A stretch of 64,000 nt of DNA from Rhodanobacter sp. Its GTDB lineage: Bacteria > Pseudomonadota > Gammaproteobacteria > Xanthomonadales > Rhodanobacteraceae. Below are positions 1 through 64,000 of this stretch, one piece after another; the stretch's first letter is position 1; each line of letters starts with the position of its first letter. The stretch lies in contig SCSE01000020.1 of assembly GCA_004298015.1 (NCBI GenBank), positions 1 through 64,000 of the forward strand, given 5' to 3'. The notes under the pieces were generated by a model. The model saw only the letters and a list, made by a program, of their open reading frames with translations. It had not been told where the DNA came from and did no database searches. The position numbers and the translations under genes are program-made.

Positions 1-383
1 CCCGTGGAAAGCGTCAGAGGTAGCACTGCGCGGCCCTGCAGCGAGGGAACCATGGCTGTCAGAACCGCGTGCCGCACGCTGCCATCCGGATTGGTTGCCT
101 TTGTATCCACTTGCAAGATTATTGGCTGGCCGTCGAGGCTGGCAGTGAGCGTCGCGCCAGCGGGAACGTCACCAGCCTTGAACACCTGGCCGAACGTAAC
201 CGGCACGTTGTTTTGCGGTAGCGTGGCCTGGCTGACCACGGTGTCCGTGACCAGTGTTGCCGCGTGTCCGTTTGCCGCACTCAGCAGCAGCACGCAGCCT
301 GTACATGCCCCCATCAACTTGTGGACGATCCGAAAAGGGCGCTCTCTCCGACTTGATAGTCGTGGTTGGCGGTCGTTACCCAT
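1..383 (-). CDS. Secreted protein of unknown function, N-terminal part only
   Basis: An open frame starts at ATG 383 and runs off the left edge of the window after 127 codons. The first ~42 residues look like a Sec signal peptide: an Arg-rich n-region, a hydrophobic stretch (MGACTGCVLLLSAANGHA) and a likely cut before ATLVTDT. An internal ATG at the start of that stretch is an alternative start. The mature part is beta-rich and contains NNVPVTFGQVF and NPDGSVRHAVL. These resemble the first beta domain of some secreted carbohydrate-active proteins, where a DGS-V-R/W pattern is common, but I cannot name a family. It lies downstream of and co-oriented with prsT, after a 635-bp gap, so it may belong to the exopolysaccharide/exosortase region. 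Confidence is high that it is coding and low on function. Confidence 0.65.
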   Translation of the reverse strand, partial: MGNDRQPRLSSRRERPFRIVHKLMGACTGCVLLLSAANGHAATLVTDTVVSQATLPQNNVPVTFGQVFKAGDVPAGATLTASLDGQPIILQVDTKATNPDGSVRHAVLTAMVPSLQGRAVLPLTLST

Positions 384-1018
384 TGTGATCTCTCTGCCTC
401 GCATCGAGTGAATGACCGGGAAAACCCATCCGATGTGATGCCCGGTTCCATGAACGCCGCCCCTTCATGACGCACGAAGGATGATTGGCGTCGTTCGAGT
501 TGTTTCGGTGTCATGTCGGAACGGCGGTAGCGCCGAATCCGCCCCTTGGAACCGTGAAGGTACCGTATAGTTGGGGTTTGTGACGAACTGTGAAGGCGAT
601 CACGGGTTGGCCCATGGCCCGTTTTGTTCCAGGCGAATCGGCGCGCATGGCCTATCTTGCGCAAGCGGATACCCACCGTTGGCGTAACCGCAGAACTGAT
701 CCAATTCGTTGTGCTGGGCTGCTCTGGGAGGAACGTTCGCCGCCATAGCGCCGACAAACCAAGAGATCGATCGGGTTCGCGATACGAGCCTGGGCTGGGA
801 GCCGGTAGCGGGATATGCGACTGCTTTCTATAGCGGCTCAGGCGGCCGATCTCGCTTCCGTGGCCGCAGCTTCGTGGGGTTCGACGGTGCCATCACCCTT
901 CGACTGAGTTCTGCTTCATTGCATTGATGAAGAAGAGCAGGCGGGCATCGCCCGCTGCCTGTTCCCACGGTATTCAACCGGAACCCGGTCTAGCGACAGC
1001 TTGCCCCAGATGAGGAAT
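384..1018. other. Intergenic region between prsT and the secreted-protein gene
   Basis: No convincing gene is present; the short frames here have no recognisable product. A hairpin lies near the prsT end (941-955). A GG-N10-GC arrangement on the minus strand (661-675, TGG..TTGC) is a weak sigma-54 look-alike about 280 bp upstream of the secreted-protein start. It is of interest only because PrsR is a sigma-54 activator. Confidence 0.5.
941..955 (-). terminator. Hairpin downstream of prsT
   Basis: GCGGGC-ATC-GCCCGC forms a perfect 6-bp stem with a 3-nt loop, about 65 bp past the prsT stop. On the minus strand it is followed by a pyrimidine-rich stretch (CTGCTCTTCTTC) rather than a true U tract. 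It may end the wecB-prsK-prsR-prsT unit. Confidence 0.35.
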
Positions 1019-3823
1019 TTATTTTCCGGCTCCGCTCAACTCCTGGCCCAGCTTTTCCGCCGCTTGCCTGTCTTGAAAATCGATGCCTGATTTTTGCAGG
1101 ACCTCGAGCGTGTTTCGAGCGCCGGCTTTGTCGCCGGTGCGCGCCTGTGCCACGGCGAGGTGATACTGAATCGCGGGGACCTTCGGCGCCGCCTTGGCCG
1201 CTTTCACCAGGATGGGCAAGGCAGTCTTGGCTTGGTTGTCAGCAATCAGCGCCCAGGCATAGGTGTCCGCAATGCCGGGTGAATCGGGCGCCAGTTTGTG
1301 CGCGCGTTCCGCGAGTGCCAATGCCTTGGGATTGTGCTGCTCGGTATAAATCCAGGCGAGGTTGTTAAGCGCGCCGACATTGGAGGGAAAAGCCTTCAGC
1401 ACCTGTTTGTACTGCGTTGCAGCGGATGTCTCTTGCGCGTGGCTCGCGTAGTACTGGGCCAGCAGCAGGCGGGTGGACGCATCGTCGGAGTGCTTGGCCA
1501 GCCAGTCGCGCAGTATGCCTTCCGGGTGCCTGGCGCCACTCTGGCTCAGCGCCAGGAAACTCTTGACCACCAGCGGCCGGGCGTTATCGATCTTCAATCC
1601 TTGCTGGTAGGCCTGGAAAGCCTTGCTCCAGGACTTGCTCGCCATGTACAGGTCGCCCTCCAGGCTGAGGCCCGCCACCTTGGTCGCCGGTTGCTTTTGC
1701 AGTGTTTGTGCCAGGGAAATCGCGCCGGGAAGATCATGGTCGTGCAACTTCATGAACGCGCGCAACGTCACTGCGGTCAGTTGACCGGGATTCGCCTTGA
1801 TCACCTCGTCCAGATTGCCTTCGGCAGCCTTGGTGTCCTTGTTGAGGATCTGCGCCCGCGCCAGATTGGTGCGGTACAAGGCCACTTGCGGCGCGCGGTT
1901 CACCGCTTGCTGCAACGGCTTCAATGCCTCGTTGTGATGGCCAGCGTTGATTTCCGCCGCGCCCAAGGCGTTGAGTGCCGCCGGATTGTCGGGGTTGGCA
2001 TCAGCAAATTGCTTGGCGGTACTCGCAGCTTGGTTGAATTGACCGCTCTCGCTGTACAGCAACATCAGTCCGACGTACGCCGCGGACGACTTCGGTGCGG
2101 CGCCGATGGCCTGCTTGAGCCATTTGACGGCTTGGGCCTTGTCGTTTTGCAGCATGGCGAGCCGACCCAGTGCCGTCATGGCCACGGCGTTTTGCGGGTC
2201 CTGTTTCAATACCGTTTCATAACGGCCGGCGGCATCCTTGTAGTGGCGATCCAGTGAATCCAGGCTGCCGAGGCTCAAGAGTGCTGCGATATTCTTCGGA
2301 TCCAGTTTGTATGCCTCGGAATACTGCGCGCGTGCTTCGGCTCGCTTGTTGGCGGCGACCAGCACGGTCCCATACAGCAGGTGCGCGGTGCTGTTCTGGG
2401 GGTTTTTTCTGGCGTATTCGGCTGCCGTCTTGATCGCTTCGTCCGGGCGTTTCTCACGCACATAGGCCATCGCCAACAGGGGCGCGCGCCGCGCCTCGAT
2501 AGCGGCATTGCCCGGGGGGATCTTTTGCAGCAGGCGAATGGCTTCGGCAGTATTTCCGCTGGCGAGCGCCTTGCCGACCTGTGCGAACTTGGTGTCAGAT
2601 GGGTTGCCGGCGCTCGTTGCTGAAGCTACCGCCCCCGGCGTACCGCTACCCTTGACGGCGGCTCGCTGCAACAGCGCCAACAGCTCGGTGTCGGACGGCG
2701 TGCCGGGCACGATCGGCCGAAGCATGTCCAGCGCCTGGCGCGAGCGTCCTTCGCGGTAGAATGTCAGCGCCAGCAACTTGCGTGCCTCGATATTTTTCGG
2801 GTCCGTACCCATGACATTGCTGAGGTACATTTCCGCCTGGCCGTAGTTACCCTGCGCGTAGCTGACCGCACCCATCAGCATCTGCGCCTGCGGGTTGTCG
2901 GGTGAGGCCTTGAGCACCTGCTGTAGCTGAGAGGTCGCATCGTCGAAATGCCCCTGCTTGTACAGCACCACGGCGTGCAGATAGTGGGGATACGGTTGCT
3001 GCGGCGACATTTTTTCCAGTGTCTGGATGCTGGTCAGGGCCTGGTCCAGCTCGTTCTGCTGCGCCTGTGCATTGGCCAGTTGGGTCAGCGCGTAAAAATG
3101 CTCCTGTGGCATCCAGTCGGGATGCTTGAGGCCCAGCGCTTTGTGGTAATCCGATGCGGCGCCGGAAAAATCACGGCTGCCGAACGCCAGATCGCCCTTG
3201 GCCACCCACGCCTGGGGACTTTGCGGCGACGCAGCCAGCGCCTGCTGCAGGTAGTTGCCGGCTGAAATCGTATCGTTGGCGATGGCAGCCAGTTTGGCGA
3301 GCCCCACCAGCGCATGGACATTTCCGGGATCCAGTGCCAATGCGGCCTTGTACGATTGTTGTGCGTGGTCATTTTGCTTGAGCTCGCGATAGGCATCGCC
3401 TCTCAGCGAATCTACGCGTGCTTTGACCTGGGGTGCGAACGATGTCTCGGGAGCCACGATCTTGAGCAGCTTGTCGTATTGTTGGGATACCAGTAGCGCT
3501 CGCCCCATCGGCACCGCCCAGCGCGTTTCGGGGGCGCCATTCGCCTGGGCTTTTTGCAGGTCGCTCAAGGCTTCCTTCGAATCGCCGAGCATCAGCGAAG
3601 CCTTCCCGAGCAACAGCCAGGCGTCGCCGTTCTTGCTATCGCGTTGCAGGACTTTCTTGGCCTCGATGTAGGCCGCGCGATACTGGCCGTCGGCCTGGTA
3701 TTTGGCGCCGGCATCCAGGTTGCCTTTTCCTCTTGGCAGGCCGCAGCCGCCCAGCAGCAGACTGATGCAAAGCAGCGCCAAACAATGACGGATGGCTCCA
3801 GTGTTCAGTTTGCTCAAGCGCAT
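1019..3823 (-). CDS. prsT: PrsT: TPR-repeat lipoprotein of the exosortase/PEP-CTERM system
   Basis: A 934-residue protein with a lipoprotein signal peptide (lipobox LLGGC, lipidated Cys27) followed by tetratricopeptide repeats over almost the whole length. Repeated A..LDP.N..A, G.L....G and DP.N..A.. patterns are visible throughout. Length and architecture match the PrsT family (TIGR02917), which accompanies XrtA exosortase and exopolysaccharide loci. It is probably an outer-membrane or periplasmic scaffold for polymer assembly or export. It follows prsR by 39 bp in a prsK-prsR-prsT array, and that order is itself diagnostic. No exosortase gene lies inside the window. Confidence 0.9.
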   Translation of the reverse strand: MRLSKLNTGAIRHCLALLCISLLLGGCGLPRGKGNLDAGAKYQADGQYRAAYIEAKKVLQRDSKNGDAWLLLGKASLMLGDSKEALSDLQKAQANGAPETRWAVPMGRALLVSQQYDKLLKIVAPETSFAPQVKARVDSLRGDAYRELKQNDHAQQSYKAALALDPGNVHALVGLAKLAAIANDTISAGNYLQQALAASPQSPQAWVAKGDLAFGSRDFSGAASDYHKALGLKHPDWMPQEHFYALTQLANAQAQQNELDQALTSIQTLEKMSPQQPYPHYLHAVVLYKQGHFDDATSQLQQVLKASPDNPQAQMLMGAVSYAQGNYGQAEMYLSNVMGTDPKNIEARKLLALTFYREGRSRQALDMLRPIVPGTPSDTELLALLQRAAVKGSGTPGAVASATSAGNPSDTKFAQVGKALASGNTAEAIRLLQKIPPGNAAIEARRAPLLAMAYVREKRPDEAIKTAAEYARKNPQNSTAHLLYGTVLVAANKRAEARAQYSEAYKLDPKNIAALLSLGSLDSLDRHYKDAAGRYETVLKQDPQNAVAMTALGRLAMLQNDKAQAVKWLKQAIGAAPKSSAAYVGLMLLYSESGQFNQAASTAKQFADANPDNPAALNALGAAEINAGHHNEALKPLQQAVNRAPQVALYRTNLARAQILNKDTKAAEGNLDEVIKANPGQLTAVTLRAFMKLHDHDLPGAISLAQTLQKQPATKVAGLSLEGDLYMASKSWSKAFQAYQQGLKIDNARPLVVKSFLALSQSGARHPEGILRDWLAKHSDDASTRLLLAQYYASHAQETSAATQYKQVLKAFPSNVGALNNLAWIYTEQHNPKALALAERAHKLAPDSPGIADTYAWALIADNQAKTALPILVKAAKAAPKVPAIQYHLAVAQARTGDKAGARNTLEVLQKSGIDFQDRQAAEKLGQELSGAGK

Positions 3824-3862
3824 ATTATTACCCTCGGGTTTACGCCCGCGCTGTGCGCGGAG

Positions 3863-5227
3863 TCAGTCTGCGTCGGCGGTCTTCTTCAAACCGTACTTTT
3901 CCAAAAGATCATAGAGTGTTGGCCGGCTGATGCCGAGCAGGCCTGCCACCCGCGTGAGATTGCCGGAAGCCTGGTTCACGGCCCGCTCGATCGCACGCTT
4001 TTCAGCCGCGGCGCGCACCTCGTGCAAGTCCAGGACATCGTCCCCGCTGATCGCGCCGAGGTGCAACTCCTCGACTCCGATCTGCTTGCGATCTGCCATG
4101 ATGACCGCGCGATTGACCGCGTTCTCCAGCTCGCGCACGTTGCCTTGCCAGGGATATGCGTCGATCGCCTTGAGTGCCTTGGCGGTAAAACCGTGGACCT
4201 TGCGTCCGTGGCGATGTGCTGCCTGCTCAAGAAAATGCCGCGCGAGCAGCGCCGCATCGCCCGTCCGGTCGCGCAGCGGGGGAAGCAGGATGCTCACTTC
4301 ACTGACCCGGTAGAAGAGATCCTCGCGGAAGCGCCCAGCGCGGATCATTGTCTGCAGGTCCTGATGGGTGGCGCAGATGACGCGTACATCCACCGGAATC
4401 ACCTCTCGCCCCCCAATGCGCTCCACCACGCGCTCCTGAAAGAAACGCAGCAGCTTGGCCTGCAGCGCCAGCGGCATATCGCCGATCTCATCGAGCATCA
4501 GGCTGCCGCCCGTGGCCAGTTCGATCTTGCCCTTGGTCTGTTTGTGGGCGCCCGTGTAGGCACCTTTTTCGTAGCCGAACAACTCGGCTTCGAGCAGGGC
4601 TTCAGGAATGGCTGCGCAGTTGATCGCAACGAATGGACCGTCGCGTCGCGTGCTCAGGCGGTGCACCGCACGCGCAAACAGCTCCTTGCCGGTTCCGGTC
4701 TCGCCGAGCAGCAGGACGGTGGCGTTCGAAGGGCTAACCTTTTCCACCAGCCGGCAAGCGCCGCGCATGACTTCACTGCTACCGATGATGCCGTCGAGCG
4801 TCGCGGCCGACTGGCTTTTGAGCTTGTGGTTCTCCGCTTCGAGCTCGTGAACCCGGAACGCGCGATCCACGATCAGGCGCAGGACATCGAGATCCAGCGG
4901 TTTGGAGCAGAAATCGTAGGCGCCGCACCCAATCGACTTGACAGCGTTGTCGCGGTCGCCATTGCCGGTGACCACGATGATCTTGGTATTGGGCGCCTGC
5001 TCCAGTATCTCCGTAATCGTGGCGAAGCCCTCGGTGGTGCCCGCCGCGTCCGGCGGAAGACCGAGATCCTGAAGCACCACGGCGGGCTTGTGGCTGCGCA
5101 GCAGGTCGAGCGCCGTCGGCCGGTCGCCGGCCATGATCACGTCGTAATCCTCGAAGCTCCAGCGCAGCTGGCGCTGCAAGCCGACATCGTCCTCGACGAT
5201 CAAGAGGCTGCGCTGCCGCTCGCTCAT
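3863..5227 (-). CDS. prsR: PrsR: sigma-54-dependent response regulator of the PEP-CTERM system
   Basis: 454 residues in NtrC-type layout. The receiver occupies residues 7-125, with acidic D13/D14, phospho-acceptor Asp54 (VVLQDLGLPP) and Lys109. The AAA+ domain has Walker A GETGTGKE at 175-182 and the sigma-54 contact loop GAYTGA at 222-227, a Tyr variant of GAFTGA. A C-terminal Fis-type helix-turn-helix (VAGLLGISRPTLYDLL) follows. It overlaps prsK by 4 bp (ATGA) and is followed by prsT, so PrsK is the expected partner kinase. In this family (TIGR02915) the regulator is thought to drive genes preceded by sigma-54 promoters in exopolysaccharide/PEP-CTERM regions. That role is inferred here from family and neighbours. 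Confidence 0.93.
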   Translation of the reverse strand: MSERQRSLLIVEDDVGLQRQLRWSFEDYDVIMAGDRPTALDLLRSHKPAVVLQDLGLPPDAAGTTEGFATITEILEQAPNTKIIVVTGNGDRDNAVKSIGCGAYDFCSKPLDLDVLRLIVDRAFRVHELEAENHKLKSQSAATLDGIIGSSEVMRGACRLVEKVSPSNATVLLLGETGTGKELFARAVHRLSTRRDGPFVAINCAAIPEALLEAELFGYEKGAYTGAHKQTKGKIELATGGSLMLDEIGDMPLALQAKLLRFFQERVVERIGGREVIPVDVRVICATHQDLQTMIRAGRFREDLFYRVSEVSILLPPLRDRTGDAALLARHFLEQAAHRHGRKVHGFTAKALKAIDAYPWQGNVRELENAVNRAVIMADRKQIGVEELHLGAISGDDVLDLHEVRAAAEKRAIERAVNQASGNLTRVAGLLGISRPTLYDLLEKYGLKKTADAD

Positions 5228-7305
5228 GATGCAATCCTCGGCCTGCCAACTGTCGTTGCGTCCCCGGCAGGCTCGGCCAGAGGCAACCGGATCGCGAACA
5301 CGGTGCCTTGGCCGGGTGTGCTGCGTACACTCATTGCCCCGCCCAGCGAGCGCACGTACTCACGGGCCTGGTAGGCGCCGATGCCCATACCCTTGCTTGC
5401 CTTGGTGGTGAAAAACGGCTTGAACAGCCGGTTGCGGATAAAGTCGTCGTCCATTCCTGCGCCATCGTCCTCGATTTCGATTGCGGCGTCGCCCCCAGCG
5501 CGCATCACCCTGAGCGTAACATGGCCATGGGCCTGCGCCGCGTCCTGAGCGTTGCGGATCACGTGGCCCAACACCGTAGCAAGCTGGTCGGTGTCCGCAC
5601 GCACCCAAAGGTCCTCCCCGGCGGGCTGGTACTCCGGCCGCGGCGGCTGCGCACGGGACTCGCCCAGCGTCTTGTCGATTGCCGCCGTGAGCTGCACGCG
5701 GCCCCGCGCGCGCGGCGCCGCGTCGCCGCGCAATTGTTCGAGCAGCAGCGAGATCCGACGCACCGAATTAGCCACGGTCGTGAGCATGTCGTCCACGAAC
5801 GCTGGATTGCGTTTATGGCGCTCGGCGTTCTGCAGTAGCAGCGATTGCTGCGCCGCGACGTTCTTGAGGTCGTGCATCAGAAAAGCGGTGAGCTGGTTGA
5901 AGCCTTCGAACTGGCTCGCTTCGGCAAGGCGCCGGGCGTCGGCTGCCTGTGCCAAGGTACCCGCTACTTGCCCGCCGGCTACCCGGAGCAAATCAAGATC
6001 CTCCCAATCGAGCGCGTGCCCGACGCGTGCGCGGGCAAGCACCACGAAACCGATGAGCCGACCTTCCAGCACCAGTGGTACCAGCAGCCATGCGCGTGTC
6101 AGGGCGATCAATTCGGTGGGCGCCCGCAGTCGTTCATCGCCTAGGGGCGGCGGTTCAGTCAAATCATAAATCCATCGGCGTGAGCACATGATCCCGAACA
6201 ACGGCAAGCTCGATGGAAGCTTCAGGCCGATCGGCGCCGGCATGTTCCAGCATGCTTCCGGCACGAATTCATCAGCGTCGTTGCGCATGAACAGCGCGCT
6301 TCCCGGGCTGTCCATGATCTGCGCCATCGCGCGCGCTGCGCGCTGCGGCAGTTCCGTGTCGCTGGCCGACAACGAGGCCGACAGCCGCAACCACTCCTCG
6401 CGATAATCGTGGCGGAAACTGAAGAAGTTCTTGTTCAGGAATACGCGCAGATGCGAGCGCACCTGGCCGGAGAACGTGATTGAAAGCATGACCAGCAGCG
6501 CGAAGCAGACCAGCGTGATTTCCGCTACCCGGCCCCAGTCGCCCCCGTACAGGCGCACGTAATAGCCACCAATCGCCGTGGCAATGATATAAAACGCGAC
6601 CACCAGCAGGCTGGTGGAATAGAACACCGCGCGGCGCGAAACGCCTACCTCCAGCGACCATTGCGGATTGCGGGCCGCCGCCACCATCAGAAACGGCACC
6701 AGCAAGGCATCGATGAAGCCGCGCGCCGCCCACGCGCTGATGTTCAACTGGCGGTAGAGCACCGCGTAGGAGTACAGGAAGATGTCGTAGGCGAACAGCA
6801 CGCCGAGCGCGATCACGAGAAACTTGAGCGCCCAGCGCTGTTCCGATTGAACATTGCGGTAGAGCTGTTCGAGAAACACCACGCCAGTGAGGGCGAGAAC
6901 CAGCACCCCGACTAGCAGGACCTTGACGTTGAACGCCGACGCAGCCGTTTGTGGCAAACCTGTTATCGGCCACAGGCAGTAAAGCGCGAGCATGATCCAG
7001 AGCAGGTGTGCACCGACGCGCAAGCCACGCAACAGGCCGGACATTGGCCACGCGCCGAACAGTGCGCTCACGAACACTAGCCACGCTCCGTAGCGCAGAA
7101 CCTCGGCCATCAGTACCCAGTTGATCGCCACGGTGCGCCGCCACTCGGCATACGCCAGAAACGCCGCCCACAGGACCGAGACCATCGTGGCCAGGATCAG
7201 CAGGGCGCCAGTACGCTGCCCACGCCAACCGACCCCCAGCAGCACCGTACCTGCGAGAAACGCGGTGGCGGCGACCAAGTAGCTGGAAATGACGATGAGG
7301 TGCAT
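5224..7305 (-). CDS. prsK: PrsK: membrane histidine kinase of the PEP-CTERM system
   Basis: 693 residues. The N-terminal ~290 residues hold about eight hydrophobic segments, the membrane-embedded sensor. A GAF-like stretch follows at ~300-450. The phospho-acceptor H-box is LMHDLKNVAAQQ, and the HATPase has N-box VIRNAQDAAQ, G1 DDGAGM, an F-box (FKPFFTTK) and G2 (KGMGIGAY). This matches the PrsK family (TIGR02916). It overlaps the prsR start by 4 bp, indicating translational coupling of kinase and regulator. The signal sensed is unknown. wecB lies 67 bp upstream on the same strand and probably shares the transcript. Confidence 0.92.
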   Translation of the reverse strand: MHLIVISSYLVAATAFLAGTVLLGVGWRGQRTGALLILATMVSVLWAAFLAYAEWRRTVAINWVLMAEVLRYGAWLVFVSALFGAWPMSGLLRGLRVGAHLLWIMLALYCLWPITGLPQTAASAFNVKVLLVGVLVLALTGVVFLEQLYRNVQSEQRWALKFLVIALGVLFAYDIFLYSYAVLYRQLNISAWAARGFIDALLVPFLMVAAARNPQWSLEVGVSRRAVFYSTSLLVVAFYIIATAIGGYYVRLYGGDWGRVAEITLVCFALLVMLSITFSGQVRSHLRVFLNKNFFSFRHDYREEWLRLSASLSASDTELPQRAARAMAQIMDSPGSALFMRNDADEFVPEACWNMPAPIGLKLPSSLPLFGIMCSRRWIYDLTEPPPLGDERLRAPTELIALTRAWLLVPLVLEGRLIGFVVLARARVGHALDWEDLDLLRVAGGQVAGTLAQAADARRLAEASQFEGFNQLTAFLMHDLKNVAAQQSLLLQNAERHKRNPAFVDDMLTTVANSVRRISLLLEQLRGDAAPRARGRVQLTAAIDKTLGESRAQPPRPEYQPAGEDLWVRADTDQLATVLGHVIRNAQDAAQAHGHVTLRVMRAGGDAAIEIEDDGAGMDDDFIRNRLFKPFFTTKASKGMGIGAYQAREYVRSLGGAMSVRSTPGQGTVFAIRLPLAEPAGDATTVGRPRIAS

Positions 7306-7372
7306 ATCTGGACGATCCGTGGCGCAAGGCGTGATGATTTGCGATCAACCGGCCCTCCGCCCGCTCCCCGAT

Positions 7373-8542
7373 TCACGCATGGTCTGGCGCAGGCCGGCTG
7401 GAGCTTTCGGAAGGCACTGTTTCTTCCGCGGTATGGTTCGGCACGATCAGCAGACGGCTGCGAATGTCTGCTGCCACGCGCGCCGCCGTGTGTCCGTCCC
7501 AGAGTTGGGGCTTGCGGCCATGTGGCCAGTGGCCCGCGAGAATTTCGTCCACCGCAGGGACCAGCTCGGCGGCAGTCACCAGCCGGTTGGTACCTTCGGT
7601 TATGGTGACCGGCCTTTCGGTGGTGGTGCGCAACGTGAGGCATGGAATGCCCAGATAGGTGGTCTCCTCCTGGACACCCCCGGAATCCGTGATGGTCAGG
7701 CGCGCGCCGCAGACAAGGTTCATGAAATCCACGTAGCCGAGCGGTTCGATGACTTGCAGATCGGGCGCTTCTACCAGCTGCGGCCAAAGGCCGAAGGCTT
7801 CCAGGTTCTTGCGCGTGCGCGGATGCACCGGAAATACCAGCGGCAATCTGGCTGCAATGCCTGTCAGCTGGCTGACCAGCGACTTCAGTGCGCCGGGCGC
7901 ATCCACGTTGGACGGACGGTGCAGTGTGACCACTGCGTACTCGCGCTTCTCAAGCCCGAGCCGGCTCCGCTCACCGCTGGCATCGATGTGCTCGCGCATC
8001 AGTTCGTAGGAATCGATCATGATGTTGCCGACGCGTGTGATTTTTTCCGGCGCTACGCCTTCAGCCGCGAGATTCGCGTCCGCGTCCGCTGATGGAGTCC
8101 ACAGAATGTCGGCTACCGCATCGGTCACCAGCCGGTTGATCTCCTCGGGCATCCGGCGGTCGCGGCTGCGCAATCCCGCCTCCAGATGCGCCACGGGAAT
8201 GCACAGCTTCGCGCCGACCACCGTGCAGGCAAGCGTCGAATTGACATCCCCAACCACAACGATCAAGTCCGGTCGATCCGCAACACAGGCGCCTTCGTAG
8301 GCGAGCATCACGTTGGCAGTCTGTTCGGCGTGACTGCCGCTGCCCACGCCCAGGTGAAGATCCGGCGATGGCAGCTTCAAGTCACGAAAAAAAGCCTCTG
8401 ACATGTTTCGATCGTAGTGCTGGCCGGTGTGCACCATCCGCAAGCGACACCACGATTGGTCGTGCAACGCGTGAAACAGCGGCGCGACCTTCATGAAATT
8501 AGGCCGCGCGGCCGCGATCAAGTCAATCCTGAGCCGCTGCAT
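7373..8542 (-). CDS. wecB: UDP-N-acetylglucosamine 2-epimerase (non-hydrolysing)
   Basis: 389 residues, the usual length for the non-hydrolysing epimerase that interconverts UDP-GlcNAc and UDP-ManNAc in the cytoplasm. Family landmarks are the N-terminal Rossmann start with KVAPLFHAL, GDVNSTLACTVVGAKL, AHLEAGLRSRDRRMPEE (catalytic His/Glu region), LHRPSNVD and the UDP-binding TDSGGVQEETTYLGIPCLT. Next to prsKRT it probably supplies ManNAc-type precursors for the exopolysaccharide. It could equally serve an enterobacterial-common-antigen-like or O-antigen pathway. The ATG at 8542 is the only well-placed start. Confidence 0.93.
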   Translation of the reverse strand: MQRLRIDLIAAARPNFMKVAPLFHALHDQSWCRLRMVHTGQHYDRNMSEAFFRDLKLPSPDLHLGVGSGSHAEQTANVMLAYEGACVADRPDLIVVVGDVNSTLACTVVGAKLCIPVAHLEAGLRSRDRRMPEEINRLVTDAVADILWTPSADADANLAAEGVAPEKITRVGNIMIDSYELMREHIDASGERSRLGLEKREYAVVTLHRPSNVDAPGALKSLVSQLTGIAARLPLVFPVHPRTRKNLEAFGLWPQLVEAPDLQVIEPLGYVDFMNLVCGARLTITDSGGVQEETTYLGIPCLTLRTTTERPVTITEGTNRLVTAAELVPAVDEILAGHWPHGRKPQLWDGHTAARVAADIRSRLLIVPNHTAEETVPSESSSRPAPDHA

Positions 8543-8916
8543 GACAAGGCATCCCCCGATCCAGATGGTTTTGAGTGTGGCAAGGCGTCGCTGGCATTCT
8601 AACGTGTTATCCCATGAGAATCTTTACATTTCCATTTGCTGAATCCTTGCTGTGGATACCTATTCGAACCGTGTACCGATCAAACGACGAAGAGCTGCGT
8701 ATCTGACGAAGAGCTGCGTATCTATAGAGAGTAGGGTCAGCCGGGTGACTTCCAGGCTGGGAAATACCTTGAATTCGAAGTCCCCCGCCGTTGAACAGGG
8801 TCCATGGGATAGCGGAGATTTGGAACCGAGCGCGAGGCGGATTGCCGTGCCATTTGATGATTCATTGGGGTTGCGACCCACCTCGATTCGGCTTGAAGAG
8901 TCCCCGATCACTAACC
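8543..8916. other. Intergenic / decayed region left of the integrase remnant
   Basis: No intact gene. A 19-bp perfect tandem duplication lies at 8686-8723. From about 8880 there is weak similarity to the arm region of the integrase remnant (I-R-L-x-E), broken by stops. It reads as degraded mobile-element flank. Confidence 0.5.
8686..8723. repeat. Perfect 19-bp tandem duplication
   Basis: The 19-mer beginning gacgaagagctgcg at 8686 is repeated exactly, head to tail, at 8705. It lies within the non-coding flank of the integrase remnant. Two copies suggest slippage or a recent duplication rather than an operator array. Confidence 0.8.
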
Positions 8917-9465
8917 GAGGCAGCGCATCCGCTTCCTGACTCCGGATGAGGCAGGGCGGCTCCTGACGGAGTTGCCCGAGTCTTTTCGGGAAATGGCGCA
9001 GTTGGCACTGACGACGGGGTTGCGGCAGCGCAACGTGTCGTACCGCGATGGGATCAGGGCGACATGAGCCGTCAGGTGGCATGGATTCATCCGGACGAGG
9101 TCAAGGCCGGGAGGGCCATTGATGTTCCATTGAACGTGGCTGCGCTCGACGTGTTGCGTCGGCGTTTAGGCCGACACGGGGACTACGTCTTCGCCTACCA
9201 GGGGAAGCCGATGTTCCGGTGTTCGACCAAGACATGGAAGCGGGCGTTGGAGCGGGCAGGGACCCAGAAGGCGTTTCGCTGGCACGACTTGCGCCACCCG
9301 TGGGCGTCTTGGCAAGAGTTGATGGCGTTGGGCAGTTGGGCGAGTTACGGCATGGTGCCTCGCCATGCACATCTGGTGGCCGATCATCTGCGTAGTGGGG
9401 CGACGCGTATCGATGGCACGTTTTCGACACACAAACAAAAGCCGCAACTCGTGCGGCTGTCGTAA
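8917..9465 (+). pseudogene. Tyrosine recombinase (phage-type integrase) remnant
   Basis: Pieces of an integrase catalytic domain are readable in two frames. The first, from about 8917, gives RIRFLTPDEAGRLL and LALTTGLRQRNV and ends in a frameshift near 9041-9046. The second continues as RWDQGDMSRQVAWIHPDEVK and runs to the stop at 9465 with HDLRH. Damage is extensive: no N-terminal domain, a frameshift, HDLRHTWASW changed to HDLRHPWASW, about seven residues missing before ELMALGSW, and the nucleophilic Tyr of the usual RYAHL motif replaced by His (RHAHL). The gene ends 14 bp from the 3' end of tRNA-Phe, the usual site for such enzymes. It cannot encode an active recombinase. Confidence 0.85.
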
Positions 9466-9479
9466 GTTACTGATGTACA

Positions 9480-9555
9480 TGGTGGCCGGGGACGGAATCG
9501 AACCGCCGACACGGGGATTTTCAATCCCCTGCTCTACCAACTGAGCTACCCGGCC
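9480..9555 (-). tRNA. tRNA-Phe (anticodon GAA)
   Basis: A 76-nt cloverleaf including an encoded CCA (9480-9482). The acceptor stem is GGCCGGG/CCCGGCC. The D arm is GCTCAGTTGGTAGAGC, the anticodon stem GGGGA/TCCCC with loop TTGAAAA (anticodon GAA), and the T arm has the GGTTCGATTCC motif. Its 3' end faces the integrase remnant, so it probably served as the attachment site. Confidence 0.97.
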
Positions 9556-9604
9556 AGAAACTGGATTGTCACGTGGCGACCGTTCGGGTTGCCAGTGTTA
9601 CGTG

Positions 9605-9634
9605 GAGCCGCGCATTAGACCCAATGCGCGGCTC
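9605..9634 (-). terminator. Strong hairpin ending the ftsY-mutY-yggX unit
   Basis: A perfect 12-bp stem GAGCCGCGCATT / AATGCGCGGCTC with a 6-nt loop, starting 4 nt after the yggX stop on the minus strand. No uridine tract follows on either strand, so it may end transcripts or protect the 3' end. Confidence 0.6.
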
Positions 9635-9638
9635 TTCG

Positions 9639-9917
9639 TCAAGGCTCGTGATTGGGTTCGACGTAACCCGCGGGTTTCGCGAACTCGCCGCCGAACAGGA
9701 ATTTCTCCATTTCCTCGCCCAGGTACTTTCGTGCTTTCGGGTCGAGCGGGTTGAGTCGGTATTCGTTGATCAGCATGGTTTGATGGGCCAGCCACTGCTG
9801 CCATGCGGGCTTGGAAATGCTGGCATAGATGCGCTGTCCCAACGGGCCGGGCCAGGGGGCGAAGTCGAGGCCTTCGGCGTCGATGTCGAGCTTGCTGCAA
9901 TGGATGGTGCGGCTCAT
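9639..9917 (-). CDS. yggX: YggX: Fe(II)-trafficking / oxidative damage protection protein
   Basis: 92 residues starting [19 protein letters not shown] and containing [38 protein letters not shown] and EEMEKFLFG. These are typical of the small cytoplasmic YggX family, including the conserved Cys7. In enterobacteria it protects Fe-S clusters from oxidation and interacts with MutY physiology. The start at 9917 overlaps the mutY stop by 4 bp (ATGA), so the proteins are translationally coupled. The mutY-yggX pairing is widespread in gammaproteobacteria. A longer in-frame start upstream would lie inside mutY and is unlikely. Confidence 0.96.
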
Positions 9918-11026
9918 GGGATTCCTTGGGTCGTTGCCGTGGCGGGAGCAGGCCTGCCACTGCGTTCGTCTGAGGCCAGATTCATCAGCAGGGTGCGAAC
10001 CGGAGCAGGCAGGCCCAGTGTGGACAGTTGCTCGGCGTTGCACCAGCGCTGCCGGGGATTATCGGCGATACCGCCTGCGGCTGTCGCGCGGTCGAACAGC
10101 CATGGCTCGATGTGCAGCCGGTAGTGGCTGAATACGTGGATGAAGGGGGCGAGCGTTTGCGCGTCATCGACCTGCGCGTGTTGTTGCGCCAGGCGCCAGG
10201 CGTGATCGGGCGTAGAGGCTTCGGGCAGGCTCCAGAGTCCCGACCAGACGCCTTGCGGGCCGCGTCGTTCGAGCAGCACCCGGCCATGCGGGTCGCGCAG
10301 GATCAGCATCATCGTTGCGCGACTGGGCAGGCTTCGACGCACTTTGCGGGTGGGCAGCTGCGCCGTCAGGTGGTCGCGTCTGGCGACACAGCCGGTAGCC
10401 AGCGGACAGGCTTCGCAACGTGGTCGCGAGCGCGTGCACAGCGTCGCGCCGAGATCCATGATCGCCTGACTGTAATCGGCGATGCGTGCAGTCGGGGTAT
10501 GGGCTTCGGCGTGCTGCCACAGCTGCCTGTCAACGGCACTCAGCGAGGGGTGTCCGTGTACGCCGTGATAGCGGGCCAGGACGCGTTTGACGTTGCCGTC
10601 GAGGATCGCGAAGCGCAAACCATGGGCCTGCGCCAGAATCGCCCCGGCGGTGGAGCGGCCGATGCCGGGCAATGCGCTCAATGAGACGAAGTCGCGCGGC
10701 AGCTCGCCGCCGTGCTGTTCGACGCAGCGTTGTGCGGCGCGGTGCAGGAAACGGGCACGGCGGTAGTAACCCAGCCCCGACCACAGCGCCAACACGGTGT
10801 CTTCGTCGGCAGCGGCCAGCGACGGCAGGTCGGGCAGGGCCTGGATGAAGCGCCCGAAGTAACCGATGACTGTGCTGACCTGGGTCTGCTGCAGCATGAT
10901 TTCAGACAGCCACACGCGATACGCATCGCGTTGCTCCTGATCGTTGTTGCCGCGTTGCCAGGGCAGATCCTTGCGTCCATGCTGGTCGAACCAGGTCAGC
11001 AGGCGGGATGCGACAGTGCGGCTCAT
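9914..11026 (-). CDS. mutY: MutY: adenine DNA glycosylase (A:8-oxoG)
   Basis: 370 residues. The helix-hairpin-helix/GPD core includes [11 protein letters not shown] (catalytic Glu), [14 protein letters not shown] (hairpin) and [11 protein letters not shown] (catalytic Asp). The [4Fe-4S] ligands follow as C-x6-C-x2-C-x5-C in [17 protein letters not shown]. The C-terminal ~130 residues are the MutT-like domain that recognises 8-oxoguanine. The enzyme removes adenine mispaired with 8-oxoG. Its start overlaps the stop of the upstream AsmA-like gene (ATGA), and its stop overlaps the yggX start. Confidence 0.97.
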
Positions 11027-12120
11027 GGCTTGCCGGCGGCGGGCCTGGGTGCTGCTGCGGTGCTGGCGGATGCGGGCAGGCTGTCACCGGCCTTCATCGA
11101 GAGCCCTTCGATGGTGATCCCGCCGGTCTCGATCTTTTTTGCCTGGAGCTCGCCGCTGCCCGGTGGCACGGTCAGTACCGGGTTGCCCGGGTCGCCGAGC
11201 TGGCTCCACCAGCGAGCCAGTGCCAGCGGCGGCAGTCGCAGGTCGACATGGGCGTCCTGACCTTCCAGTTTCAGGGCGAGCAGCAGGGGATTGCTCTGAT
11301 CGGCGGGTGTCAGTGCCAGCGAGATGGCGTACTGCCCCGCATCGGCGTGCTCGAGCTTGCCCGCGAGATGAGCCACCGCATCGGCGGCGCCATGCCAGTA
11401 GGCGCTGCCGCTCAGTTGCAGCATCAGCGCGCCACCTTGCGACAGGTGCAGGTTGATGTTGTCCAACTGCAGGGCATTGCCGCGGATGCGTGGGGTGGCG
11501 GAGAGCCGTAATTTCAGCATGGTACCGCTGGCGGTGTTGGCTGACATGCTGAGCGGGAACGGCTGCCCGGAGCGCAGCCTGCCGGCATCCAGGTTGACGT
11601 TGGCAAGCAACAGCTGGTTGCCGCGTACCAGGCTGCCGTAATTGATGCTGACACCGGTATCGATGCGCGGGATGTTGGGCGGCGTGCCGCTGGGCCGGGC
11701 CGGCAAGGTGGTCAACCACGCTTGCAAGGCATCCAGATCTACCCGCGGCGAATCGATCTGCAAGGTCGAGATGACCGTAGGGCCACCGAACAGGGTTCGC
11801 CATGGCAGGCCCAGTTTGCCGCGTGCGGCGAGCAGGATCGGGGCGGTGGCACCGCGGGCGTTGAGCGTGATGCCATGCAGGTCAAGCGCCGGGTGCGGGA
11901 ACAGGCTCGGACTGGCCGGACTGGCCAGATTCAATTCAAGTCCCGCCGCGCGCGCCTGGGTTTGCAGCATCGCGGTGAAGCGCTCGGGTTGCAGCAGCAG
12001 GTAGACCGTGATCACGATGGCGAGCACGGCAGCCAGCAGCAGGCCCGCAAACACCAGCAGGGAAAGGCGCAGCCATCGCGGCATGCTGCCGGCACCCTGC
12101 CGTCGACTGGTTTCAGTCAT
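11023..12120 (-). CDS. AsmA-like inner-membrane-anchored protein
   Basis: 365 residues from ATG 12120, chosen because upstream codons in this frame lie inside ftsY and are not protein-like. One N-terminal membrane anchor is present (LLVFAGLLLAAVLAIVITVY, ~22-45). The periplasmic part is beta-rich with AsmA hallmarks: ITVYLLLQPERF, LFPHPALDLHGI, INYGSLVRGNQLLLANVNL and a low-complexity Ala/Pro tail. AsmA-family proteins form bridge-like lipid-transfer structures or influence outer-membrane biogenesis. This one is short and probably holds only the N-terminal region. The start overlaps the ftsY 3' end by 8 bp and the stop overlaps mutY, giving one tight transcript. Confidence 0.75.
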   Translation of the reverse strand: MTETSRRQGAGSMPRWLRLSLLVFAGLLLAAVLAIVITVYLLLQPERFTAMLQTQARAAGLELNLASPASPSLFPHPALDLHGITLNARGATAPILLAARGKLGLPWRTLFGGPTVISTLQIDSPRVDLDALQAWLTTLPARPSGTPPNIPRIDTGVSINYGSLVRGNQLLLANVNLDAGRLRSGQPFPLSMSANTASGTMLKLRLSATPRIRGNALQLDNINLHLSQGGALMLQLSGSAYWHGAADAVAHLAGKLEHADAGQYAISLALTPADQSNPLLLALKLEGQDAHVDLRLPPLALARWWSQLGDPGNPVLTVPPGSGELQAKKIETGGITIEGLSMKAGDSLPASASTAAAPRPAAGKP

Positions 12121-13219
12121 GGGGTTGCTCTGGCTGCGCGAGGCTCGCTGGCAGCAGGCCATCGACGAACGCCTCGGCCTCGAACGCGCGCAGGTCGGTG
12201 GCGGTCTCGCCCAGTCCCACGTAACGGATCGGCAGGCCGAATTCGCGGGCCAGTGCGAACACCACGCCGCCCTTGGCGGTACCGTCGAGCTTGGTGACCA
12301 CCAGGCCGGTGACGCCGACGATCTGGCGGAACTGGCGGACCTGGTTGACAGCGTTCTGACCGGTGGTGCCGTCAATCACCATCAGCACTTCGTGTGGCGC
12401 ATCGGCATCGATCTTCTTCAGCACGCGGGCGATCTTGCCCAGCTCGTCCATCAGCCCGGCCTGGGTGTGCAGGCGGCCTGCGGTATCGGCGATCAGCACG
12501 TCGATGCCGCGCGAACGGGCGGCCTGCACGGCGTCGAAGATCACGCTGGCGGCGTCGGCATCCTGTCCTTGTGCGATCACCGGCACCTGGTTGCGCTGGC
12601 CCCAGGTCTTGAGCTGTTCGACCGCCGCGGCGCGAAAGGTGTCGCCGGCGGCCAGCATCACGTTGTACTGCTGATCGCGCCAGCGGCGCGCCAGCTTGCC
12701 GATGGTGGTGGTCTTGCCGGCGCCGTTGATGCCGACGGTCAGTACCACGAAGGGCTTTCGGCCGCCGATGTCGAAAGGCTGCTCGACAGGCTTGAGCAGG
12801 TTGACCAGGGCCGCGCGCAGTGCGGCCAGCAATGCGGCCGCGTCGGCGAACTCGCGTTTGTGCATGCGTTTGCGCAGGCTCTCCACCAGCTCGGTGCTGG
12901 CCTCGATACCGACATCGGCGGTGATCAGGATGGTTTCCAGCTCGTCCAGCAGGTCGTCGTCGAGTTTCGGGTGGCGCACGAACAGCGAGCCGAGTCCGCG
13001 GGCGAAGGTGTTGCCGGACAGGCGGTCCCGCCAGCTGCGGCGCGGTGGCGGGACTTCGCCATCCACGGCGATGGAGGGTTCGCCCGGCGCATGGCCTGCA
13101 GGGGCTTCGGCGGCTTGGGCGGGGGGCAGGTCTGGAGGGGTGTCGGCCGCACGGGAAGCCTCCTCAGGTGGCTGCTCCGAAGTCGTTTCGGCGGGCTTTT
13201 TCTTCCAGAATTTGAGCAT
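12113..13219 (-). CDS. ftsY: FtsY: signal recognition particle receptor GTPase
   Basis: 368 residues. An acidic, Pro/Ala-rich N-terminal A-domain (~1-75) is followed by the NG domain. P-loop GINGAGKTTTIGKLARRW, the DTAGRLHTQAGLMDEL switch and the TKLDGTAKGGV motif are all present, as is the C-terminal GLGETATDLRAFEAEAFV. It docks ribosome-nascent-chain-SRP complexes at the inner membrane. Transcribed divergently from rsmD, the common neighbourhood of ftsY in gammaproteobacteria, with only 77 bp between them. Confidence 0.97.
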   Translation of the reverse strand: MLKFWKKKPAETTSEQPPEEASRAADTPPDLPPAQAAEAPAGHAPGEPSIAVDGEVPPPRRSWRDRLSGNTFARGLGSLFVRHPKLDDDLLDELETILITADVGIEASTELVESLRKRMHKREFADAAALLAALRAALVNLLKPVEQPFDIGGRKPFVVLTVGINGAGKTTTIGKLARRWRDQQYNVMLAAGDTFRAAAVEQLKTWGQRNQVPVIAQGQDADAASVIFDAVQAARSRGIDVLIADTAGRLHTQAGLMDELGKIARVLKKIDADAPHEVLMVIDGTTGQNAVNQVRQFRQIVGVTGLVVTKLDGTAKGGVVFALAREFGLPIRYVGLGETATDLRAFEAEAFVDGLLPASLAQPEQPHD

Positions 13220-13296
13220 TGCGGTGGCGATTCGATGACAATGGGCGGCATGCTAACACTCCGACCTGTACTGTCTGCTGAGCAACGGATGCTGTC

Positions 13297-13890
13297 ATGG
13301 CGCGGATGAGCGGCGGACGCGGTGCGGTTCCGGGGCGTATTCGCATCATCGGTGGCAGCTTGCGCAATTCGCGGCTGCGGGTGGCGGATCTGCCGGGGCT
13401 GCGACCGACCGCCGAGCGGGTTCGCGAGACCCTGTTCAACTGGCTGGCCCCGCGGATTGTCGGCGCACGTTGCCTGGACCTGTGCGCGGGGACCGGCGCG
13501 CTGGGGATCGAGGCGCTTTCGCGGGGTGCTGCCGCGGTGCAGTTTGTCGAGCGTGATGCTCGCGCGGCACAGGCACTGCGTGACAATCTCGAGCGCCTGA
13601 AGGTGGCTGGGGGGCAGGTTGCGATCGCGGATGCCGAGGTCTTTCTGCAGGGGCCGGCAAGCGCGTCAGATCTTGTATTCATCGACCCGCCCTTCGCGCT
13701 TGGCTTGTGGGCGGCTCTGGCGCTGCAACTGGAGCGCCGGCGCTGGCTGGGTCGAGAGGCCTTGATTTACGTGGAGTCCCCCTTCGGTCAGGCGCTTGAT
13801 TTGCCGCTGAACTGGCAACTGCAGCGCGACGGGCGCGCCGGTGAGGTGCGCTATGCGCTGTATCGACGCGGGCCGGACGTGAACAGTTAG
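13297..13890 (+). CDS. rsmD: RsmD: 16S rRNA (guanine966-N2)-methyltransferase
   Basis: 197 residues. The start motif IRIIGGSLRNSRL and LRPTAERVRETLFNWL are followed by the SAM-binding site LDLCAGTGALGIEALSRGA and the catalytic (D)PPF in FIDPPFALGLW. The cytoplasmic enzyme methylates G966 of 16S rRNA. It is divergent from ftsY and is followed by coaD after 330 bp, an order seen widely. ATG 13306 is an equally possible start, three residues shorter. Confidence 0.95.
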   Translation: MARMSGGRGAVPGRIRIIGGSLRNSRLRVADLPGLRPTAERVRETLFNWLAPRIVGARCLDLCAGTGALGIEALSRGAAAVQFVERDARAAQALRDNLERLKVAGGQVAIADAEVFLQGPASASDLVFIDPPFALGLWAALALQLERRRWLGREALIYVESPFGQALDLPLNWQLQRDGRAGEVRYALYRRGPDVNS

Positions 13891-15271
<1,381 letters not shown>

Positions 15272-15406
15272 GCCTTGCGTCCACTGGCCGCGTGACGCGC
15301 CGCCAGGGCCGCCTGTTCACGATGCTGGCGAAGGCGTCCCCTGGGCCGCCACGTTGTCGCCGGGTACCGTGCCAGCACGTCGGATGCACCGTTGTCACCT
15401 GTATGA

Positions 15407-15676
<270 letters not shown>

Positions 15677-15863
15677 CCTGCACCGGCTCTTTCGGCGCCG
15701 ACGTGACTTACGGTTGCTGGTGGTTGCACCGGCCAGTGACCATCTGCCATCGGGGCTGTGCGCTCGGGGCGGCGTCATGGGATCGCCGCGGCCGATCTGC
15801 CTCCGGACCTGAGCCGCTCGCCAGGGCTGGCAGGTCGGTTGGTTCGTCGGATGAGCAAGTCTG

Positions 15864-16904
15864 ATGGATTGGCCCGACACGACATCGTTGCGCCGCATGG
15901 CATTGCACGTCGTGGGGGCATTCTTGCTACTGGCCGGTGTGGGTCTGGAGGCGATGACGGCCAGAGGATTGCTCAACTACCACGCCTCGACCGAACGGCA
16001 TGGCGGCGAGGTGATCGATCTCAACGCCGATACCGGACCGCAGGCGGGTCAGCGTGGTTTCATGGCGCGAATCGTGGGAACGCCGCAAGTGGTGGAGGCG
16101 GCGCGCGACGCGGCGTTCAATCTGCAGGTGAATACCCCGTTGCTGATGCGACACGCGGAGATGTTCCAGTGGCGTGAAATCCGTATCGGTGGGTCCGTGC
16201 ACTACGAACTGGATTGGGTCGATCATCTGGTCGATGCCAGCCATTTCCAACAGCCTGGAGGTCATCTCAATCCGGCCAAATTTCCGATCCGGAACCGGGA
16301 TTTCCTCGCCGGTCTGGTGACGCTTGGCGGATTCAAACTGTCGGCACAACTGCTGCATGCGCTCCCAGGGTATCAGCCGGTCTCGCCCGATCTGCAGGCA
16401 CTCCCGGCCAATATGGCGGCGAGCTTCGGCAAATACGGCAATTACCTCGTGACCAGTTCGCACGCGGGAGCGCCGCAGTTGGGTGACGTGCGCGTGAGCT
16501 GGGGCGAGATACCGCTGCAACAGGTCACGGTTTTCGCCCGCATCGATGGCGATCGACTGGTCGCCGCGACCGATGCATCCGACGGCAAGGGGTATCACGT
16601 CGAAATCGGCAATGTCTCATTGCTGGACATGTTTCCGGATATTCCGATGCCGCCGGAATTTGTGCAGGGAAAGCGGATACTGGCCCTGTTGCTGGCGGCA
16701 CTGGGCGCGTTGCTGCTTTGTTGCATGAAGCAGCAGAAACGAGCTGATATCCCGTTGGCGATGGGTCTGAGCGGGCTGGCTGTGGGTTCGGTGGCCAGCG
16801 TGGTGTGGCTGGGGCACGACACGGGAATATTGCTGGGCTGGCTGGCTGTCGCGATGTCCGGCCTGTTGCTGGCGATCTGGCGTGTCCGGCTTCGTGCAGA
16901 TTGA
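15864..16904 (+). CDS. TMEM43/LUMA-family membrane protein
   Basis: 346 residues. One N-terminal membrane helix lies around 13-32 and about three lie at the C-terminus (~268-340), with a large soluble domain between. Family-type motifs are MFQWREI, YELDWVDHLVD, GGHLNPAKFP and RVSWGEIPLQQVTVFAR. This topology, two halves around a long extracytoplasmic loop, matches TMEM43-type proteins found sporadically in bacteria and in animals; bacterial function is unknown. It lies after the ferredoxin with a 187-bp gap and is convergent with the EAL-HDOD gene. Confidence 0.8.
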   Translation: MDWPDTTSLRRMALHVVGAFLLLAGVGLEAMTARGLLNYHASTERHGGEVIDLNADTGPQAGQRGFMARIVGTPQVVEAARDAAFNLQVNTPLLMRHAEMFQWREIRIGGSVHYELDWVDHLVDASHFQQPGGHLNPAKFPIRNRDFLAGLVTLGGFKLSAQLLHALPGYQPVSPDLQALPANMAASFGKYGNYLVTSSHAGAPQLGDVRVSWGEIPLQQVTVFARIDGDRLVAATDASDGKGYHVEIGNVSLLDMFPDIPMPPEFVQGKRILALLLAALGALLLCCMKQQKRADIPLAMGLSGLAVGSVASVVWLGHDTGILLGWLAVAMSGLLLAIWRVRLRAD

Positions 16905-17030
16905 GTCGAAGACTTCACCGGTCTGTGTCTGATACCGACCAGACGTTGCACCATGGGCACGCGGGCGGAGTCGATGTTGGGCCGCTCGCCAACCCACACA
17001 CTCGGGTCCGGAAGGAAATGAAGCGAGGCC

Positions 17031-18290
17031 TCAGTTGGCCGGTGTTACATTGGCGCTTGCATAGACTTGATCGGCCCACTGCGTCGCTTCCAGATAGATC
17101 CCGGCCATTTTCTGGATGACCTGGGGACGTACCTGCTGGCTGTTGAGCTTGCCTGTTTCCCAGGCGCGGATCTGATCCAGCAATGAGCCGAATTGACCGC
17201 CCCGGCCGGTCAGCGCGTCGCTGATTTCCGGTACCAGGCGAAGGTGCGTCAGCAAGAAGCTCATGGGTGCGCACATCAGCGTATCGAGTAGCGAAAACAA
17301 GCCGACGGTGAAGGCTGTTTCTGGCTGTCCGTTGGGTACGCTTGCCGCCAGTTTTTCGCACATGTGGGCACGAATCAGTGCGGCACGGAGAAGTTCGGGA
17401 GGGCGGTCGTCCATGCTGCACAAGGACATGGTATCGATCCAGTTGCGCATGCGGGTGACGCCGAAGAAGATGGCTGCCTGCTGCACGGATTTCAATTGCC
17501 GTGGAAGTGCGAAGTAGGCGGAATTCACGCAGCTCAACAGTTTGAAGCTGAGAACCGCATCGTTGCGAATGATATCGCCTAGCTCCACCGGTCCCGGATT
17601 GGACTCCTGCAAGGTCCGCATCAGGCGTAGCATGCTCAGGCGGTTGGCCGCCAGAACCGGCACTGCCACGGGCTGGGGAATCAGCAGATAACGCCCCTGG
17701 ATGGCCTGGAAAGGCAGCTCCAGACAGCGCTCGTAGGTGGGGTGGTCGTTGACCTGACCGGCGATGACCGAGATGCCACGCGCGTGCAATTGCTCGCAAC
17801 GCTCCTGCAAGGTTTCCGGCGACAGCCCGCTGGCGTCCAGCCGGACGAATTGCACGGTCTGCAGGAGGGTCTCCAGAGACAGACTGCCATTGTGGTCAAG
17901 ATCAGCCAGGTCGAGCACGAATTGGCAGCCGCGCTGGGACATCAGCTGCAGTCGTTTCATCAGTTGCGGATCGTCTGCAACGTGCGGCTGCAACAGCAGG
18001 CCAAGGCGCGGCTGGTGCAACAGGATGTCGGAGTCTTCCGGCAGCAATTCAGCGGGCAGATTGAGGAAGGTGCGGTTGCCACGCACCAGACGTGTGAGTG
18101 CTCCGTCGGTAATCGTCGAAAGTACCCCCTGCAGCAGGTTTTGTTCGTCGCCTGGTTCGCGATGGAAGGTGATTTCGTAGGCGAAAAGCTGCCGTTCGCG
18201 GTCGAGCATCGGCACTCGCAGCACCGGTAGCGGTGGCGACGTGGCCGGTACGTTCGAGTCGGATGAGGCGGCGGCTTGGCGGTTGCTCAT
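17031..18290 (-). CDS. Degenerate EAL-HDOD signalling protein
   Basis: 419 residues from ATG 18290; the longer frame upstream runs into flgN. The N-terminal ~30-215 are an EAL-like domain whose signature is degraded: FAYEITFHRE replaces the ExL-type motif, and the metal-binding Asp pair and Lys are absent (VLDLADLDH, VRLDASG). The C-terminal ~225-410 are an HDOD domain (ELGDIIRNDAVLSFKLL, NSAYFALPRQLKSVQQA). Such proteins (the CdgJ/YuxH type) generally lack phosphodiesterase activity and act by binding partners, often affecting motility. It lies 94 bp downstream of flgN on the same strand, so it is probably transcribed from the sigma-28 flgM promoter. Confidence 0.85.
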   Translation of the reverse strand: MSNRQAAASSDSNVPATSPPLPVLRVPMLDRERQLFAYEITFHREPGDEQNLLQGVLSTITDGALTRLVRGNRTFLNLPAELLPEDSDILLHQPRLGLLLQPHVADDPQLMKRLQLMSQRGCQFVLDLADLDHNGSLSLETLLQTVQFVRLDASGLSPETLQERCEQLHARGISVIAGQVNDHPTYERCLELPFQAIQGRYLLIPQPVAVPVLAANRLSMLRLMRTLQESNPGPVELGDIIRNDAVLSFKLLSCVNSAYFALPRQLKSVQQAAIFFGVTRMRNWIDTMSLCSMDDRPPELLRAALIRAHMCEKLAASVPNGQPETAFTVGLFSLLDTLMCAPMSFLLTHLRLVPEISDALTGRGGQFGSLLDQIRAWETGKLNSQQVRPQVIQKMAGIYLEATQWADQVYASANVTPAN

Positions 18291-18384
18291 GGCGGTTAAT
18301 CGCAATAGATGTGGGGTTATGCCGGGACGTGTTTGGTATGGCGCGCGTTTGCCGCGTGAAATTTTTCCCGCCACGTCCTGTACG

Positions 18385-18831
18385 TCATGCTTCGGCCAGT
18401 ACCTGGGAACGCGCGTTGGCGCGCAGCTCACCGGTGCGACCATACAACTTGCTTTCGCCACTGTGACCGGTGAGAACGGCAAGCGCGTTGCGCACCTGCA
18501 GAAGCCGCTGGTTGACGACCGTGCCGTTGCGAAGATTCAGTTGTTGGCAGCGGTGCAGCGATTGCATCACCGCTGACCAGGCTGATTCCAGAGTGGTGCT
18601 GGGGGTATCCAGTTCTTTCTGGAACTGAAGTCGTTCCGTATCGAGCCGCTCCAATCGCAGCAGGACTTGCTGCTTTTGTGAGCCGGCGTGATTCAGCGCC
18701 TCGGTATCATTGCCATCCAGCGCCATGCGCTCGGATTCCAGTGCCTGCAGCAATTGCCCGACACATTGCTGCATCTCCGCCACTACGGCGGTCAGTGCGC
18801 TGTGGAGTTCCTGGCGGAGCGACTGACTCAT
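18385..18831 (-). CDS. flgN: FlgN: export chaperone for hook-associated proteins
   Basis: 148 residues, almost wholly helical with coiled-coil character, as expected for the cytoplasmic chaperone of FlgK and FlgL. ALESERMALDGNDTEALNHAGSQK-type spacing and a polar C-terminus fit FlgN. The start overlaps the flgM stop by 4 bp (ATGA), the canonical flgM-flgN coupling. Sequence motifs are weak in this family, so context carries much of the call. Confidence 0.87.
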   Translation of the reverse strand: MSQSLRQELHSALTAVVAEMQQCVGQLLQALESERMALDGNDTEALNHAGSQKQQVLLRLERLDTERLQFQKELDTPSTTLESAWSAVMQSLHRCQQLNLRNGTVVNQRLLQVRNALAVLTGHSGESKLYGRTGELRANARSQVLAEA

Positions 18832-19154
18832 GCTTTGCCCGCACCCCCCATTTGTTGTTCGAGTGCCAGCATGCGATTGGCGATTTTTCCGGGATTGATC
18901 TGATAGTTGCCGCTGGCCAGCGCCTGGCGCACCTGGTCCACGCGCTGCGAATCGATCGCCGCAGCGCTGTCTTGACGCGCGGCCTTTTGCATCGCGCGAG
19001 CGGAATCAGTCAACTTGACCTGATCGTCAGCTTTTGACGCATCGCCCGCTGAGCCAGTGGTGGACGGCGTTGCGGCGGCCGACGAAGCATTGCCCGAACC
19101 GCCGGTAGCCTGGGTGAATTTCGGCAAGCCATTGTTGATGATCGTGGTATTCAT
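18828..19154 (-). CDS. flgM: FlgM: anti-sigma-28 factor
   Basis: 108 residues. An unstructured Gly/Ser/Ala-rich N-terminal half precedes a conserved C-terminal part with VKLTDSARAMQKA, DSQRVDQVRQALASGNYQIN and PGKIANRMLALE, the FliA-binding helices. It holds FliA inactive until exported through the completed hook-basal body. A strong sigma-28 promoter 40 bp upstream (19194-19220) gives autoregulated feedback. flgN follows with overlapping codons. Confidence 0.95.
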   Translation of the reverse strand: MNTTIINNGLPKFTQATGGSGNASSAAATPSTTGSAGDASKADDQVKLTDSARAMQKAARQDSAAAIDSQRVDQVRQALASGNYQINPGKIANRMLALEQQMGGAGKA

Positions 19155-19193
19155 GGGTCCGATACTCGCTTGTAGGTTGGCCCTGTATCCAGG

Positions 19194-19220
19194 ATATCGG
19201 CAGCGACCGAGGGAACTTTA
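19194..19220 (-). promoter_or_regulatory. Sigma-28 (FliA) promoter of flgM-flgN
   Basis: On the minus strand TAAAGTTC, an 11-nt spacer, then GCCGATAT: 7/8 matches at each element to TAAAGTTT-N11-GCCGATAA. The flgM ATG lies 40 bp downstream of the -10. Confidence 0.87.
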
Positions 19221-19263
19221 ATGCCTGGCAACAGACCGGAGATGGGCGGTCTGCCGGATCGGT

Positions 19264-19992
19264 TCAGGGCAGCGCGAGTACAACGCCGGGGGCGCTGACC
19301 ATCGCGTCGACAATCCTGCCTGAGCTGTCGTTGCGGACGCGCAGTCGCGCGCCGTTGTCGCCACTGCCAAGCGCCGTGCCCGTTGCACGCACCTCGATGC
19401 CGTTCATTCTGGCAATCAGCTGAACCTGGTCGCCGGCGCGAATCATGCGTCGTCCACCCAGCGCCGCAGGGGTCAGGACACTGCCGGCGGGCAGTGAGCG
19501 GGCCAGCGTCCGACCGTTGGCTTGCTCCAGGCTGGTGACGTAGCCATAGCCGAGCCGGGTGACATCGCGATCTTCGGCGTGCAGGTCGGTTTTGCGCACA
19601 CCGTCGCCGCGCAGCAGCGGTCGATTGGTAACCAGCACCTTGCGGAACAGCTGCAGTTGCAGTGGTACCCGAACCGACCATCCGCCGGCCTGCGGGCAGC
19701 GAACCTGGACGGTCATCCGGGAGGCGGCCGCGGCGTATGCAGCCACGCTGGCATGCAAGGGAACGGGGCAGGCGGTCAGCCGCAGGCGTTTGTCGAGCGG
19801 TGACGATTTGATCTCGACCCGGCTGCCGGGCAACGTGAAATGCTGGCGCAACGCTTTTACCGCGGCGCTGCGTACCTCGGAAAGAGCCTGGGTTGCTGCC
19901 GCCGGAGTGACGACAATGCAGGCGGCAAGCAGACAGCCGCCGACCAGCCAGGTTTGAGACCACCCAGTATGTCGTACGGAAGGCTTTTTCAT
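19264..19992 (-). CDS. flgA: FlgA: periplasmic chaperone for P-ring assembly
   Basis: 242 residues from ATG 19992. Residues 1-34 form a signal peptide ([19 protein letters not shown]). The remaining part has the SAF-like C-terminal domain typical of Flg[61 protein letters not shown]. It assists FlgI polymerisation. The start overlaps the chemoreceptor stop by 4 bp (ATGA), so it is coupled to that unusual upstream gene. Confidence 0.94.
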
Positions 19993-21293
19993 GCATCCGC
20001 CAGCAGGGTGCCGAGTTGTTTGAGTAGATCCTCGCGCCGCGATTCCATCTGTTGTGAAACCTGCCCCGCGCCCTCGAGTCGGCCTTCGCTCAGCAAGTCG
20101 ACGAAGCTGCGGCTTTGTTCGCACAGCTGTTTGCCGGATTCGACCAAGGCGATACCGGCCGCGTGCTGCGGATAAAGTGCAACCAACCGGCTGATGACAC
20201 GATTGAGTACATGCGTGTCGAACCAGCGCCGATCCAGTGCGGTCGGCTCCAGCAGAGCCAGCTCCATGGCCTGTCGCAGGCTTGAGGCAGCCTCGCGCAG
20301 GGTGAGGCTGAGACTTGCCGGATCGCGACCGCTCTCGCTTTCCAGCCAGTCCAGGCCGAGGCGGTGTGCCAGCAGCGCAGCCCGACTGACTGCCTCCGCC
20401 TGACGGCGTGCCTCCGTGCTGCGGCGTTGCAATGTACCCAGCAGGGCCTGAGATCCAGAGGCGCGGATACGCTGCTGATCATGTTGTTGTCGCAGGTGGC
20501 CGATTTGTCCAGTTGCCGCGCTCAACGCTTCACTGCCCTCGCGCAGCGCGGTTCCAGCCTGATCGAGGCCGGCCTGCGAACGTTCCAACTGGCGCAGTCC
20601 ATGTTGCACGTCGCCATCCAGCTGTCGCGAAAAGTCTCCGATTGAACCGGTGACGGCTTCGATCTCGGCCGTACTCAAAGCGGTTTTCTCGGCCAGCTGT
20701 TTGACTTCATCGGCGACCACGGCAAAGCCTCGTCCCGCTTCGCCGGCCCGCGCCGCTTCGATCGCGGCATTCAGGGCTACCAGATTGGTCTGGTGGGCGA
20801 TTTCCTGTACCACCCCCGTGAGCTTGCGGATCTGGGCGACTTGTTCGGCGAGCTTGCTCTGGTTGCGATTCATCGCCGCCATCGCGTTCCGCAGCAGGCG
20901 CAGCTGACCATCCAGCTCGCCGATCCGGCCCTCGCCAGCGCTTTCCGCGCAGGCAGCCCGGGTCAGGCTGGTGGCGAGTTGTTCCAGCAACGTCGAGATC
21001 CCGGCGCTGCCATCCGTCAAATGATCGACGTTTCCCCGACTGTCGGTGGCCGCTTGCTGCAGTGCGGTTTGTTCTCGCATCAGCTTTTCTGCGGTACCCA
21101 GGACCAGGCTTTGCTGCTCCAGGGTTTGCAGGGCCACGGCGTTGGGTGGCCGGCTGGCCACACGGTTGAGCAATGGGGCGATGGTGCTGGCGGCACGCGG
21201 GTATTTGCGTCGAAGCGCGGCCACACCTGCGTCGTCACCGTCGACGGCAGTCTGCACGAGGGCAGTCAGATGCTGATTCCAGATCAAGCTCAT
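19989..21293 (-). CDS. Soluble methyl-accepting chemotaxis-type receptor
   Basis: 434 residues from ATG 21293. No membrane segment is visible. The MCP hairpin tip is intact: [25 protein letters not shown]...[17 protein letters not shown]. Flanks are helical, with a non-standard C-terminal ~110-residue helical region ([16 protein letters not shown]). I choose 21293 because a sigma-54 promoter match on this strand (21368-21382) lies inside the longer alternative frame (start 21416) and would place that start upstream of transcription. It is coupled to flgA by a 4-bp overlap. It probably feeds cytoplasmic signals to the CheA/CheW array; the ligand is unknown. Confidence 0.85.
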
Positions 21294-21367
21294 GGGACGG
21301 ACGTCACCTTCGATGGTACGGGGTTGCTGAACCAGTGGATCGTCAGTATCCACGAAAACTTGAGCAA

Positions 21368-21382
21368 GCAATTCGCATGCCA
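21368..21382 (-). promoter_or_regulatory. Sigma-54 promoter of the chemoreceptor-flgA unit
   Basis: Minus-strand TGGCAT-GCGAA-TTGC followed by T. GG and GC are exactly 10 nt apart, close to TGGCAC-N5-TTGCW. The predicted transcript start lies about 65 bp upstream of ATG 21293. Confidence 0.75.
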
Positions 21383-21416
21383 CTGCCGGCGCTGCGTTCG
21401 CCATGGCCGCGGCCAC

Positions 21417-21443
21417 TCAAGCGTGCGCGGGGTCTGCCGATAC
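21417..21443 (+). promoter_or_regulatory. Sigma-28 promoter of cheV
   Basis: TCAAGCGT, an 11-nt spacer, then GCCGATAC (7/8 to the -10 GCCGATAA; -35 weaker at 5/8). It lies 50 bp upstream of the cheV ATG and back to back with the sigma-54 promoter on the other strand. Confidence 0.7.
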
Positions 21444-21492
21444 GCTGTGCACAGGACCTCTACGTGAGGTGTCGCATTTCGAAGGAATCCCG

Positions 21493-22434
21493 ATGGGCAG
21501 CGCGTTGCTGGAAAAAGTTGAATGGCACACCAGGCTGGCAGGGCACAATCGCGTGGCCATGCTGCTGTTTCGCCTCGGTGACAATCAACTTTTCGGTATC
21601 AACGTGTTCAAGGTCCGGGAGGTGCTCCGGCGAACTCCGCTGGAGCGGATGCCGGGCGCACACGAACTTCTGGCTGGAACCGGCGACTACCGGGGGCAAA
21701 CCATTCCGGTGATCGATCTTGGCGCCGCACTCGGCTATGCGCCGCTGCGCCAAGTGGAGTCTGCGCACATGATCGTCACGGAGTTCAGCCGTTCGGTCCA
21801 GGGTTTTCTGGTGGCAGAGCCGCAGCGCATCGTTCACTGCAGTGGTGAGTCGCTGGTGGCGCCGGCCGCTGCGCTGGGCTTCGGGCCCCGGGTCAACGCC
21901 GTGACGCGGGTTGACGGCGCGCTTGTTGCCATCGTCGATGTGGAGCATGTGCTGGCCCAGATCGATGCCGCGCCCGACGAGCTTTCGACGCGGCTGGTAC
22001 GTGATGCGGGTGACCGCACAACGGGTTTGCGTCGTGCGCTGGTGGCAGATGACTCGCTGATTGCGCGGCGACGCATCGTGAAGGTACTCCAGCAGATCGG
22101 AGTCGAGTGCGTGGTGGTCCAGGATGGTCGCGAAGCACTCGATCGCTTGCTGGAGCTGGCGGACGCACCGGAGGCGGAGCGCGTCAGTCTGTTGGTATCG
22201 GATATCGAGATGCCGCGCATGGATGGTTATGCACTGACCCGGGCCGTACGCGAAACACCCGCACTGAGGTCATTGAAGGTGTTGCTGCATAGTTCAATCA
22301 GCGGGATCTTCAACGAAGAGATGGTGAAAGAGGTCAATGCAGACAGTTTCGTGGCGAAATTCCAGCCCGATCTGCTGGCCAGGGCTGTGATGGACCTGCT
22401 GCCGGAGTCTGCGGCGGACGTCGAAAGAACGTAA
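21493..22434 (+). CDS. cheV: CheV: CheW-receiver fusion chemotaxis protein
   Basis: 313 residues from ATG 21493, preceded by GAAGGAA. The CheW domain spans ~10-165 (GDNQLFGINVFKVREVL, GDYRGQTIPVIDLG). The receiver spans ~180-310 with acidic residues ADD, phospho-acceptor Asp in LLVSDIEMPRMDG and a C-terminal Lys in FVAKFQPD. It couples receptors to CheA and can be phosphorylated to tune signalling. It sits immediately upstream of flgB, as in Pseudomonas and Xanthomonas. Confidence 0.95.
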   Translation: MGSALLEKVEWHTRLAGHNRVAMLLFRLGDNQLFGINVFKVREVLRRTPLERMPGAHELLAGTGDYRGQTIPVIDLGAALGYAPLRQVESAHMIVTEFSRSVQGFLVAEPQRIVHCSGESLVAPAAALGFGPRVNAVTRVDGALVAIVDVEHVLAQIDAAPDELSTRLVRDAGDRTTGLRRALVADDSLIARRRIVKVLQQIGVECVVVQDGREALDRLLELADAPEAERVSLLVSDIEMPRMDGYALTRAVRETPALRSLKVLLHSSISGIFNEEMVKEVNADSFVAKFQPDLLARAVMDLLPESAADVERT

Positions 22435-22547
22435 CCATCGAGTGCCGTCGGACGCAGCGCCAGAAATCCGTCGTGGTCGCTGACAGAGCGTGCGCCGGGT
22501 CAGCTGGCCATAGCGTCAGCCCAGCTCCGACGCGGCTTTGCGCGTCA

Positions 22548-22562
22548 TGGCATGCAATTTGC
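22548..22562 (+). promoter_or_regulatory. Sigma-54 promoter of the flgB operon
   Basis: TGGCAT-GCAAT-TTGC with GG/GC spaced 10 nt apart, 40 bp upstream of the flgB ATG. Confidence 0.8.
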
Positions 22563-22602
22563 CTCAAGCCCCATGCGGATTCCAACCGTGTGGAGCGACG
22601 CG

Positions 22603-22998
22603 ATGAGCCTGATTCCTGACAACCTGTTTGGCATACATACCCAGGCGCTGGAGCTTTGGCAGCGCCGTACCCAGGTGTTGGCAAACAATCTGGCGAATGT
22701 CGATACGCCGGGATACCTCGCTCGCGATGTTAATTTTCGCAAGGCGCTGGCGTCGGCGAATGACGGCTCGGGCAATCTTGCCCTGCAGACCGACGCGCCG
22801 AGTCAGATCGGCGACACGACGGCACCGGCGGCGGCACCGCTCGCCTATCGCGTCCCTGTCCAGCCAAGCATGGACGGCAATACCGTCGATGCACAGGTCG
22901 AACAGGCCGCATTTGCCGCCAATGGCGTGCACTACCAGGCCAGCCTGGCTTTCATTACCGCGCAGATCCACATGCTGCGTACCGCGATTACCGGGTGA
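22603..22998 (+). CDS. flgB: FlgB: proximal rod protein
   Basis: 131 residues from ATG 22603, preceded by GGAG. The axial-protein N-terminal motif is QVLANNLANVDTPGYLARDV, and the C-terminal helix is VHYQASLAFITAQIHMLRTAI. It forms part of the MS-ring-proximal rod in the periplasm. First gene of the flgBCDEFGHIJKL run, behind a sigma-54 promoter. An upstream in-frame ATG (22552) lies within the promoter and is rejected. Confidence 0.96.
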   Translation: MSLIPDNLFGIHTQALELWQRRTQVLANNLANVDTPGYLARDVNFRKALASANDGSGNLALQTDAPSQIGDTTAPAAAPLAYRVPVQPSMDGNTVDAQVEQAAFAANGVHYQASLAFITAQIHMLRTAITG

Positions 22999-23006
22999 GG
23001 TGAGGC

Positions 23007-23426
23007 ATGTCGCTCTTCAAGGTTTTCGATATCGCCGGCTCCGGCATGGCGGCCCAATCCCTCCGTCTCAACACGGTCGCCAGCAATCTGGCCAATGCCA
23101 ACAGTGTGGCCAGCTCCGCTCAGGGCGCGTATCGCGCTCGTGAACCGCTGTTTGCCGCCGTGCAGCAGAGCGTTTCCGGGCAGCAGAATTCGGGTGCGAC
23201 AGGGGTCAGGGTGATGGGACTGAGCGAGAGTCAGGCTCCCATACCCAGCCACTACGCGCCCAATAACCCGCTGGCCGACGCCAACGGCTACGTCTACGAC
23301 AGCAACGTCAATCCGGTCGACGAACTGGTCAACATGATTTCCGCCTCGCGCTCCTACCAGAGCAACGTCGAGGTGATGAACACCACCAAGCAGTTGCTGG
23401 TGAAAACCCTCGATCTCGGCAAGTGA
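23007..23426 (+). CDS. flgC: FlgC: proximal rod protein
   Basis: 139 residues. The N-terminal axial motif is SLRLNTVASNLANANSVA. The C-terminal signature is NVNPVDELVNMISASRSYQ. Length is standard for FlgC. It begins 8 bp after flgB with a GAGG ribosome binding site in the gap. Confidence 0.96.
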   Translation: MSLFKVFDIAGSGMAAQSLRLNTVASNLANANSVASSAQGAYRAREPLFAAVQQSVSGQQNSGATGVRVMGLSESQAPIPSHYAPNNPLADANGYVYDSNVNPVDELVNMISASRSYQSNVEVMNTTKQLLVKTLDLGK

Positions 23427-23442
23427 CCGAACGGAGCGAACG

Positions 23443-24114
23443 ATGACAACCATCAATACCGCCAATGCCGCCGCCATTGCCCCTGCGGTCAGCACCGCGG
23501 CCAGCACGGCCGCGATGGGGGGCGGCATGACCCAGGCCGACTTCCTCAAGCTGATGACCACCCAGTTGCAGGCGCAGGATCCGACCAAGCCGATGGACAA
23601 CTCGCAGTTCATTTCGCAGATGGCTCAGTTCAGCCAGCTGTCGGCTACCCAGAATCTGCTCACGTCGGTCGATGGACTGAGCAGCAACCTGGGCAGCTCG
23701 TTGCAGACCTCACAGGTGCTCGGCTCGACCAACCTGATCAATCGCCAGGTGTTGGTACCGGCCTCGGCCATCGATTACAGCGGCAGCAGCGTTACCGGTG
23801 CAATCAATGTCGGCAGCGCAAGCAACGCCGAGGTAAACATTCTGGATGCGCAGGGAAACACGGTGCGCAGCATCAGCGTCGGGAGCCAGAGCGGCAGTAT
23901 GGCCCCGTTCACCTGGGACGGCACCGACAACAACGGCAACAAGGTCGCCAACGGCACCTACAGCATTGCCGCGAGCAGCAACGGCAGTGTCCTCAGTAGT
24001 TACGTGGCCGGCACGGTGACAGCCGCCGGCTACGGCGGCAGCAAGGTAGGCACCTATCTGCAGGTGTCGGGTGTGGGCGGCGTTCCGCTCAGCCAGGTGG
24101 CGCAGATTCTCTGA
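23443..24114 (+). CDS. flgD: FlgD: hook-cap scaffold
   Basis: 223 residues. The N-terminal conserved block is MTQADFLKLMTTQLQAQDPT and NSQFISQMAQFSQL. A FLGD-type Ig domain follows (VNILDAQGNTVRSI, FTWDGTDNNGNKV), with a TUDOR-like C-terminus. It caps the growing hook during FlgE polymerisation and is exported by the flagellar type III system. Confidence 0.96.
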   Translation: MTTINTANAAAIAPAVSTAASTAAMGGGMTQADFLKLMTTQLQAQDPTKPMDNSQFISQMAQFSQLSATQNLLTSVDGLSSNLGSSLQTSQVLGSTNLINRQVLVPASAIDYSGSSVTGAINVGSASNAEVNILDAQGNTVRSISVGSQSGSMAPFTWDGTDNNGNKVANGTYSIAASSNGSVLSSYVAGTVTAAGYGGSKVGTYLQVSGVGGVPLSQVAQIL

Positions 24115-24151
24115 CGAACGCAACACCCACTCCTGATTCGAGGAACACATC

Positions 24152-25369
24152 ATGGCTTTGAACACGGCACTCAGCGGGATCAATGCGGCCCAGTCCGATC
24201 TGAACGTCATTTCCAACAACATTTCCAATGCCAACACCACCGGCTTCAAGGGGTCGCGGGCGGAATTCGCCGAGATCTATGCGGTGACCGGGATCAACCT
24301 CAACTCCACCGCGACCGGCAGCGGTACACGCCTGGTCGATGTCGCCCAGCAGTTCGCCCAGGGTGATATCCAGACTACCAACAGCAGCCTCGATCTCGCG
24401 ATCAGCGGCAATGGCATGTTTACCCTCGGTGACGGCAAGGGCGTCAGCTACACGCGTGCCGGCAACTTCCAGACCGATGCCAGCAACTTCGTGGTCACGC
24501 CGAGTGGGGCCAAGTTGCAGGTCTATCCCCCCAATGGGATTGGCGGTTTCGACACCAGTACCTTGTCTCCCCTGCAGTTGGTGACGGCGCAGAGCCAGGC
24601 CACCCCGACCAGCCTGGTCACCATGACCTCGAACCTCCCGGCCGGAGCGAGCGTGCCGGTCAACGCCTTCAGCCCCACCGATGCGACCAGCTACAACGCG
24701 GCCACACCGGTCACTGTCTACGATTCGCTGGGTGGCACGCACCAGGGCACGGTGTACTACGTCAAGACGGCTACCAACGCGTGGAATGCCAGCTTGTACG
24801 TCGATGGCGCCAGCGCCGGTACCCAGTCGATGAGTTTCAACACCACCGGCAAGCTGACCTCGCCCGCCGGCGGCAATCTGGTATTCAATCCGGTTCCGCT
24901 GGGTAACGGTTCCAATCCGCTTTCGCTCACCGTCAACGTGAACAACACCACCCAGTTCGGTACCAGTTACTCCGCCGGCGCAATCACCCAGAACGGGTTT
25001 GCAGCGGGAACGTTCTCGTCGATCGATATCGACAGCAAGGGGGTGGTGACCGCACATTACTCGAACAACCAGAGTAGCCAGGTCGGCCAGATCGCACTGG
25101 CGAATTTCGCCAACCTGCAAGGGCTGAACCAGCTCGGCAACAACAACTGGACGGCAAGCGGCAATTCGGGATCGGCCGTGATGGGCTCGGCCGGGGGTGG
25201 CCAGTTCGGAAGTGTCCAGTCCGGCGCGCTGGAAAGTTCCAATACCTCCGATACCACGGCGCAACTCGTCGACATGATCAAGGCGCAGCGCAATTATCAG
25301 GCCAACGCCCAGGTGCTGGGTACGGACAATACGTTGGCTTCTTCGTTGTTCGCCGCAGTCTCCAGGTAA
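24152..25369 (+). CDS. flgE: FlgE: hook protein
   Basis: 405 residues. The N-terminal motif is [19 protein letters not shown] and the C-terminal motif DTTAQLVDMIKAQRNYQANA. The Ser/Thr/Asn-rich middle (~150-330) is the hook D1/D2 region. It starts after a GAGGAA site 37 bp beyond flgD. It forms the extracellular universal joint of the flagellum. Confidence 0.97.
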   Translation: MALNTALSGINAAQSDLNVISNNISNANTTGFKGSRAEFAEIYAVTGINLNSTATGSGTRLVDVAQQFAQGDIQTTNSSLDLAISGNGMFTLGDGKGVSYTRAGNFQTDASNFVVTPSGAKLQVYPPNGIGGFDTSTLSPLQLVTAQSQATPTSLVTMTSNLPAGASVPVNAFSPTDATSYNAATPVTVYDSLGGTHQGTVYYVKTATNAWNASLYVDGASAGTQSMSFNTTGKLTSPAGGNLVFNPVPLGNGSNPLSLTVNVNNTTQFGTSYSAGAITQNGFAAGTFSSIDIDSKGVVTAHYSNNQSSQVGQIALANFANLQGLNQLGNNNWTASGNSGSAVMGSAGGGQFGSVQSGALESSNTSDTTAQLVDMIKAQRNYQANAQVLGTDNTLASSLFAAVSR

Positions 25370-25378
25370 TCGGCAGCG

Positions 25379-26119
25379 ATGGACCATTCTCTCTATGTGG
25401 CGATGACCGGCGCGACGCAGATCCTGCGTGCGCAGGACGCGGTCAGCAACAACCTCGCCAATGCCAGTACGGTGGGCTTCAAGAGCGAACTTACGGCGTT
25501 CCAGAGCCTGCCGGTACTCGGCACTGGCCTGGCCACCCGAATCAACGTGGTGGCGCAGGGCAAGGGGCAGGACATGTCACAGGGCGCCTCGGTAAGTACC
25601 GGTCGCTCGCTGGATGTGGCGGTCAGTGGCCCTGGCTGGATCGCGGTGCAGGCACCTGACGGTTCGGAGGCGTATACCCGCGCCGGCAATCTCAAGCTGA
25701 CATCCAGCGGACAGTTGACCGATGCGGCGGGCAATCCGGTGATGGGCGCCTCCGGTCCTATCAGCGTGCCCGACAGCACGAAGATTCGCATCGGCGAGGA
25801 CGGCACGATTTCCACCGTACCGGCGGGTTCCGGACCGAACACCGTGACCGCGATCGGCCGGATCAAACTGGTCGATCCCGACCCGGCCCAACTGGTCCAG
25901 GGGACGGACAGCCTGATGCACATGGCCGATGGCGGCACGGCGCCGGTTGACGATGCGGTGCATGTCATTTCCGGGGCGCTGGAAAGCAGCAACGTCAACC
26001 CGTCGGCGGAACTGGTAAGGATGATCGCGCTGTCCCGGCAGTTCGACATGCAGCTCAAATCGATCAAGACCGCGGAGAACGATGCCGATTCCGCCAACAA
26101 GCTACTGCAGTCGAACTGA
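25379..26119 (+). CDS. flgF: FlgF: proximal rod protein
   Basis: 246 residues. The N-terminal motif is AQDAVSNNLANASTVGFK. The body has SLDVAVSGPGWIAVQAPDGS and AYTRAGNLKL, and the C-terminal motif is NPSAELVRMIALSRQFD. Length and order (E-F-G) identify FlgF rather than FlgG. It is part of the rod in the periplasm. Confidence 0.96.
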   Translation: MDHSLYVAMTGATQILRAQDAVSNNLANASTVGFKSELTAFQSLPVLGTGLATRINVVAQGKGQDMSQGASVSTGRSLDVAVSGPGWIAVQAPDGSEAYTRAGNLKLTSSGQLTDAAGNPVMGASGPISVPDSTKIRIGEDGTISTVPAGSGPNTVTAIGRIKLVDPDPAQLVQGTDSLMHMADGGTAPVDDAVHVISGALESSNVNPSAELVRMIALSRQFDMQLKSIKTAENDADSANKLLQSN

Positions 26120-26151
26120 TGAACGGCTGCGCCAACCAGCAGGAGTGACTC

Positions 26152-26937
26152 ATGCTTTCCGCACTATGGATCGCCAAGACCGGTCTCGATGCGCAACAGA
26201 CGCGCATGGATGTGATCGCCAACAACCTGGCCAACGCCAATACCACCGGTTTCAAGAGTTCGCGTGCGTCATTTCAAGATCTGGTCTACCAGAACAAGGG
26301 GCAGCCGGGTGGTCAGACCACCGAGCAGACCCTGTCGCCATCAGGCCTGATGTTGGGCACCGGTGTGCGCGTGGTCGGTACCGAAAAACTGTTCACCCAG
26401 GGAAATATCTCGCAGACCGGCAATTCGCTGGACGTGGCGATCCAGGGCCGCGGGTTCCTGCAGGTCAGCATGCCTGACGGAAGCATTGCCTACACCCGCG
26501 ACGGTTCGCTGCATACCGACGCCAATGGTCAGCTGGTTACCGCCGACGGCTTTGCGATCTCACCGGCCATTACGCTACCGAGCAACGTGCAGAGCATTAC
26601 CATCGGCAGTGACGGCACGGTCAGTGCCACCGTGCCGGGCCAGGCTGCCGCCCAGCAGATAGGGACGTTGCAGCTGGCCGATTTCATCAACCCTTCCGGG
26701 CTGCAGCCACAGGGCAACAACCTCTACGTGGAGACGGCCTCCAGTGGTTCTCCGCAAAGCGGTCAGCCGGGCCTGAGCGGCATGGGCACGCTGCTCCAGG
26801 GTTCGCTGGAAAGCTCCAATGTCAACGTGGTGGAGCAGATGGTGAACATGATCGAGACCCAGCGCACCTACGAAATGAACTCCAAGGCGATCAGCAGCAC
26901 ATCGCAGATGCTGCAGAACCTCACGACCAACATGTGA
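26152..26937 (+). CDS. flgG: FlgG: distal rod protein
   Basis: 261 residues, the canonical FlgG length. Motifs are [48 protein letters not shown] and the C-terminal [20 protein letters not shown]. It forms the distal rod crossing the P and L rings. It is preceded by CAGGAG at an ideal distance from the ATG. Confidence 0.97.
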
Positions 26938-27629
26938 GCGCACCCATGGCCTCCGGAAAATCCATCCTGCATTCATTCGCTGCCATCGGCCTGCTGCTGC
27001 TGGCAGGCTGCGCGCCGCGCATGGTACGCGATGATTCGCAATGGGCGGCGACCGCACCGGTCCAGCCGGTACAGCCGGCGCCTGCCGATGGCGCGATCTA
27101 TCACGATGCGCAGAGCATGGAGCTGTTCACCGACCCGCGTGCGCATCGTGTGGGCGACATTCTTACCGTGGTGCTGCAGGAAAGCACTCAGGCCAGCAAG
27201 AAGGCGACCACCAGCACCAGCAAGAACGACAGCGTGGCGTTGTCCGCACCGACGATCCTGGGTCAGCCGGTCACGCTGCGTGGGCGGGGGCTCAGTACCT
27301 CCTTGAGCGGCAAGAATGCCTTCGACGGCAGCGGCTCCAGCACCCAGAGCAACCAGCTTTCCGGCCAGATCACGGTCACCGTGGCGCGACGGTTGTCCAA
27401 CGGCAATCTCGTCGTTCGCGGCGAAAAATGGCTGACCATCAACCAGGGCCAGGAACTGGTGCGCATTTCCGGCATCGTGCGTCCGCAGGACATCACCCCC
27501 AACAACACGATCAGCTCCACCCGCGTGGCTAATGCCAACATTGCCTATACCGGCCGCGGCTCGCTGGCCGACGCCAATACCCAGGGTTGGCTGGCCCGCT
27601 TCTTCAATTCCAAGTGGATGCCCTTCTGA
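26934..27629 (+). CDS. flgH: FlgH: L-ring lipoprotein
   Basis: 231 residues counting from GTG 26934, which overlaps the flgG stop (GTGA). ATG 26946 is an alternative four codons in. The lipobox is LLLLAGC. The conserved body has [60 protein letters not shown] and [15 protein letters not shown]. It forms the outer-membrane L ring. Confidence 0.96.
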
Positions 27630-28912
27630 TGAACACGCCACGCAGGGCTCGTCCGTGCCGCGCTGCCGCGGATGTGCCGACGAAAGCGGCTTCGGCCACG
27701 GCGGACAGCCATCTGGCCCAAGTAGTGCGTGGCGGCCACTCGGGAAAACGCGCGCCGGCAGCGCTCGATAGTGCCGTCATTTCAATCTTGCTGCGGCGTG
27801 GGCGTGTCATCGCGTCGATGCTGTTGCTGTGCATGGCCGCGTTGCTGATGGTGCCGCAGACGGCATATGCCGACCGCATCCAGGACCTGACGCAGGTGGC
27901 AGGGGTACGCAGCAATCAGCTCATCGGTTACGGCCTGGTGGTCGGTCTGGACGGGAGCGGCGACCAGACCACGCAGGCGCCGTTCACCACGCAGAGTCTG
28001 GAAAACATGTTGCAGCAGTTTGGCATCACTGTGCCGGCCAATGCGCGCCCGCAGCTGAAGAATGCGGCGGCGGTGGTCATTACCGCCAGCCTGCCGCCGT
28101 TCACCAAGCCCGGGCAGACCATCGACGTTACCGTGTCCTCCATAGGCAATGCCAAGAGTCTGCGCGGCGGTGAGCTGCTGATGTCACCCTTGCGTGGTGC
28201 CGATGGCAACGTCTACGCGATCGCCCAGGGCAGCGTGGTGGTGGGTGGCGCCAGCGCCCGGGGCAAGAGCGGCTCCAGCGTGCAGGTCAATATCACCTCC
28301 AGCGGTCGCATTCCCAATGGCGCCACGGTCGAGCGCACCGTCGCCTCGTCATTCGGCAAGGGCGGCAATCTGATGTTGAATCTGAACACACCCGACTTCA
28401 CCACCGCCGCCCGCATCGCCAATGCGGTGAACAAGGCCTATGGCGCCGGTACCGCACAGGCGGTGGACGGTGGTTCGGTCGAGGTGCGCGCGCCGGCCGA
28501 TCCCTCGCAGGAGGTCGCCTGGCTGGGGGCGATCCAGGGTCTGGAAGTGACACCCGGTACAGCGCCGGCGCGGGTGGTGGTCAATTCGCGCACGGGAACG
28601 GTGGTGATCGGTTCAGATGTCCGTGTCAGCGCCGCCGCGGTAGCGCATGGCTCGATCCAGGTGACGATCAGCGAGCAGCCGCTGGTCAGCCAGCCGGCGC
28701 CATTCAGCAAGGGTCAGACGGCAGTGGTTCCCAGCAGCAACGTGCAGATCAGCGAAAACGGCGCGCATATGTTCAAGTTCGGTCCCGGGGTAAGCCTGGA
28801 CACGATCGTGCGTGCGGTAAACCAGGTGGGTGCCTCGCCGAGCGATCTGATATCGATCCTGCAAGCGTTGAAGCAGGCCGGTGCACTGCATGCGCAACTG
28901 GTGGTGATTTGA
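27629..28912 (+). CDS. flgI: FlgI: P-ring protein, with an odd N-terminal extension
   Basis: The conserved FlgI body begins [20 protein letters not shown] and ends in [21 protein letters not shown]. From ATG 27629, which overlaps the flgH stop (TGATG), the product is 427 residues. That places ~63 residues of Arg/Ala-rich sequence before the signal peptide ([18 protein letters not shown]), and FlgI is normally ~365. ATG 27818 gives 364 residues with a poor n-region. TTG 27788 gives a better signal peptide with two Arg. Neither has a strong Shine-Dalgarno. The body is certain; the start is not. Confidence 0.9.
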
Positions 28913-29889
28913 TGGCTTCCGGCGTCGACTTCGCAGCTCAAAGCGTCAACACCTGGACCGACTTGTCCGGGTTCGCCGCGCTGCGTCAAAAGGCGCAAAC
29001 CGACAGCAAGGCCGCGTTGCCGGTCGTGGCCAAGCAATTCGAGTCGATCTTCACGGAAATGATGCTCAAGTCGATGCGCGCCGCGAGCTATGGCAATCCG
29101 CTGTTCGACAGTCAGGGCGGCAAAGCCTGGCAGGGTCTGTTCGACCAGCAGCTGTCAGTCAGCCTGTCCCAGCAAGGCCGCGGGCTGGGTATTGCCGAGA
29201 TGCTGGTGCGCCAGCTTGGCGGCAAGCACTCCGGCGCCGCTCAGCCTTCCGGCCACGCCGTCGTCGGCGCTGCCAACGATGCCCCAGCCCCGGGCCAGGT
29301 CGATGATTGGAAGAAGCGGCTGGATTCGGTGGTGGCTGTGGCCAGCTCCGCTGGCAAGGTGGTATCCAAACTGCTGCCGGGCGATCCGCAGGCGTTCGTC
29401 GCCACCTTCGCGCCGTATGCCTATCAGGTGGCCCGCAAGCTGGGGGTGTCGATGCGTGCGGTGCTGGCCCAGGCGGCGTTGGAAACCCACTGGGGCAGAC
29501 ACATGCCCGCTCATCCCGATGGCAGCAGCAGCAACAACCTGTTTGGCATCAAGGCCGGTTCCAGCTGGGCTGGCACGCGCGTCAATGTACCGACGCTGGA
29601 GTTCGAGGGTGGCGTGCCGGTGAGGCGACAGGCGCAGTTTCGCGCCTACCCGTCGCCGGCCGCATCGTTCGCGAACTACGCCGAGCTGGTAGGCAGCAAT
29701 CCCCGTTATGCAGGCGCCCTGGGCAAGGGTGACGATGTACTCGGGTTCGCCCGTGGACTGGTCGAGGGCGGTTATGCCACCGACCCGAATTACGCCACGA
29801 AAGTGGCCGCCGTGGCCAACAGTCCGGTGATGCGCAAGGCGCTGGCTGCCCTCAAGAACGCCGTCAATTTGCCGACATCTGTGGAATGA
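28912..29889 (+). CDS. flgJ: FlgJ: rod cap and peptidoglycan hydrolase
   Basis: 325 residues. The N-terminal rod-binding domain (~25-110) has VAKQFESIFTEMMLKSMRAA and GLGIAEMLVRQLG. The C-terminal glucosaminidase domain (~155-310) has MRAVLAQAALETHWGRHM with the catalytic Glu, and SNNLFGIKAGSSW. It bores through peptidoglycan to let the rod grow. The start overlaps the flgI stop (TGATG). Both domains are intact, the dual-domain gammaproteobacterial type. Confidence 0.97.
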   Translation: MASGVDFAAQSVNTWTDLSGFAALRQKAQTDSKAALPVVAKQFESIFTEMMLKSMRAASYGNPLFDSQGGKAWQGLFDQQLSVSLSQQGRGLGIAEMLVRQLGGKHSGAAQPSGHAVVGAANDAPAPGQVDDWKKRLDSVVAVASSAGKVVSKLLPGDPQAFVATFAPYAYQVARKLGVSMRAVLAQAALETHWGRHMPAHPDGSSSNNLFGIKAGSSWAGTRVNVPTLEFEGGVPVRRQAQFRAYPSPAASFANYAELVGSNPRYAGALGKGDDVLGFARGLVEGGYATDPNYATKVAAVANSPVMRKALAALKNAVNLPTSVE

Positions 29890-29906
29890 AGGCACAGGAG
29901 TGATTC

Positions 29907-31784
29907 ATGGCTGACATGCTCGGCATCGGAATTTCGGGGCTCAGTGCTGCGCAGGTGGCACTCAATACCGTGGGCAACAACATCAGCAACACCAACACGC
30001 CCGGCTACAGCCGGCAGGTGGTGCAACAGACCGAGCAGGTCAGCCAGGGCAACGGCCGGTACACCATCGGTAGCGGGGTCAATGTGGTGGCGGTGCAGCG
30101 TGCCTACAGCGATTTCCTGACCCACGCGGTATGGAACAGCAACGCCAGCCTGCAGCATGCCAGTACCTTCAATGACCTGGCCAGCACGCTGAACAGTGCG
30201 CTCAGCTCCAGTGGCGACCTGCAGGGCTCGCTCGACAGCTTTTATGGCGGCTTTGGCACCGTGGCCAATGCACCGAACAGCACTTCCGCGCGCCAGGCAT
30301 TTCTGGGTAGTGCGAACTCACTGGCAACCGTTTTCAATACTCTTGGTCGGCAGCTGGATTCGCAGCGTGGCCAGATCAACAGCCAGGTCACCAGCACGGT
30401 ATCGGGCATCAACAGCACGATCAGCAATATCGCCGACCTCAACCAGCAAATCAGCCAGGTCAGCGGCACCGGCAAGCCCAATGCATTGCTCGATCAGCGT
30501 GATGCCCTGGTGCAGACCCTCTCCGGTTACCTCGGGGTGAACGCGATCAACCAGAGTGACGGTACGGTGAGCGTCTACTCATCCAACGGTCAGGCGCTGG
30601 TGAGCGGCAACAACGCGTACCCGCTGGCCACCGGCGGCAACGCCTACGATCCAGGTCGCCAGGATGTGTTCGATGCTTCCGGCAACAACATTTCGTCGCG
30701 TCTCAGCGGTGGCTCGCTGGGGGCGCTGCTGGACTACCGCACCCAGGTGCTTGACCCGGCGCAAAACCAGCTGGGCCAGGCAGCGGTGGCACTTGCCACC
30801 AGCGTCAACAACCAGCAGGCGCAGGGGCTGGATCTCAACGGCAAGCAAGGCGCGCCGATCTTCAACCTGTCGCCGCCGGGGGTGCTTCCATCCAGCGGCA
30901 ACCAGGGTAATGCCGCAGTGGCCGCCAGCATCACGGATGTGTCGAAACTGACGGCATCGGACTACAAGCTGGGCTATGACGGCACCCAGTGGAACTTGCA
31001 GACTGTCGCCGGACAGAGTGTGCCGTTGACGACCAACGCCAACGGTACGCTTTCGGCGGATGGCCTCACCTTCAGTATCAGCGGTACGGCACAGGCTGGC
31101 GACAGCTACCAGATCCAGCCCACGCGCAATGCTGCGACCGGGTTGTCAGTCAGTTTGACCAACCCGGCCGGCGTCGCCGCCGCCGCGGCTTTGACAGTCA
31201 ATGCCGCTGCTGGCAACACCGGCAATGGCACGGTTTCGCCTGTCACCGTGGTCGACCCGAACAATCCGCAACTGCTCAGCAATGCCACCATCAGCTTCAC
31301 CACAGCCAATGCCTACCAGGTTACCGACAGCAGCGGTACGATACTTACCAGCGGTGCCTACAGTGCCGGTCAGCCAATCAGCGCCAATGGCTGGAGTCTG
31401 TCGGTCTCGGGTACGCCCGCTGCGGGCGACAGCTTCAAGGTGGCGGCCAACACCGCAGGATTGAACGACAACAGCAATGCACTGGTGATGGCTGGCATGG
31501 CCAATTTCGGCGTGCTCAATGGGGGCGGCACTTCGGTGCTTTCGTCCTTTGCCAATCTCACCACCCAGATCGGCAACGCCGGCAGCCAGGCAGCGAGCAA
31601 CCTGACCACCCGGACCAGCCTCAACAATCAGGCCGTGTCCGCCCAGCAGACAGTCTCTGGGGTGAATCTCGATCAGGAGGCGGGCAACCTGGTCAGGTTC
31701 CAGCAGGCGTACCAGGCCTCGGCGCAGATCATCGCCGCCTCGCAAACCATTTTTTCCAGCCTGTTGACAGCTGTCCAGAGGTAA
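29907..31784 (+). CDS. flgK: FlgK: hook-filament junction protein 1
   Basis: 625 residues. The N-terminal motif is AQVALNTVGNNISNTNTPGY and the C-terminal motif GVNLDQEAGNLVRFQQAYQA. The middle holds two related beta segments ending in SGT..AGDS (encoded around 31034-31113 and 31371-31442), similar to one in FlgL. Secreted and placed between hook and filament; FlgN is its chaperone. Preceded by CAGGAG. Confidence 0.96.
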   Translation: MADMLGIGISGLSAAQVALNTVGNNISNTNTPGYSRQVVQQTEQVSQGNGRYTIGSGVNVVAVQRAYSDFLTHAVWNSNASLQHASTFNDLASTLNSALSSSGDLQGSLDSFYGGFGTVANAPNSTSARQAFLGSANSLATVFNTLGRQLDSQRGQINSQVTSTVSGINSTISNIADLNQQISQVSGTGKPNALLDQRDALVQTLSGYLGVNAINQSDGTVSVYSSNGQALVSGNNAYPLATGGNAYDPGRQDVFDASGNNISSRLSGGSLGALLDYRTQVLDPAQNQLGQAAVALATSVNNQQAQGLDLNGKQGAPIFNLSPPGVLPSSGNQGNAAVAASITDVSKLTASDYKLGYDGTQWNLQTVAGQSVPLTTNANGTLSADGLTFSISGTAQAGDSYQIQPTRNAATGLSVSLTNPAGVAAAAALTVNAAAGNTGNGTVSPVTVVDPNNPQLLSNATISFTTANAYQVTDSSGTILTSGAYSAGQPISANGWSLSVSGTPAAGDSFKVAANTAGLNDNSNALVMAGMANFGVLNGGGTSVLSSFANLTTQIGNAGSQAASNLTTRTSLNNQAVSAQQTVSGVNLDQEAGNLVRFQQAYQASAQIIAASQTIFSSLLTAVQR

Positions 31785-31789
31785 TTGAC

Positions 31790-33016
31790 ATGCGTCTTTC
31801 CACCCAATGGCTGTACCAGCAGTCGGTCAGTACCATGCTGAACCAGCAAAGTGCCCTGGCCAGCACCCAGAACCAGGTGAGCACCGGCAAGCGCATCAAT
31901 GTCGCGTCTGACGATCCGGCCGGCGCCGGGCAGGTGTTGAGTCTCAACCACGTCATCGCGGCCAACGACCAGTTTACGGGCAATATCAACAGCGCGAGCA
32001 ACCGTCTTTCCACCGAACAAACCGTACTGAGTTCGGTCGGCAACCTTTATGACAGCGCGCGCTCGATGGCGATCCAGGGTATCAATGGTTCGCTCTCCAA
32101 CAGCGACCGCGCCGGGATGGCGACCCAGCTGGGCCAAATGCGCGATCAACTGGTGCAACTGGCCAATGCCAGCGACAGCAGCGGCGCCGCCTTGTTTGCC
32201 GGTACCAGCACCACCACTGCCCCGTTCGTGAAGGATGCTGCCGGCGCCGTCGGCTATGTGGGCACCGACACGGTCCAGCAGGCCTCGATCGGTCCTGGTC
32301 TTAAGGTGCCGACCAGTGACGCCGGCAGCCATCTGTTCATGAACATTCCGGCCGGCAACGGCAGTTTCGCCGCCAGCGCCGGCAACGCCAACACCGGCAC
32401 GCTGGTGGTGGGCGCCAACGGTGTCACCGATCCGGCCACATGGCGTGCGGGAAATGCCGCCAGCGGGGGTGCTTACACCATCACCTTCGCAGCCGGCGGC
32501 AACTGGACCGCTGCCGATGCCAGCGGCAACCCCGTGCTCGACAGCAGCGGTACCCCGGTGAGCGGCACCTATCAGGATGGTGGCAGCATCAGCTTTAACG
32601 GTCTGACGGTCGCGATGACTGGCACGCCGGCCAGCGGCGACACGGTCAAGCTCCAGTCCGGTGGCAGGCAGGACGTGTTCACGACGCTCAACAACATGAT
32701 CGCGGCGCTGCAGGGCAATGGCAGCAACACGCAGCTGGCCAACACTCTGAGTCGGCAGATCGAGTCGCTGGATCAGGCCAAGTCCAGCGTGACCGGTGCC
32801 GAAGTATCGGTTGGTGGCCGCCTGAGCACGCTCAATCAGCAGCAGACCGTCTACCAGGATCTGAAGATTACTTATCAGCAAACGCTTTCCAATGTTCAGA
32901 ATGTGGACGTCTATACGGCCATTGGAAATTTGTCATCGCAATCGGCGGCCTTGCAGGCTTCGCAACAGACGTTCGCCAAGATCAATGCAATGACGCTTTT
33001 CAACTACATCAAATGA
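31790..33016 (+). CDS. flgL: FlgL: hook-filament junction protein 3
   Basis: 408 residues from ATG 31790, 5 bp after flgK. The open frame continues upstream inside flgK, but that part is a shadow. Flagellin-like N-terminus: MRLSTQWLYQQSVSTML, QNQVSTGKRINVASDDPAGA. The C-terminus is flagellin-like with VDVYTAIGNLSSQ. A central beta segment (encoded around 32584-32649) matches the repeats in FlgK. Confidence 0.95.
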   Translation: MRLSTQWLYQQSVSTMLNQQSALASTQNQVSTGKRINVASDDPAGAGQVLSLNHVIAANDQFTGNINSASNRLSTEQTVLSSVGNLYDSARSMAIQGINGSLSNSDRAGMATQLGQMRDQLVQLANASDSSGAALFAGTSTTTAPFVKDAAGAVGYVGTDTVQQASIGPGLKVPTSDAGSHLFMNIPAGNGSFAASAGNANTGTLVVGANGVTDPATWRAGNAASGGAYTITFAAGGNWTAADASGNPVLDSSGTPVSGTYQDGGSISFNGLTVAMTGTPASGDTVKLQSGGRQDVFTTLNNMIAALQGNGSNTQLANTLSRQIESLDQAKSSVTGAEVSVGGRLSTLNQQQTVYQDLKITYQQTLSNVQNVDVYTAIGNLSSQSAALQASQQTFAKINAMTLFNYIK

Positions 33017-33056
33017 TCGATACAGCTATATGCCCCTGATGGCATGGTCGTGAACA

Positions 33057-33082
33057 GCCGGGACTGCCGGGACTGCCGGGAC
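33057..33082. repeat. 9-bp tandem repeat (GCCGGGACT), nearly three copies
   Basis: GCCGGGACT at 33057 and 33066 and a partial third copy from 33075. It lies between flgL and the fliC promoter. Confidence 0.7.
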
Positions 33083-33210
33083 ACAAGGGTCACGGTGGCG
33101 GAAACATGGTGGCGATCGCCGATCACCGGATTTTGGGCGTTTCAAACCCAATTTTTGGATCCGTGCCACAGCACTGACACGAATGGCAAAAATTATCCAG
33201 CAGCGACCAC

Positions 33211-33237
33211 TCAAGTATTTACGGTCAGCGCCGAAAA
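33211..33237 (+). promoter_or_regulatory. Sigma-28 promoter of fliC
   Basis: TCAAGTAT, an 11-nt spacer, then GCCGAAAA: 6/8 and 7/8 matches to the FliA consensus with ideal spacing. It sits ~95 bp upstream of the flagellin start. Confidence 0.87.
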
Positions 33238-33333
33238 CCTTTCTGAGGCGGATGGCATCCCAACGATGGAACCTTACCGCCGGGATGAAGAATCACCCAA
33301 CAATCCGGCATCAGGTTTTCACAGGAGACTTCC

Positions 33334-34785
33334 ATGGCACTTACCATCTACACCAACATCAATTCGCTGGTTGCGCAGAACAACCTGAACAAGTCGCAGA
33401 GCGCGCTGGCCCAGGCCACCGAGCGCCTGTCCTCGGGCCTGAAGATCAACAGCGCCACCGACAATGCGGCCGGCTACGCGATCTCGACACGTTTCACCAC
33501 CCAGATCGGTGGCCTCGGCCAGGCCAGCTCCAACGCCAGCGACGCGATCAACCTCGCGCAGACCACGCAGTCGGCGCTGGATCAGGTCACCGCCAACCTG
33601 CAGGCCATCCGCGATCTGGGTGTCCAGGCGGCCAACGGCAACTACAGCGCCAGCGACCGCGCCTCGATCAATACCGAGGTACAGCAGCGACTGGCGGAAG
33701 TCACCCGTATCGCCAACCAGACCGACTTCAACGGCCAGAAAGTGCTGGACGGCTCGCTCGGCACGCTGAGCTTCCAGGTCGGCGCGAATGTCGGCCAGAC
33801 CATCAGCGTCGACGTCAGCCAGGGTGTGCGGACCAGCCAGCTTGGTAAGGTCGCTGAAGTCTCGGGCGGCGTGGTTCCTGCCGCTGCATTCACACCCACT
33901 TCGGGTTCCGTCACGGGTTCGGTGGCAGCAACCCTGTCTACGGCCTACACCTTCACTGTCGACGGCCACTCTGTCTCCACGGTCGCTGGCGACACCACCG
34001 CTGCGCTGCTGCAGACCGATGTCCAGAACCAGCTGAACACCGCGGCGCCGGGTGCCTATACGGTCAGCAATGCAACGGGTGTATTTACGATCACCAACAA
34101 CGCGACCGGCACTGCGTCGACCGCCCCGGTGATCGCCGGCACAGGTGCCAGCAGCTTCGTCGGCGCTACGCCGACGTCGGTAGCCGGTGCCAACAACAAT
34201 CTGGGCAGCGAAGGTCTGGTGGTCAACGGCACCGCGGTCAACCTTTCCGGCGTGACCAACCTGCAGGGGCTGTCCGATGCGGTCAACGCGGCCAATATCT
34301 CGGGTGTCTCGGCAGCGGTGAACGCAGCCGGTACCGGTCTCAATTTCTACTCCAGCGATGTCACCAAGGGCCTCAACATCGCCGATGCCGGCGGCCAGGT
34401 GATCGTCTCGGGCTCGGCGACGAACGGCAATGGCGGCAGCTATACCGCTGGCACCACCGCAGCGGTCGCCGGCAGCCTGCAAGGTGGCAGCGTGTCCACG
34501 GTAGATGCTGCCAACGCGCTGGTCTCGCGTATCGACGTGGCGTTGAGTACGGTCAGTGATCTGAACAGCACCCTGGGTGCGATCCAGAACCGCTTCCAGT
34601 CGACGATCGCCACGCTGAGCGCCGAACAGAACAGCCTGTCCGCTTCGCAGAGCACCATTCGCGACGCGAACTTTGCTGCCGAAACGGCCAACCTGAGCAA
34701 GGCGAATATCCTGCAGCAGGCCGGTATCTCGGTGTTGGCGCAGGCCAATGCCCAGCCGCAGCAGGTGCTGAAGCTGCTGCAATAA
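33334..34785 (+). CDS. fliC: FliC: flagellin
   Basis: 483 residues. The conserved N-terminal D0/D1 is INSLVAQNNLNKSQSALAQA, ERLSSGLKINSATDNAAGYA. The C-terminal D1/D0 is ALSTVSDLNSTLGAIQNRF, ANILQQAGISVLAQANAQP. The Thr/Ala/Gly-rich variable region (~180-390) is surface exposed. It is the only flagellin gene in the window, with its own sigma-28 promoter and a hairpin after the stop. Confidence 0.97.
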   Translation: MALTIYTNINSLVAQNNLNKSQSALAQATERLSSGLKINSATDNAAGYAISTRFTTQIGGLGQASSNASDAINLAQTTQSALDQVTANLQAIRDLGVQAANGNYSASDRASINTEVQQRLAEVTRIANQTDFNGQKVLDGSLGTLSFQVGANVGQTISVDVSQGVRTSQLGKVAEVSGGVVPAAAFTPTSGSVTGSVAATLSTAYTFTVDGHSVSTVAGDTTAALLQTDVQNQLNTAAPGAYTVSNATGVFTITNNATGTASTAPVIAGTGASSFVGATPTSVAGANNNLGSEGLVVNGTAVNLSGVTNLQGLSDAVNAANISGVSAAVNAAGTGLNFYSSDVTKGLNIADAGGQVIVSGSATNGNGGSYTAGTTAAVAGSLQGGSVSTVDAANALVSRIDVALSTVSDLNSTLGAIQNRFQSTIATLSAEQNSLSASQSTIRDANFAAETANLSKANILQQAGISVLAQANAQPQQVLKLLQ

Positions 34786-34794
34786 CCGCAACAC

Positions 34795-34830
34795 GGTGCT
34801 GCCGCGCGAAGCGTTTGGCGTGGCAGCACC
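34795..34830 (+). terminator. Inverted repeat after fliC
   Basis: A perfect 9-bp stem GGTGCTGCC / GGCAGCACC around an 18-nt loop, 9 nt after the fliC stop. No uridine tract; it may attenuate or stabilise the flagellin mRNA rather than fully terminate. Confidence 0.4.
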
Positions 34831-34942
34831 TGCTACATCATGGAAACGGTTGGCGGACGGGATGACACAGGCCGCCGCCAGCCCCACCGGAGCCGCCCGC
34901 AAAGCCCTTGTGTCTGACGAGGTTTTTGCCGGCGCCTCGTCC

Positions 34943-34971
34943 CTCCCGGGTCGTATGATCGGGAGTGTTTT
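34943..34971 (+). terminator. Hairpin with short T run before fliD
   Basis: CTCCCG / CGGGAG stem (6 bp, 11-nt loop) followed by TGTTTT, 33 bp upstream of the fliD ATG. It resembles an intrinsic terminator separating fliC from fliD. Confidence 0.4.
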
Positions 34972-35003
34972 CCACCGACGCCGAATACTTCACGGGTATC
35001 GTC

Positions 35004-36386
35004 ATGACCATCACCAGCGCCACTTCCAGTCCGGGCCAGTCGATTCTCAGTTCGGCGGGTATCGGTTCTGGCCTGGATGTAAAGTCCATCGTCGCCGCGC
35101 TGGTTGGCGCCCAGAAGGCCGGGCCACAGACCCGGATCAGCAATGCCACCAACCAGACCAACAGCCTGCTTGGCGGACTTTCGTCGTTGAATACGGCGCT
35201 GACGGCGCTGCAAGCCTCGGTGGCAGCGCTGACCAGCGCCAGTACCTTCAACAGCTATACGGCGACGCTGGCCGATACCAGCATCGGTACCACCACCACG
35301 CTCAGCAACGCCAAGGCAGGCAGCTATGCATTGTCGGTCACCCAGCTGGCAACCGCACAGCAGCGAACCAGCGGGGCCTATTCCAGCACTGCGGCTGTCG
35401 GCAGCGGGACACTGGATATCACGGTCGGGAGCCAAAGTGTCAGCGTAAATGTCTCTTCGACCGCGACATTGTCGGATGTTGCCAGTGCCATCAACAGCGC
35501 CTCGGGCAACCCCGGCGTGACCGCCACCGTGGTCAATGGCACCAACGGTTCACAGCTGCTGCTGAGCTCCAACAAGACCGGCGTTGCCAACGGCTTCAGC
35601 ATCACCGCCAGCAGTAGCAGCAGTTCGGGGCTCTCCAGCCTGGCCAGCACGCTCAACACGGCGGGCAGCAACGAAGCCAAGGATGCCTTGCTCAGCCTCA
35701 ATGGCATCAGTGTCGACAGCGCCAGTAATTCGGTCAGCGGTGCGCTCGACGGTGTGACCTTGAACCTCACCGCGCTCGGCAGTACGCAACTGACCGTCAA
35801 GCAGGACACCGCCAGCACTGTCAGTACGATCCAGGCGTTCGTCTCGGCCTACAACAGCTATGTCGGCTCGATCGGAACGCTGTCCAGCTACAACCCCACG
35901 ACCCAGGCAGCCGGTCCCCTGCTCGGCGATGCCACGCTGAACTCGGCGGTCAACCAGATATCCGGCGTGCTCAGCAAAGGCGTACCGGGCAACAGCATCG
36001 GCTCCCTGGCCAGCTTGGGCATCATCCGCCAGGCCGATGGCACGCTCGCCTTGAACTCCACCACGCTGACCGCCGCGTTGAGCGCCAATCCGGCTGCGGT
36101 CCAGGACCTGTTCGCCGGCAGCAATGGCTATGCCACCAACCTCAATTCGGTGATCGACGGATTCACCGCAAGCACCGGCATCCTCACCACCCGCGAGCAG
36201 AGTCTCAACGGCCGCCTGACCCAGCTTTCCAGCCAGCAGAGCGCACTCGACGCGCGCATGGCCGTGTACCAGCAGCAGTTGCAGACTGAATACACCAATC
36301 TGGACCGCTTGATGTCCAGTCTGAACAATACCAGCAGCTTCCTCACCACCTCTCTGGCGCAGCTCACCAATACGTCGAAACCTTGA
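35004..36386 (+). CDS. fliD: FliD: filament cap protein
   Basis: 460 residues from ATG 35004. The N-terminal conserved part is SAGIGSGLDVKSIVAALVGA. The middle has FliD/hook-IN-like segments (LLLSSNKTGVANGFSITASS). The C-terminus is QQSALDARMAVYQQQLQTEY, LDRLMSSLNNTSSFL. It is exported to cap the growing filament and assist flagellin folding. The Ser/Thr/Asn-rich composition is usual. Genes for FliS and a FliT-like chaperone follow directly. Confidence 0.95.
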   Translation: MTITSATSSPGQSILSSAGIGSGLDVKSIVAALVGAQKAGPQTRISNATNQTNSLLGGLSSLNTALTALQASVAALTSASTFNSYTATLADTSIGTTTTLSNAKAGSYALSVTQLATAQQRTSGAYSSTAAVGSGTLDITVGSQSVSVNVSSTATLSDVASAINSASGNPGVTATVVNGTNGSQLLLSSNKTGVANGFSITASSSSSSGLSSLASTLNTAGSNEAKDALLSLNGISVDSASNSVSGALDGVTLNLTALGSTQLTVKQDTASTVSTIQAFVSAYNSYVGSIGTLSSYNPTTQAAGPLLGDATLNSAVNQISGVLSKGVPGNSIGSLASLGIIRQADGTLALNSTTLTAALSANPAAVQDLFAGSNGYATNLNSVIDGFTASTGILTTREQSLNGRLTQLSSQQSALDARMAVYQQQLQTEYTNLDRLMSSLNNTSSFLTTSLAQLTNTSKP

Positions 36387-36402
36387 CCGACCGGGAACGG
36401 AC

Positions 36403-36831
36403 ATGACTTACGGATACATGCGCAATGCCAGCGCGATCTATCAGCAGAACAGTGTGCAGGGTGTGGTTGAGGATGCCGACCCGCACAAGCTTGTGAGCCT
36501 TCTGCTGGATGGCGCAATCGAGCAGATCGTCAAGGCACGCGGATACCTGATCCACCATAACGTGGCGGCCAAGGGACGCAGTATCGCGAACACGGTGGCG
36601 ATCATCGGCGCGCTGCGCAACAGTCTCGATCACACAGTGGACCGTACGCTCTGCCAGCGGCTGGACTCGCTCTACGAGTATATGACTCATCGCCTGCTTT
36701 TCGCGCAGTTGAACGATGACCACGCTGCGCTGGATGAAGTCGTCGCTTTGCTTGCGCCCATCCGTGACGGTTGGCAGGCGGTCCGCGGCAGTTACATGCC
36801 GGCGACCGGGATGACAGCTTCGGCACGATGA
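36403..36831 (+). CDS. fliS: FliS: flagellin chaperone
   Basis: 142 residues. Conserved points are NSVQGVVEDADPHKLVSLLLDGAIE (N-terminal helix), KGRSIANTVAIIGALRNSLD and LYEYMTHRLLFAQLNDD. It binds the flagellin C-terminus in the cytoplasm and prevents polymerisation. Its stop overlaps the start of the next gene. Confidence 0.95.
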   Translation: MTYGYMRNASAIYQQNSVQGVVEDADPHKLVSLLLDGAIEQIVKARGYLIHHNVAAKGRSIANTVAIIGALRNSLDHTVDRTLCQRLDSLYEYMTHRLLFAQLNDDHAALDEVVALLAPIRDGWQAVRGSYMPATGMTASAR

Positions 36832-37136
36832 TGACAGCGCGTCGCCATCCGGATCTGGATCGGGCCGTGCAGCTCGCCGGCTTGATGCTGGAAGCGGCGC
36901 AGGCCGCCGACTGGCCGAGTGTGACCACGATGCAAGCCGAATGCGATGCGCTGGCCCGGCGCCAGTATCCCGCTGACGAATCCACGCACAAGGCGTTGCT
37001 GGAGCTGCAATTGCAGCATGAAGAGCTGTCGGCGCTGGTGGCTCGTGCGCGTGACGAGATTGCCCGGGAGATTGGGCGGCATAGCCACACTCATCGTGCA
37101 CTGCACGCCTACCTGGAATCATCCCAGGCGCCTTGA
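36828..37136 (+). CDS. fliT: FliT-like flagellar chaperone
   Basis: 102 residues from ATG 36828 (4-bp overlap with fliS; ATG 36831 is an alternative). The sequence is all-helical, beginning PDLDRAVQLAGLMLEAAQAADWPSV and including LQLQHEELSALVARARDEIA. Size, helix pattern and position after fliD-fliS fit the FliT chaperone of FliD. Motifs are weak, so context is the main evidence. Confidence 0.75.
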   Translation: MMTARRHPDLDRAVQLAGLMLEAAQAADWPSVTTMQAECDALARRQYPADESTHKALLELQLQHEELSALVARARDEIAREIGRHSHTHRALHAYLESSQAP

Positions 37137-37313
37137 ACCCCGCCATGCCCGCGCCGTGACGTTTCTGCGCAGTACATCGAAGATATCCTCTGCGCCGACG
37201 GGAGGCTATGGTAAAACGACTGGGCTGACACCCGATGCCGTCGCGGCGGCGTTCGACATCTCGCGATGTTCGCGCGGCGATGGCGCATTGACCTGATGAC
37301 GGGGCGGATACCG

Positions 37314-37868
37314 ATGCAAGAAACTGCCTGGCAGGCATTCTCCGAGCGTATGAGTTGCGAAGACCGCTGGCATGTCGATTGCGTCGCGATTGACTGGCCG
37401 TTGTCGTCAGCTCGTGCCGCTGAGCTGGCTGAGAGGGCGCTCAGCGTCCTGACCAGCGTCGCAGCGCTCGAGGATCGACGGGTCGAAAATAGCGATGACG
37501 AGAATCCGCTGCTGCCGGAAATACAGCGCCTGGAGGCGAAGCTCACGGCACTGGTCTACATGGTGAGCCAGTTGCTGGAGTCGACCGGGGCGTTGCCGGC
37601 GCGCCAACGCCTGCGTTTCAATGCGATCGGTGCCGTACTGCCGGCCGCATCGGTGCCACCCGACAAGGGGCTGCTGCTCAGGCTGCATTTCGATGCCTGT
37701 CCCAATCTGCCGCTTGAATTGGCGGCGCGGGTCGAGCGCAAGCTTGAGGATGGCCGGGTCTTTGTGGTCTTTGCGCTGCCGAATGAAGCCCTGGGTGAGG
37801 CCATCGAACGGCTCATTTTTCGCCATCATCGACGTCAAATTGCCGAAAAACGTCACTTGACAAATTGA
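37314..37868 (+). CDS. PilZ-like protein, probable flagellar c-di-GMP-linked factor
   Basis: 184 residues from ATG 37314, chosen for a GGGGCGGA stretch just upstream (ATGs at 37296 and 37266 are in frame). The N-terminal half is helical with a heptad-like stretch (EIQRLEAKLTALVYMVSQLLES). The C-terminal half resembles a PilZ barrel (RQRLRFNAIGAVLP, LLLRLHFDACPNLPLELAA). An RxxxR motif is present, but the usual D/NxSxxG is not recognisable, so nucleotide binding is doubtful. Position between fliT and fleQ matches PilZ-type genes of related bacteria. Confidence 0.6.
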   Translation: MQETAWQAFSERMSCEDRWHVDCVAIDWPLSSARAAELAERALSVLTSVAALEDRRVENSDDENPLLPEIQRLEAKLTALVYMVSQLLESTGALPARQRLRFNAIGAVLPAASVPPDKGLLLRLHFDACPNLPLELAARVERKLEDGRVFVVFALPNEALGEAIERLIFRHHRRQIAEKRHLTN

Positions 37869-38240
37869 CGCCTTGATGATCCCCATTACTGCCAGTGTGA
37901 TTGTGATCACATTGTGAAAGCGGTGCGAAATATCCTGCCGATCCTGCAATAGCGTGCCCCGGTACCGCCGCTCATCCCATCGCCTGGATAAAAAAATCCC
38001 AACTTCAATCGCTTACGCCGTGGGGATGTCATCGGCGGTTCCTGGGCGGGCGCGCTACCTGTGCTGGAAATACGGCGCGTGTCAATTTGATGGCGTCCAG
38101 CCGGTCGCAACTGGCCTCATTCTTGCTCTGGTTCACGTAGCTAAATCCAGGGGTGATTGCTGGTAAGTGAACGTCGGGTCCGAGGGAGATGGCGGATCTG
38201 ATCCAAGAAAGCAGCGGCATCTTGCACGTTAGGAAGGGTT
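37869..38240. other. fleQ upstream region
   Basis: 372 bp without a gene. It contains a perfect CRP/Clp-type operator (37896-37911). No clean -35/-10 pair is evident. No rpoN2-type gene lies here, although one sits beside fleQ in Xanthomonas. Confidence 0.6.
37896..37911. promoter_or_regulatory. CRP/Clp-type operator upstream of fleQ
   Basis: TGTGA-TTGTGA-TCACA matches the palindromic CRP consensus TGTGA-N6-TCACA exactly. It lies ~330 bp upstream of the fleQ ATG and 27 bp past the PilZ-like stop. In Xanthomonadales the CRP homologue Clp, which is c-di-GMP-responsive in Xanthomonas, uses this sequence, so fleQ is the likely target. Confidence 0.75.
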
Positions 38241-39668
38241 ATGCAGAAGTTTGATTTCCTGGTCATCGAGTCCGATGCGGGGCGGGCGGAGACCGTCATC
38301 ACGGCGCTCCATTTTCTGGGCTACAACCCGCTGTGCGGAGCGACCTGCACGTCAACCGATGCGTCAACCCACGGATGGCGTGCGGTATACATAGGAAATG
38401 TCGACGACCCGGAGGAGGCCGAGCGTCAATTCGAGCTGCTGGGTCCTGCAGCGGACCATCTGGCGATCGTTCTCGCCAGTGACTCGGCCTGGGTCGAGCG
38501 CTTCACGGCGACAACCTCCGCTTTCAGCCGGCGGGCAACCACGGTCAATTTTCCGTTGCGCTACGCGGACATGACGGAAGCTCTGCGCTATATCCATGGA
38601 CGCAAGGCCAGCGGTCAGCCCAACCGGGTACGTTTCGTCGGCCGCTCGGCACCGATAGCGCGGGTGAACGGACTGATCCGTCAGGTGGCACCGTTCGATT
38701 CGAGTGTGCTGGTGCTCGGTGAATCAGGCACCGGCAAGGAAATGGTCGCTCGCGCCATTCACGATCACTCGCCGCGTCATGACAAGCCATTCGTGGCGAT
38801 CAACTGTGGTGCGATTCCCGCCGAATTGCTGGAAAGCGAGCTGTTCGGGCACGAAAAGGGCGCATTCACCGGCGCAATCAGTGCACGCAAGGGCCGATTC
38901 GAGATGGCCGAGGGCGGTACGCTGTTTCTCGACGAAATCGGTGACATGAGTCTGCCCATGCAGGTGAAGCTGCTGCGCGTACTGCAGGAGCGGATGTTTG
39001 AGCGCGTCGGCGGAACGCGAACCCAGCGTTGCGACGTACGGATCATTGCGGCAACTCATCGAAATCTGGAGGAGTCCATTGCCGCGGGCCGTTTCCGCGA
39101 GGATTTGTATTACCGGATCAGCGTGTTTCCGCTGGAGCTCCCTTCGCTTCGGGAGCGACTGGAGGATGTGCCGGTGCTGGTTTCCGAGTTCAATCACCGG
39201 CTGTCGCGGCGGGGACTCGGCGTGGTCCGTTTCAGCCAGGCGGCGTTGCAGACGCTGCACGGTTACGCGTGGCCAGGCAACGTGCGTGAGTTGTCGAACC
39301 TGGTGGAGCGGCTTGCCATCCTGTTCCCTCATGCCGAGGTGAGGGTCAGCGATCTGCCGGCCAAATACCGCAGCCATGTGGCAAACGCCGAGATGCAGAT
39401 GGTTGGATTGCTGGGTGCGACCGATGAGCCAGCGCTGCTCGCGGGCAGTGACTTTCCCTGTTCGCCTGCTGACTCACTCGGCACCCTGCCGGTCGAGGGG
39501 CTGGACCTGAAGGATCATCTCGCGGAGATCGAGTCTGGCCTCATCAGGCAGGCACTCGATGCTACCGGCGGCGTGGTGGCGCATGCCGCCCGACTGCTGC
39601 GGATGCAACGCACAACGCTGGTCGAGAAGTTGCGCAAGTACGGCTTGCAGAGCGGTTTTCCGGCCTAG
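38241..39668 (+). CDS. fleQ: FleQ: sigma-54-dependent master flagellar activator
   Basis: 475 residues. The N-terminal FleQ domain (~1-115) lacks the phospho-acceptor of ordinary receivers. The AAA+ domain has Walker A GESGTGKE, the intact sigma-54 loop GAFTGA, Walker [13 protein letters not shown] and the R-finger region [10 protein letters not shown]. The C-terminal Fis-type helix-turn-helix is [20 protein letters not shown]. It would activate the -24/-12 promoters found before the chemoreceptor-flgA unit, flgB, fliE and fliL. No fleS/fleR pair follows. Confidence 0.95.
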
Positions 39669-40035
39669 CAGCCGGGCCGGCTTTGAGCGGACGGTCGGTG
39701 AATTCGCCGCTGCGGTCCATATCCCCGTCACCTCTGGGCGCATTGAAGCACGATGGGCCGAGAGTCGTCGAAAGGCTTTCCTCGTGCACCAGCGCGATGA
39801 CTCCCTGGCTCAGTGGCTGGGGAAATATCGGACGCCGTAAACAGAACGTCGCCAGGCGTTCGTGAACAAGAGGAGTCGTGGGGAAATTCGGAGAGTTTGG
39901 TGAACCAGATGATTCGGATTTGCCCGCAGTTCACCGTTGGCACGGTATCTACCGGTGATCGCAGCAGGCCGGCGATTTTTTCCCAAGCTCTCGATGTCAG
40001 TCATGGGGCCTCGCCATTCATTGCTGCCGTGGCAG

Positions 40036-40052
40036 GGCATGCGAGGCATGCC
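40036..40052. repeat. Inverted repeat ~100 bp upstream of the fliE promoter
   Basis: GGCATGC-GAG-GCATGCC: a perfect 7-bp stem with a 3-nt loop. It lies at an enhancer-like distance from the fliE -24/-12 element; it does not match the published FleQ box, so its role is open. Confidence 0.4.
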
Positions 40053-40152
40053 TGCAGGTGGACGTCCGGGGGTGCCCCTGACCTGGGAGCAGGGGTGTCG
40101 ATCCGCTCAAGAACCACGATCGGTAGCCGCCGCGGCGCGAGCTTGCTCGAGA

Positions 40153-40168
40153 TGGCATGGCTTGTGCT
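40153..40168 (+). promoter_or_regulatory. Sigma-54 promoter of the fliE operon
   Basis: TGGCATGGCTTGTGCT: TGGCA at -24 and TGCT at -12 with GG and GC 10 nt apart; one T of the TTGC is replaced by G. It lies 40 bp upstream of the fliE ATG. Confidence 0.62.
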
Positions 40169-40207
40169 ATGCCCCCCTTATCCGAGGTCAAGTGCTGGAA
40201 AACCGTC

Positions 40208-40534
40208 ATGAGTCAGATCGACGTCAACAACCTGCTTTCACAGATGCGCACGATGACCGCGCAAGTGCGCGCACCGGAAACCGCATTCAAGACAGCGGTG
40301 CCCGGTGCTCAAGGCGGCTTTTCCGCGCTACTGCAGAAGTCGATAAGCGCTGTCGGCCAGAACCAGCTCGACGCCAGCCGAATGTCGGCCAGTTTCGAAC
40401 GTGGCGCTCCCGGGGCCGATCTGGCTCAAACCATGATTGCCGTGCAAAAAGCCGAATTGTCGTTCAAAGCCACCGTCGAGGTTCGCAACAAGCTGGTGGA
40501 TGCGTACAAGGAAATCATGAACATGCCGGTCTGA
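40208..40534 (+). CDS. fliE: FliE: MS-ring/rod junction protein
   Basis: 108 residues from ATG 40208. An upstream in-frame ATG lies within the promoter. Signature features are FSALLQKSISAVGQNQLDA and the C-terminal AQTMIAVQKAELSFKATVEVRNKLVDAYKEIMNMPV region. It links the MS ring to the rod. First gene of fliEFGHIJK. Confidence 0.95.
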   Translation: MSQIDVNNLLSQMRTMTAQVRAPETAFKTAVPGAQGGFSALLQKSISAVGQNQLDASRMSASFERGAPGADLAQTMIAVQKAELSFKATVEVRNKLVDAYKEIMNMPV

Positions 40535-40583
40535 CGGCTCCCGCGTCCAGCCCCACCTTCATCCTTAGATATCGAGCAAGCTC

Positions 40584-42281
40584 ATGGCCGACAAAGCCAT
40601 CGCGACAGCCCAGGAAAATGGCGCGCGACTGGATCCCTTCAAGCAACTCTCCGCCAATCCAGCGGCCCGTCAGCTGCTCCTGCTGGTGGCGGTGGCGGCT
40701 GCGGTTGCGCTGGGGGTTGCGATCGTGTTGTGGTCGCGCGGGCCCAATTACGGGCTGCTCTATGCCGGCTTGACGCAAAAAGACGCGGCGGCGATCACCC
40801 AGCAACTGCAGTCGAGCAATACGCCCTACAAATTGAGCGCCGATGGGTCGTCCATCATGGCGCCGGCGGCCGATCTGGCCGCGCTGCGACTGAAGCTGGC
40901 CGGGCAGGGCTTGCCACAGGGTCTGGCCAGCAGCAGTGCGACTGAGGCGGGTGCTTCCCCGTTCGGCATGAGTGATCTTGCCGAGCGCGCTCACTACCAA
41001 CAAATGCTGGAAAACGATCTGGGCTCGACGATAAGCGCCTTGCAGTCGGTGCGGGCGGCGCGCGTGCATCTGGCCTTGCCGAAGCCGTCGGCATTTATTC
41101 GCGACAGTCGCCAGGCCAGTGCCTCGGTGTTGGTTACGCTATATCCCGGGCGGCAGCTGGATGCAGGCCAGGTTGCCGCGATCGTCCATCTGGTGGCGTC
41201 AAGCGTCCCCAATCTCGACTCCAGCGAGGTATCGGTGATCGATCAGCAGGGCCAGTTGCTGACCAGCGATCCGAACAACCCGTCGGCGGTCGGCAACTAC
41301 CGTCTGCAGCTGGCGACGCAGATGGAAAATACCTATGCGGCGCGTATCGAGGCGTTGCTGACGCCGCTGGTCGGCCCGGGCAGGGTGCGTGCGCAAGTCT
41401 ATGCCGATCTGGATTTCAGCCAGACAGAAAAAGCGACGGAAACGTTCGACCCGAAAAATCCGTCGTTGCGCAGCGAGCAAACGTCCAGCGAGCAGCATAC
41501 CGGCGGTGCCAGCGCGGGAGGCGGCGTGCCCGGCGCGCTCAGCAATCAGCCGCCGGCCGTGGTTTCGCAACCGACGGCGGCGAAGCCGGGAGTCGGCAAA
41601 CCGGGTACCACCTCCGCCACGACGGCAGCAACCACGCCAACCGAAAGCTCCAGCAGCGCCACCCGCAATTACGAGCTGGATCGCACGATCAGCCATGTCA
41701 GCGATCCTGCAGGGCGGCTGGTCCGGCTGACAGTTGCGGTGGTCGTGGACAACAAGCTGGTGAGTGGCGCCGCCTCGGGTGCGGCAGCCGATACGGGTAG
41801 TGCCAAGGCTGCCACCAGCGTGCCATTTACCCCGAAAGAATTGCAGCATCTGACCGAGCTGACCAAGAACGTCGTAGGATTCAATGCGGCGCGGGGCGAC
41901 AGCATCAGTGTCATCAATCAGCCTTTCCTGCACAGTCCGGCGCCAGAGGCAATGCCTCGGCAACCACTTTGGCAACGTCCCGGGGTGATGGACCTGCTCA
42001 AGCAAGGTGCGGGCATCCTGGCGGCACTGCTGGTGGCATTCGGCCTTTTGCGGCCGTTGCTGAAAGGCCTGCTGCGCAACGATACGCGCGCGTTGCCGGC
42101 ACCGACACCGAAGATATCGGTGCGCGTTGCCGACGAGCCGGAGGTGGCCGACGCCCGATTGCCGCCGGCCGCGGAACTCGCCTACGATCAGCGCATTGAC
42201 GAGGCCCGGCGAATGGTGGGTGAAAACTCCAAGCAGGTGGCGCAAGTGGTGAAGAACTGGGTGAGTACCGATGGCAGCTGA
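40584..42281 (+). CDS. fliF: FliF: MS-ring protein
   Basis: 565 residues. A first membrane helix lies at ~30-50 (QLLLLVAVAAAVALGVAIVL) and a second at ~470-490 (LLKQGAGILAALLVAFGLL). Ring-building motifs between them include YKLSADGSSIMAPAADL, FGMSDLAERAHYQQMLENDL and RVHLALPKPSAFIRD. The C-terminal tail, which binds FliG, is conserved (ARRMVGENSKQVAQVVKNWV). An unusually Ser/Thr/Ala-rich loop occurs at ~300-370. It overlaps fliG by 11 bp. Confidence 0.97.
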   Translation: MADKAIATAQENGARLDPFKQLSANPAARQLLLLVAVAAAVALGVAIVLWSRGPNYGLLYAGLTQKDAAAITQQLQSSNTPYKLSADGSSIMAPAADLAALRLKLAGQGLPQGLASSSATEAGASPFGMSDLAERAHYQQMLENDLGSTISALQSVRAARVHLALPKPSAFIRDSRQASASVLVTLYPGRQLDAGQVAAIVHLVASSVPNLDSSEVSVIDQQGQLLTSDPNNPSAVGNYRLQLATQMENTYAARIEALLTPLVGPGRVRAQVYADLDFSQTEKATETFDPKNPSLRSEQTSSEQHTGGASAGGGVPGALSNQPPAVVSQPTAAKPGVGKPGTTSATTAATTPTESSSSATRNYELDRTISHVSDPAGRLVRLTVAVVVDNKLVSGAASGAAADTGSAKAATSVPFTPKELQHLTELTKNVVGFNAARGDSISVINQPFLHSPAPEAMPRQPLWQRPGVMDLLKQGAGILAALLVAFGLLRPLLKGLLRNDTRALPAPTPKISVRVADEPEVADARLPPAAELAYDQRIDEARRMVGENSKQVAQVVKNWVSTDGS

Positions 42282-43281
42282 TCAGTCTTCCGGCAAAGGT
42301 GCGCAGGATGCGGCAATACTCCTGCTGACACTGGGCGAGAAAGATGCGGCCGAGGTGCTCAAGCACCTGAACGCACGCGACGTGCAGGCCGTCGGCTCGG
42401 CGATGGCGGCACTTTCCGGCGTCTCGCGCGATCAGGTCAGGCAGGTTCTGGACAAGCTTCAGGGCGACATGGCCAGTCATACCTCGCTCGGTGTCGGTAC
42501 CGAAGAGTACATCCGCAAGATTCTCGTCAACGCGCTGGGCGAAAACAAGGCGGGTGGCCTGATCGACCGCATTCTACTGGGGCGCAGCGGCAAGGGACTG
42601 GAGTCGCTGAAATGGATGGAGAGCCGCGCGATCGCCGAGATGGTCAATCAGGAACATCCGCAGATCATCGCGCTGGTGCTGGCGCACCTGGAACCGGATC
42701 AAGCTGCCGAGGTCATCGGCTATCTGCCCGAACGCGTGCGCAGCGACGCGATCATGCGCATTGCCACGCTCGATGGCGTACAGCCGCATGCGCTGAACGA
42801 GCTCGACGAGGTGATGGAGCGTCAATTTTCCGGTAGCAACAAGAAACTCAAATCCGCCAGCGTTGGTGGATTGAAAGCTGCCGCCGACATCCTCAATGCC
42901 ATGGAGGGCAGCCGCGAAACCGAACTGATAACGGCGATCCGCGGTCAAGACGAGGCGCTTGGCGCGAAGATCGAGGACCTGATGTTCGTATTCGATGATC
43001 TGACCGGACTGGACGACCGCAGCATGCAGACCTTGCTGCGCGAGGTCCCCTCGGGCGTATTGATTATCGCGCTGAAGGGATCCGAGCCGGAGATGCGCGA
43101 GAGAATCTTCGCGAACATGTCCAAACGGGCAGCGGACATGATGCGAGATGATCTCGAAGTGAAGGGTCCGGTACGCCTCAGCGAGGTCGATGCGGCACAG
43201 AAAGAGGTCATGGCGACCGCCCGCAAGCTTGCCGATGCCGGGCAGATATCGCTTTCTTCCGGCGGTGAAGAGTTCGTTTGA
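42271..43281 (+). CDS. fliG: FliG: motor switch and torque protein
   Basis: 336 residues. The N-terminal part contacts FliF, the middle has the EHPQIIALVLAHLEPDQAAEV motif, and the C-terminal torque domain has MFVFDDLTGLDDRSMQTLL with its charged residues. It is the cytoplasmic switch component that interacts with MotA-type stators. Its stop overlaps the fliH start. Confidence 0.97.
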   Translation: MAADQSSGKGAQDAAILLLTLGEKDAAEVLKHLNARDVQAVGSAMAALSGVSRDQVRQVLDKLQGDMASHTSLGVGTEEYIRKILVNALGENKAGGLIDRILLGRSGKGLESLKWMESRAIAEMVNQEHPQIIALVLAHLEPDQAAEVIGYLPERVRSDAIMRIATLDGVQPHALNELDEVMERQFSGSNKKLKSASVGGLKAAADILNAMEGSRETELITAIRGQDEALGAKIEDLMFVFDDLTGLDDRSMQTLLREVPSGVLIIALKGSEPEMRERIFANMSKRAADMMRDDLEVKGPVRLSEVDAAQKEVMATARKLADAGQISLSSGGEEFV

Positions 43282-43913
43282 TGATCAGTGCAAACAGCGA
43301 AGCTGGATCGTCCATCCAGCGCTGGGAATTGCCGCAGGTTGGCCATGGGCGGCCGGCGGCAAAGACCGCCGGCGCCACGGTGCAGCCAACCGTCAGCGAA
43401 ATCGAGGCGATCAGCCAACAGGCATACGATGAAGGTTATGCAGCAGGTCACGCACAGGGCCTGGCGGCGGCACAGCAGCAGCTGCGCGACCAGCTCGTCC
43501 GGTTTGACGTACTTTACGAAGCCGCGGCGCGACCGTTGCAGACGCTCGATGAACAGACCGAGCTTGAACTGGCCCGGCTGGCTGTGGCGGTGGCGCGGCG
43601 GGTGATCGGTCATGAGCTGAGGCTGTCGCCGGAGTTGATCGTGAAAGCGGTGCGCCAGGCGGTGTCGGCGCTGCCAGCTTCTACAAGGGAGTTGCGGGTC
43701 TACGTGCACCCCGACGACCTTCGCCTGCTGGAGGGTCCGGCGGCCTCGGATGCGCATTGGAAATTGTTCGCTGACCCGTTGCTCGCACGCGGCGATTGCC
43801 GTCTCGAAAGCGAGCGCTCCAGGCTGGACGCCAGGGTCGAGACTCGCCTCGCCGCCGTGGTCGACGCGGTATTTACCGAGGATGAGCGTGTGCCGGAGGT
43901 GGTAAGCGAATGA
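43281..43913 (+). CDS. fliH: FliH: regulator of the export ATPase
   Basis: 210 residues from ATG 43281, which shares one base with the fliG stop; TTG 43278 would add one residue. The N-terminal [19 protein letters not shown] has the GxxxG-type repeats typical of FliH. A V-ATPase-E-like C-terminal domain follows ([33 protein letters not shown]). It dimerises and restrains FliI in the cytoplasm. The TGA stop overlaps an ATG that opens a 30-codon relay frame to fliI. Confidence 0.92.
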
Positions 43914-44002
43914 GCGGTGTCGCCAATCGCATACGCCATGTCATGACCTGCTCGACGGTGCATGGTTATTTCGACGCCAGGGTGTTTGGGAGTGCTTCAT
44001 GA
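43910..44002 (+). CDS. Bridging small ORF fliH-fliI (30 codons)
   Basis: ATG 43910 overlaps the fliH stop (ATGA), and its TGA (44000-44002) overlaps the fliI ATG (ATGA). The 30-residue product ([20 protein letters not shown]...) resembles nothing known. It is more likely a translational relay carrying ribosomes to fliI than a functional peptide. Whether it is translated is not known. Confidence 0.4.
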
Positions 44003-45369
44003 GTGATGACGAGGCCTTCCTCGCAACGCGGCGCACGCGCTGGATGCGCCAGCTGGGGCAACGCAGTGCCCGCGTCGAGGTGGTGCGCACCGTGGTCGCG
44101 GAGGGAAGCCTGCGCCGGGTGGTCGGACTCACGCTTGAGGCCGAGGGCTGCGAGGCAGCACTCGGTTCGCGTTGTCTTGTCGACGCCGTGGACGGCCTGC
44201 AGCTGGAGACCGAAGTGGTCGGCTTTGCCGACGAAAGGTTGTTGTTGATGCCGGTGGGCGACATGCATGGTGTATTGCCGAATGCACGGGTCCGTCCGAG
44301 TGGTCACTCGGGAGGCCTGCCGGTTGGCGCCATGTTGCTGGGCCGGGTGATGGGTGCTGACGGTGTGCCCCTGGACAGCCTGGGCCCCTTGGCGGTGGAC
44401 GAACACGCCAGGCTCAAGCGTGAACCGATCAACCCGATGGCGCGCAAGCCGATCGATGCGCCGCTGGACGTCGGGGTGCGTGCGATCAATGCTCTGCTCA
44501 CGGTAGGCCGCGGTCAGCGGCTTGGCTTGTTTGCCGGCTCGGGCGTCGGAAAATCGACACTGCTGGGCATGATGACGCGTTATACCAATGCCGATGTCGT
44601 GGTGGTCGGATTGATCGGCGAGCGTGGCCGCGAGGTGAAGGAGTTTGTCGAGCAGACGCTGGGCGAAGAAGGGCGGCGCCGTGCCGTGATCATTGCTGCG
44701 CCAGCCGATGCGCCTCCCCTCAAGCGTCTGCGTGGTGCCCAGTACGCTACCGCGGTTGCCGAGTGGTTTCGTGATCAGGGCCAGCGGGTGCTGCTGCTGA
44801 TGGACTCGCTGACGCGCTATGCCCAGGCTCAGCGTGAGATTGCGCTGGCAATCGGCGAGCCACCTGCGACCAAGGGCTATCCACCTTCGGTGTTCGCGAT
44901 GATGCCGGCGCTGGTCGAGCGCGCCGGCAACGATGCCGAGGGGCGAGGCTCGATCACGGCGTTCTACACCGTCCTGACCGAAGGCGACGATCACCGTCAC
45001 GATCCGATCGCGGACGCGGCGCGAGCCATTCTGGACGGGCATATCGTGCTGTCGCGTGACCTGGCTGAGGCAGGGCACTATCCGGCCATCGATATCGAGG
45101 CATCGATCAGCCGTGTGATGCCGGCGGTCGTGACGCGTGAGCATTTGCGGGCGGCGCAACGTTTTCGACAGGTCTACTCGGCCTATCGCCAGCAGCGTGA
45201 CCTGATCGCCGTGGGCGCCTATCAGAAAGGCTCCGATCCACAGGTCGATCAGGCCATCGAACTATGGCCTCGATTGCGCGGATTCCTGCAACAGGAGGTG
45301 GATGAGCCGATGACGCTGGAGGCTGCGGTCGAAATGCTTGATGCCCTGACTGAGCAGGTGACTGCATGA
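43999..45369 (+). CDS. fliI: FliI: flagellar export ATPase
   Basis: 456 residues. Walker A is [17 protein letters not shown], with Walker [20 protein letters not shown] and [18 protein letters not shown], typical of the F1-beta-related type III ATPases. The C-terminal part binds substrates and chaperones. It energises unloading of export cargo at the FlhA gate. The start overlaps the stop of the preceding bridging frame. Confidence 0.97.
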
Positions 45370-45791
45370 GTTCGCGTGCCACACAACTTCAACCAGCCGT
45401 CGATCAGGCCCGGCAGCGGAGCGAGGATGCGCTGGCGCAGCTTGCCCTGCGGCAGCAGCAACTGGCCAAGGCTGAGCACCAGCTTGCCGAGCTGCAACGT
45501 TATCGACACGAATATGCCATGGGTGGCGACGGTAGCTTGACGGTATCGGGCCTGCTGAACCGGCAGAAATTTGTCGAGCGCATCGATCAGGCGATAGCGC
45601 AGCAAACGGCTGAAATCGCCCGCTTGCAATCTCAGTTCGAGCTGGTACGGGACGGCTGGCAGCAGGCGCATGCCCGCGAAAGCGCGCTGGACAGCGTTGT
45701 CGAGGGCTATCGCACGGAGGAACGTCGAGCCGAGAGTCGCCGCGAGCAGGCCGAGAGCGATGAGCGTATGCAATACCGCAGGTCTCGATGA
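45366..45791 (+). CDS. fliJ: FliJ: export-gate stalk protein
   Basis: 141 residues, fully helical coiled coil ([40 protein letters not shown]). Its length and place after fliI identify it. It inserts in the FliI ring like F1-gamma and connects to FlhA. ATGA overlap with fliI at its start; its stop overlaps the ATG of a 38-codon bridging frame. Confidence 0.92.
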
Positions 45792-45904
45792 TGGCCCGAA
45801 AAGTGCATGGGCTTTTCGCGTTCAAGCAACCCGCCTCATACCGGCGGCGTGACGCGTATTGCACTCACGAGCATGCCTCCCTCGACGGAACCTCCTTGCC
45901 ATGA
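45788..45904 (+). CDS. Bridging small ORF fliJ-fliK (38 codons)
   Basis: ATG 45788 overlaps the fliJ stop, and its TGA (45902-45904) overlaps the fliK ATG. The product begins [18 protein letters not shown] and has no recognised motif. Same layout as the frame between fliH and fliI; translation is unproven. Confidence 0.4.
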   Translation: MMARKVHGLFAFKQPASYRRRDAYCTHEHASLDGTSLP

Positions 45905-46947
45905 CCGCCACTGCCGCCATTGCTGCCACCACTGCCATCGTCTCCAGCAAACCCACCGGTTCTTCGGCAACCGTGGCTTCACGTGCCAGCGGAACAGGCG
46001 ACCCCGGCGACTCATCCAGTACGCCTACGCCGAAGCAGTTTGATCATCAGCTGGGCGCTGCCCGGAAACAGCAGGGCCTGGCGAGGGAGGCAGCCAGTGC
46101 CGCCAAGCCAGATTCGGCGAAGGTTGACGGAAAGTCCGAACAACCAGCCACTGATGCGAAGACGAAAGACAAACCACAGCCAGATCCGACGGCCACCGGG
46201 TTGGTTGGCGCCATGCTGGCATTCGTCAGTCCTCCGCTGAAGCCTGGCGACCCGCCGTCGGCAGCAGGGTCGTGGAAGTCGGGTGGGACAGAGGCCGAAA
46301 CCAGAGGCGCCAAGGGATCTGTCATGGTGTCCGGCGCCAATACGCCGATGCTGCCGCAGTCCGGGGCGTCAAACATGGCCACGGGTGTCGCGGCGCAGCT
46401 TAAAACGGCCGGTGTGCCGCAAGCACTGGCAGGAGTCACGCTGCCGCGAAAAGACGTGGGGCCGGAGTCCTCGGTGCCAGCGTTCGCGCTGCCGGCAGCG
46501 ACGCCATCCGCCATGCCGCCGACCATGCATCTTCTGCAGTTGCCTTCGCCGGTAGCAAGCCACGCCTTTGGCCATGAGCTGGCGCAGCAGGTGACCTGGC
46601 TGGGTGGCCAGGACCTCAAGCAGGCGAGGATACGTCTACATCCCGAGGAGCTCGGCCAACTGGAGGTAAAGGTCAACGTGACCCACGGGCAGGTCGACGT
46701 TGTTTTCAGTGCACAGCATCCAGCTGCCGTCGCAGCGGTGCAGCAGAGCCTGCCCCAACTCGGTCATCTTCTGGCCCAGCATGGCTTGAATCTCGGCCAT
46801 GCTGAAGTCGGCCAGCATTCGCATGGCGACCGCTCAGCCCGTCACGGTGGGTCGCGGGGAGTCTCCTCGATAGATGCCGATGAGGGATCTGCCGCGGTAT
46901 TTTCGAGTTCGCCCGCTGCGGTGGGTTTGCTGGACGCGTTTGCCTGA
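45901..46947 (+). CDS. fliK: FliK: hook-length control protein
   Basis: 348 residues from ATG 45901. The N-terminal two thirds are Ala/Thr/Pro-rich, low-complexity and exported. The C-terminal FliK domain (~215-310) has HELAQQVTWLGGQDLKQARI, RLHPEELGQLEVKV and QVDVVFSAQHPAAVAAVQQS. It measures the hook and switches export specificity through FlhB. Confidence 0.92.
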   Translation: MTATAAIAATTAIVSSKPTGSSATVASRASGTGDPGDSSSTPTPKQFDHQLGAARKQQGLAREAASAAKPDSAKVDGKSEQPATDAKTKDKPQPDPTATGLVGAMLAFVSPPLKPGDPPSAAGSWKSGGTEAETRGAKGSVMVSGANTPMLPQSGASNMATGVAAQLKTAGVPQALAGVTLPRKDVGPESSVPAFALPAATPSAMPPTMHLLQLPSPVASHAFGHELAQQVTWLGGQDLKQARIRLHPEELGQLEVKVNVTHGQVDVVFSAQHPAAVAAVQQSLPQLGHLLAQHGLNLGHAEVGQHSHGDRSARHGGSRGVSSIDADEGSAAVFSSSPAAVGLLDAFA

Positions 46948-47256
46948 CGGATGACGAGCCGAGCAGTATCCGGGCGATCGGGATTGCGTCGCCCGGGTGG
47001 GTGCGTGCACCGTCCTCGAGACTTGCCCCGATAGACCTCGACGGCGATCGGCCCGGCAACCGCCATGATGCCGGCGCGACGCCTGGGTGACGGGCGTCAA
47101 GAAAGTGCCGTGCCGCCAACGGCAACACCATGGCATCGCTGAAAATTCAGCAATAACAATACCTTCAGTTGATGGCACGCGGTTTGCATTTGACCTGTTT
47201 GCAGCCACCCGGCAACGGGGGTGCAGCAAACAAAATTCACGCAGATCGAGGTTGTC
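46948..47256. other. fliK-fliL intergenic region
   Basis: 309 bp with no gene. It contains the best sigma-54 promoter of the window (47173-47188), so it marks an operon boundary. Confidence 0.65.
47173..47188 (+). promoter_or_regulatory. Sigma-54 promoter of the fliL operon
   Basis: TGGCAC-GCGGT-TTGCA matches the -24/-12 consensus at every position. It lies 69 bp upstream of the fliL ATG. Confidence 0.88.
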
Positions 47257-47766
47257 ATGGTTGAGGATGAGGAGGAAGTGGAAGCCGTCGAGGCGCCGGT
47301 ACCGCGCAAGCGTCGATTGCCGTTGCTGATCGGGCTTGCAATTGCGCTGCTGGCACTCGGTGGTGGGGCGTGGATGGCCTTTCGGCCAAGCACTGCTGGC
47401 GGGGGGACTGTAGCCAAAAGCAAGGACACCAAACCCACGGAGACCAAGGCGGAACTCTATCTTTCGTTGCAGCCCGCGTTCGTGGTGAATCTGCGTGGCA
47501 GTGACTCGGTGCGCTACCTGCAGGTCGGCATCACCTTGATGTCTCACGATTCTGCCGCGATCGAAGTAGCCAAGGAGGCTGACCCCGTGATTCGAAATGC
47601 GCTGGTATTGCTGCTGGGTAGTCAGGACAGCGCCAGTATCAGTGATACCGCGGGTCGCCAGAAACTGCAGGAGCAGGCGCTGACTGCAGTACAGAAGATC
47701 GTTCAGGCCAGACTGGGGCGACCTGGCATCAAGGCCTTGTATTTCACCAGTTTCGTGATGCAGTGA
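47257..47766 (+). CDS. fliL: FliL: stator-associated basal body protein
   Basis: 169 residues from ATG 47257, preceded by GAGG (GTG 47221 is an alternative). A single membrane helix lies at ~24-46 (LPLLIGLAIALLALGGGAWM). The periplasmic domain has YLSLQPAFVVNLRGSDSVRY and LQVGITLMS, the FliL signature, and ends ALYFTSFVMQ. It surrounds stators and supports torque. Confidence 0.94.
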   Translation: MVEDEEEVEAVEAPVPRKRRLPLLIGLAIALLALGGGAWMAFRPSTAGGGTVAKSKDTKPTETKAELYLSLQPAFVVNLRGSDSVRYLQVGITLMSHDSAAIEVAKEADPVIRNALVLLLGSQDSASISDTAGRQKLQEQALTAVQKIVQARLGRPGIKALYFTSFVMQ

Positions 47767-47782
47767 TGGGGATGATGCACGG

Positions 47783-48799
47783 ATGAGCGATCTACTTTCA
47801 CAAGACGAAATCGACGCACTGCTCAACGGTGTTGAAGGCGGCGATGTCGCGACGGGCAACGATGAGCCAGTACCGTCGGGTGAAGTGATGTCGTTCGATT
47901 TCACCCAGCAGGATCGGATCGTGCGGGGGCGTCTACCGACGCTGGAAATGGTCAATGACCGCTTTGCCCGATTCTTCCGCACCGGCGTATTCAATGTGCT
48001 GCGCAAGACCTGCGAGGTCTCGGTGCTGGGCGTGAAAATGGTCAAGTTCACCGAGTACGTGCACGGGCTGGCGCTGCCGAGCAATTTGAACCTGGTTCGC
48101 GTCAAACCCCTCCGCGGCACTGCCCTGGTGGTTTTCGAGCCGCGCCTGGTCTTTACCGTCATCGACAATTTTTTTGGTGGCGACGGTCGCTATCACGCTC
48201 GCATCGAGGGGCGTGATTTCACAGCCACTGAAAATCGCGTAATTCAGATCATGCTGGCCGAGTTGTTCAAGGCGATGGGTGAGGCATGGGCGCCGGTACT
48301 GGATCTCGAGTTTGAATACCTGAATTCGGAGATCAACCCCCAATTCGCCAACATTGTCAGCCCAACCGAAACCGTGGTGGTTTCGCGTTTTCAGGTCGAG
48401 ATTGACGGCATGGGCGGGGAGATTCACCTGACCATGCCCTATGCGATGGTCGAGCCGATCCGCACGTTGCTCGATGCCGGCGTGCAGAGTGACCGCGCCG
48501 ATCGCGATGGACGCTGGGCGGAGGCATTGCACGAGGAAATCCTGGATGCCGAAGTCGGGCTCAACTCCTTGTTGCTCGAAACTGAGCTGAGTCTCGGCGA
48601 CTTTCTCCATCTGCGGCCGGGCGACGTGCTTCCAGTGCAATTGCCCGAACTGGCTTTGGTCTACGCCGAGGATGTGCCGCTGTTCCGCGGTTACTTCGGT
48701 CAATCCAACGGACGCAATGCCGTTCGTTTTCATACTTTGGCGAACCGTCGCGAAGCGCGCTCGGTCAGCGACAACTTTATCGAGAACAAAGCACAATGA
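47783..48799 (+). CDS. fliM: FliM: motor switch protein
   Basis: 338 residues. The N-terminal CheY-binding peptide LLSQDEIDALL is intact. The middle CheC-like domain has EMVNDRFARFFRTGVFNVLR and the C-terminal SpoA domain LRPGDVLPVQLPELALVYAE. It sets rotation sense in the C ring. Its ATG overlaps a six-codon frame coupled to the fliL stop. Confidence 0.97.
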   Translation: MSDLLSQDEIDALLNGVEGGDVATGNDEPVPSGEVMSFDFTQQDRIVRGRLPTLEMVNDRFARFFRTGVFNVLRKTCEVSVLGVKMVKFTEYVHGLALPSNLNLVRVKPLRGTALVVFEPRLVFTVIDNFFGGDGRYHARIEGRDFTATENRVIQIMLAELFKAMGEAWAPVLDLEFEYLNSEINPQFANIVSPTETVVVSRFQVEIDGMGGEIHLTMPYAMVEPIRTLLDAGVQSDRADRDGRWAEALHEEILDAEVGLNSLLLETELSLGDFLHLRPGDVLPVQLPELALVYAEDVPLFRGYFGQSNGRNAVRFHTLANRREARSVSDNFIENKAQ

Positions 48800-49143
48800 A
48801 CCAGTCCACGCTAGGCGCTTTCGATGAATCACCCGAGAACATCGGGTCGGCTACCCCAGGCTCCCTGGGGATGGACGGCGGTGACGTCAATCTCGACATG
48901 ATCCTGGATGTACCGGTGACGCTGGCGATGGAGGTAGGGCGCACCAAAATCAGCATCCGCAACCTGCTGCAGCTCAATCAGGGTTCGGTGGTGGAGCTGG
49001 ACCGTGCCGCCGGCGAGCCGCTGGACGTTTTTGTCAACGGAACATTGGTGGCGCATGGCGAAGTGGTCGTCATCAATGAAAAGTTCGGCATTCGCCTGAC
49101 CGATGTGATCAGTCCGGCCGAGCGCGTGCGCAAACTTCGTTGA
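48796..49143 (+). CDS. fliN: FliN: motor switch C-ring protein
   Basis: 115 residues. The C-terminal SpoA domain is DVPVTLAMEVGRTKISIRNL, LLQLNQGSVVELDRAAGEPL, VNGTLVAHGEVVVINEKFGI. The N-terminal ~35 residues are variable. It forms the bottom of the C ring and docks FliH. The start overlaps the fliM stop (ATGA). Confidence 0.97.
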   Translation: MNQSTLGAFDESPENIGSATPGSLGMDGGDVNLDMILDVPVTLAMEVGRTKISIRNLLQLNQGSVVELDRAAGEPLDVFVNGTLVAHGEVVVINEKFGIRLTDVISPAERVRKLR

Positions 49144-49535
49144 TGAATACCCTGGCATTCATTTCCGTGGCTGCGCCTGCGATCTCGCCTCAAATCAATG
49201 TCGGTGGCGAGCTCGCCCGGGTGATCCTGAGTCTGCTCGGGATCATCGTGCTGATCCTTGCCGCCGGCTGGATAAGTCGTCGCGTGCAGCGTCGGCCTGG
49301 CGGCGCCGGTCGGCGCATTCGCTGTGTCGAGACATTCGCCGTAGGCGCGCGCGATCGCCTGTTGCTGCTGGAGGCCGATGGCCAGCGCTTGCTGGTCGGC
49401 GTCGGCCAGGGCGGGATGCGGACGCTGCATGTATACGACCGTGCCGTGCAACCGGCAGAGGACCCCCCGGAGCCGGCGCCTGCATCGATGACGGGCTTCG
49501 GTGAACTCCTGGCGCGCTGGAAGCGTGGGTCATGA
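49143..49535 (+). CDS. fliO: FliO: export-gate assembly factor
   Basis: 130 residues from ATG 49143. One membrane helix (VILSLLGIIVLILAAGWISR) is followed by a basic cytoplasmic domain with RIRCVETFAVGARDRLLLLE and QRLLVGVGQGGMRTL. It assists FliP ring assembly. The stop overlaps the fliP start (ATGA). Confidence 0.93.
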   Translation: MNTLAFISVAAPAISPQINVGGELARVILSLLGIIVLILAAGWISRRVQRRPGGAGRRIRCVETFAVGARDRLLLLEADGQRLLVGVGQGGMRTLHVYDRAVQPAEDPPEPAPASMTGFGELLARWKRGS

Positions 49536-50278
49536 AGGACTTTCGTTGGGTTTTGCTCGTACTGCTGCTGCTGCTTCCGCTGGCAACGCTGGCGGCCCCG
49601 CCCGGTATTCCGGTACTGAACGTACAGAGTGCGCCAGGGGGTGGACAGAACTGAACCTTGTCGTTGCAGGTGCTGGCGCTGATGACGGCGCTGACGTTGT
49701 TGCCGGCAATCCTGCTGATGATGACCTCGTTCACCCGCATCATCATCGTGCTCGGCTTCCTGCGCCAGGCATTGGGTACGCAGTCGACACCACCGAACCA
49801 GGTGTTGTTGGGGCTGGCGTTGTTCATCACCTTGTTCGTGATGTCGCCGGTGCTCAATCGCGCCTATGCCGACGGCGTGAAACCCTATATGGACGGACAG
49901 CTCTCCGCCGAGTTGGCGATACCCGCCGCGGCAGCACCATTCAAGCGATTCATGCTGGACCAGACCCGCAGCGCCGATCTGCAGCTCTTCACCCGGCTGG
50001 CCAAGGAGAAGCCTTACGCCAGCAAGGCTGACGTGCCGTTCAAGGTGGCGATGCCGGCTTTTCTCACCAGCGAATTGAAAACCGCATTCCAGATGGGATT
50101 TTTGCTGTTTATCCCGTTTTTGATCATTGATCTGGTGGTGGCCAGCGTGCTGATGTCGATGGGCATGATGATGGTCTCGCCGATGATCATCTCGTTGCCG
50201 TTCAAGATCATGCTGTTCGTGCTGGTGGACGGTTGGACCTTGTTGCTGGGTACGCTGGCCGGGAGCTTCTATACATGA
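49532..50278 (+). pseudogene. fliP: fliP interrupted by an in-frame TGA at codon 41
   Basis: From ATG 49532, which overlaps the fliO stop, the frame encodes MKDFRWVLLVLLLLLPLATL as a signal peptide, then PGIPVLNVQS and GGGQN. It hits TGA at 49652-49654 and continues in the same frame [20 protein letters not shown] to the normal end at 50278. In E. coli FliP the aligned residues are GGGQSWSLPVQTL, so the TGA stands exactly at the conserved Trp: a single G-to-A change of TGG. Everything else is intact. It could be a true nonsense mutation, an assembly error, leaky UGA readthrough, or a split gene re-initiating at TTG 49658. Confidence 0.9.
49658..50278 (+). CDS. fliP: FliP core (export-gate membrane protein without its signal peptide)
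   Basis: A 206-residue open frame after the TGA. It contains all FliP membrane segments and signature motifs: [60 protein letters not shown] and [16 protein letters not shown]. The first possible start is TTG 49658, three bases after the stop. FliP5 forms the core of the type III export gate with FliQ and FliR. Its TGA overlaps the ATG of the bridging frame to fliQ. Confidence 0.75.
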
Positions 50279-50406
50279 GTGTCGCCAAGCGCTTGCGCTC
50301 ACGCTCATGCCGACCCGCTTCCCGCCACTGCAGCAGAGTCGGTGCAGGACCCCGGCTGTGTCCCGTTTTCTGTGCCTCGCTTTCTGCGTCGGGCAGCAAT
50401 TCGTGA
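50275..50406 (+). CDS. Bridging small ORF fliP-fliQ (43 codons)
   Basis: ATG 50275 overlaps the fliP stop (ATGA), and its TGA (50404-50406) overlaps the fliQ GTG (GTGA). The product is Arg/Cys/Ser-rich ([20 protein letters not shown]...) with no known similarity. Same double-overlap layout as at fliH-fliI, fliJ-fliK and flhA-flhF. Confidence 0.4.
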
Positions 50407-50672
50407 CGCCCGAGTCGATCATGACGATCGGTCAGCAAGCCATGTATGTGGCGATGCTTGTCGCCGCACCCTTGTTGCTGACCGCGCTGGCGGTGGGCCT
50501 GTTGATTGGCGTGATTCAGGCTGCCACCCAGATCAACGAGCAGACGCTGAGTTTCATCCCGAAGCTGATTGCGATGGCGCTGGTGGCCCTGGTCACCGGC
50601 CCGTGGATGCTGCGCGTGCTGGTGCAGTTCACCCACAACCTGATTGTCGGTCTGCCGGGAGCCATCCGTTGA
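50403..50672 (+). CDS. fliQ: FliQ: export-gate membrane protein
   Basis: 89 residues from GTG 50403; [18 protein letters not shown] aligns with the E. coli start MTPESVM, fixing the start. Two membrane helices flank QAATQINEQTLSFIPKLIAM. It packs around the FliP-FliR core. The start overlaps the bridging frame; the stop overlaps the TTG of fliR. Confidence 0.95.
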   Translation: MTPESIMTIGQQAMYVAMLVAAPLLLTALAVGLLIGVIQAATQINEQTLSFIPKLIAMALVALVTGPWMLRVLVQFTHNLIVGLPGAIR

Positions 50673-51439
50673 AGGCGCTGGATCTGGCGCAATTGCAGAT
50701 CTGGCTGGGTGGCTTGTTCTGGGCGCTGGGGCGGGTTGCCGGCCTGTGCCTGGTCGCGCCGGTATTCAGCGCCAAGACGGTCCCGGCACCGATACGGGTG
50801 GGATTGGTGGTGGTTCTTACGCTGGTGCTCGCACCACTGGCGCAGGCCAGGATCGACCCCATGACCGCCGAGGGCGTGGCGACGATGGTCAGCCAGGTGC
50901 TTATCGGTGCGGCCATCGGATTTACGCTGAAGCTGGTGTTCGAGGCGGTGTCGTTCGGTGGCGAGCTGGTGGCGCAAAGCATGAGTCTTGGCTTTGCCGA
51001 AGTCGCCAATCCGCAGGAGGGCGCCAGTTCCACCGTGCTGAGCCAGTTCTATCTGTTGCTGGTGACTTTGCTGTTTCTGGTGATGAACGGCCATCTGCGT
51101 TTGATTGCCTTGCTCGCTGACAGTTTCCACAGCCTGCCGCCGGGCACGGTAGCGATCAATGCCAATGGCCTGCATGCGGTGGCCGCCTTCGGCACGGAGC
51201 TGTTTGGCGGTGCCGTGCGGGTGGCGTTACCGGCGATGACGTCGCTGCTGGTGGTGAACATCGGCTTTGCCGCGATCAGCCGCGCGGCGCCCTCGATGAA
51301 CCTGTTCGCGGTGGGTTTTCCGATCACGGTGTCGTTGGGCTTCATCGCCCTGTGGCTGGCGTTGCGCAGTCTGCCGGGCGCATTCGAGGCGCTGCAGGGT
51401 CAGGCCTGGTCGTTGATGCGCGAGTTGATCAGGAGCTGA
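50669..51439 (+). CDS. fliR: FliR: export-gate membrane protein
   Basis: 256 residues from TTG 50669, which overlaps the fliQ stop (TTGA). The longer frame upstream runs through fliQ and is a shadow. About six membrane helices are present, with RVAGLCLVAPVFSAKTVPAP, GAAIGFTLKLVFEAVSFGGE and NIGFAAISRAAPSMNLFAVG. It completes the FliPQR gate. Confidence 0.94.
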   Translation: MKALDLAQLQIWLGGLFWALGRVAGLCLVAPVFSAKTVPAPIRVGLVVVLTLVLAPLAQARIDPMTAEGVATMVSQVLIGAAIGFTLKLVFEAVSFGGELVAQSMSLGFAEVANPQEGASSTVLSQFYLLLVTLLFLVMNGHLRLIALLADSFHSLPPGTVAINANGLHAVAAFGTELFGGAVRVALPAMTSLLVVNIGFAAISRAAPSMNLFAVGFPITVSLGFIALWLALRSLPGAFEALQGQAWSLMRELIRS

Positions 51440-51443
51440 CGCG

Positions 51444-52583
51444 ATGTCGGAAGATAGTGGCCAGGAAAAAACCGAACTTCCTTCCGAAAAACGGTTGCGC
51501 GAATCGCGTGAAAAGGGCGAGGTGGCCAGCTCGCGGGATCTGTCCGGCGCGATGGTGGTGCTCGCCGCGGTGGCGGCATTGATGAGCGGCGGTGAAAGCG
51601 CGTTGCGCCACGTCAAGCGGCTTTTCGATCTGGGTCTTGATTACCAGCGCAGCGCCCTGTTTTCTGACCAATTGCCCGGGCAGGTCGTACATGCTGCGAC
51701 CTGGGAGGCCTTGGGTCTGTTCGCACCGGTGGCGGTGGCAACCCTGCTTGCTACGCTGGTGTCGCCGTTGCTGATGGGGGGGCTGAACTTCAGTGTGCAG
51801 GCACTGCAGCCGAAGTTTGACCGGATGGACCCGATCAAGGGGTTGGGTCGGATTTTCGCGTTGCGCGGCCTGGTCGAGCTGGCCAAGGCGCTGCTCAAGC
51901 TGCTGTTCATCGGGCTGGCCTTGTTGTTGCTGTTGCGTCACTGGCGCGACACCTTGCAGGCCACCGGCAGCGGGACGGTTACGGCCGGCATCGCGTTGTC
52001 GATCAGCCTGCTTGGTCGTGCAGCCTTGGTGTTCGGCTGCCTGCTGGCGTTGATCGGTGGTCTCGACGCGCTGTACCAGAAGTTCGATCACGCCAAGCGA
52101 TTACGCATGACCAAGCAGGAACTGCGCGACGAATCGAAGGAGACCGACGGCAATCCCGAGCTCAAGTCGCGCATTCGTCAGGTTCAGCAGCAGCAATCGC
52201 GCCAGCGCATGATGGAAGAACTGCCGAAGGCCGACGTGGTAATCGTCAACCCCAGTCACTTTGCCGTGGCCTTGCGCTATGACGACGGCCGGATGGGCGC
52301 CCCCCGGGTGATTGCCAAAGGCGTCGACCTGCTGGCACAGCAGATCCGGCTGGTGGCAGGCAGTCATCGGATCCCGATGGTCGAGGCGCCGCCGCTGGCA
52401 CGTGCGTTGTACGCCACCACTGAACTGGGCCGCGAGATTCCCATGGCGCTGTATGTCGCGGTGGCCCAGGTGCTGGCCTATGTCTACCAGCTCAAACAGG
52501 CGGTGGCGCAGGGCGAGGAGCCACCGTCGGCACCCATTCCCGAAGTCGATCCCGATTTGATGGGGCCGTACCGTGACCAATGA
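51444..52583 (+). CDS. flhB: FlhB: export specificity switch
   Basis: 379 residues. The N-terminus is DSGQEKTELPSEKRLRESRE, then four membrane helices and the C-terminal cytoplasmic switch domain. The autocleavage motif reads NPSH in VIVNPSHFAVALRYD rather than the usual NPTH. Other switch features are GAPRVIAKGVDLLAQQIRLV and IPMVEAPPLARALYATTELG. It changes export from rod/hook to filament substrates on contact with FliK. Confidence 0.96.
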   Translation: MSEDSGQEKTELPSEKRLRESREKGEVASSRDLSGAMVVLAAVAALMSGGESALRHVKRLFDLGLDYQRSALFSDQLPGQVVHAATWEALGLFAPVAVATLLATLVSPLLMGGLNFSVQALQPKFDRMDPIKGLGRIFALRGLVELAKALLKLLFIGLALLLLLRHWRDTLQATGSGTVTAGIALSISLLGRAALVFGCLLALIGGLDALYQKFDHAKRLRMTKQELRDESKETDGNPELKSRIRQVQQQQSRQRMMEELPKADVVIVNPSHFAVALRYDDGRMGAPRVIAKGVDLLAQQIRLVAGSHRIPMVEAPPLARALYATTELGREIPMALYVAVAQVLAYVYQLKQAVAQGEEPPSAPIPEVDPDLMGPYRDQ

Positions 52584-52595
52584 CAGGCCAGGCAA

Positions 52596-54689
52596 ATGAT
52601 CGGTGAAAATGTAATCGGCAATTTCAGGCAGGTCGTCAAGCGCGGGTTTGGTGCTCCGCTGGCGGTGCTGGTCATGTTGGCGATGATCATGTTGCCGCTG
52701 CCGCCGTTCCTGCTGGATCTGCTGTTCAGTTTCAATATCGCGTTGTCGCTGGTGATTCTGCTGGCCGTTATCTACGTGATGCGGCCGCTGGAGTTCGCAG
52801 CCTTTCCCACCGTGGTGCTGATGGCCACCTTGCTTCGACTGGCCTTGAATATCGCGTCGTCCCGCGTTGTGCTGCTGCATGGACACGATGGCCCCGGGGC
52901 TGCGGGCAAGGTGATCGAGGCATTCGGTGAATTCGTCATTGGCGGAAATTTTGCCATCGGCCTGGTGGTGTTCTCGATCATCACCATCATCAACTTCGTG
53001 GTGGTGACCAAGGGTGCCACCCGCGTCTCTGAAGTGACCGCGCGCTTCACCCTCGATGCGATGCCGGGCAAGCAGATGGCCATCGACGCCGACCTCAATG
53101 CCGGCTTGCTGACGCCGGACCAGGCGCGGGATCGTCGCCAGGAAGTGCGCGAAGAAGCGGACTTCTACGGTTCCATGGACGGCGCGTCGAAGTTCGTGCG
53201 CGGCGATGCGACCGCCGGCATCCTGATCCTGATCATCAATATCGTCGGCGGATTTTTTGTCGGTGTGCTGCAGCACGGGCTGTCAGCCAGTGAAGCCGCC
53301 AAGACCTACACCCTGCTGACCGTCGGCGATGGTCTGGTGGCGCAGGTGCCGGCGTTGATGCTGTCCGTTGCCGCCGCCATCATCGTCACGCGTGTCTCCA
53401 AACCCCAGGACATGGGCAAGCACCTGCTCGGCCAGGTGTTCGGTCAGCCACGGACATTGGCCGTGGCTGGCACGGTGTTGACGGTGATGGGTCTGATCCC
53501 CGGCATGCCGAACATCGCCTTCCTGCTGCTCGGCGCCAGTTGTGGCGGTGGCGCCTGGTTGCTGTCGCGAAGGCAGCAAGAAACCCGCGTCAAACTGGCC
53601 GACGCCGTCGAGCAGGCACCGACCACCACGACGCCGGCCGAGCGCATGGAGCTGGGGTGGGAAGATGTAGCCAGCGTCGATCCGCTGGGGCTGGAAGTGG
53701 GTTATCGCCTGATCCCGCTGGTCGATACGCACCAGGGTGGCGAGCTGATGGGGCGGATCAAGTCGGTGCGCCGAAAGCTTTCGCAGGAGCTTGGCTTTCT
53801 GGTGCCGGCGGTACATATCCGCGACAACCTGGATCTGGGGCCCACCACCTACCGGATCACCCTGATGGGGGTGCCGATGGGCGAGGCCGAGGTTCACAGC
53901 GAACGGCTGATGGCCATCAACCCGGGTCAGGTGCATGGCGACCTCCAAGGTATCGCCACGCGAGATCCCGCGTTTGGCCTGGAAGCGGTATGGATCGAAA
54001 GCGGTCAGCGCGAACTGGCCCAGAGTTATGGTTACACCGTGGTTGATCCAGCCACCGTGATCGCCACCCACCTGTCGCATATTCTGCAGGGGCATGCCCA
54101 TGAACTGCTCAGTCATCAGGATGTACAGCAGTTGCTGGATCGACTGGCCAGTACGGCACCGAAACTGGTCGAGGATCTCGTGCCCAAGCGGTTGTCACTG
54201 GGCGTGGTGGTCAAGGTATTGCAGAACCTGCTGGCCGAGCGGGTACCGATCCGCAACATCCGCAGCATCGTCGAATCCTTGGCGGAGCATGCGGGGCAGA
54301 GTCAGGATCCCGGCGTTCTGACCGCCAGCGTGCGGGTCGCCCTGGGGCGCCAGATCGTGCAGGAGATCACCGGACTGGGCACCGAGGTGCCGGTAATCAC
54401 GCTCGCGCCCGAGCTGGAACAGATCCTCCTCAGCTCGCTTTCCGGGGGCGGCGGCGTGGCCGGCGCCGCCGTGGAGCCGGGTCTGGCCGATCGTCTGCAG
54501 CAGAGCGTTGCCGACGCCGCGCGACGCCAGGAAGTGAGCGGCGAACCGGCAGTGTTGCTGGTTGCGCCGCAGCTGCGGCCATGGCTCGCGCGCTTCACCC
54601 GGCATGTGGCACAAAACCTGCACGTCCTTGCTTACAACGAAGTGCCCGACAACCGTCGGGTGCGATTGGTCCAGGCGCTGGGACAGTGA
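52596..54689 (+). CDS. flhA: FlhA: major export-gate component
   Basis: 697 residues. Eight N-terminal membrane helices include RLALNIASSRVVLLHGHDGP. The cytoplasmic loop has TRVSEVTARFTLDAMPGKQM and DQARDRRQEVREEADFYGSM (the FHIPEP region). The C-terminal nonameric domain has HVGD-like docking segments and ends ARFTRHVAQNLHVLAYNEVP. It couples the proton gradient to export and receives chaperone-substrate complexes. Confidence 0.97.
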   Translation: MIGENVIGNFRQVVKRGFGAPLAVLVMLAMIMLPLPPFLLDLLFSFNIALSLVILLAVIYVMRPLEFAAFPTVVLMATLLRLALNIASSRVVLLHGHDGPGAAGKVIEAFGEFVIGGNFAIGLVVFSIITIINFVVVTKGATRVSEVTARFTLDAMPGKQMAIDADLNAGLLTPDQARDRRQEVREEADFYGSMDGASKFVRGDATAGILILIINIVGGFFVGVLQHGLSASEAAKTYTLLTVGDGLVAQVPALMLSVAAAIIVTRVSKPQDMGKHLLGQVFGQPRTLAVAGTVLTVMGLIPGMPNIAFLLLGASCGGGAWLLSRRQQETRVKLADAVEQAPTTTTPAERMELGWEDVASVDPLGLEVGYRLIPLVDTHQGGELMGRIKSVRRKLSQELGFLVPAVHIRDNLDLGPTTYRITLMGVPMGEAEVHSERLMAINPGQVHGDLQGIATRDPAFGLEAVWIESGQRELAQSYGYTVVDPATVIATHLSHILQGHAHELLSHQDVQQLLDRLASTAPKLVEDLVPKRLSLGVVVKVLQNLLAERVPIRNIRSIVESLAEHAGQSQDPGVLTASVRVALGRQIVQEITGLGTEVPVITLAPELEQILLSSLSGGGGVAGAAVEPGLADRLQQSVADAARRQEVSGEPAVLLVAPQLRPWLARFTRHVAQNLHVLAYNEVPDNRRVRLVQALGQ

Positions 54690-54865
54690 ACGGGGACAAC
54701 AGGATGGGAATGGCACAGTGGCGGCGGGGCAACGGCAGCAGACAGTCATCGCGGGTTTCCGGCGGCCGGACCGGCGTCGTGAATGCGCCGACATCGACTG
54801 TCGGGCAAGTCCGTTGCCCACGACGTCTTGAGACGTGCTTCGGCGCGCGGAGCAAGGCAGCATGA
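54686..54865 (+). CDS. Bridging small ORF flhA-flhF (59 codons)
   Basis: GTG 54686 overlaps the flhA stop (GTGA), and its TGA (54863-54865) overlaps the flhF ATG (ATGA). It stays open through the whole 172-bp gap. The translation is Arg/Gly/Ser-rich (MGMAQWRRGNGSRQSSRV...). It may be a relay frame or a small unknown protein. A weak sigma-54-like element lies within it. Confidence 0.4.
   Translation: MNGDNRMGMAQWRRGNGSRQSSRVSGGRTGVVNAPTSTVGQVRCPRRLETCFGARSKAA
54711..54725 (+). promoter_or_regulatory. Weak sigma-54-like element upstream of flhF
   Basis: TGGCAC-AGTGG-CGGC has a perfect -24 and GG/GC spacing of 10, but the -12 TT is CG. It is tentative as a flhF promoter. Confidence 0.25.
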
Positions 54866-56154
54866 AGATCAAGCGATTTGTGGCCGCGGACATGCGCCAG
54901 GCCATGCGCGAGGTGCGCGAGGAGCAGGGGCCGGAGGCGGTGATTCTGTCCACCCGCCGGTTTGCAGAGGGGATCGAAGTGATCGCGGCGATCGATTACG
55001 ACGAGTCTCTGATACGCGAGGCCTCGCGCCACAACGCCCCCGCATCGACTCCGGAAACGCCAGCGCCGACTTCTGGCGTGGCGACCGGTGCAACTCCGCC
55101 GCCGCTGGCCCGCACGAAGAGGCCGCCGGAGTTCGAAAAGCCTCCCGTTGCGCAGGCGCCGAGCGTGATGCCCGCACCGGTTGCGCCGCCGCAGGGAGCG
55201 ATCACCATGCAGCCGATGATGGAGCAGGCTGCGAAAGACACGGCCCGGATGCGCGTCGAGCTGGGCGATCTTCGCGAATTGCTTGAGGTGCAGCTGTCCA
55301 GCCTTGCGTGGAACGACATGGAGCGTCGCCAGCCGCTGCGCTCGCGGGTGCTGCGTGAAATGACGCGGATGGGTATCGAGGCGGATATCGCCAACCAGCT
55401 GGCGGCGGCGCTACCCGAGAAGTTCAATGCCGAACAGGCGCGCTACCTGCCGCTGGGGATTCTCAGCCGCAGCCTCGCCATCAGCGGCCGTGACCTTTCT
55501 GCCGGTCAGGGCGTGACTGCGTTGGTGGGTCCGACCGGTGTGGGAAAGACCACGACCATCGCCAAGCTTGCGGCGCGTGCGGTACTGCACGGCGGCGCCG
55601 ATCAGGTGGCGCTGGTCAGTACCGATCACTACCGTATCGGCGCCGCTGCGCAGCTGGAGCACTATGGGCGCCTGCTGGGTGTTCGCGTGTACCCGGCCTA
55701 CGACGCCGAAAGCCTGCGCAAGGTACTGGAGCTGTTGCGCGGCCGGCATACCGTGCTGATCGATACGGCCGGAGTGGCGAGTAGCGACTCGCGGCTGGCA
55801 CAGCAATTGGAAATCTTCTCGGACAGCGGTGATGTGCGTGCGTGTCTGGTGCTGGCGGCCAATGCGCAGGCACAGGCGCTGGATGACGCGGTGCGGGCCT
55901 ATCTGCCGCTGAAACCGAATGCCTGCATCCTGACCAAGCTGGACGAAACGCCGAACCTGGGTGGTGCGTTGTCGGTATTGATCCGTCATCGTTTGTCGCT
56001 GGACTACACCACGGACGGGCAGCGTGTGCCCGAGGACATCGCTGCAGCCGATGCACGGGTGTTGGTGTGCCGGGCCGCACAGGCGCTGAAAAACGAGGTC
56101 CCGGATGACGAGTTGATGGCCGAACGCTTCGGCTTTGCGGTGGCCAGCGCATGA
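54862..56154 (+). CDS. flhF: FlhF: SRP-type GTPase for polar flagellum placement
   Basis: 430 residues from ATG 54862. The basic N-terminus is MKIKRFVAADMRQAMREVRE, followed by a Pro/Ala-rich linker. The NG domain has P-loop GPTGVGKTTTIAKLAARA, STDHYRIGAAAQLEHYGRLL, DTAG (LIDTAGVASSDSRLA) and the ILTKLDETPNLGG motif. It directs flagellar assembly to the pole. The ATGA overlap with fleN couples it to the flagellar-number regulator. Confidence 0.96.
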   Translation: MKIKRFVAADMRQAMREVREEQGPEAVILSTRRFAEGIEVIAAIDYDESLIREASRHNAPASTPETPAPTSGVATGATPPPLARTKRPPEFEKPPVAQAPSVMPAPVAPPQGAITMQPMMEQAAKDTARMRVELGDLRELLEVQLSSLAWNDMERRQPLRSRVLREMTRMGIEADIANQLAAALPEKFNAEQARYLPLGILSRSLAISGRDLSAGQGVTALVGPTGVGKTTTIAKLAARAVLHGGADQVALVSTDHYRIGAAAQLEHYGRLLGVRVYPAYDAESLRKVLELLRGRHTVLIDTAGVASSDSRLAQQLEIFSDSGDVRACLVLAANAQAQALDDAVRAYLPLKPNACILTKLDETPNLGGALSVLIRHRLSLDYTTDGQRVPEDIAAADARVLVCRAAQALKNEVPDDELMAERFGFAVASA

Positions 56155-57092
56155 GCGGCGTACTTGCGATGGATCAGGCTGGGGGATTGCGAAACATGTT
56201 GTCGGGAATCATCGGGCATGGCGAGCCGGCGCCGGTATCGGGACATCAGGCCAGCAGCCTTGCGGCACCCGCAAAGAAGCCGGGATGCCGGGCGATCGCG
56301 GTGGCCGGTGGCAAGGGTGGGGTCGGCAAGAGTACGGTCGCGGTCAACCTGGGCATGGCGTTGTCGATGAGCGGCCACGAGGTAATGCTGCTCGATGCCG
56401 ACATGGGGTTGGCCAATGTCGACGTCCTGCTGGGGTTGACGCCATCGAGGCACATCGGGCACATGCTCGACGGCCAATGCTCGCTGGAAGATCTGTTGCT
56501 GCAGGCTCCCCACGGCTTGCAGGTCATTCCTGCCGGCTCCGGGGCCCGTCGGCTGGCCAGACTGGACAATGGCGAGCACGCTGCTGTCATCCGCGCTTTT
56601 GATGACCTTGCCCGGCCACCGCAATTCCTGCTGGTGGATACGGCTGCGGGGCTGGCTGACAGCGTGGCGATGTTTGCCGCTGCCGCCGACGACCTGGTGC
56701 TGGTGGTATGCGATGAGCCCGCCTCGCTCACAGACGCTTACGCCTTGATCAAGGTCCTCAGCCGAGATTTCGGGGTGCGCCGCTTTCGCATGGTGGCGAA
56801 CATGGTGCGCAATGAAGGGGAGGCTCGTCAGCTGCATCTGAAGCTTTCGCGGGTCAGCGATCGCTTCCTCGACGTGGTGATCGATTTCATGGGTTGGGTC
56901 CCGCATGACGAACGTCTGCGGCAGGCAATCCGCCAGCAGCGTGCGGTAATGGATCTGTGGCCTTCGAGCCGTTCTTCATTGGCATTCAAGAAATTGGCGG
57001 GTGCGGTCGATAAATGGACGGAACCCGAACGAACAGGCCTCGACCGGATCGCTTTCTTTGGTGACCGGGTGCCATCGACGGCAGGGTACTGA
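56151..57092 (+). CDS. fleN: FleN (FlhG): MinD-like regulator of flagellar number
   Basis: 313 residues. The deviant Walker A is VAGGKGGVGKSTVAVNLG, with LLDADMGLANVDVLLGL and the C-terminal part LAFKKLAGAVDKW. The N-terminal MDQAGGLRNML resembles the DQA-type activation motif of FlhG. It restrains FleQ and FlhF to limit polar flagella to one. ATG 56169 would remove six residues. Confidence 0.95.
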   Translation: MSGVLAMDQAGGLRNMLSGIIGHGEPAPVSGHQASSLAAPAKKPGCRAIAVAGGKGGVGKSTVAVNLGMALSMSGHEVMLLDADMGLANVDVLLGLTPSRHIGHMLDGQCSLEDLLLQAPHGLQVIPAGSGARRLARLDNGEHAAVIRAFDDLARPPQFLLVDTAAGLADSVAMFAAAADDLVLVVCDEPASLTDAYALIKVLSRDFGVRRFRMVANMVRNEGEARQLHLKLSRVSDRFLDVVIDFMGWVPHDERLRQAIRQQRAVMDLWPSSRSSLAFKKLAGAVDKWTEPERTGLDRIAFFGDRVPSTAGY

Positions 57093-57093
57093 G

Positions 57094-57822
57094 ATGAGTG
57101 TGGCTTCGGAATATCTACAACATTCTCGCGACAGTGCCGATGAACTGGTACGTCGGCACGCACCGTTGGTGCGGCGGATCGCCTATCACTTGATGGGGCG
57201 GCTGCCGGCCAGCGTCGACGTGGGCGATCTGATGCAGTCGGGCATGATCGGGCTGCTTGAGGCTGCACGCCATTACGCCAACGATCGCGGGGCGAGTTTC
57301 GAGACATACGCGGGTATCCGTATTCGCGGCGCGATGCTCGACGAGCTGCGCCGCACCGACTGGACGCCCCGCTCGGTGCATCGCAAAACCCGTGAGGTGG
57401 CCGAGGTCGTTCACCAGATCGAAACCGAGACCGGAGCTGAGGCAAGCGATGCCGAGATCATGCGCCGGCTGGGTATCGGTGCCGACGAATACCACCAGGT
57501 GCTCGCCGACGCGGCTTGCGTCCGGCTGCTCAGTCTTACCGCGTCGGACGACAACGAGGAAGACACCATCCTGAACGTCGCCGACCAGGCGGGGCTGAGT
57601 CCGCAGGAGAGCATCGAGCGTGACGGGATGCGCGAGGCGCTGAGCGAGGCGATCGGCAGCTTGCCCGAGCGGGAACAGTTGGTGATGTCGTTGTATTACG
57701 AGCAGGAGTTGAATTTGAAGGAAATAGGCGCCGTGCTGGGTGTGAGTGAGTCGAGGATTTGCCAGATACACGGCAAAGCCGTTATCCGCCTGCGTGCAAG
57801 GCTGACCGACTGGTGTGCCTGA
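57094..57822 (+). CDS. fliA: FliA: sigma-28 factor
   Basis: 242 residues from ATG 57094. Region 2 is VDVGDLMQSGMIGLLEAARH and FETYAGIRIRGAMLDELRRT. Region 3 begins DWTPRSVHRKTREVAEVVHQ. Region 4 is LPEREQLVMSLYYEQELNLK and ESRICQIHGKAVIRLRARL. It directs transcription of fliC, cheV and flgM through the elements found here, and FlgM inhibits it. Confidence 0.97.
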   Translation: MSVASEYLQHSRDSADELVRRHAPLVRRIAYHLMGRLPASVDVGDLMQSGMIGLLEAARHYANDRGASFETYAGIRIRGAMLDELRRTDWTPRSVHRKTREVAEVVHQIETETGAEASDAEIMRRLGIGADEYHQVLADAACVRLLSLTASDDNEEDTILNVADQAGLSPQESIERDGMREALSEAIGSLPEREQLVMSLYYEQELNLKEIGAVLGVSESRICQIHGKAVIRLRARLTDWCA

Positions 57823-57890
57823 TGCATCGACATGATGAGAATTTTCTGAGAGATGACGCGCTGGTCTGACCAGTACACGTGGAGAGGGTG

Positions 57891-58298
57891 TTGGACAAGA
57901 ACATGAAAATCCTGGTGGTGGATGATTTTTCCACCATGCGACGCATCGTTCGCAACTTGCTGGTCGAGCTTGGTTTTACCAATACCTTGATCCAGGAGGC
58001 CGACGATGGCGAAAACGCGATCGCGATGCTGCGCAGCACGCCGTTCGAACTGGTCGTGACCGACTGGAACATGCCGAACATGACCGGCATAGAGTTGTTG
58101 CGCGCGATTCGTGCCGAACCGAAATTGAAGGGATTACCAGTGTTGATGGTGACTGCTGAAAACAATCGCGAGCAAATCATTGCCGCTGCCCAGGCCGGCG
58201 TGAACGGCTATATCGTCAAGCCGTTCACGGCAGCCACTCTTGAGGAAAAGCTTGGCAAGATCTTTGAGCGGATTGCCGCTAGCGGGGCCGGCGCATGA
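57891..58298 (+). CDS. cheY: CheY: chemotaxis response regulator
   Basis: 135 residues from TTG 57891, preferred because GAGAGG sits upstream and the start [18 protein letters not shown] matches related CheY N-termini (ATG 57903 and GTG 57879 are alternatives). Acidic D11/D12, phospho-acceptor Asp58 ([12 protein letters not shown]), Thr (VLMVTAENN) and Lys (GYIVKPFT) are all in place. Phospho-CheY binds FliM. Confidence 0.95.
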
Positions 58299-58936
58299 AT
58301 ACCGTATCCCCCACCCTGAGTGGCGAGGCGTTGCCGCCGGAGTTGCAGGCGCTGTTTGCCAGTACCGATGGCGCCGCCTTCGAGCAGGCACTTGACGGAT
58401 TGCTGCGTCAGCGTGAACAACGGCTGTTTCGCGCACTGGGCGTGCTTGCGCGTGATCTTCACAATGCGATGCGCAGGATCGGCGGCGAGCTCTCGGTGGA
58501 AGGGGCTCCCGCCACGATGGCCGATGCGAGGCAGGATCTTCAGGAGGTGCTGGAAATGAGCGCCAAGGCGGCGCATCGCAGTCTGGATTTTGCCGAGCGG
58601 ATGCGTCCGGAAACGGAGTCGATGGCGCGCCATGCCAGCGAGGTACTGGCCAGCAGTGCCGGCAACGAGGCCGGCGCTGCGTTGGCACGTCAGGCCGGTG
58701 ATTTTGCCGCGAGTTGTCGTGAGGGGTTGGCTGACATGGTGCTTGCCCAATCGTGGCAGGACCTGTCTGGCCAACGCATCAAGAAGGTGGTGAGCTTCAT
58801 CGGCAGCGTGGAGAGTTCGCTGCTCGAGCTGGTGCGCCTGACCGGGGCACTGGCCGGTGGCGAGGCGCCGGTCGCGGCCGCCAAGATATCCAGCCAGGAC
58901 GAGGCAGACCGGTTGCTCAGCGAATTCGGATTCTGA
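58295..58936 (+). CDS. cheZ: CheZ: CheY phosphatase
   Basis: 213 residues, long helical hairpin. The active-site segment is [19 protein letters not shown], with the Asp and Gln (D-x-S-G-Q) that promote CheY-P dephosphorylation. The C-terminal [12 protein letters not shown] is the CheY-binding tail. The start overlaps cheY by 4 bp. Confidence 0.95.
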
Positions 58937-58938
58937 GC

Positions 58939-60807
58939 GTGAATCCGGAGCTTGACAGCGAGCTGCGCGATGATTTCCTGGTGGAGGCGGGAGAGCTGTT
59001 GCAGAACCTTGGCGAGCAGTTGGTCGGCCTGGAATCCTCGCCGGGCGACGCCGAGCTGTTGAACGCGGTATTTCGCGCGTTCCATACGGTCAAGGGTGGC
59101 GCTGGCTTCATGGCGATCGAGCCGATGGTCTTGCTGTGTCATCACGCCGAGGATCTGCTCAACGAGGCCAGAAACGGTCACGTGGCGCTCAACGCCACGT
59201 ATATGGATGCACTGCTCGAGACGCTCGATCTCCTGAATGGGATGATGGATGCGCTGAACGCCAATGCCGCCTTGCAGATGCCGCCACAAGCTTTGTTGCA
59301 GCGACTCTTGCCGGCAGCGGCTGTGGCGATGCCGGCTGCCCCGGCAGCCGCTGCGGCAACCGGTGGCGCAGGGCTGATCGACGACAGCGAATTCGAGTCG
59401 TTGCTGGACACGCTCTACGGCACCGGTGCGCCCGGTGTCACGGAGGCCGCACCGCTGCCCACGGTCGGGCCGCCGGTGAGCGCTCCGATCGGGGATGACG
59501 AATTCGAGGCATTGCTGGACAGTCTGCACGGGGCGGGTGGGCAACCCGGGGCCGTGCCGACCAAGGTGCCCCCGAAGCCGGCTGCGAGTCCGGCGCCCGA
59601 GCCGGCACCTGCGCCGGCGCGCCATGCGGTGGCGGAAACCACGGTGCGGGTGGATACCGGCCGACTCGACGTACTGGTGAATCGTGCCGGCGAATTGGTA
59701 TTGGTGCGAAACCGGATGCTCAGTCTGGCGCTTCGCGATGGAGACGAGGCGCTGTTGAACGCGGCCAATGAGCTGGGCCGGGTCACCGATGAACTGCAGA
59801 ACGCGGTCATGAGTATGCGGATGCAGCCGGTGGGGCGATTGTTTCAGCGCTTTCCCCGAATCGTCCGCGATCTGGCCCGTCAGCTCGGCAAGGACGTGGA
59901 ACTGGTACTGGAAGGCGAGGGTACCGATCTGGATCGCAGCCTGGTCGAAGCGCTGGCAGATCCCTTGATTCATCTGCTGCGCAACGCGCTCGATCACGGT
60001 GTGGAAATGCCGGATGAGCGCGAACGCGACGGCAAGTCGCGCAAGGGGCGGGTGAAGCTGTCGGCGAGTCAGCGCGGAGAGCGCATCGTGATTTCGGTGA
60101 GCGACGACGGCAAGGGCATGGACCCGGACGTGCTGCGGCGGAAGGCGCTCGAAAAGGGGGTGATCGACGAGGCTCAGGCGGCTCGTCTCAGTGAGACCGA
60201 GTGCTATGAGTTGATCTTCCGTCCGGGCTTCAGTACCGCCGCGGCAATCTCGGATATTTCCGGGCGCGGTGTCGGCATGGACGTGGTGAAGACGCGTGTC
60301 GCCGAGCTGGGAGGTACCTTGAGGGTGACCTCGAAGCTTGGCAGCGGAAGCGAGCTTGAGCTGTCAGTGCCGCTGACGCTGGCGATTCTGAGAGTCCTGA
60401 TGGTACGCGTCGGATCTCGTCTTTTCGCATTGCCGTTGGGCAATGTCGAGGAGGTCTTCGAGTTGACCGGGGGGCAGGATCACATGCTCGATGGTCGATT
60501 GGTGGCCAACCATCGAGGTCGTGCGCTGGCATTGGCCAACCTGGCCGGCTGGGCCGATGCCGCGCCGGTGGCCGGGCGGCATGTGGTGGTGCTGCACATC
60601 GGTCATCTGCGCATCGGCTGCCTGGTGCATGCGGTGCTCGGCCGCGAGGATGTCATCATCAAGCCCCTCGGTCACCTGTTCGCGGGCGCACCGGGTATTG
60701 CGGGCGCCACGGTCACCGGTGACGGGCGTCTCGCCCTGGTGCTGGATCTGGCGGGCCTGGCCGATGCGCACGGGGAGTTGCTCCCTTCGCTGCAACTGGC
60801 CGGCTGA
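58939..60807 (+). CDS. cheA: CheA: chemotaxis histidine kinase
   Basis: 622 residues from GTG 58939. The upstream continuation lies inside cheZ. The HPt domain carries His49 (FRAFHTVKGGAGFM). A long linker (~110-235) has two copies of a D-x-E-F-E-x-L-L-D-x-L-x-G motif and a Pro/Ala tract. Dimerisation comes next (TGRLDVLVNRAGELVLVRNR). The kinase has N-box HLLRNALDHGVE, G1 DDGKGMDP, the F-box FRPGFSTA and G2 GRGVGMDVVK. A CheW-like regulatory domain ends it. I see no clear CheY-binding P2 domain. Confidence 0.95.
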   Translation: MNPELDSELRDDFLVEAGELLQNLGEQLVGLESSPGDAELLNAVFRAFHTVKGGAGFMAIEPMVLLCHHAEDLLNEARNGHVALNATYMDALLETLDLLNGMMDALNANAALQMPPQALLQRLLPAAAVAMPAAPAAAAATGGAGLIDDSEFESLLDTLYGTGAPGVTEAAPLPTVGPPVSAPIGDDEFEALLDSLHGAGGQPGAVPTKVPPKPAASPAPEPAPAPARHAVAETTVRVDTGRLDVLVNRAGELVLVRNRMLSLALRDGDEALLNAANELGRVTDELQNAVMSMRMQPVGRLFQRFPRIVRDLARQLGKDVELVLEGEGTDLDRSLVEALADPLIHLLRNALDHGVEMPDERERDGKSRKGRVKLSASQRGERIVISVSDDGKGMDPDVLRRKALEKGVIDEAQAARLSETECYELIFRPGFSTAAAISDISGRGVGMDVVKTRVAELGGTLRVTSKLGSGSELELSVPLTLAILRVLMVRVGSRLFALPLGNVEEVFELTGGQDHMLDGRLVANHRGRALALANLAGWADAAPVAGRHVVVLHIGHLRIGCLVHAVLGREDVIIKPLGHLFAGAPGIAGATVTGDGRLALVLDLAGLADAHGELLPSLQLAG

Positions 60808-60810
60808 CAG

Positions 60811-61551
60811 ATGGATCCCGTAAGTATCGCCGGGACGATTCTGGCCTTGGCGGTCCTCGTCGTCGGAACCGTACTCAAGGGCTCCACCGTGGGTGCGTTG
60901 TGGAATCCCGCGGCATTCGTGATCGTGATCTTCGGCACGCTGGCCGCGCTGCTGGTGCAGAACCAGGGCAAGGTGCTCAAGCACGCCCTCAAGATGCTGT
61001 CGATGATTTATCGTCCGCCACGCCACCAGACGGCCGACTTGATTCGCCGGATCGTCGAATGGAGCGAGATTTCACGCCGTCAGGGTCTGCTCGGGCTGGA
61101 GCCACAGATCGAGACGGAGTCCGACAGCTTTATTGTCAAAGGCTTGCAGCTGCTGGTTGACGGCGGGGAGCCGGAGGCGATCCGCAGCGTGCTGGAAGTG
61201 GATCTCGATACCCGGGAGGCGATCGATCTGGCCGGTGCCAAGGTGTACGAGAACGCCGGCATCTACTCGCCGACACTGGGCATCATCGGTGCCGTGATGG
61301 GGTTGATGGCGGTAATGCAGAATCTCGCCGACCCGAGCAAGCTCGGTCACGGTATCGCAGCGGCTTTCGTGGCGACGATCTACGGCGTGGCGCTGGCCAA
61401 TATGTTCATGTTGCCGATGGCCGCACGGTTGAGAGGCCTGATCGGCAAGCAGACCCAGATGCGCGAGATCCTGATTGATGGCCTGGTGTCCATCGCCGAG
61501 GGCGACAACCCGAGACAGATCGAGGCGAAACTGCAGGGTTATCTCGCATGA
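60811..61551 (+). CDS. motC: MotC: MotA-type stator subunit
   Basis: 246 residues. Four membrane helices are visible. LIRRIVEWSEISRRQGLLGL, SVLEVDLDTREAIDLAGAKV and GIYSPTLGIIGAVMGLMAVM are conserved, as is the charged cytoplasmic loop facing FliG. Position after cheA matches the MotC of the Pseudomonas MotCD pair, a second stator, rather than a distal motAB locus. Confidence 0.95.
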   Translation: MDPVSIAGTILALAVLVVGTVLKGSTVGALWNPAAFVIVIFGTLAALLVQNQGKVLKHALKMLSMIYRPPRHQTADLIRRIVEWSEISRRQGLLGLEPQIETESDSFIVKGLQLLVDGGEPEAIRSVLEVDLDTREAIDLAGAKVYENAGIYSPTLGIIGAVMGLMAVMQNLADPSKLGHGIAAAFVATIYGVALANMFMLPMAARLRGLIGKQTQMREILIDGLVSIAEGDNPRQIEAKLQGYLA

Positions 61552-62666
61552 GGAAGAAACGGCATGAGGAGCACGTCAATCACGAAGCGTGGGCCATTCC
61601 CTATGCCGACCTGATGACCTTGCTGCTGGCATTTTTCGTGGTGATGTACGCGGTTTCGGTGGTCAATGCCGGCAAGTTCCGCGTGATGTCGGCGTCGATG
61701 TCACAGGCCTTCAATGGTGGCAGCCCGGCCACCGCGCCACCCGAGGCAGGCAAGCACGCGCCGCAGGTAAGAGCGATATCCCTGCCGCATTTCTTCAGCC
61801 CGATCAGTGCGCCGATCCAGTTGCCCATCCCGCAGCATGCGGCGGCCGTCCACGCCAACGCGCCACGTGCCGTACGCTTGGCGACACTCGGGCAGATCGA
61901 AGACAAGGTCCAACATGTATTGCAGCCGTTGATCGACCGGCAACTGGTTGTTTTGCGGCGAACACCCGAGCGGCTGGAGATCGAGATTCGTACGGATATC
62001 CTGTTTCCCAGCGGGGTCGCCAAGCTGTCGAAGTCGGCCACGCAGATACTCCTCGAGCTGGGGAGGACGCTGGCGCCGTTTCCCAATCCGTTGCGGGTGG
62101 AAGGCTTTACTGACGACGTCCCGATCAACACGCCCTTGTACCCGTCCAACTGGGAGTTGTCGGCTGCGCGGGCGGCGCGCGTCGCCCGCCTGTTTGCCGA
62201 CAATGGCGTACGCCCCGCGCGCCTGGGTATCGTCGGTTGGGGTGAAGTGCGGCCGATTGCCAGCAACGCCACCGCTCAGGGGCGCAATCACAACCGCCGT
62301 GTTCTGGTGGTTGTGCAGAACGACCTGCCCGGGCTACCGGATGCAGGTGCGGCGGCGTCCGTCCAGCCAAGGCCGGCAGATCCGTTGGAAGGCGGAAGGT
62401 CGGCATTGCCGACACACTACGTGGCCGCCCCCAGGTCCCCGGTGGGTGGGCCTGCATCGTTCGCAAGCAGCTCTTCAGCCAAGGCGGATTTTGTCGCTGA
62501 CCCTCTGGCATCGTCGCCCGCGGCGACAGCCCGAGCGGCAGCTCCTGGCCCAACCGCGGACGTTGCAGGTGCGGCCCGGCCACGTCTCAAGCTATCCGTT
62601 GCGCCCAAACGAGGGGACAATGAGTTGCGACGACGTTCCGTGCCGGCGACGAGCATCCGACAATGA
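61548..62666 (+). CDS. motD: MotD: MotB-type stator subunit
   Basis: 372 residues. One membrane helix has the proton-binding Asp in AIPYADLMTLLLAFFVVMYA. The OmpA-like peptidoglycan-binding domain (~110-262) has VEGFTDDVPINTPLYPSNWE and LSAARAARVARLFADNGVRP. A low-complexity Ala/Pro/Ser tail of ~110 residues follows and is longer than usual. The start overlaps motC (ATGA). Confidence 0.95.
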   Translation: MRKKRHEEHVNHEAWAIPYADLMTLLLAFFVVMYAVSVVNAGKFRVMSASMSQAFNGGSPATAPPEAGKHAPQVRAISLPHFFSPISAPIQLPIPQHAAAVHANAPRAVRLATLGQIEDKVQHVLQPLIDRQLVVLRRTPERLEIEIRTDILFPSGVAKLSKSATQILLELGRTLAPFPNPLRVEGFTDDVPINTPLYPSNWELSAARAARVARLFADNGVRPARLGIVGWGEVRPIASNATAQGRNHNRRVLVVVQNDLPGLPDAGAAASVQPRPADPLEGGRSALPTHYVAAPRSPVGGPASFASSSSAKADFVADPLASSPAATARAAAPGPTADVAGAARPRLKLSVAPKRGDNELRRRSVPATSIRQ

Positions 62667-62690
62667 GTTTCTGGATCGTGGAGTGAGTGC

Positions 62691-63170
62691 ATGACTGGCG
62701 TAGCCACCATGGCTGATCAAAATGAGCATCACTGGTTATCGTTTCATATGGGGGCCCAGCTGTACGCGGCACCTCTGCGCGAGGTCAGTGAAGTCATCCG
62801 GGAGCGTGAGCTGACCCCGGTACCCGGCGCCGAACCGGATCTGCTTGGCATACTCCATCTGCGTGGACATATTGTGCCGGTGCTGGACGGTCGCCTGCGT
62901 CTTGGTCTGCCTGTGGCGCCAGCGGCGGACGCGGCCCAGGTGCGCATCGTGCTGTTGACGCAGGCCGGTCAGCTGATCGGGTTGCGGGTCGACGCGGTCG
63001 CGGAATTGCTGTCCACTGAAGGCATCGAGATTGCACCGCCGCCGCCGGGGCGTGCGCGACGGGGCGATGATCCGGTCAATGGCGTGCTGGCCTGGCGGGA
63101 TGGTTTTGTCGCCTTACTGGATGTGTGTCGTCTGTGCCGCTTGAACCGGGAGAACGGTCATGTGGTCTGA
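62691..63170 (+). CDS. cheW: CheW: receptor-kinase coupling protein
   Basis: 159 residues (ATG 62709 would give 153). It is a single CheW domain: WLSFHMGAQLYAAPLREVSE, GILHLRGHIVPVLDGRLRLG, IGLRVDAVAELLSTEGIEIA. It links CheA to receptors. No parA/parC- or parP-type gene lies between motD and this gene, unlike in Vibrio or Pseudomonas. It overlaps the DUF2802 gene by 11 bp. Confidence 0.93.
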   Translation: MTGVATMADQNEHHWLSFHMGAQLYAAPLREVSEVIRERELTPVPGAEPDLLGILHLRGHIVPVLDGRLRLGLPVAPAADAAQVRIVLLTQAGQLIGLRVDAVAELLSTEGIEIAPPPPGRARRGDDPVNGVLAWRDGFVALLDVCRLCRLNRENGHVV

Positions 63171-63513
63171 GGCTGCCTTGATGGTGCTGTTGTTGCTGGC
63201 ACTGCTGCAGGCTGCACTGCTGCTGCACTTGTGGCACCGCCTGCAACAGGTGCAGTTTGCACTGGCGAAAATGGGAAGCGCGGCAGTCCATGCTTGCACC
63301 GACATTCCCACCTCGATGCTGGTGACGGCGCTGGGGCGGCTGGAGCAGCGCATCGGCCAGCTGGAACAAAAGCAGCCACAGGCCCGGCTTTCCTACGAGC
63401 TCGCTCAGCAACTGGCGGGCGAAGGCGCGGGCATCGAACAACTGGTGGCCCGTTGCGGACTATCGCGCGATGAGGCCAGGTTGGTGCTGCAATTGCATAC
63501 GGGAAGCCAGTGA
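63160..63513 (+). CDS. DUF2802-type membrane-anchored protein
   Basis: 117 residues. One N-terminal helix (ALMVLLLLALLQAALLLHLW) is followed by a helical region (LGRLEQRIGQLEQKQPQARL). A C-terminal helix-turn-helix-like segment ends it: IEQLVARCGLSRDEARLVLQ. The position just after cheW is the one occupied by DUF2802 genes in Pseudomonas flagellar regions. Function unknown. Confidence 0.8.
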   Translation: MWSEAALMVLLLLALLQAALLLHLWHRLQQVQFALAKMGSAAVHACTDIPTSMLVTALGRLEQRIGQLEQKQPQARLSYELAQQLAGEGAGIEQLVARCGLSRDEARLVLQLHTGSQ

Positions 63514-63523
63514 ACACCCTTCT

Positions 63524-63545
63524 CCGGGCCGCGTAGTCTGCCCGG
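63524..63545. terminator. Inverted repeat between convergent genes
   Basis: CCGGGC / GCCCGG (6 bp, 10-nt loop) fills the 32-bp gap between the DUF2802 gene and the converging FlhB-like gene. No uridine tract; possibly a bidirectional stop. Confidence 0.3.
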
Positions 63546-63803
63546 CTACTCTTCCGAGGCGTGGTAGATCGTGGCCAGTACCGCGGCGGCGGCGGCATAC
63601 AACATGATGGGCACATCGTCACGCAAACGCAGTGAAGCAAGCATGGCAGCGATCTGTGGATCATGGTGCAGCGGAATGCCAAGCGAGCGGGCCCGTGCAA
63701 GCAGTGTTTCCAGTGATTCGGCAGGCATCGGCTTGATCTCGTTGGCACCGTTGGCCAATCGAAGACTGACTTTGCGTTGGGCCGGCGGAGGCAGCGTGTT
63801 CAT
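63546..63803 (-). CDS. Stand-alone FlhB C-terminal-domain paralogue
   Basis: 85 residues from ATG 63803. It aligns with the cytoplasmic switch domain of FlhB: RKVSLRLANGANEIKPMPAE, LLARARSLGIPLHHDPQIAA, LLYAAAAAVLATIYH-type end (PIMLYAAAAAVLATIYHASE). It lacks the membrane part and the NPTH/NPSH cleavage motif. Short FlhB-like proteins of this kind (FhlB/YlqH type) occur beside flagellar genes, with unclear roles. The start overlaps the FliK-like stop by 4 bp. Confidence 0.85.
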   Translation of the reverse strand: MNTLPPPAQRKVSLRLANGANEIKPMPAESLETLLARARSLGIPLHHDPQIAAMLASLRLRDDVPIMLYAAAAAVLATIYHASEE

Positions 63804-64000
63804 GCCGTCGCCTGCAGCAGCAAGGCACTGTACCGGCCCGACGGCTGGGGTACGCCCACCTGGCAATTCAGCTGGTCGAGCAGGATGCCGGATGCCGCCA
63901 GCCGGTGGCGCAGCGCCGTGAACTGACGCTCAAGGCGTTGCGCAGACTGCGGGCGTTCGGCCCACAAGCGCACGGACAGGCGTGGCTCGTTCAACTGCAA
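63800..64000 (-). CDS. FliK-like C-terminal domain protein, 3' part only
   Basis: The last 66 codons of a gene entering from the right edge. NEPRLSVRLWAERPQSAQRL and LERQFTALRHRLAASGILLD resemble the C-terminal FliK/hook-length-control domain (two helices around a beta hairpin). It is translationally coupled to the FlhB-like gene, so a second FliK-FlhB-like pair sits at the end of the chemotaxis cluster. The N-terminus is outside the window. Confidence 0.65.
   Translation of the reverse strand: MQLNEPRLSVRLWAERPQSAQRLERQFTALRHRLAASGILLDQLNCQVGVPQPSGRYSALLLQATA

Follow-up and report, generated by a model that had tools for sequence, protein, structure and literature searches.

The chemoreceptor gene that precedes flgA in a Rhodanobacter sp. 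window (the whole 64,000-nucleotide stretch of DNA analyzed here) is, by tree, synteny, and profile comparison, a descendant of soluble, TlpD-like receptors that carry a zinc-binding (CZB) domain at their C terminus, and, as judged by alignment, the zinc site of this domain is lost throughout the receptors of the Rhodanobacteraceae. Both the CZB descent of the flgA-operon receptor and the family-wide loss of its zinc site, as read from sequence, are new here, and the initial annotation had missed this C-terminal domain and its lost site. We favor, at a probability of roughly 0.6, a CheA-coupled cytoplasmic receptor of TlpD-like ancestry, whose zinc switch would have been replaced and which would be made together with the basal body. 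The features of the receptor gene are as follows:

19989..21293, minus strand: soluble chemoreceptor gene, 434 aa, start ATG at 21293
20472..20885, minus strand: MCPsignal domain (Pfam), residues 137-274, with the hairpin tip (17 protein letters)
19992..20321, minus strand: C-terminal helical bundle, residues 325-434, apparently CZB-derived, without zinc ligands
20214..20246, minus strand: conserved stretch P350 to T360 (P-x3-D-x-R-W-F-D-T) in place of the CZB Cys segment

The open frame of the receptor extends upstream to 21416, and the start was placed at ATG 21293 because Met1 is invariant in 33 relatives and a predicted sigma-54 site lies upstream of this ATG. Residues 137-274 match Pfam MCPsignal (E 5e-31), which was the only family over the cut-off in the window receptor, without a second family and with no PAS domain found by Pfam. 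PF00015 is present in 33/33 receptor family members, and the CheA-facing hairpin tip (residues 162-184) is invariant across 33 sequences. A simple hydropathy scan of the window receptor revealed no transmembrane segment over the threshold (maximum 1.31), which rules out an ordinary membrane receptor, and a fold search with the model of the whole receptor matched chemoreceptor coiled coils.

The descent from CZB receptors is supported by a midpoint-rooted tree of the receptor core, in which the C-terminal domain lies outside the alignment and several family rows are of unusual composition. Here, the Rhodanobacteraceae form a clade (100/100) that joins the canonical CZB receptors linked to flgA at 97/93 and 98/93; the family stem is long (1.46), and the flgA-linked CZB rows do not form one clade. 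These relatives belong to four further families of the same class (G571, G681, G705, G562, G673, G552, and the partial G601). Like the window receptor, they are encoded directly before flgA on the same strand, and they share its domain order, a similar length, and a related N-terminal region; cheV is divergent in 4 of the 6 complete ones, and a sigma-54-like site (14 or 15 of 15) is present in all of these 6 except G552. Unlike the window receptor, they have an intact zinc site and a Pfam CZB match over the cut-off, with 5 of them matching PF13682 at E 3e-13 to 4e-18.

Profile comparison points in the same direction. The C-terminal profile of the family scored 35.7 against 19 CZB domains, whereas 30 column shuffles reached no more than 14.8 and reversal no more than 11.2; this match spans only 59 columns (55-113 of the C-terminal alignment), which make up the last two helices. 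With four close CZB relatives, a 141-column match resting on those four sequences was obtained at E 8e-7. In the window protein, PF13682 (Pfam CZB) itself gave no match at E up to 1; this family was also absent from the window's genome at E up to 0.001 and from the best 25 of 105 families for 33 receptor family members. The C-terminal domain is modeled as a confident four-helix bundle, for which fold searches returned generic four-helix bundles, with the CZB entries 3t9o and 4h54 absent from the best 50 of either list. A search of solved structures with the C-terminal profile yielded designed helical proteins and unrelated ones; the relatives' CZB profile recovered 3t9o and 4h54.

The zinc ligands of TlpD are H315, C340, H368, and H372 (PMC12871147, PMC8262984). 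The Cys segment of the CZB domain is deleted in 96/96 Rhodanobacteraceae receptors, and the three columns of zinc-ligand His residues hold a His in 0, 0, and 4 of these 96 proteins. The ordered 3His/1Cys motif was found in none of the 96 family proteins compared to 6/6 CZB relatives (the latter chosen partly for this motif), and the same counts were obtained for C.[LF]G.[WYL], a looser form of CX(L/F)GXW(Y/L). Together with the missing Pfam match, the loss of the ligands rules out a canonical CZB domain in the window protein. The Trp column is kept in 92/96 family proteins, the R-W of the P350-T360 stretch aligns with the K/R-W of CZB, and patterns for the two halves of this stretch were found in 95 and 86 of the 96 proteins. 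Thus, the window receptor resembles TlpD of Helicobacter pylori and other soluble CZB receptors in its predicted cytoplasmic localization, the conserved Trp column, and the succession of an N-terminal region, an MCP coiled coil, and a C-terminal four-helix bundle, whereas it differs from them in lacking the zinc ligands and CX(L/F)GXW(Y/L) and in belonging to a flgA operon with a sigma-54 motif. Since the zinc site appears to be lost throughout the family, the receptor probably reads something other than zinc. Neither a receptor-flgA arrangement nor a zinc-less CZB domain was described among the matches listed in a literature search of titles and abstract openings, with subscription journals mostly outside its scope, and none of the papers listed on Rhodanobacter chemotaxis concerns the receptor gene by title.

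The receptor lies in a flagellar and chemotaxis neighborhood:

19989..19992, minus strand: ATGA overlap of the receptor stop and the flgA start
19264..19992, minus strand: flgA, P-ring chaperone, 242 aa (TIGR03170, E 9e-34)
18828..19154, minus strand: flgM, anti-sigma-28 factor
18385..18831, minus strand: flgN
21493..22434, plus strand: cheV (CheW plus receiver), divergent neighbor of the receptor
21367..21382, minus strand: predicted sigma-54 promoter of receptor-flgA, perfect motif TGGCATGCGAATTGCT
21417..21443, plus strand: predicted sigma-28 promoter of cheV, motif TCAA-N15-GCCGATA at 21417-21442
19195..19220, minus strand: predicted sigma-28 promoter of flgM, between flgA and flgM
38241..39668, plus strand: FleQ-like sigma-54 activator (PF06490, PF00158)
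57001..57822, plus strand: fliA (sigma-28; NF005413), true start inside the frame
58753..60807, plus strand: cheA open frame, true start inside the frame

The link between the receptor and flgA is nearly fixed within the family. Full-length receptor orthologs are present in 25/35 congeners, and among 197 family genomes the receptor was found in 105, all with flgA, while 3 have a strong flgA match without the receptor and 89 have neither (104/1/3/89 in the co-occurrence table, the single exception being flgA in two pieces beside the receptor). At 69 loci, cheV is located upstream of the receptor in 66 and flgA downstream in 67, the contigs of the other 2 ending within the receptor. Outside the family, the matches listed at E up to 1e-40 for 250 genomes of the order included no receptor ortholog. 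A single draw of 229 genomes of the class showed a CZB receptor at flgA in at least 4 of the 124 with flgA, and the linkage is therefore not general. Weak matches to the C-terminal profile occurred in ten other genomes, 4 of them with a receptor at flgA and 1 (G504) with a soluble CZB receptor elsewhere; in the remaining five, the stretch examined yielded neither a receptor nor a flgA or cheV match.

The initial annotation had described a membrane-free MCP that is translationally coupled to flgA. The first part is confirmed by the MCPsignal match and the absence of hydrophobic segments over the threshold. As to the second, a 4-nt overlap, in the window the ATGA junction, was found at 62 of 68 loci including the window (59 scored automatically and 3 read from the printed junction), next to a 1-nt overlap at 5 and a 1-nt gap at 1; the coupling itself is suggested by this overlap. 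The proposed class II (sigma-54) control of the receptor-flgA unit holds as a prediction: the sigma-54 core is intact in 69/69 orthologous loci, with 28 variants of the spacer, rpoN was found in the window's genome, and the FleQ-like and FliA genes lie inside the window. The promoter scans employed patterns that we take to be the sigma-54 and sigma-28 consensus sequences. Perfect sigma-54 matches number 3 in 64 kb (mean expected 0.31; 1/100 shuffles as high), and one of the two others falls within a coding frame. A chance motif or an accident of a single genome is ruled out by the conservation of the motif and the co-occurrence with flgA. Likewise, class III (sigma-28) control of cheV stands as a prediction, the cheV and flgM sites being the only sigma-28 matches without mismatch in the window. 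The two divergent promoters, previously placed within ~40 bp of each other, are indeed a close pair, with motif edges 34 bp apart.

In Pseudomonas, flgA is class II (sigma-54 plus FleQ) and the che genes are FliA-dependent, and the accessible parts of the two papers mention no receptor gene at flgA (PMC8036289, PMC5026340). The flgA/cheV promoter pair therefore looks inherited: for flgA and cheV, such promoter classes are the usual ones, and it is probably the receptor that was added behind them. The receptor had also been expected to emerge together with the basal body and not with the late chemotaxis genes. This contrast is weakened: cheZ and cheA lie on the same strand behind fliA and genes that look by eye like flhF and flhG, and a scan that is not sensitive gave no sigma-28 match with up to 1 mismatch around the fliA-cheZ-cheA stretch, so that CheA, like the receptor, may be early. 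Of the two roles that had been offered, monitoring of the cytoplasmic state fits the descent from TlpD-like receptors, while nothing found supports monitoring of assembly.

In the scenario we favor, which builds on the tree and the synteny, a soluble CZB receptor gene would have come between old divergent cheV and flgA promoters and acquired the sigma-54 promoter that served the flgA unit. In the Rhodanobacteraceae, the CZB domain then lost its zinc site, as the alignment shows, with the Trp column, the bundle of helices, and the CheA-facing hairpin tip retained. The receptor most likely acts in CheA-CheW/CheV arrays, where it would alter kinase activity either upon an intracellular signal that is not zinc or upon binding of a protein partner at the conserved stretch P350-T360. 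With its expression driven by the flgA promoter, the receptor should already be in place when the basal body is assembled. An extension of this scenario, in which a zinc/redox sensor became, family-wide, a metal-independent domain reading the flagellar pole or basal body via a partner at P350-T360, with the flgA co-operon letting arrays form at, and report on, new flagella, strikes us as unlikely.

Alternatively, the CZB bundle could serve solely in polar localization and dimerization, with the receptor seeding or tuning the array at the flagellar pole without sensing a ligand. Polar localization of TlpD depends on its last 45 residues, according to the accessible part of PMC13001251, the strongest CZB match covers the last two helices of the domain, the metal switch is lost, and early expression would suit an array seed; however, the conservation of P350-T360 seems to exceed what a passive bundle requires, and we regard this structural role as somewhat unlikely. 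We find it quite unlikely that, instead of working as a chemotaxis receptor, the protein in practice regulates the expression of flagellar genes or flagellar assembly, either in the manner of Tls or as an assembly checkpoint. Tls of E. coli, which is likewise chemoreceptor-like and linked to flagellar biology, sequesters the flagellar master activator FlhDC and in this way represses flagellar genes; it thus provides a precedent (accessible part of PMC12623472), and the operon with flgA, the proximity of flgM, and the co-occurrence with flgA would fit. However, lost kinase coupling would not predict the invariance of the CheA-facing tip in 33 sequences, and the unlinked relatives of two f37 genomes are encoded directly before a same-strand cheV and beside a membrane receptor gene. 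That an unrelated helical bundle was fused to the same receptor core is very unlikely: the Pfam CZB match fails, the fold search is non-specific, the tree was built on the core, and the best-scoring profile match is limited to two helices, but that match by far exceeds the shuffled and reversed controls, the Trp column is retained, and domain order, length, N-terminal region, and place before flgA are shared with the CZB relatives.

The zinc site is the defining feature of CZB receptors, which are thought to sense redox state using zinc. A conserved lineage that keeps the CZB domain without the metal offers a natural test of the other roles of the bundle (localization, partner binding, or a new ligand), and surveys based on the zinc motif may miss CZB-derived receptors of this kind. 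Furthermore, the near-fixed link to flgA and the conserved sigma-54 motif would allow the timing of a receptor with the construction of the basal body to be studied in a tractable system. Finally, a scan with what we take to be the consensus of methylation sites placed no such pattern ~76 residues before the hairpin tip in 3 of 7 family proteins and a similar one at this position in the other 4, including the window's.

The receptor gene and its predicted promoter lie as follows:

19989-21293, minus strand: soluble chemoreceptor gene, 434 aa, start ATG at 21293
21367-21382, minus strand: predicted sigma-54 promoter of the receptor-flgA unit, a perfect motif

While the reading frame described in the initial annotation is indeed open to 21416, we placed the start at the ATG at 21293, because Met1 is invariant in 33 relatives. 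The proposed soluble receptor overlapping flgA was borne out: a hydropathy scan of the protein revealed no membrane segment, the receptor stop and the flgA start share the sequence ATGA, and the arrangement is conserved. On the 3' side follow flgA, flgM, and flgN, and cheV lies on the divergent side. A same-strand frame overlapping the flgN end (17031-18482, minus strand) encodes an HDOD-domain protein that also matches EAL weakly. MCPsignal is the sole Pfam family above the cut-off in the receptor (residues 137-274, E 5e-31), and in the AlphaFold model a long hairpin spans residues 51-320 and a helical bundle spans 325-433, with a pLDDT of 87.5 for the full model and 93 for the C-terminal part modelled alone. 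Adaptation by methylation is possible, since 4 of the 7 family proteins scanned carry a pattern resembling methylation sites some 76 residues ahead of the hairpin tip. The 3.9-Mb genome contains ten receptor-domain matches, and the closest named relative is a Rhodanobacter (83% identity). Beyond the window (L010, G000:C88:75509), a 396-aa receptor-like protein has two predicted membrane segments and lacks a long sensor domain.

Fold searches did not separate CZB, the C-terminal zinc-binding domain (PF13682) of TlpD-like soluble chemoreceptors, from other four-helix bundles. Descent of the receptor from CZB receptors was shown by sequence comparison. A profile of its C-terminal part gave weak matches (E up to 0.01) in ten genomes of the class besides its own, and in four of these, belonging to two other families, the gene directly 5' of flgA encodes a soluble receptor (one of the four, G601, is cut by a contig end). 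The flgA-linked proteins found in this way end in a canonical CZB domain, and five relatives score PF13682 with E-values of 3e-13 to 4e-18. A profile of these relatives, searched against 321 class genomes, yielded nine matches at E 5e-121 or better, the next being 2e-80; six of the nine neighbor flgA (G571, G681, G705, G562, G673, and G552), and those of G504, G586, and G441 do not. In G586 and G441, which belong to another family, the soluble CZB receptor (L268, L269) is followed by a same-strand cheV, with a membrane receptor gene alongside. Across 229 genomes compared, at least 4 of the 124 with flgA carry a CZB domain 399-447 bp before the FlgA domain. In the tree, the Rhodanobacteraceae form a clade (100/100) whose closest partners are two flgA-linked CZB receptors from a single other family (97/93); the next node out takes in all five flgA-linked CZB receptors and the unlinked L182 (98/93). 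These placements call for caution, since the tree was rooted at its midpoint, the Rhodanobacteraceae stem is long (1.46), and the composition of several rows is unusual. Compared with 19 CZB domains, six of which belong to the receptor's lineage, the C-terminal profile scored 35.7, the match spanning the last two helices. Control scores were 11.2 with the profile reversed, no more than 14.8 in 30 shuffles of its columns, and no more than 14.2 with other parts of this receptor. With four close CZB relatives alone, the match reached E 8e-7 across 141 columns.

According to the description in PMC8262984, CZB domains are recognized by 3His/1Cys and CX(L/F)GXW(Y/L), other sequences being checked manually. 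Whereas TlpD binds zinc through H315, C340, H368, and H372, with W345 as an anchor (as given in PMC12871147), the Rhodanobacteraceae receptors share the Trp column (92/96 proteins) and have lost the ligand columns: His occurs in 0/96 at the first, 0/96 at the third, and 4/96 at the fourth position. The Cys-bearing segment is deleted in all 96, although the alignment in this region is accurate only to within a few residues and a four-relative comparison sets it elsewhere. The pattern C.[LF]G.[WYL] was found in 0/96 family proteins versus 6/6 relatives, the latter partly picked by this pattern. No His or Cys column reaches 90% in the C-terminal part of the 96 proteins, 27 of which lack any Cys there. 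Retained in at least 90 of 96 are R333, E334, P350, D354, R356, W357, and D359; R333, R356, and W357 are inherited positions, at which CZB relatives have K, mostly K, and W, respectively, and E334, P350, and D359 are specific to Rhodanobacteraceae. With so many conserved positions, both inherited and family-specific, the domain looks altered rather than decaying. By these alignments, a zinc-less CZB-derived receptor throughout Rhodanobacteraceae is a variant of known CZB receptors and an addition to the initial annotation.

The alignments also establish that the C-terminal zinc ligands were lost while the hairpin tip, which faces CheA, is invariant. We consider coupling to CheA with a replaced input to be the favored reading, with a probability of roughly 0.6: the receptor would couple through CheW or CheV, and the C-terminal domain would now respond to a non-zinc cue or partner. 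A structural role is unlikely; it draws on an analogy to TlpD, in which the zinc-bound form is considered kinase-ON and the apo form kinase-OFF (PMC12871147) and polar position requires the last 45 residues (PMC13001251), so that a metal-free domain could retain localization and lose the switch. A regulatory role like that of Tls, the E. coli receptor-like repressor of flagellar genes, is improbable, and the suggestion of an assembly sensor is speculation.

Full-length orthologs of the CheA-coupling candidate were found in 25 of 35 congeners and, family-wide, in 105 of 197 genomes and 20 of 26 genera (E up to 1e-30); among 250 genomes of the order, none outside Rhodanobacteraceae was listed at 1e-40. 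Receptor and flgA (E up to 1e-20) are both present in 104 of the 197 genomes and both absent from 89; in 9 of these 89, the flgA model matches weakly. The one receptor genome lacking an intact flgA match, G178, has flgA in two pieces beside the receptor, and three (G076, G120, and G148) have flgA without the receptor. Some family genomes (G076, G125:C33, and G170:C23) carry a second, lower-scoring flgA; that of G076 has no adjoining receptor match.

The proposed sigma-54 motif held up as a prediction, being perfect here and invariant in its core (TGGCA and TTGC) in all 69 orthologous loci compared (one of 70 left out), with 28 variants of the five-base spacer. It lies 64-85 bp before the receptor start in 66 of 69 loci (outliers 44, 44, and 145; starts extrapolated in L128 and L129). 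Perfect motifs number 3 in the window against 0.31 expected, and 97 in the 1.46 million strand-bases of the 69 loci, 69 of them being receptor-flgA sites. Facing cheV, the best sigma-28-like site scores at least 14/16 in 55 of 66 cheV-bearing loci and 12-13 in the other 11; the latter scores alone could be due to chance, since the three loci without cheV reach 13, 10, and 10. These three loci, from Dyella species (L095, L114, and L119), have no cheV within 5 kb upstream and keep the receptor, flgA, and the sigma-54 motif. Among seven other parseable receptor genes of the genome, none has a sigma-54 score above 12/15, and three have a sigma-28 score of at least 14. The genome encodes rpoN, and FleQ-like and FliA genes lie inside the window.

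Such a promoter pair is ordinary: for Pseudomonas, PMC8036289 assigns flgA to class II (sigma-54 plus FleQ) and shows the che genes as dependent on FliA, and PMC5026340 describes activation of the P. putida flgA and cheV3 promoters by FleQ. Among the best 30 flgA loci by score, 17 have cheV beside flgA on the opposite strand, and the fetched flanks of all 30 contain no receptor match. Given these promoter classes and receptor-free loci, the receptor probably joined behind a pre-existing flgA promoter. It would be made in class II time, and the suggested expression with the basal body is plausible; CheA may be early as well, as cheZ and cheA lie behind fliA and genes resembling flhF and flhG (by eye) on one strand, a stretch in which no sigma-28 site with at most one mismatch was found. 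A perfect sigma-28 motif lies between flgA and flgM (19195-19220, minus strand), so that flgM transcripts may come from two sources, read-through of the sigma-54 unit and a late promoter of its own. A further perfect sigma-54 motif (47173-47188, plus strand) lies upstream of a gene resembling fliM by eye (47783), in the place expected for fliL.
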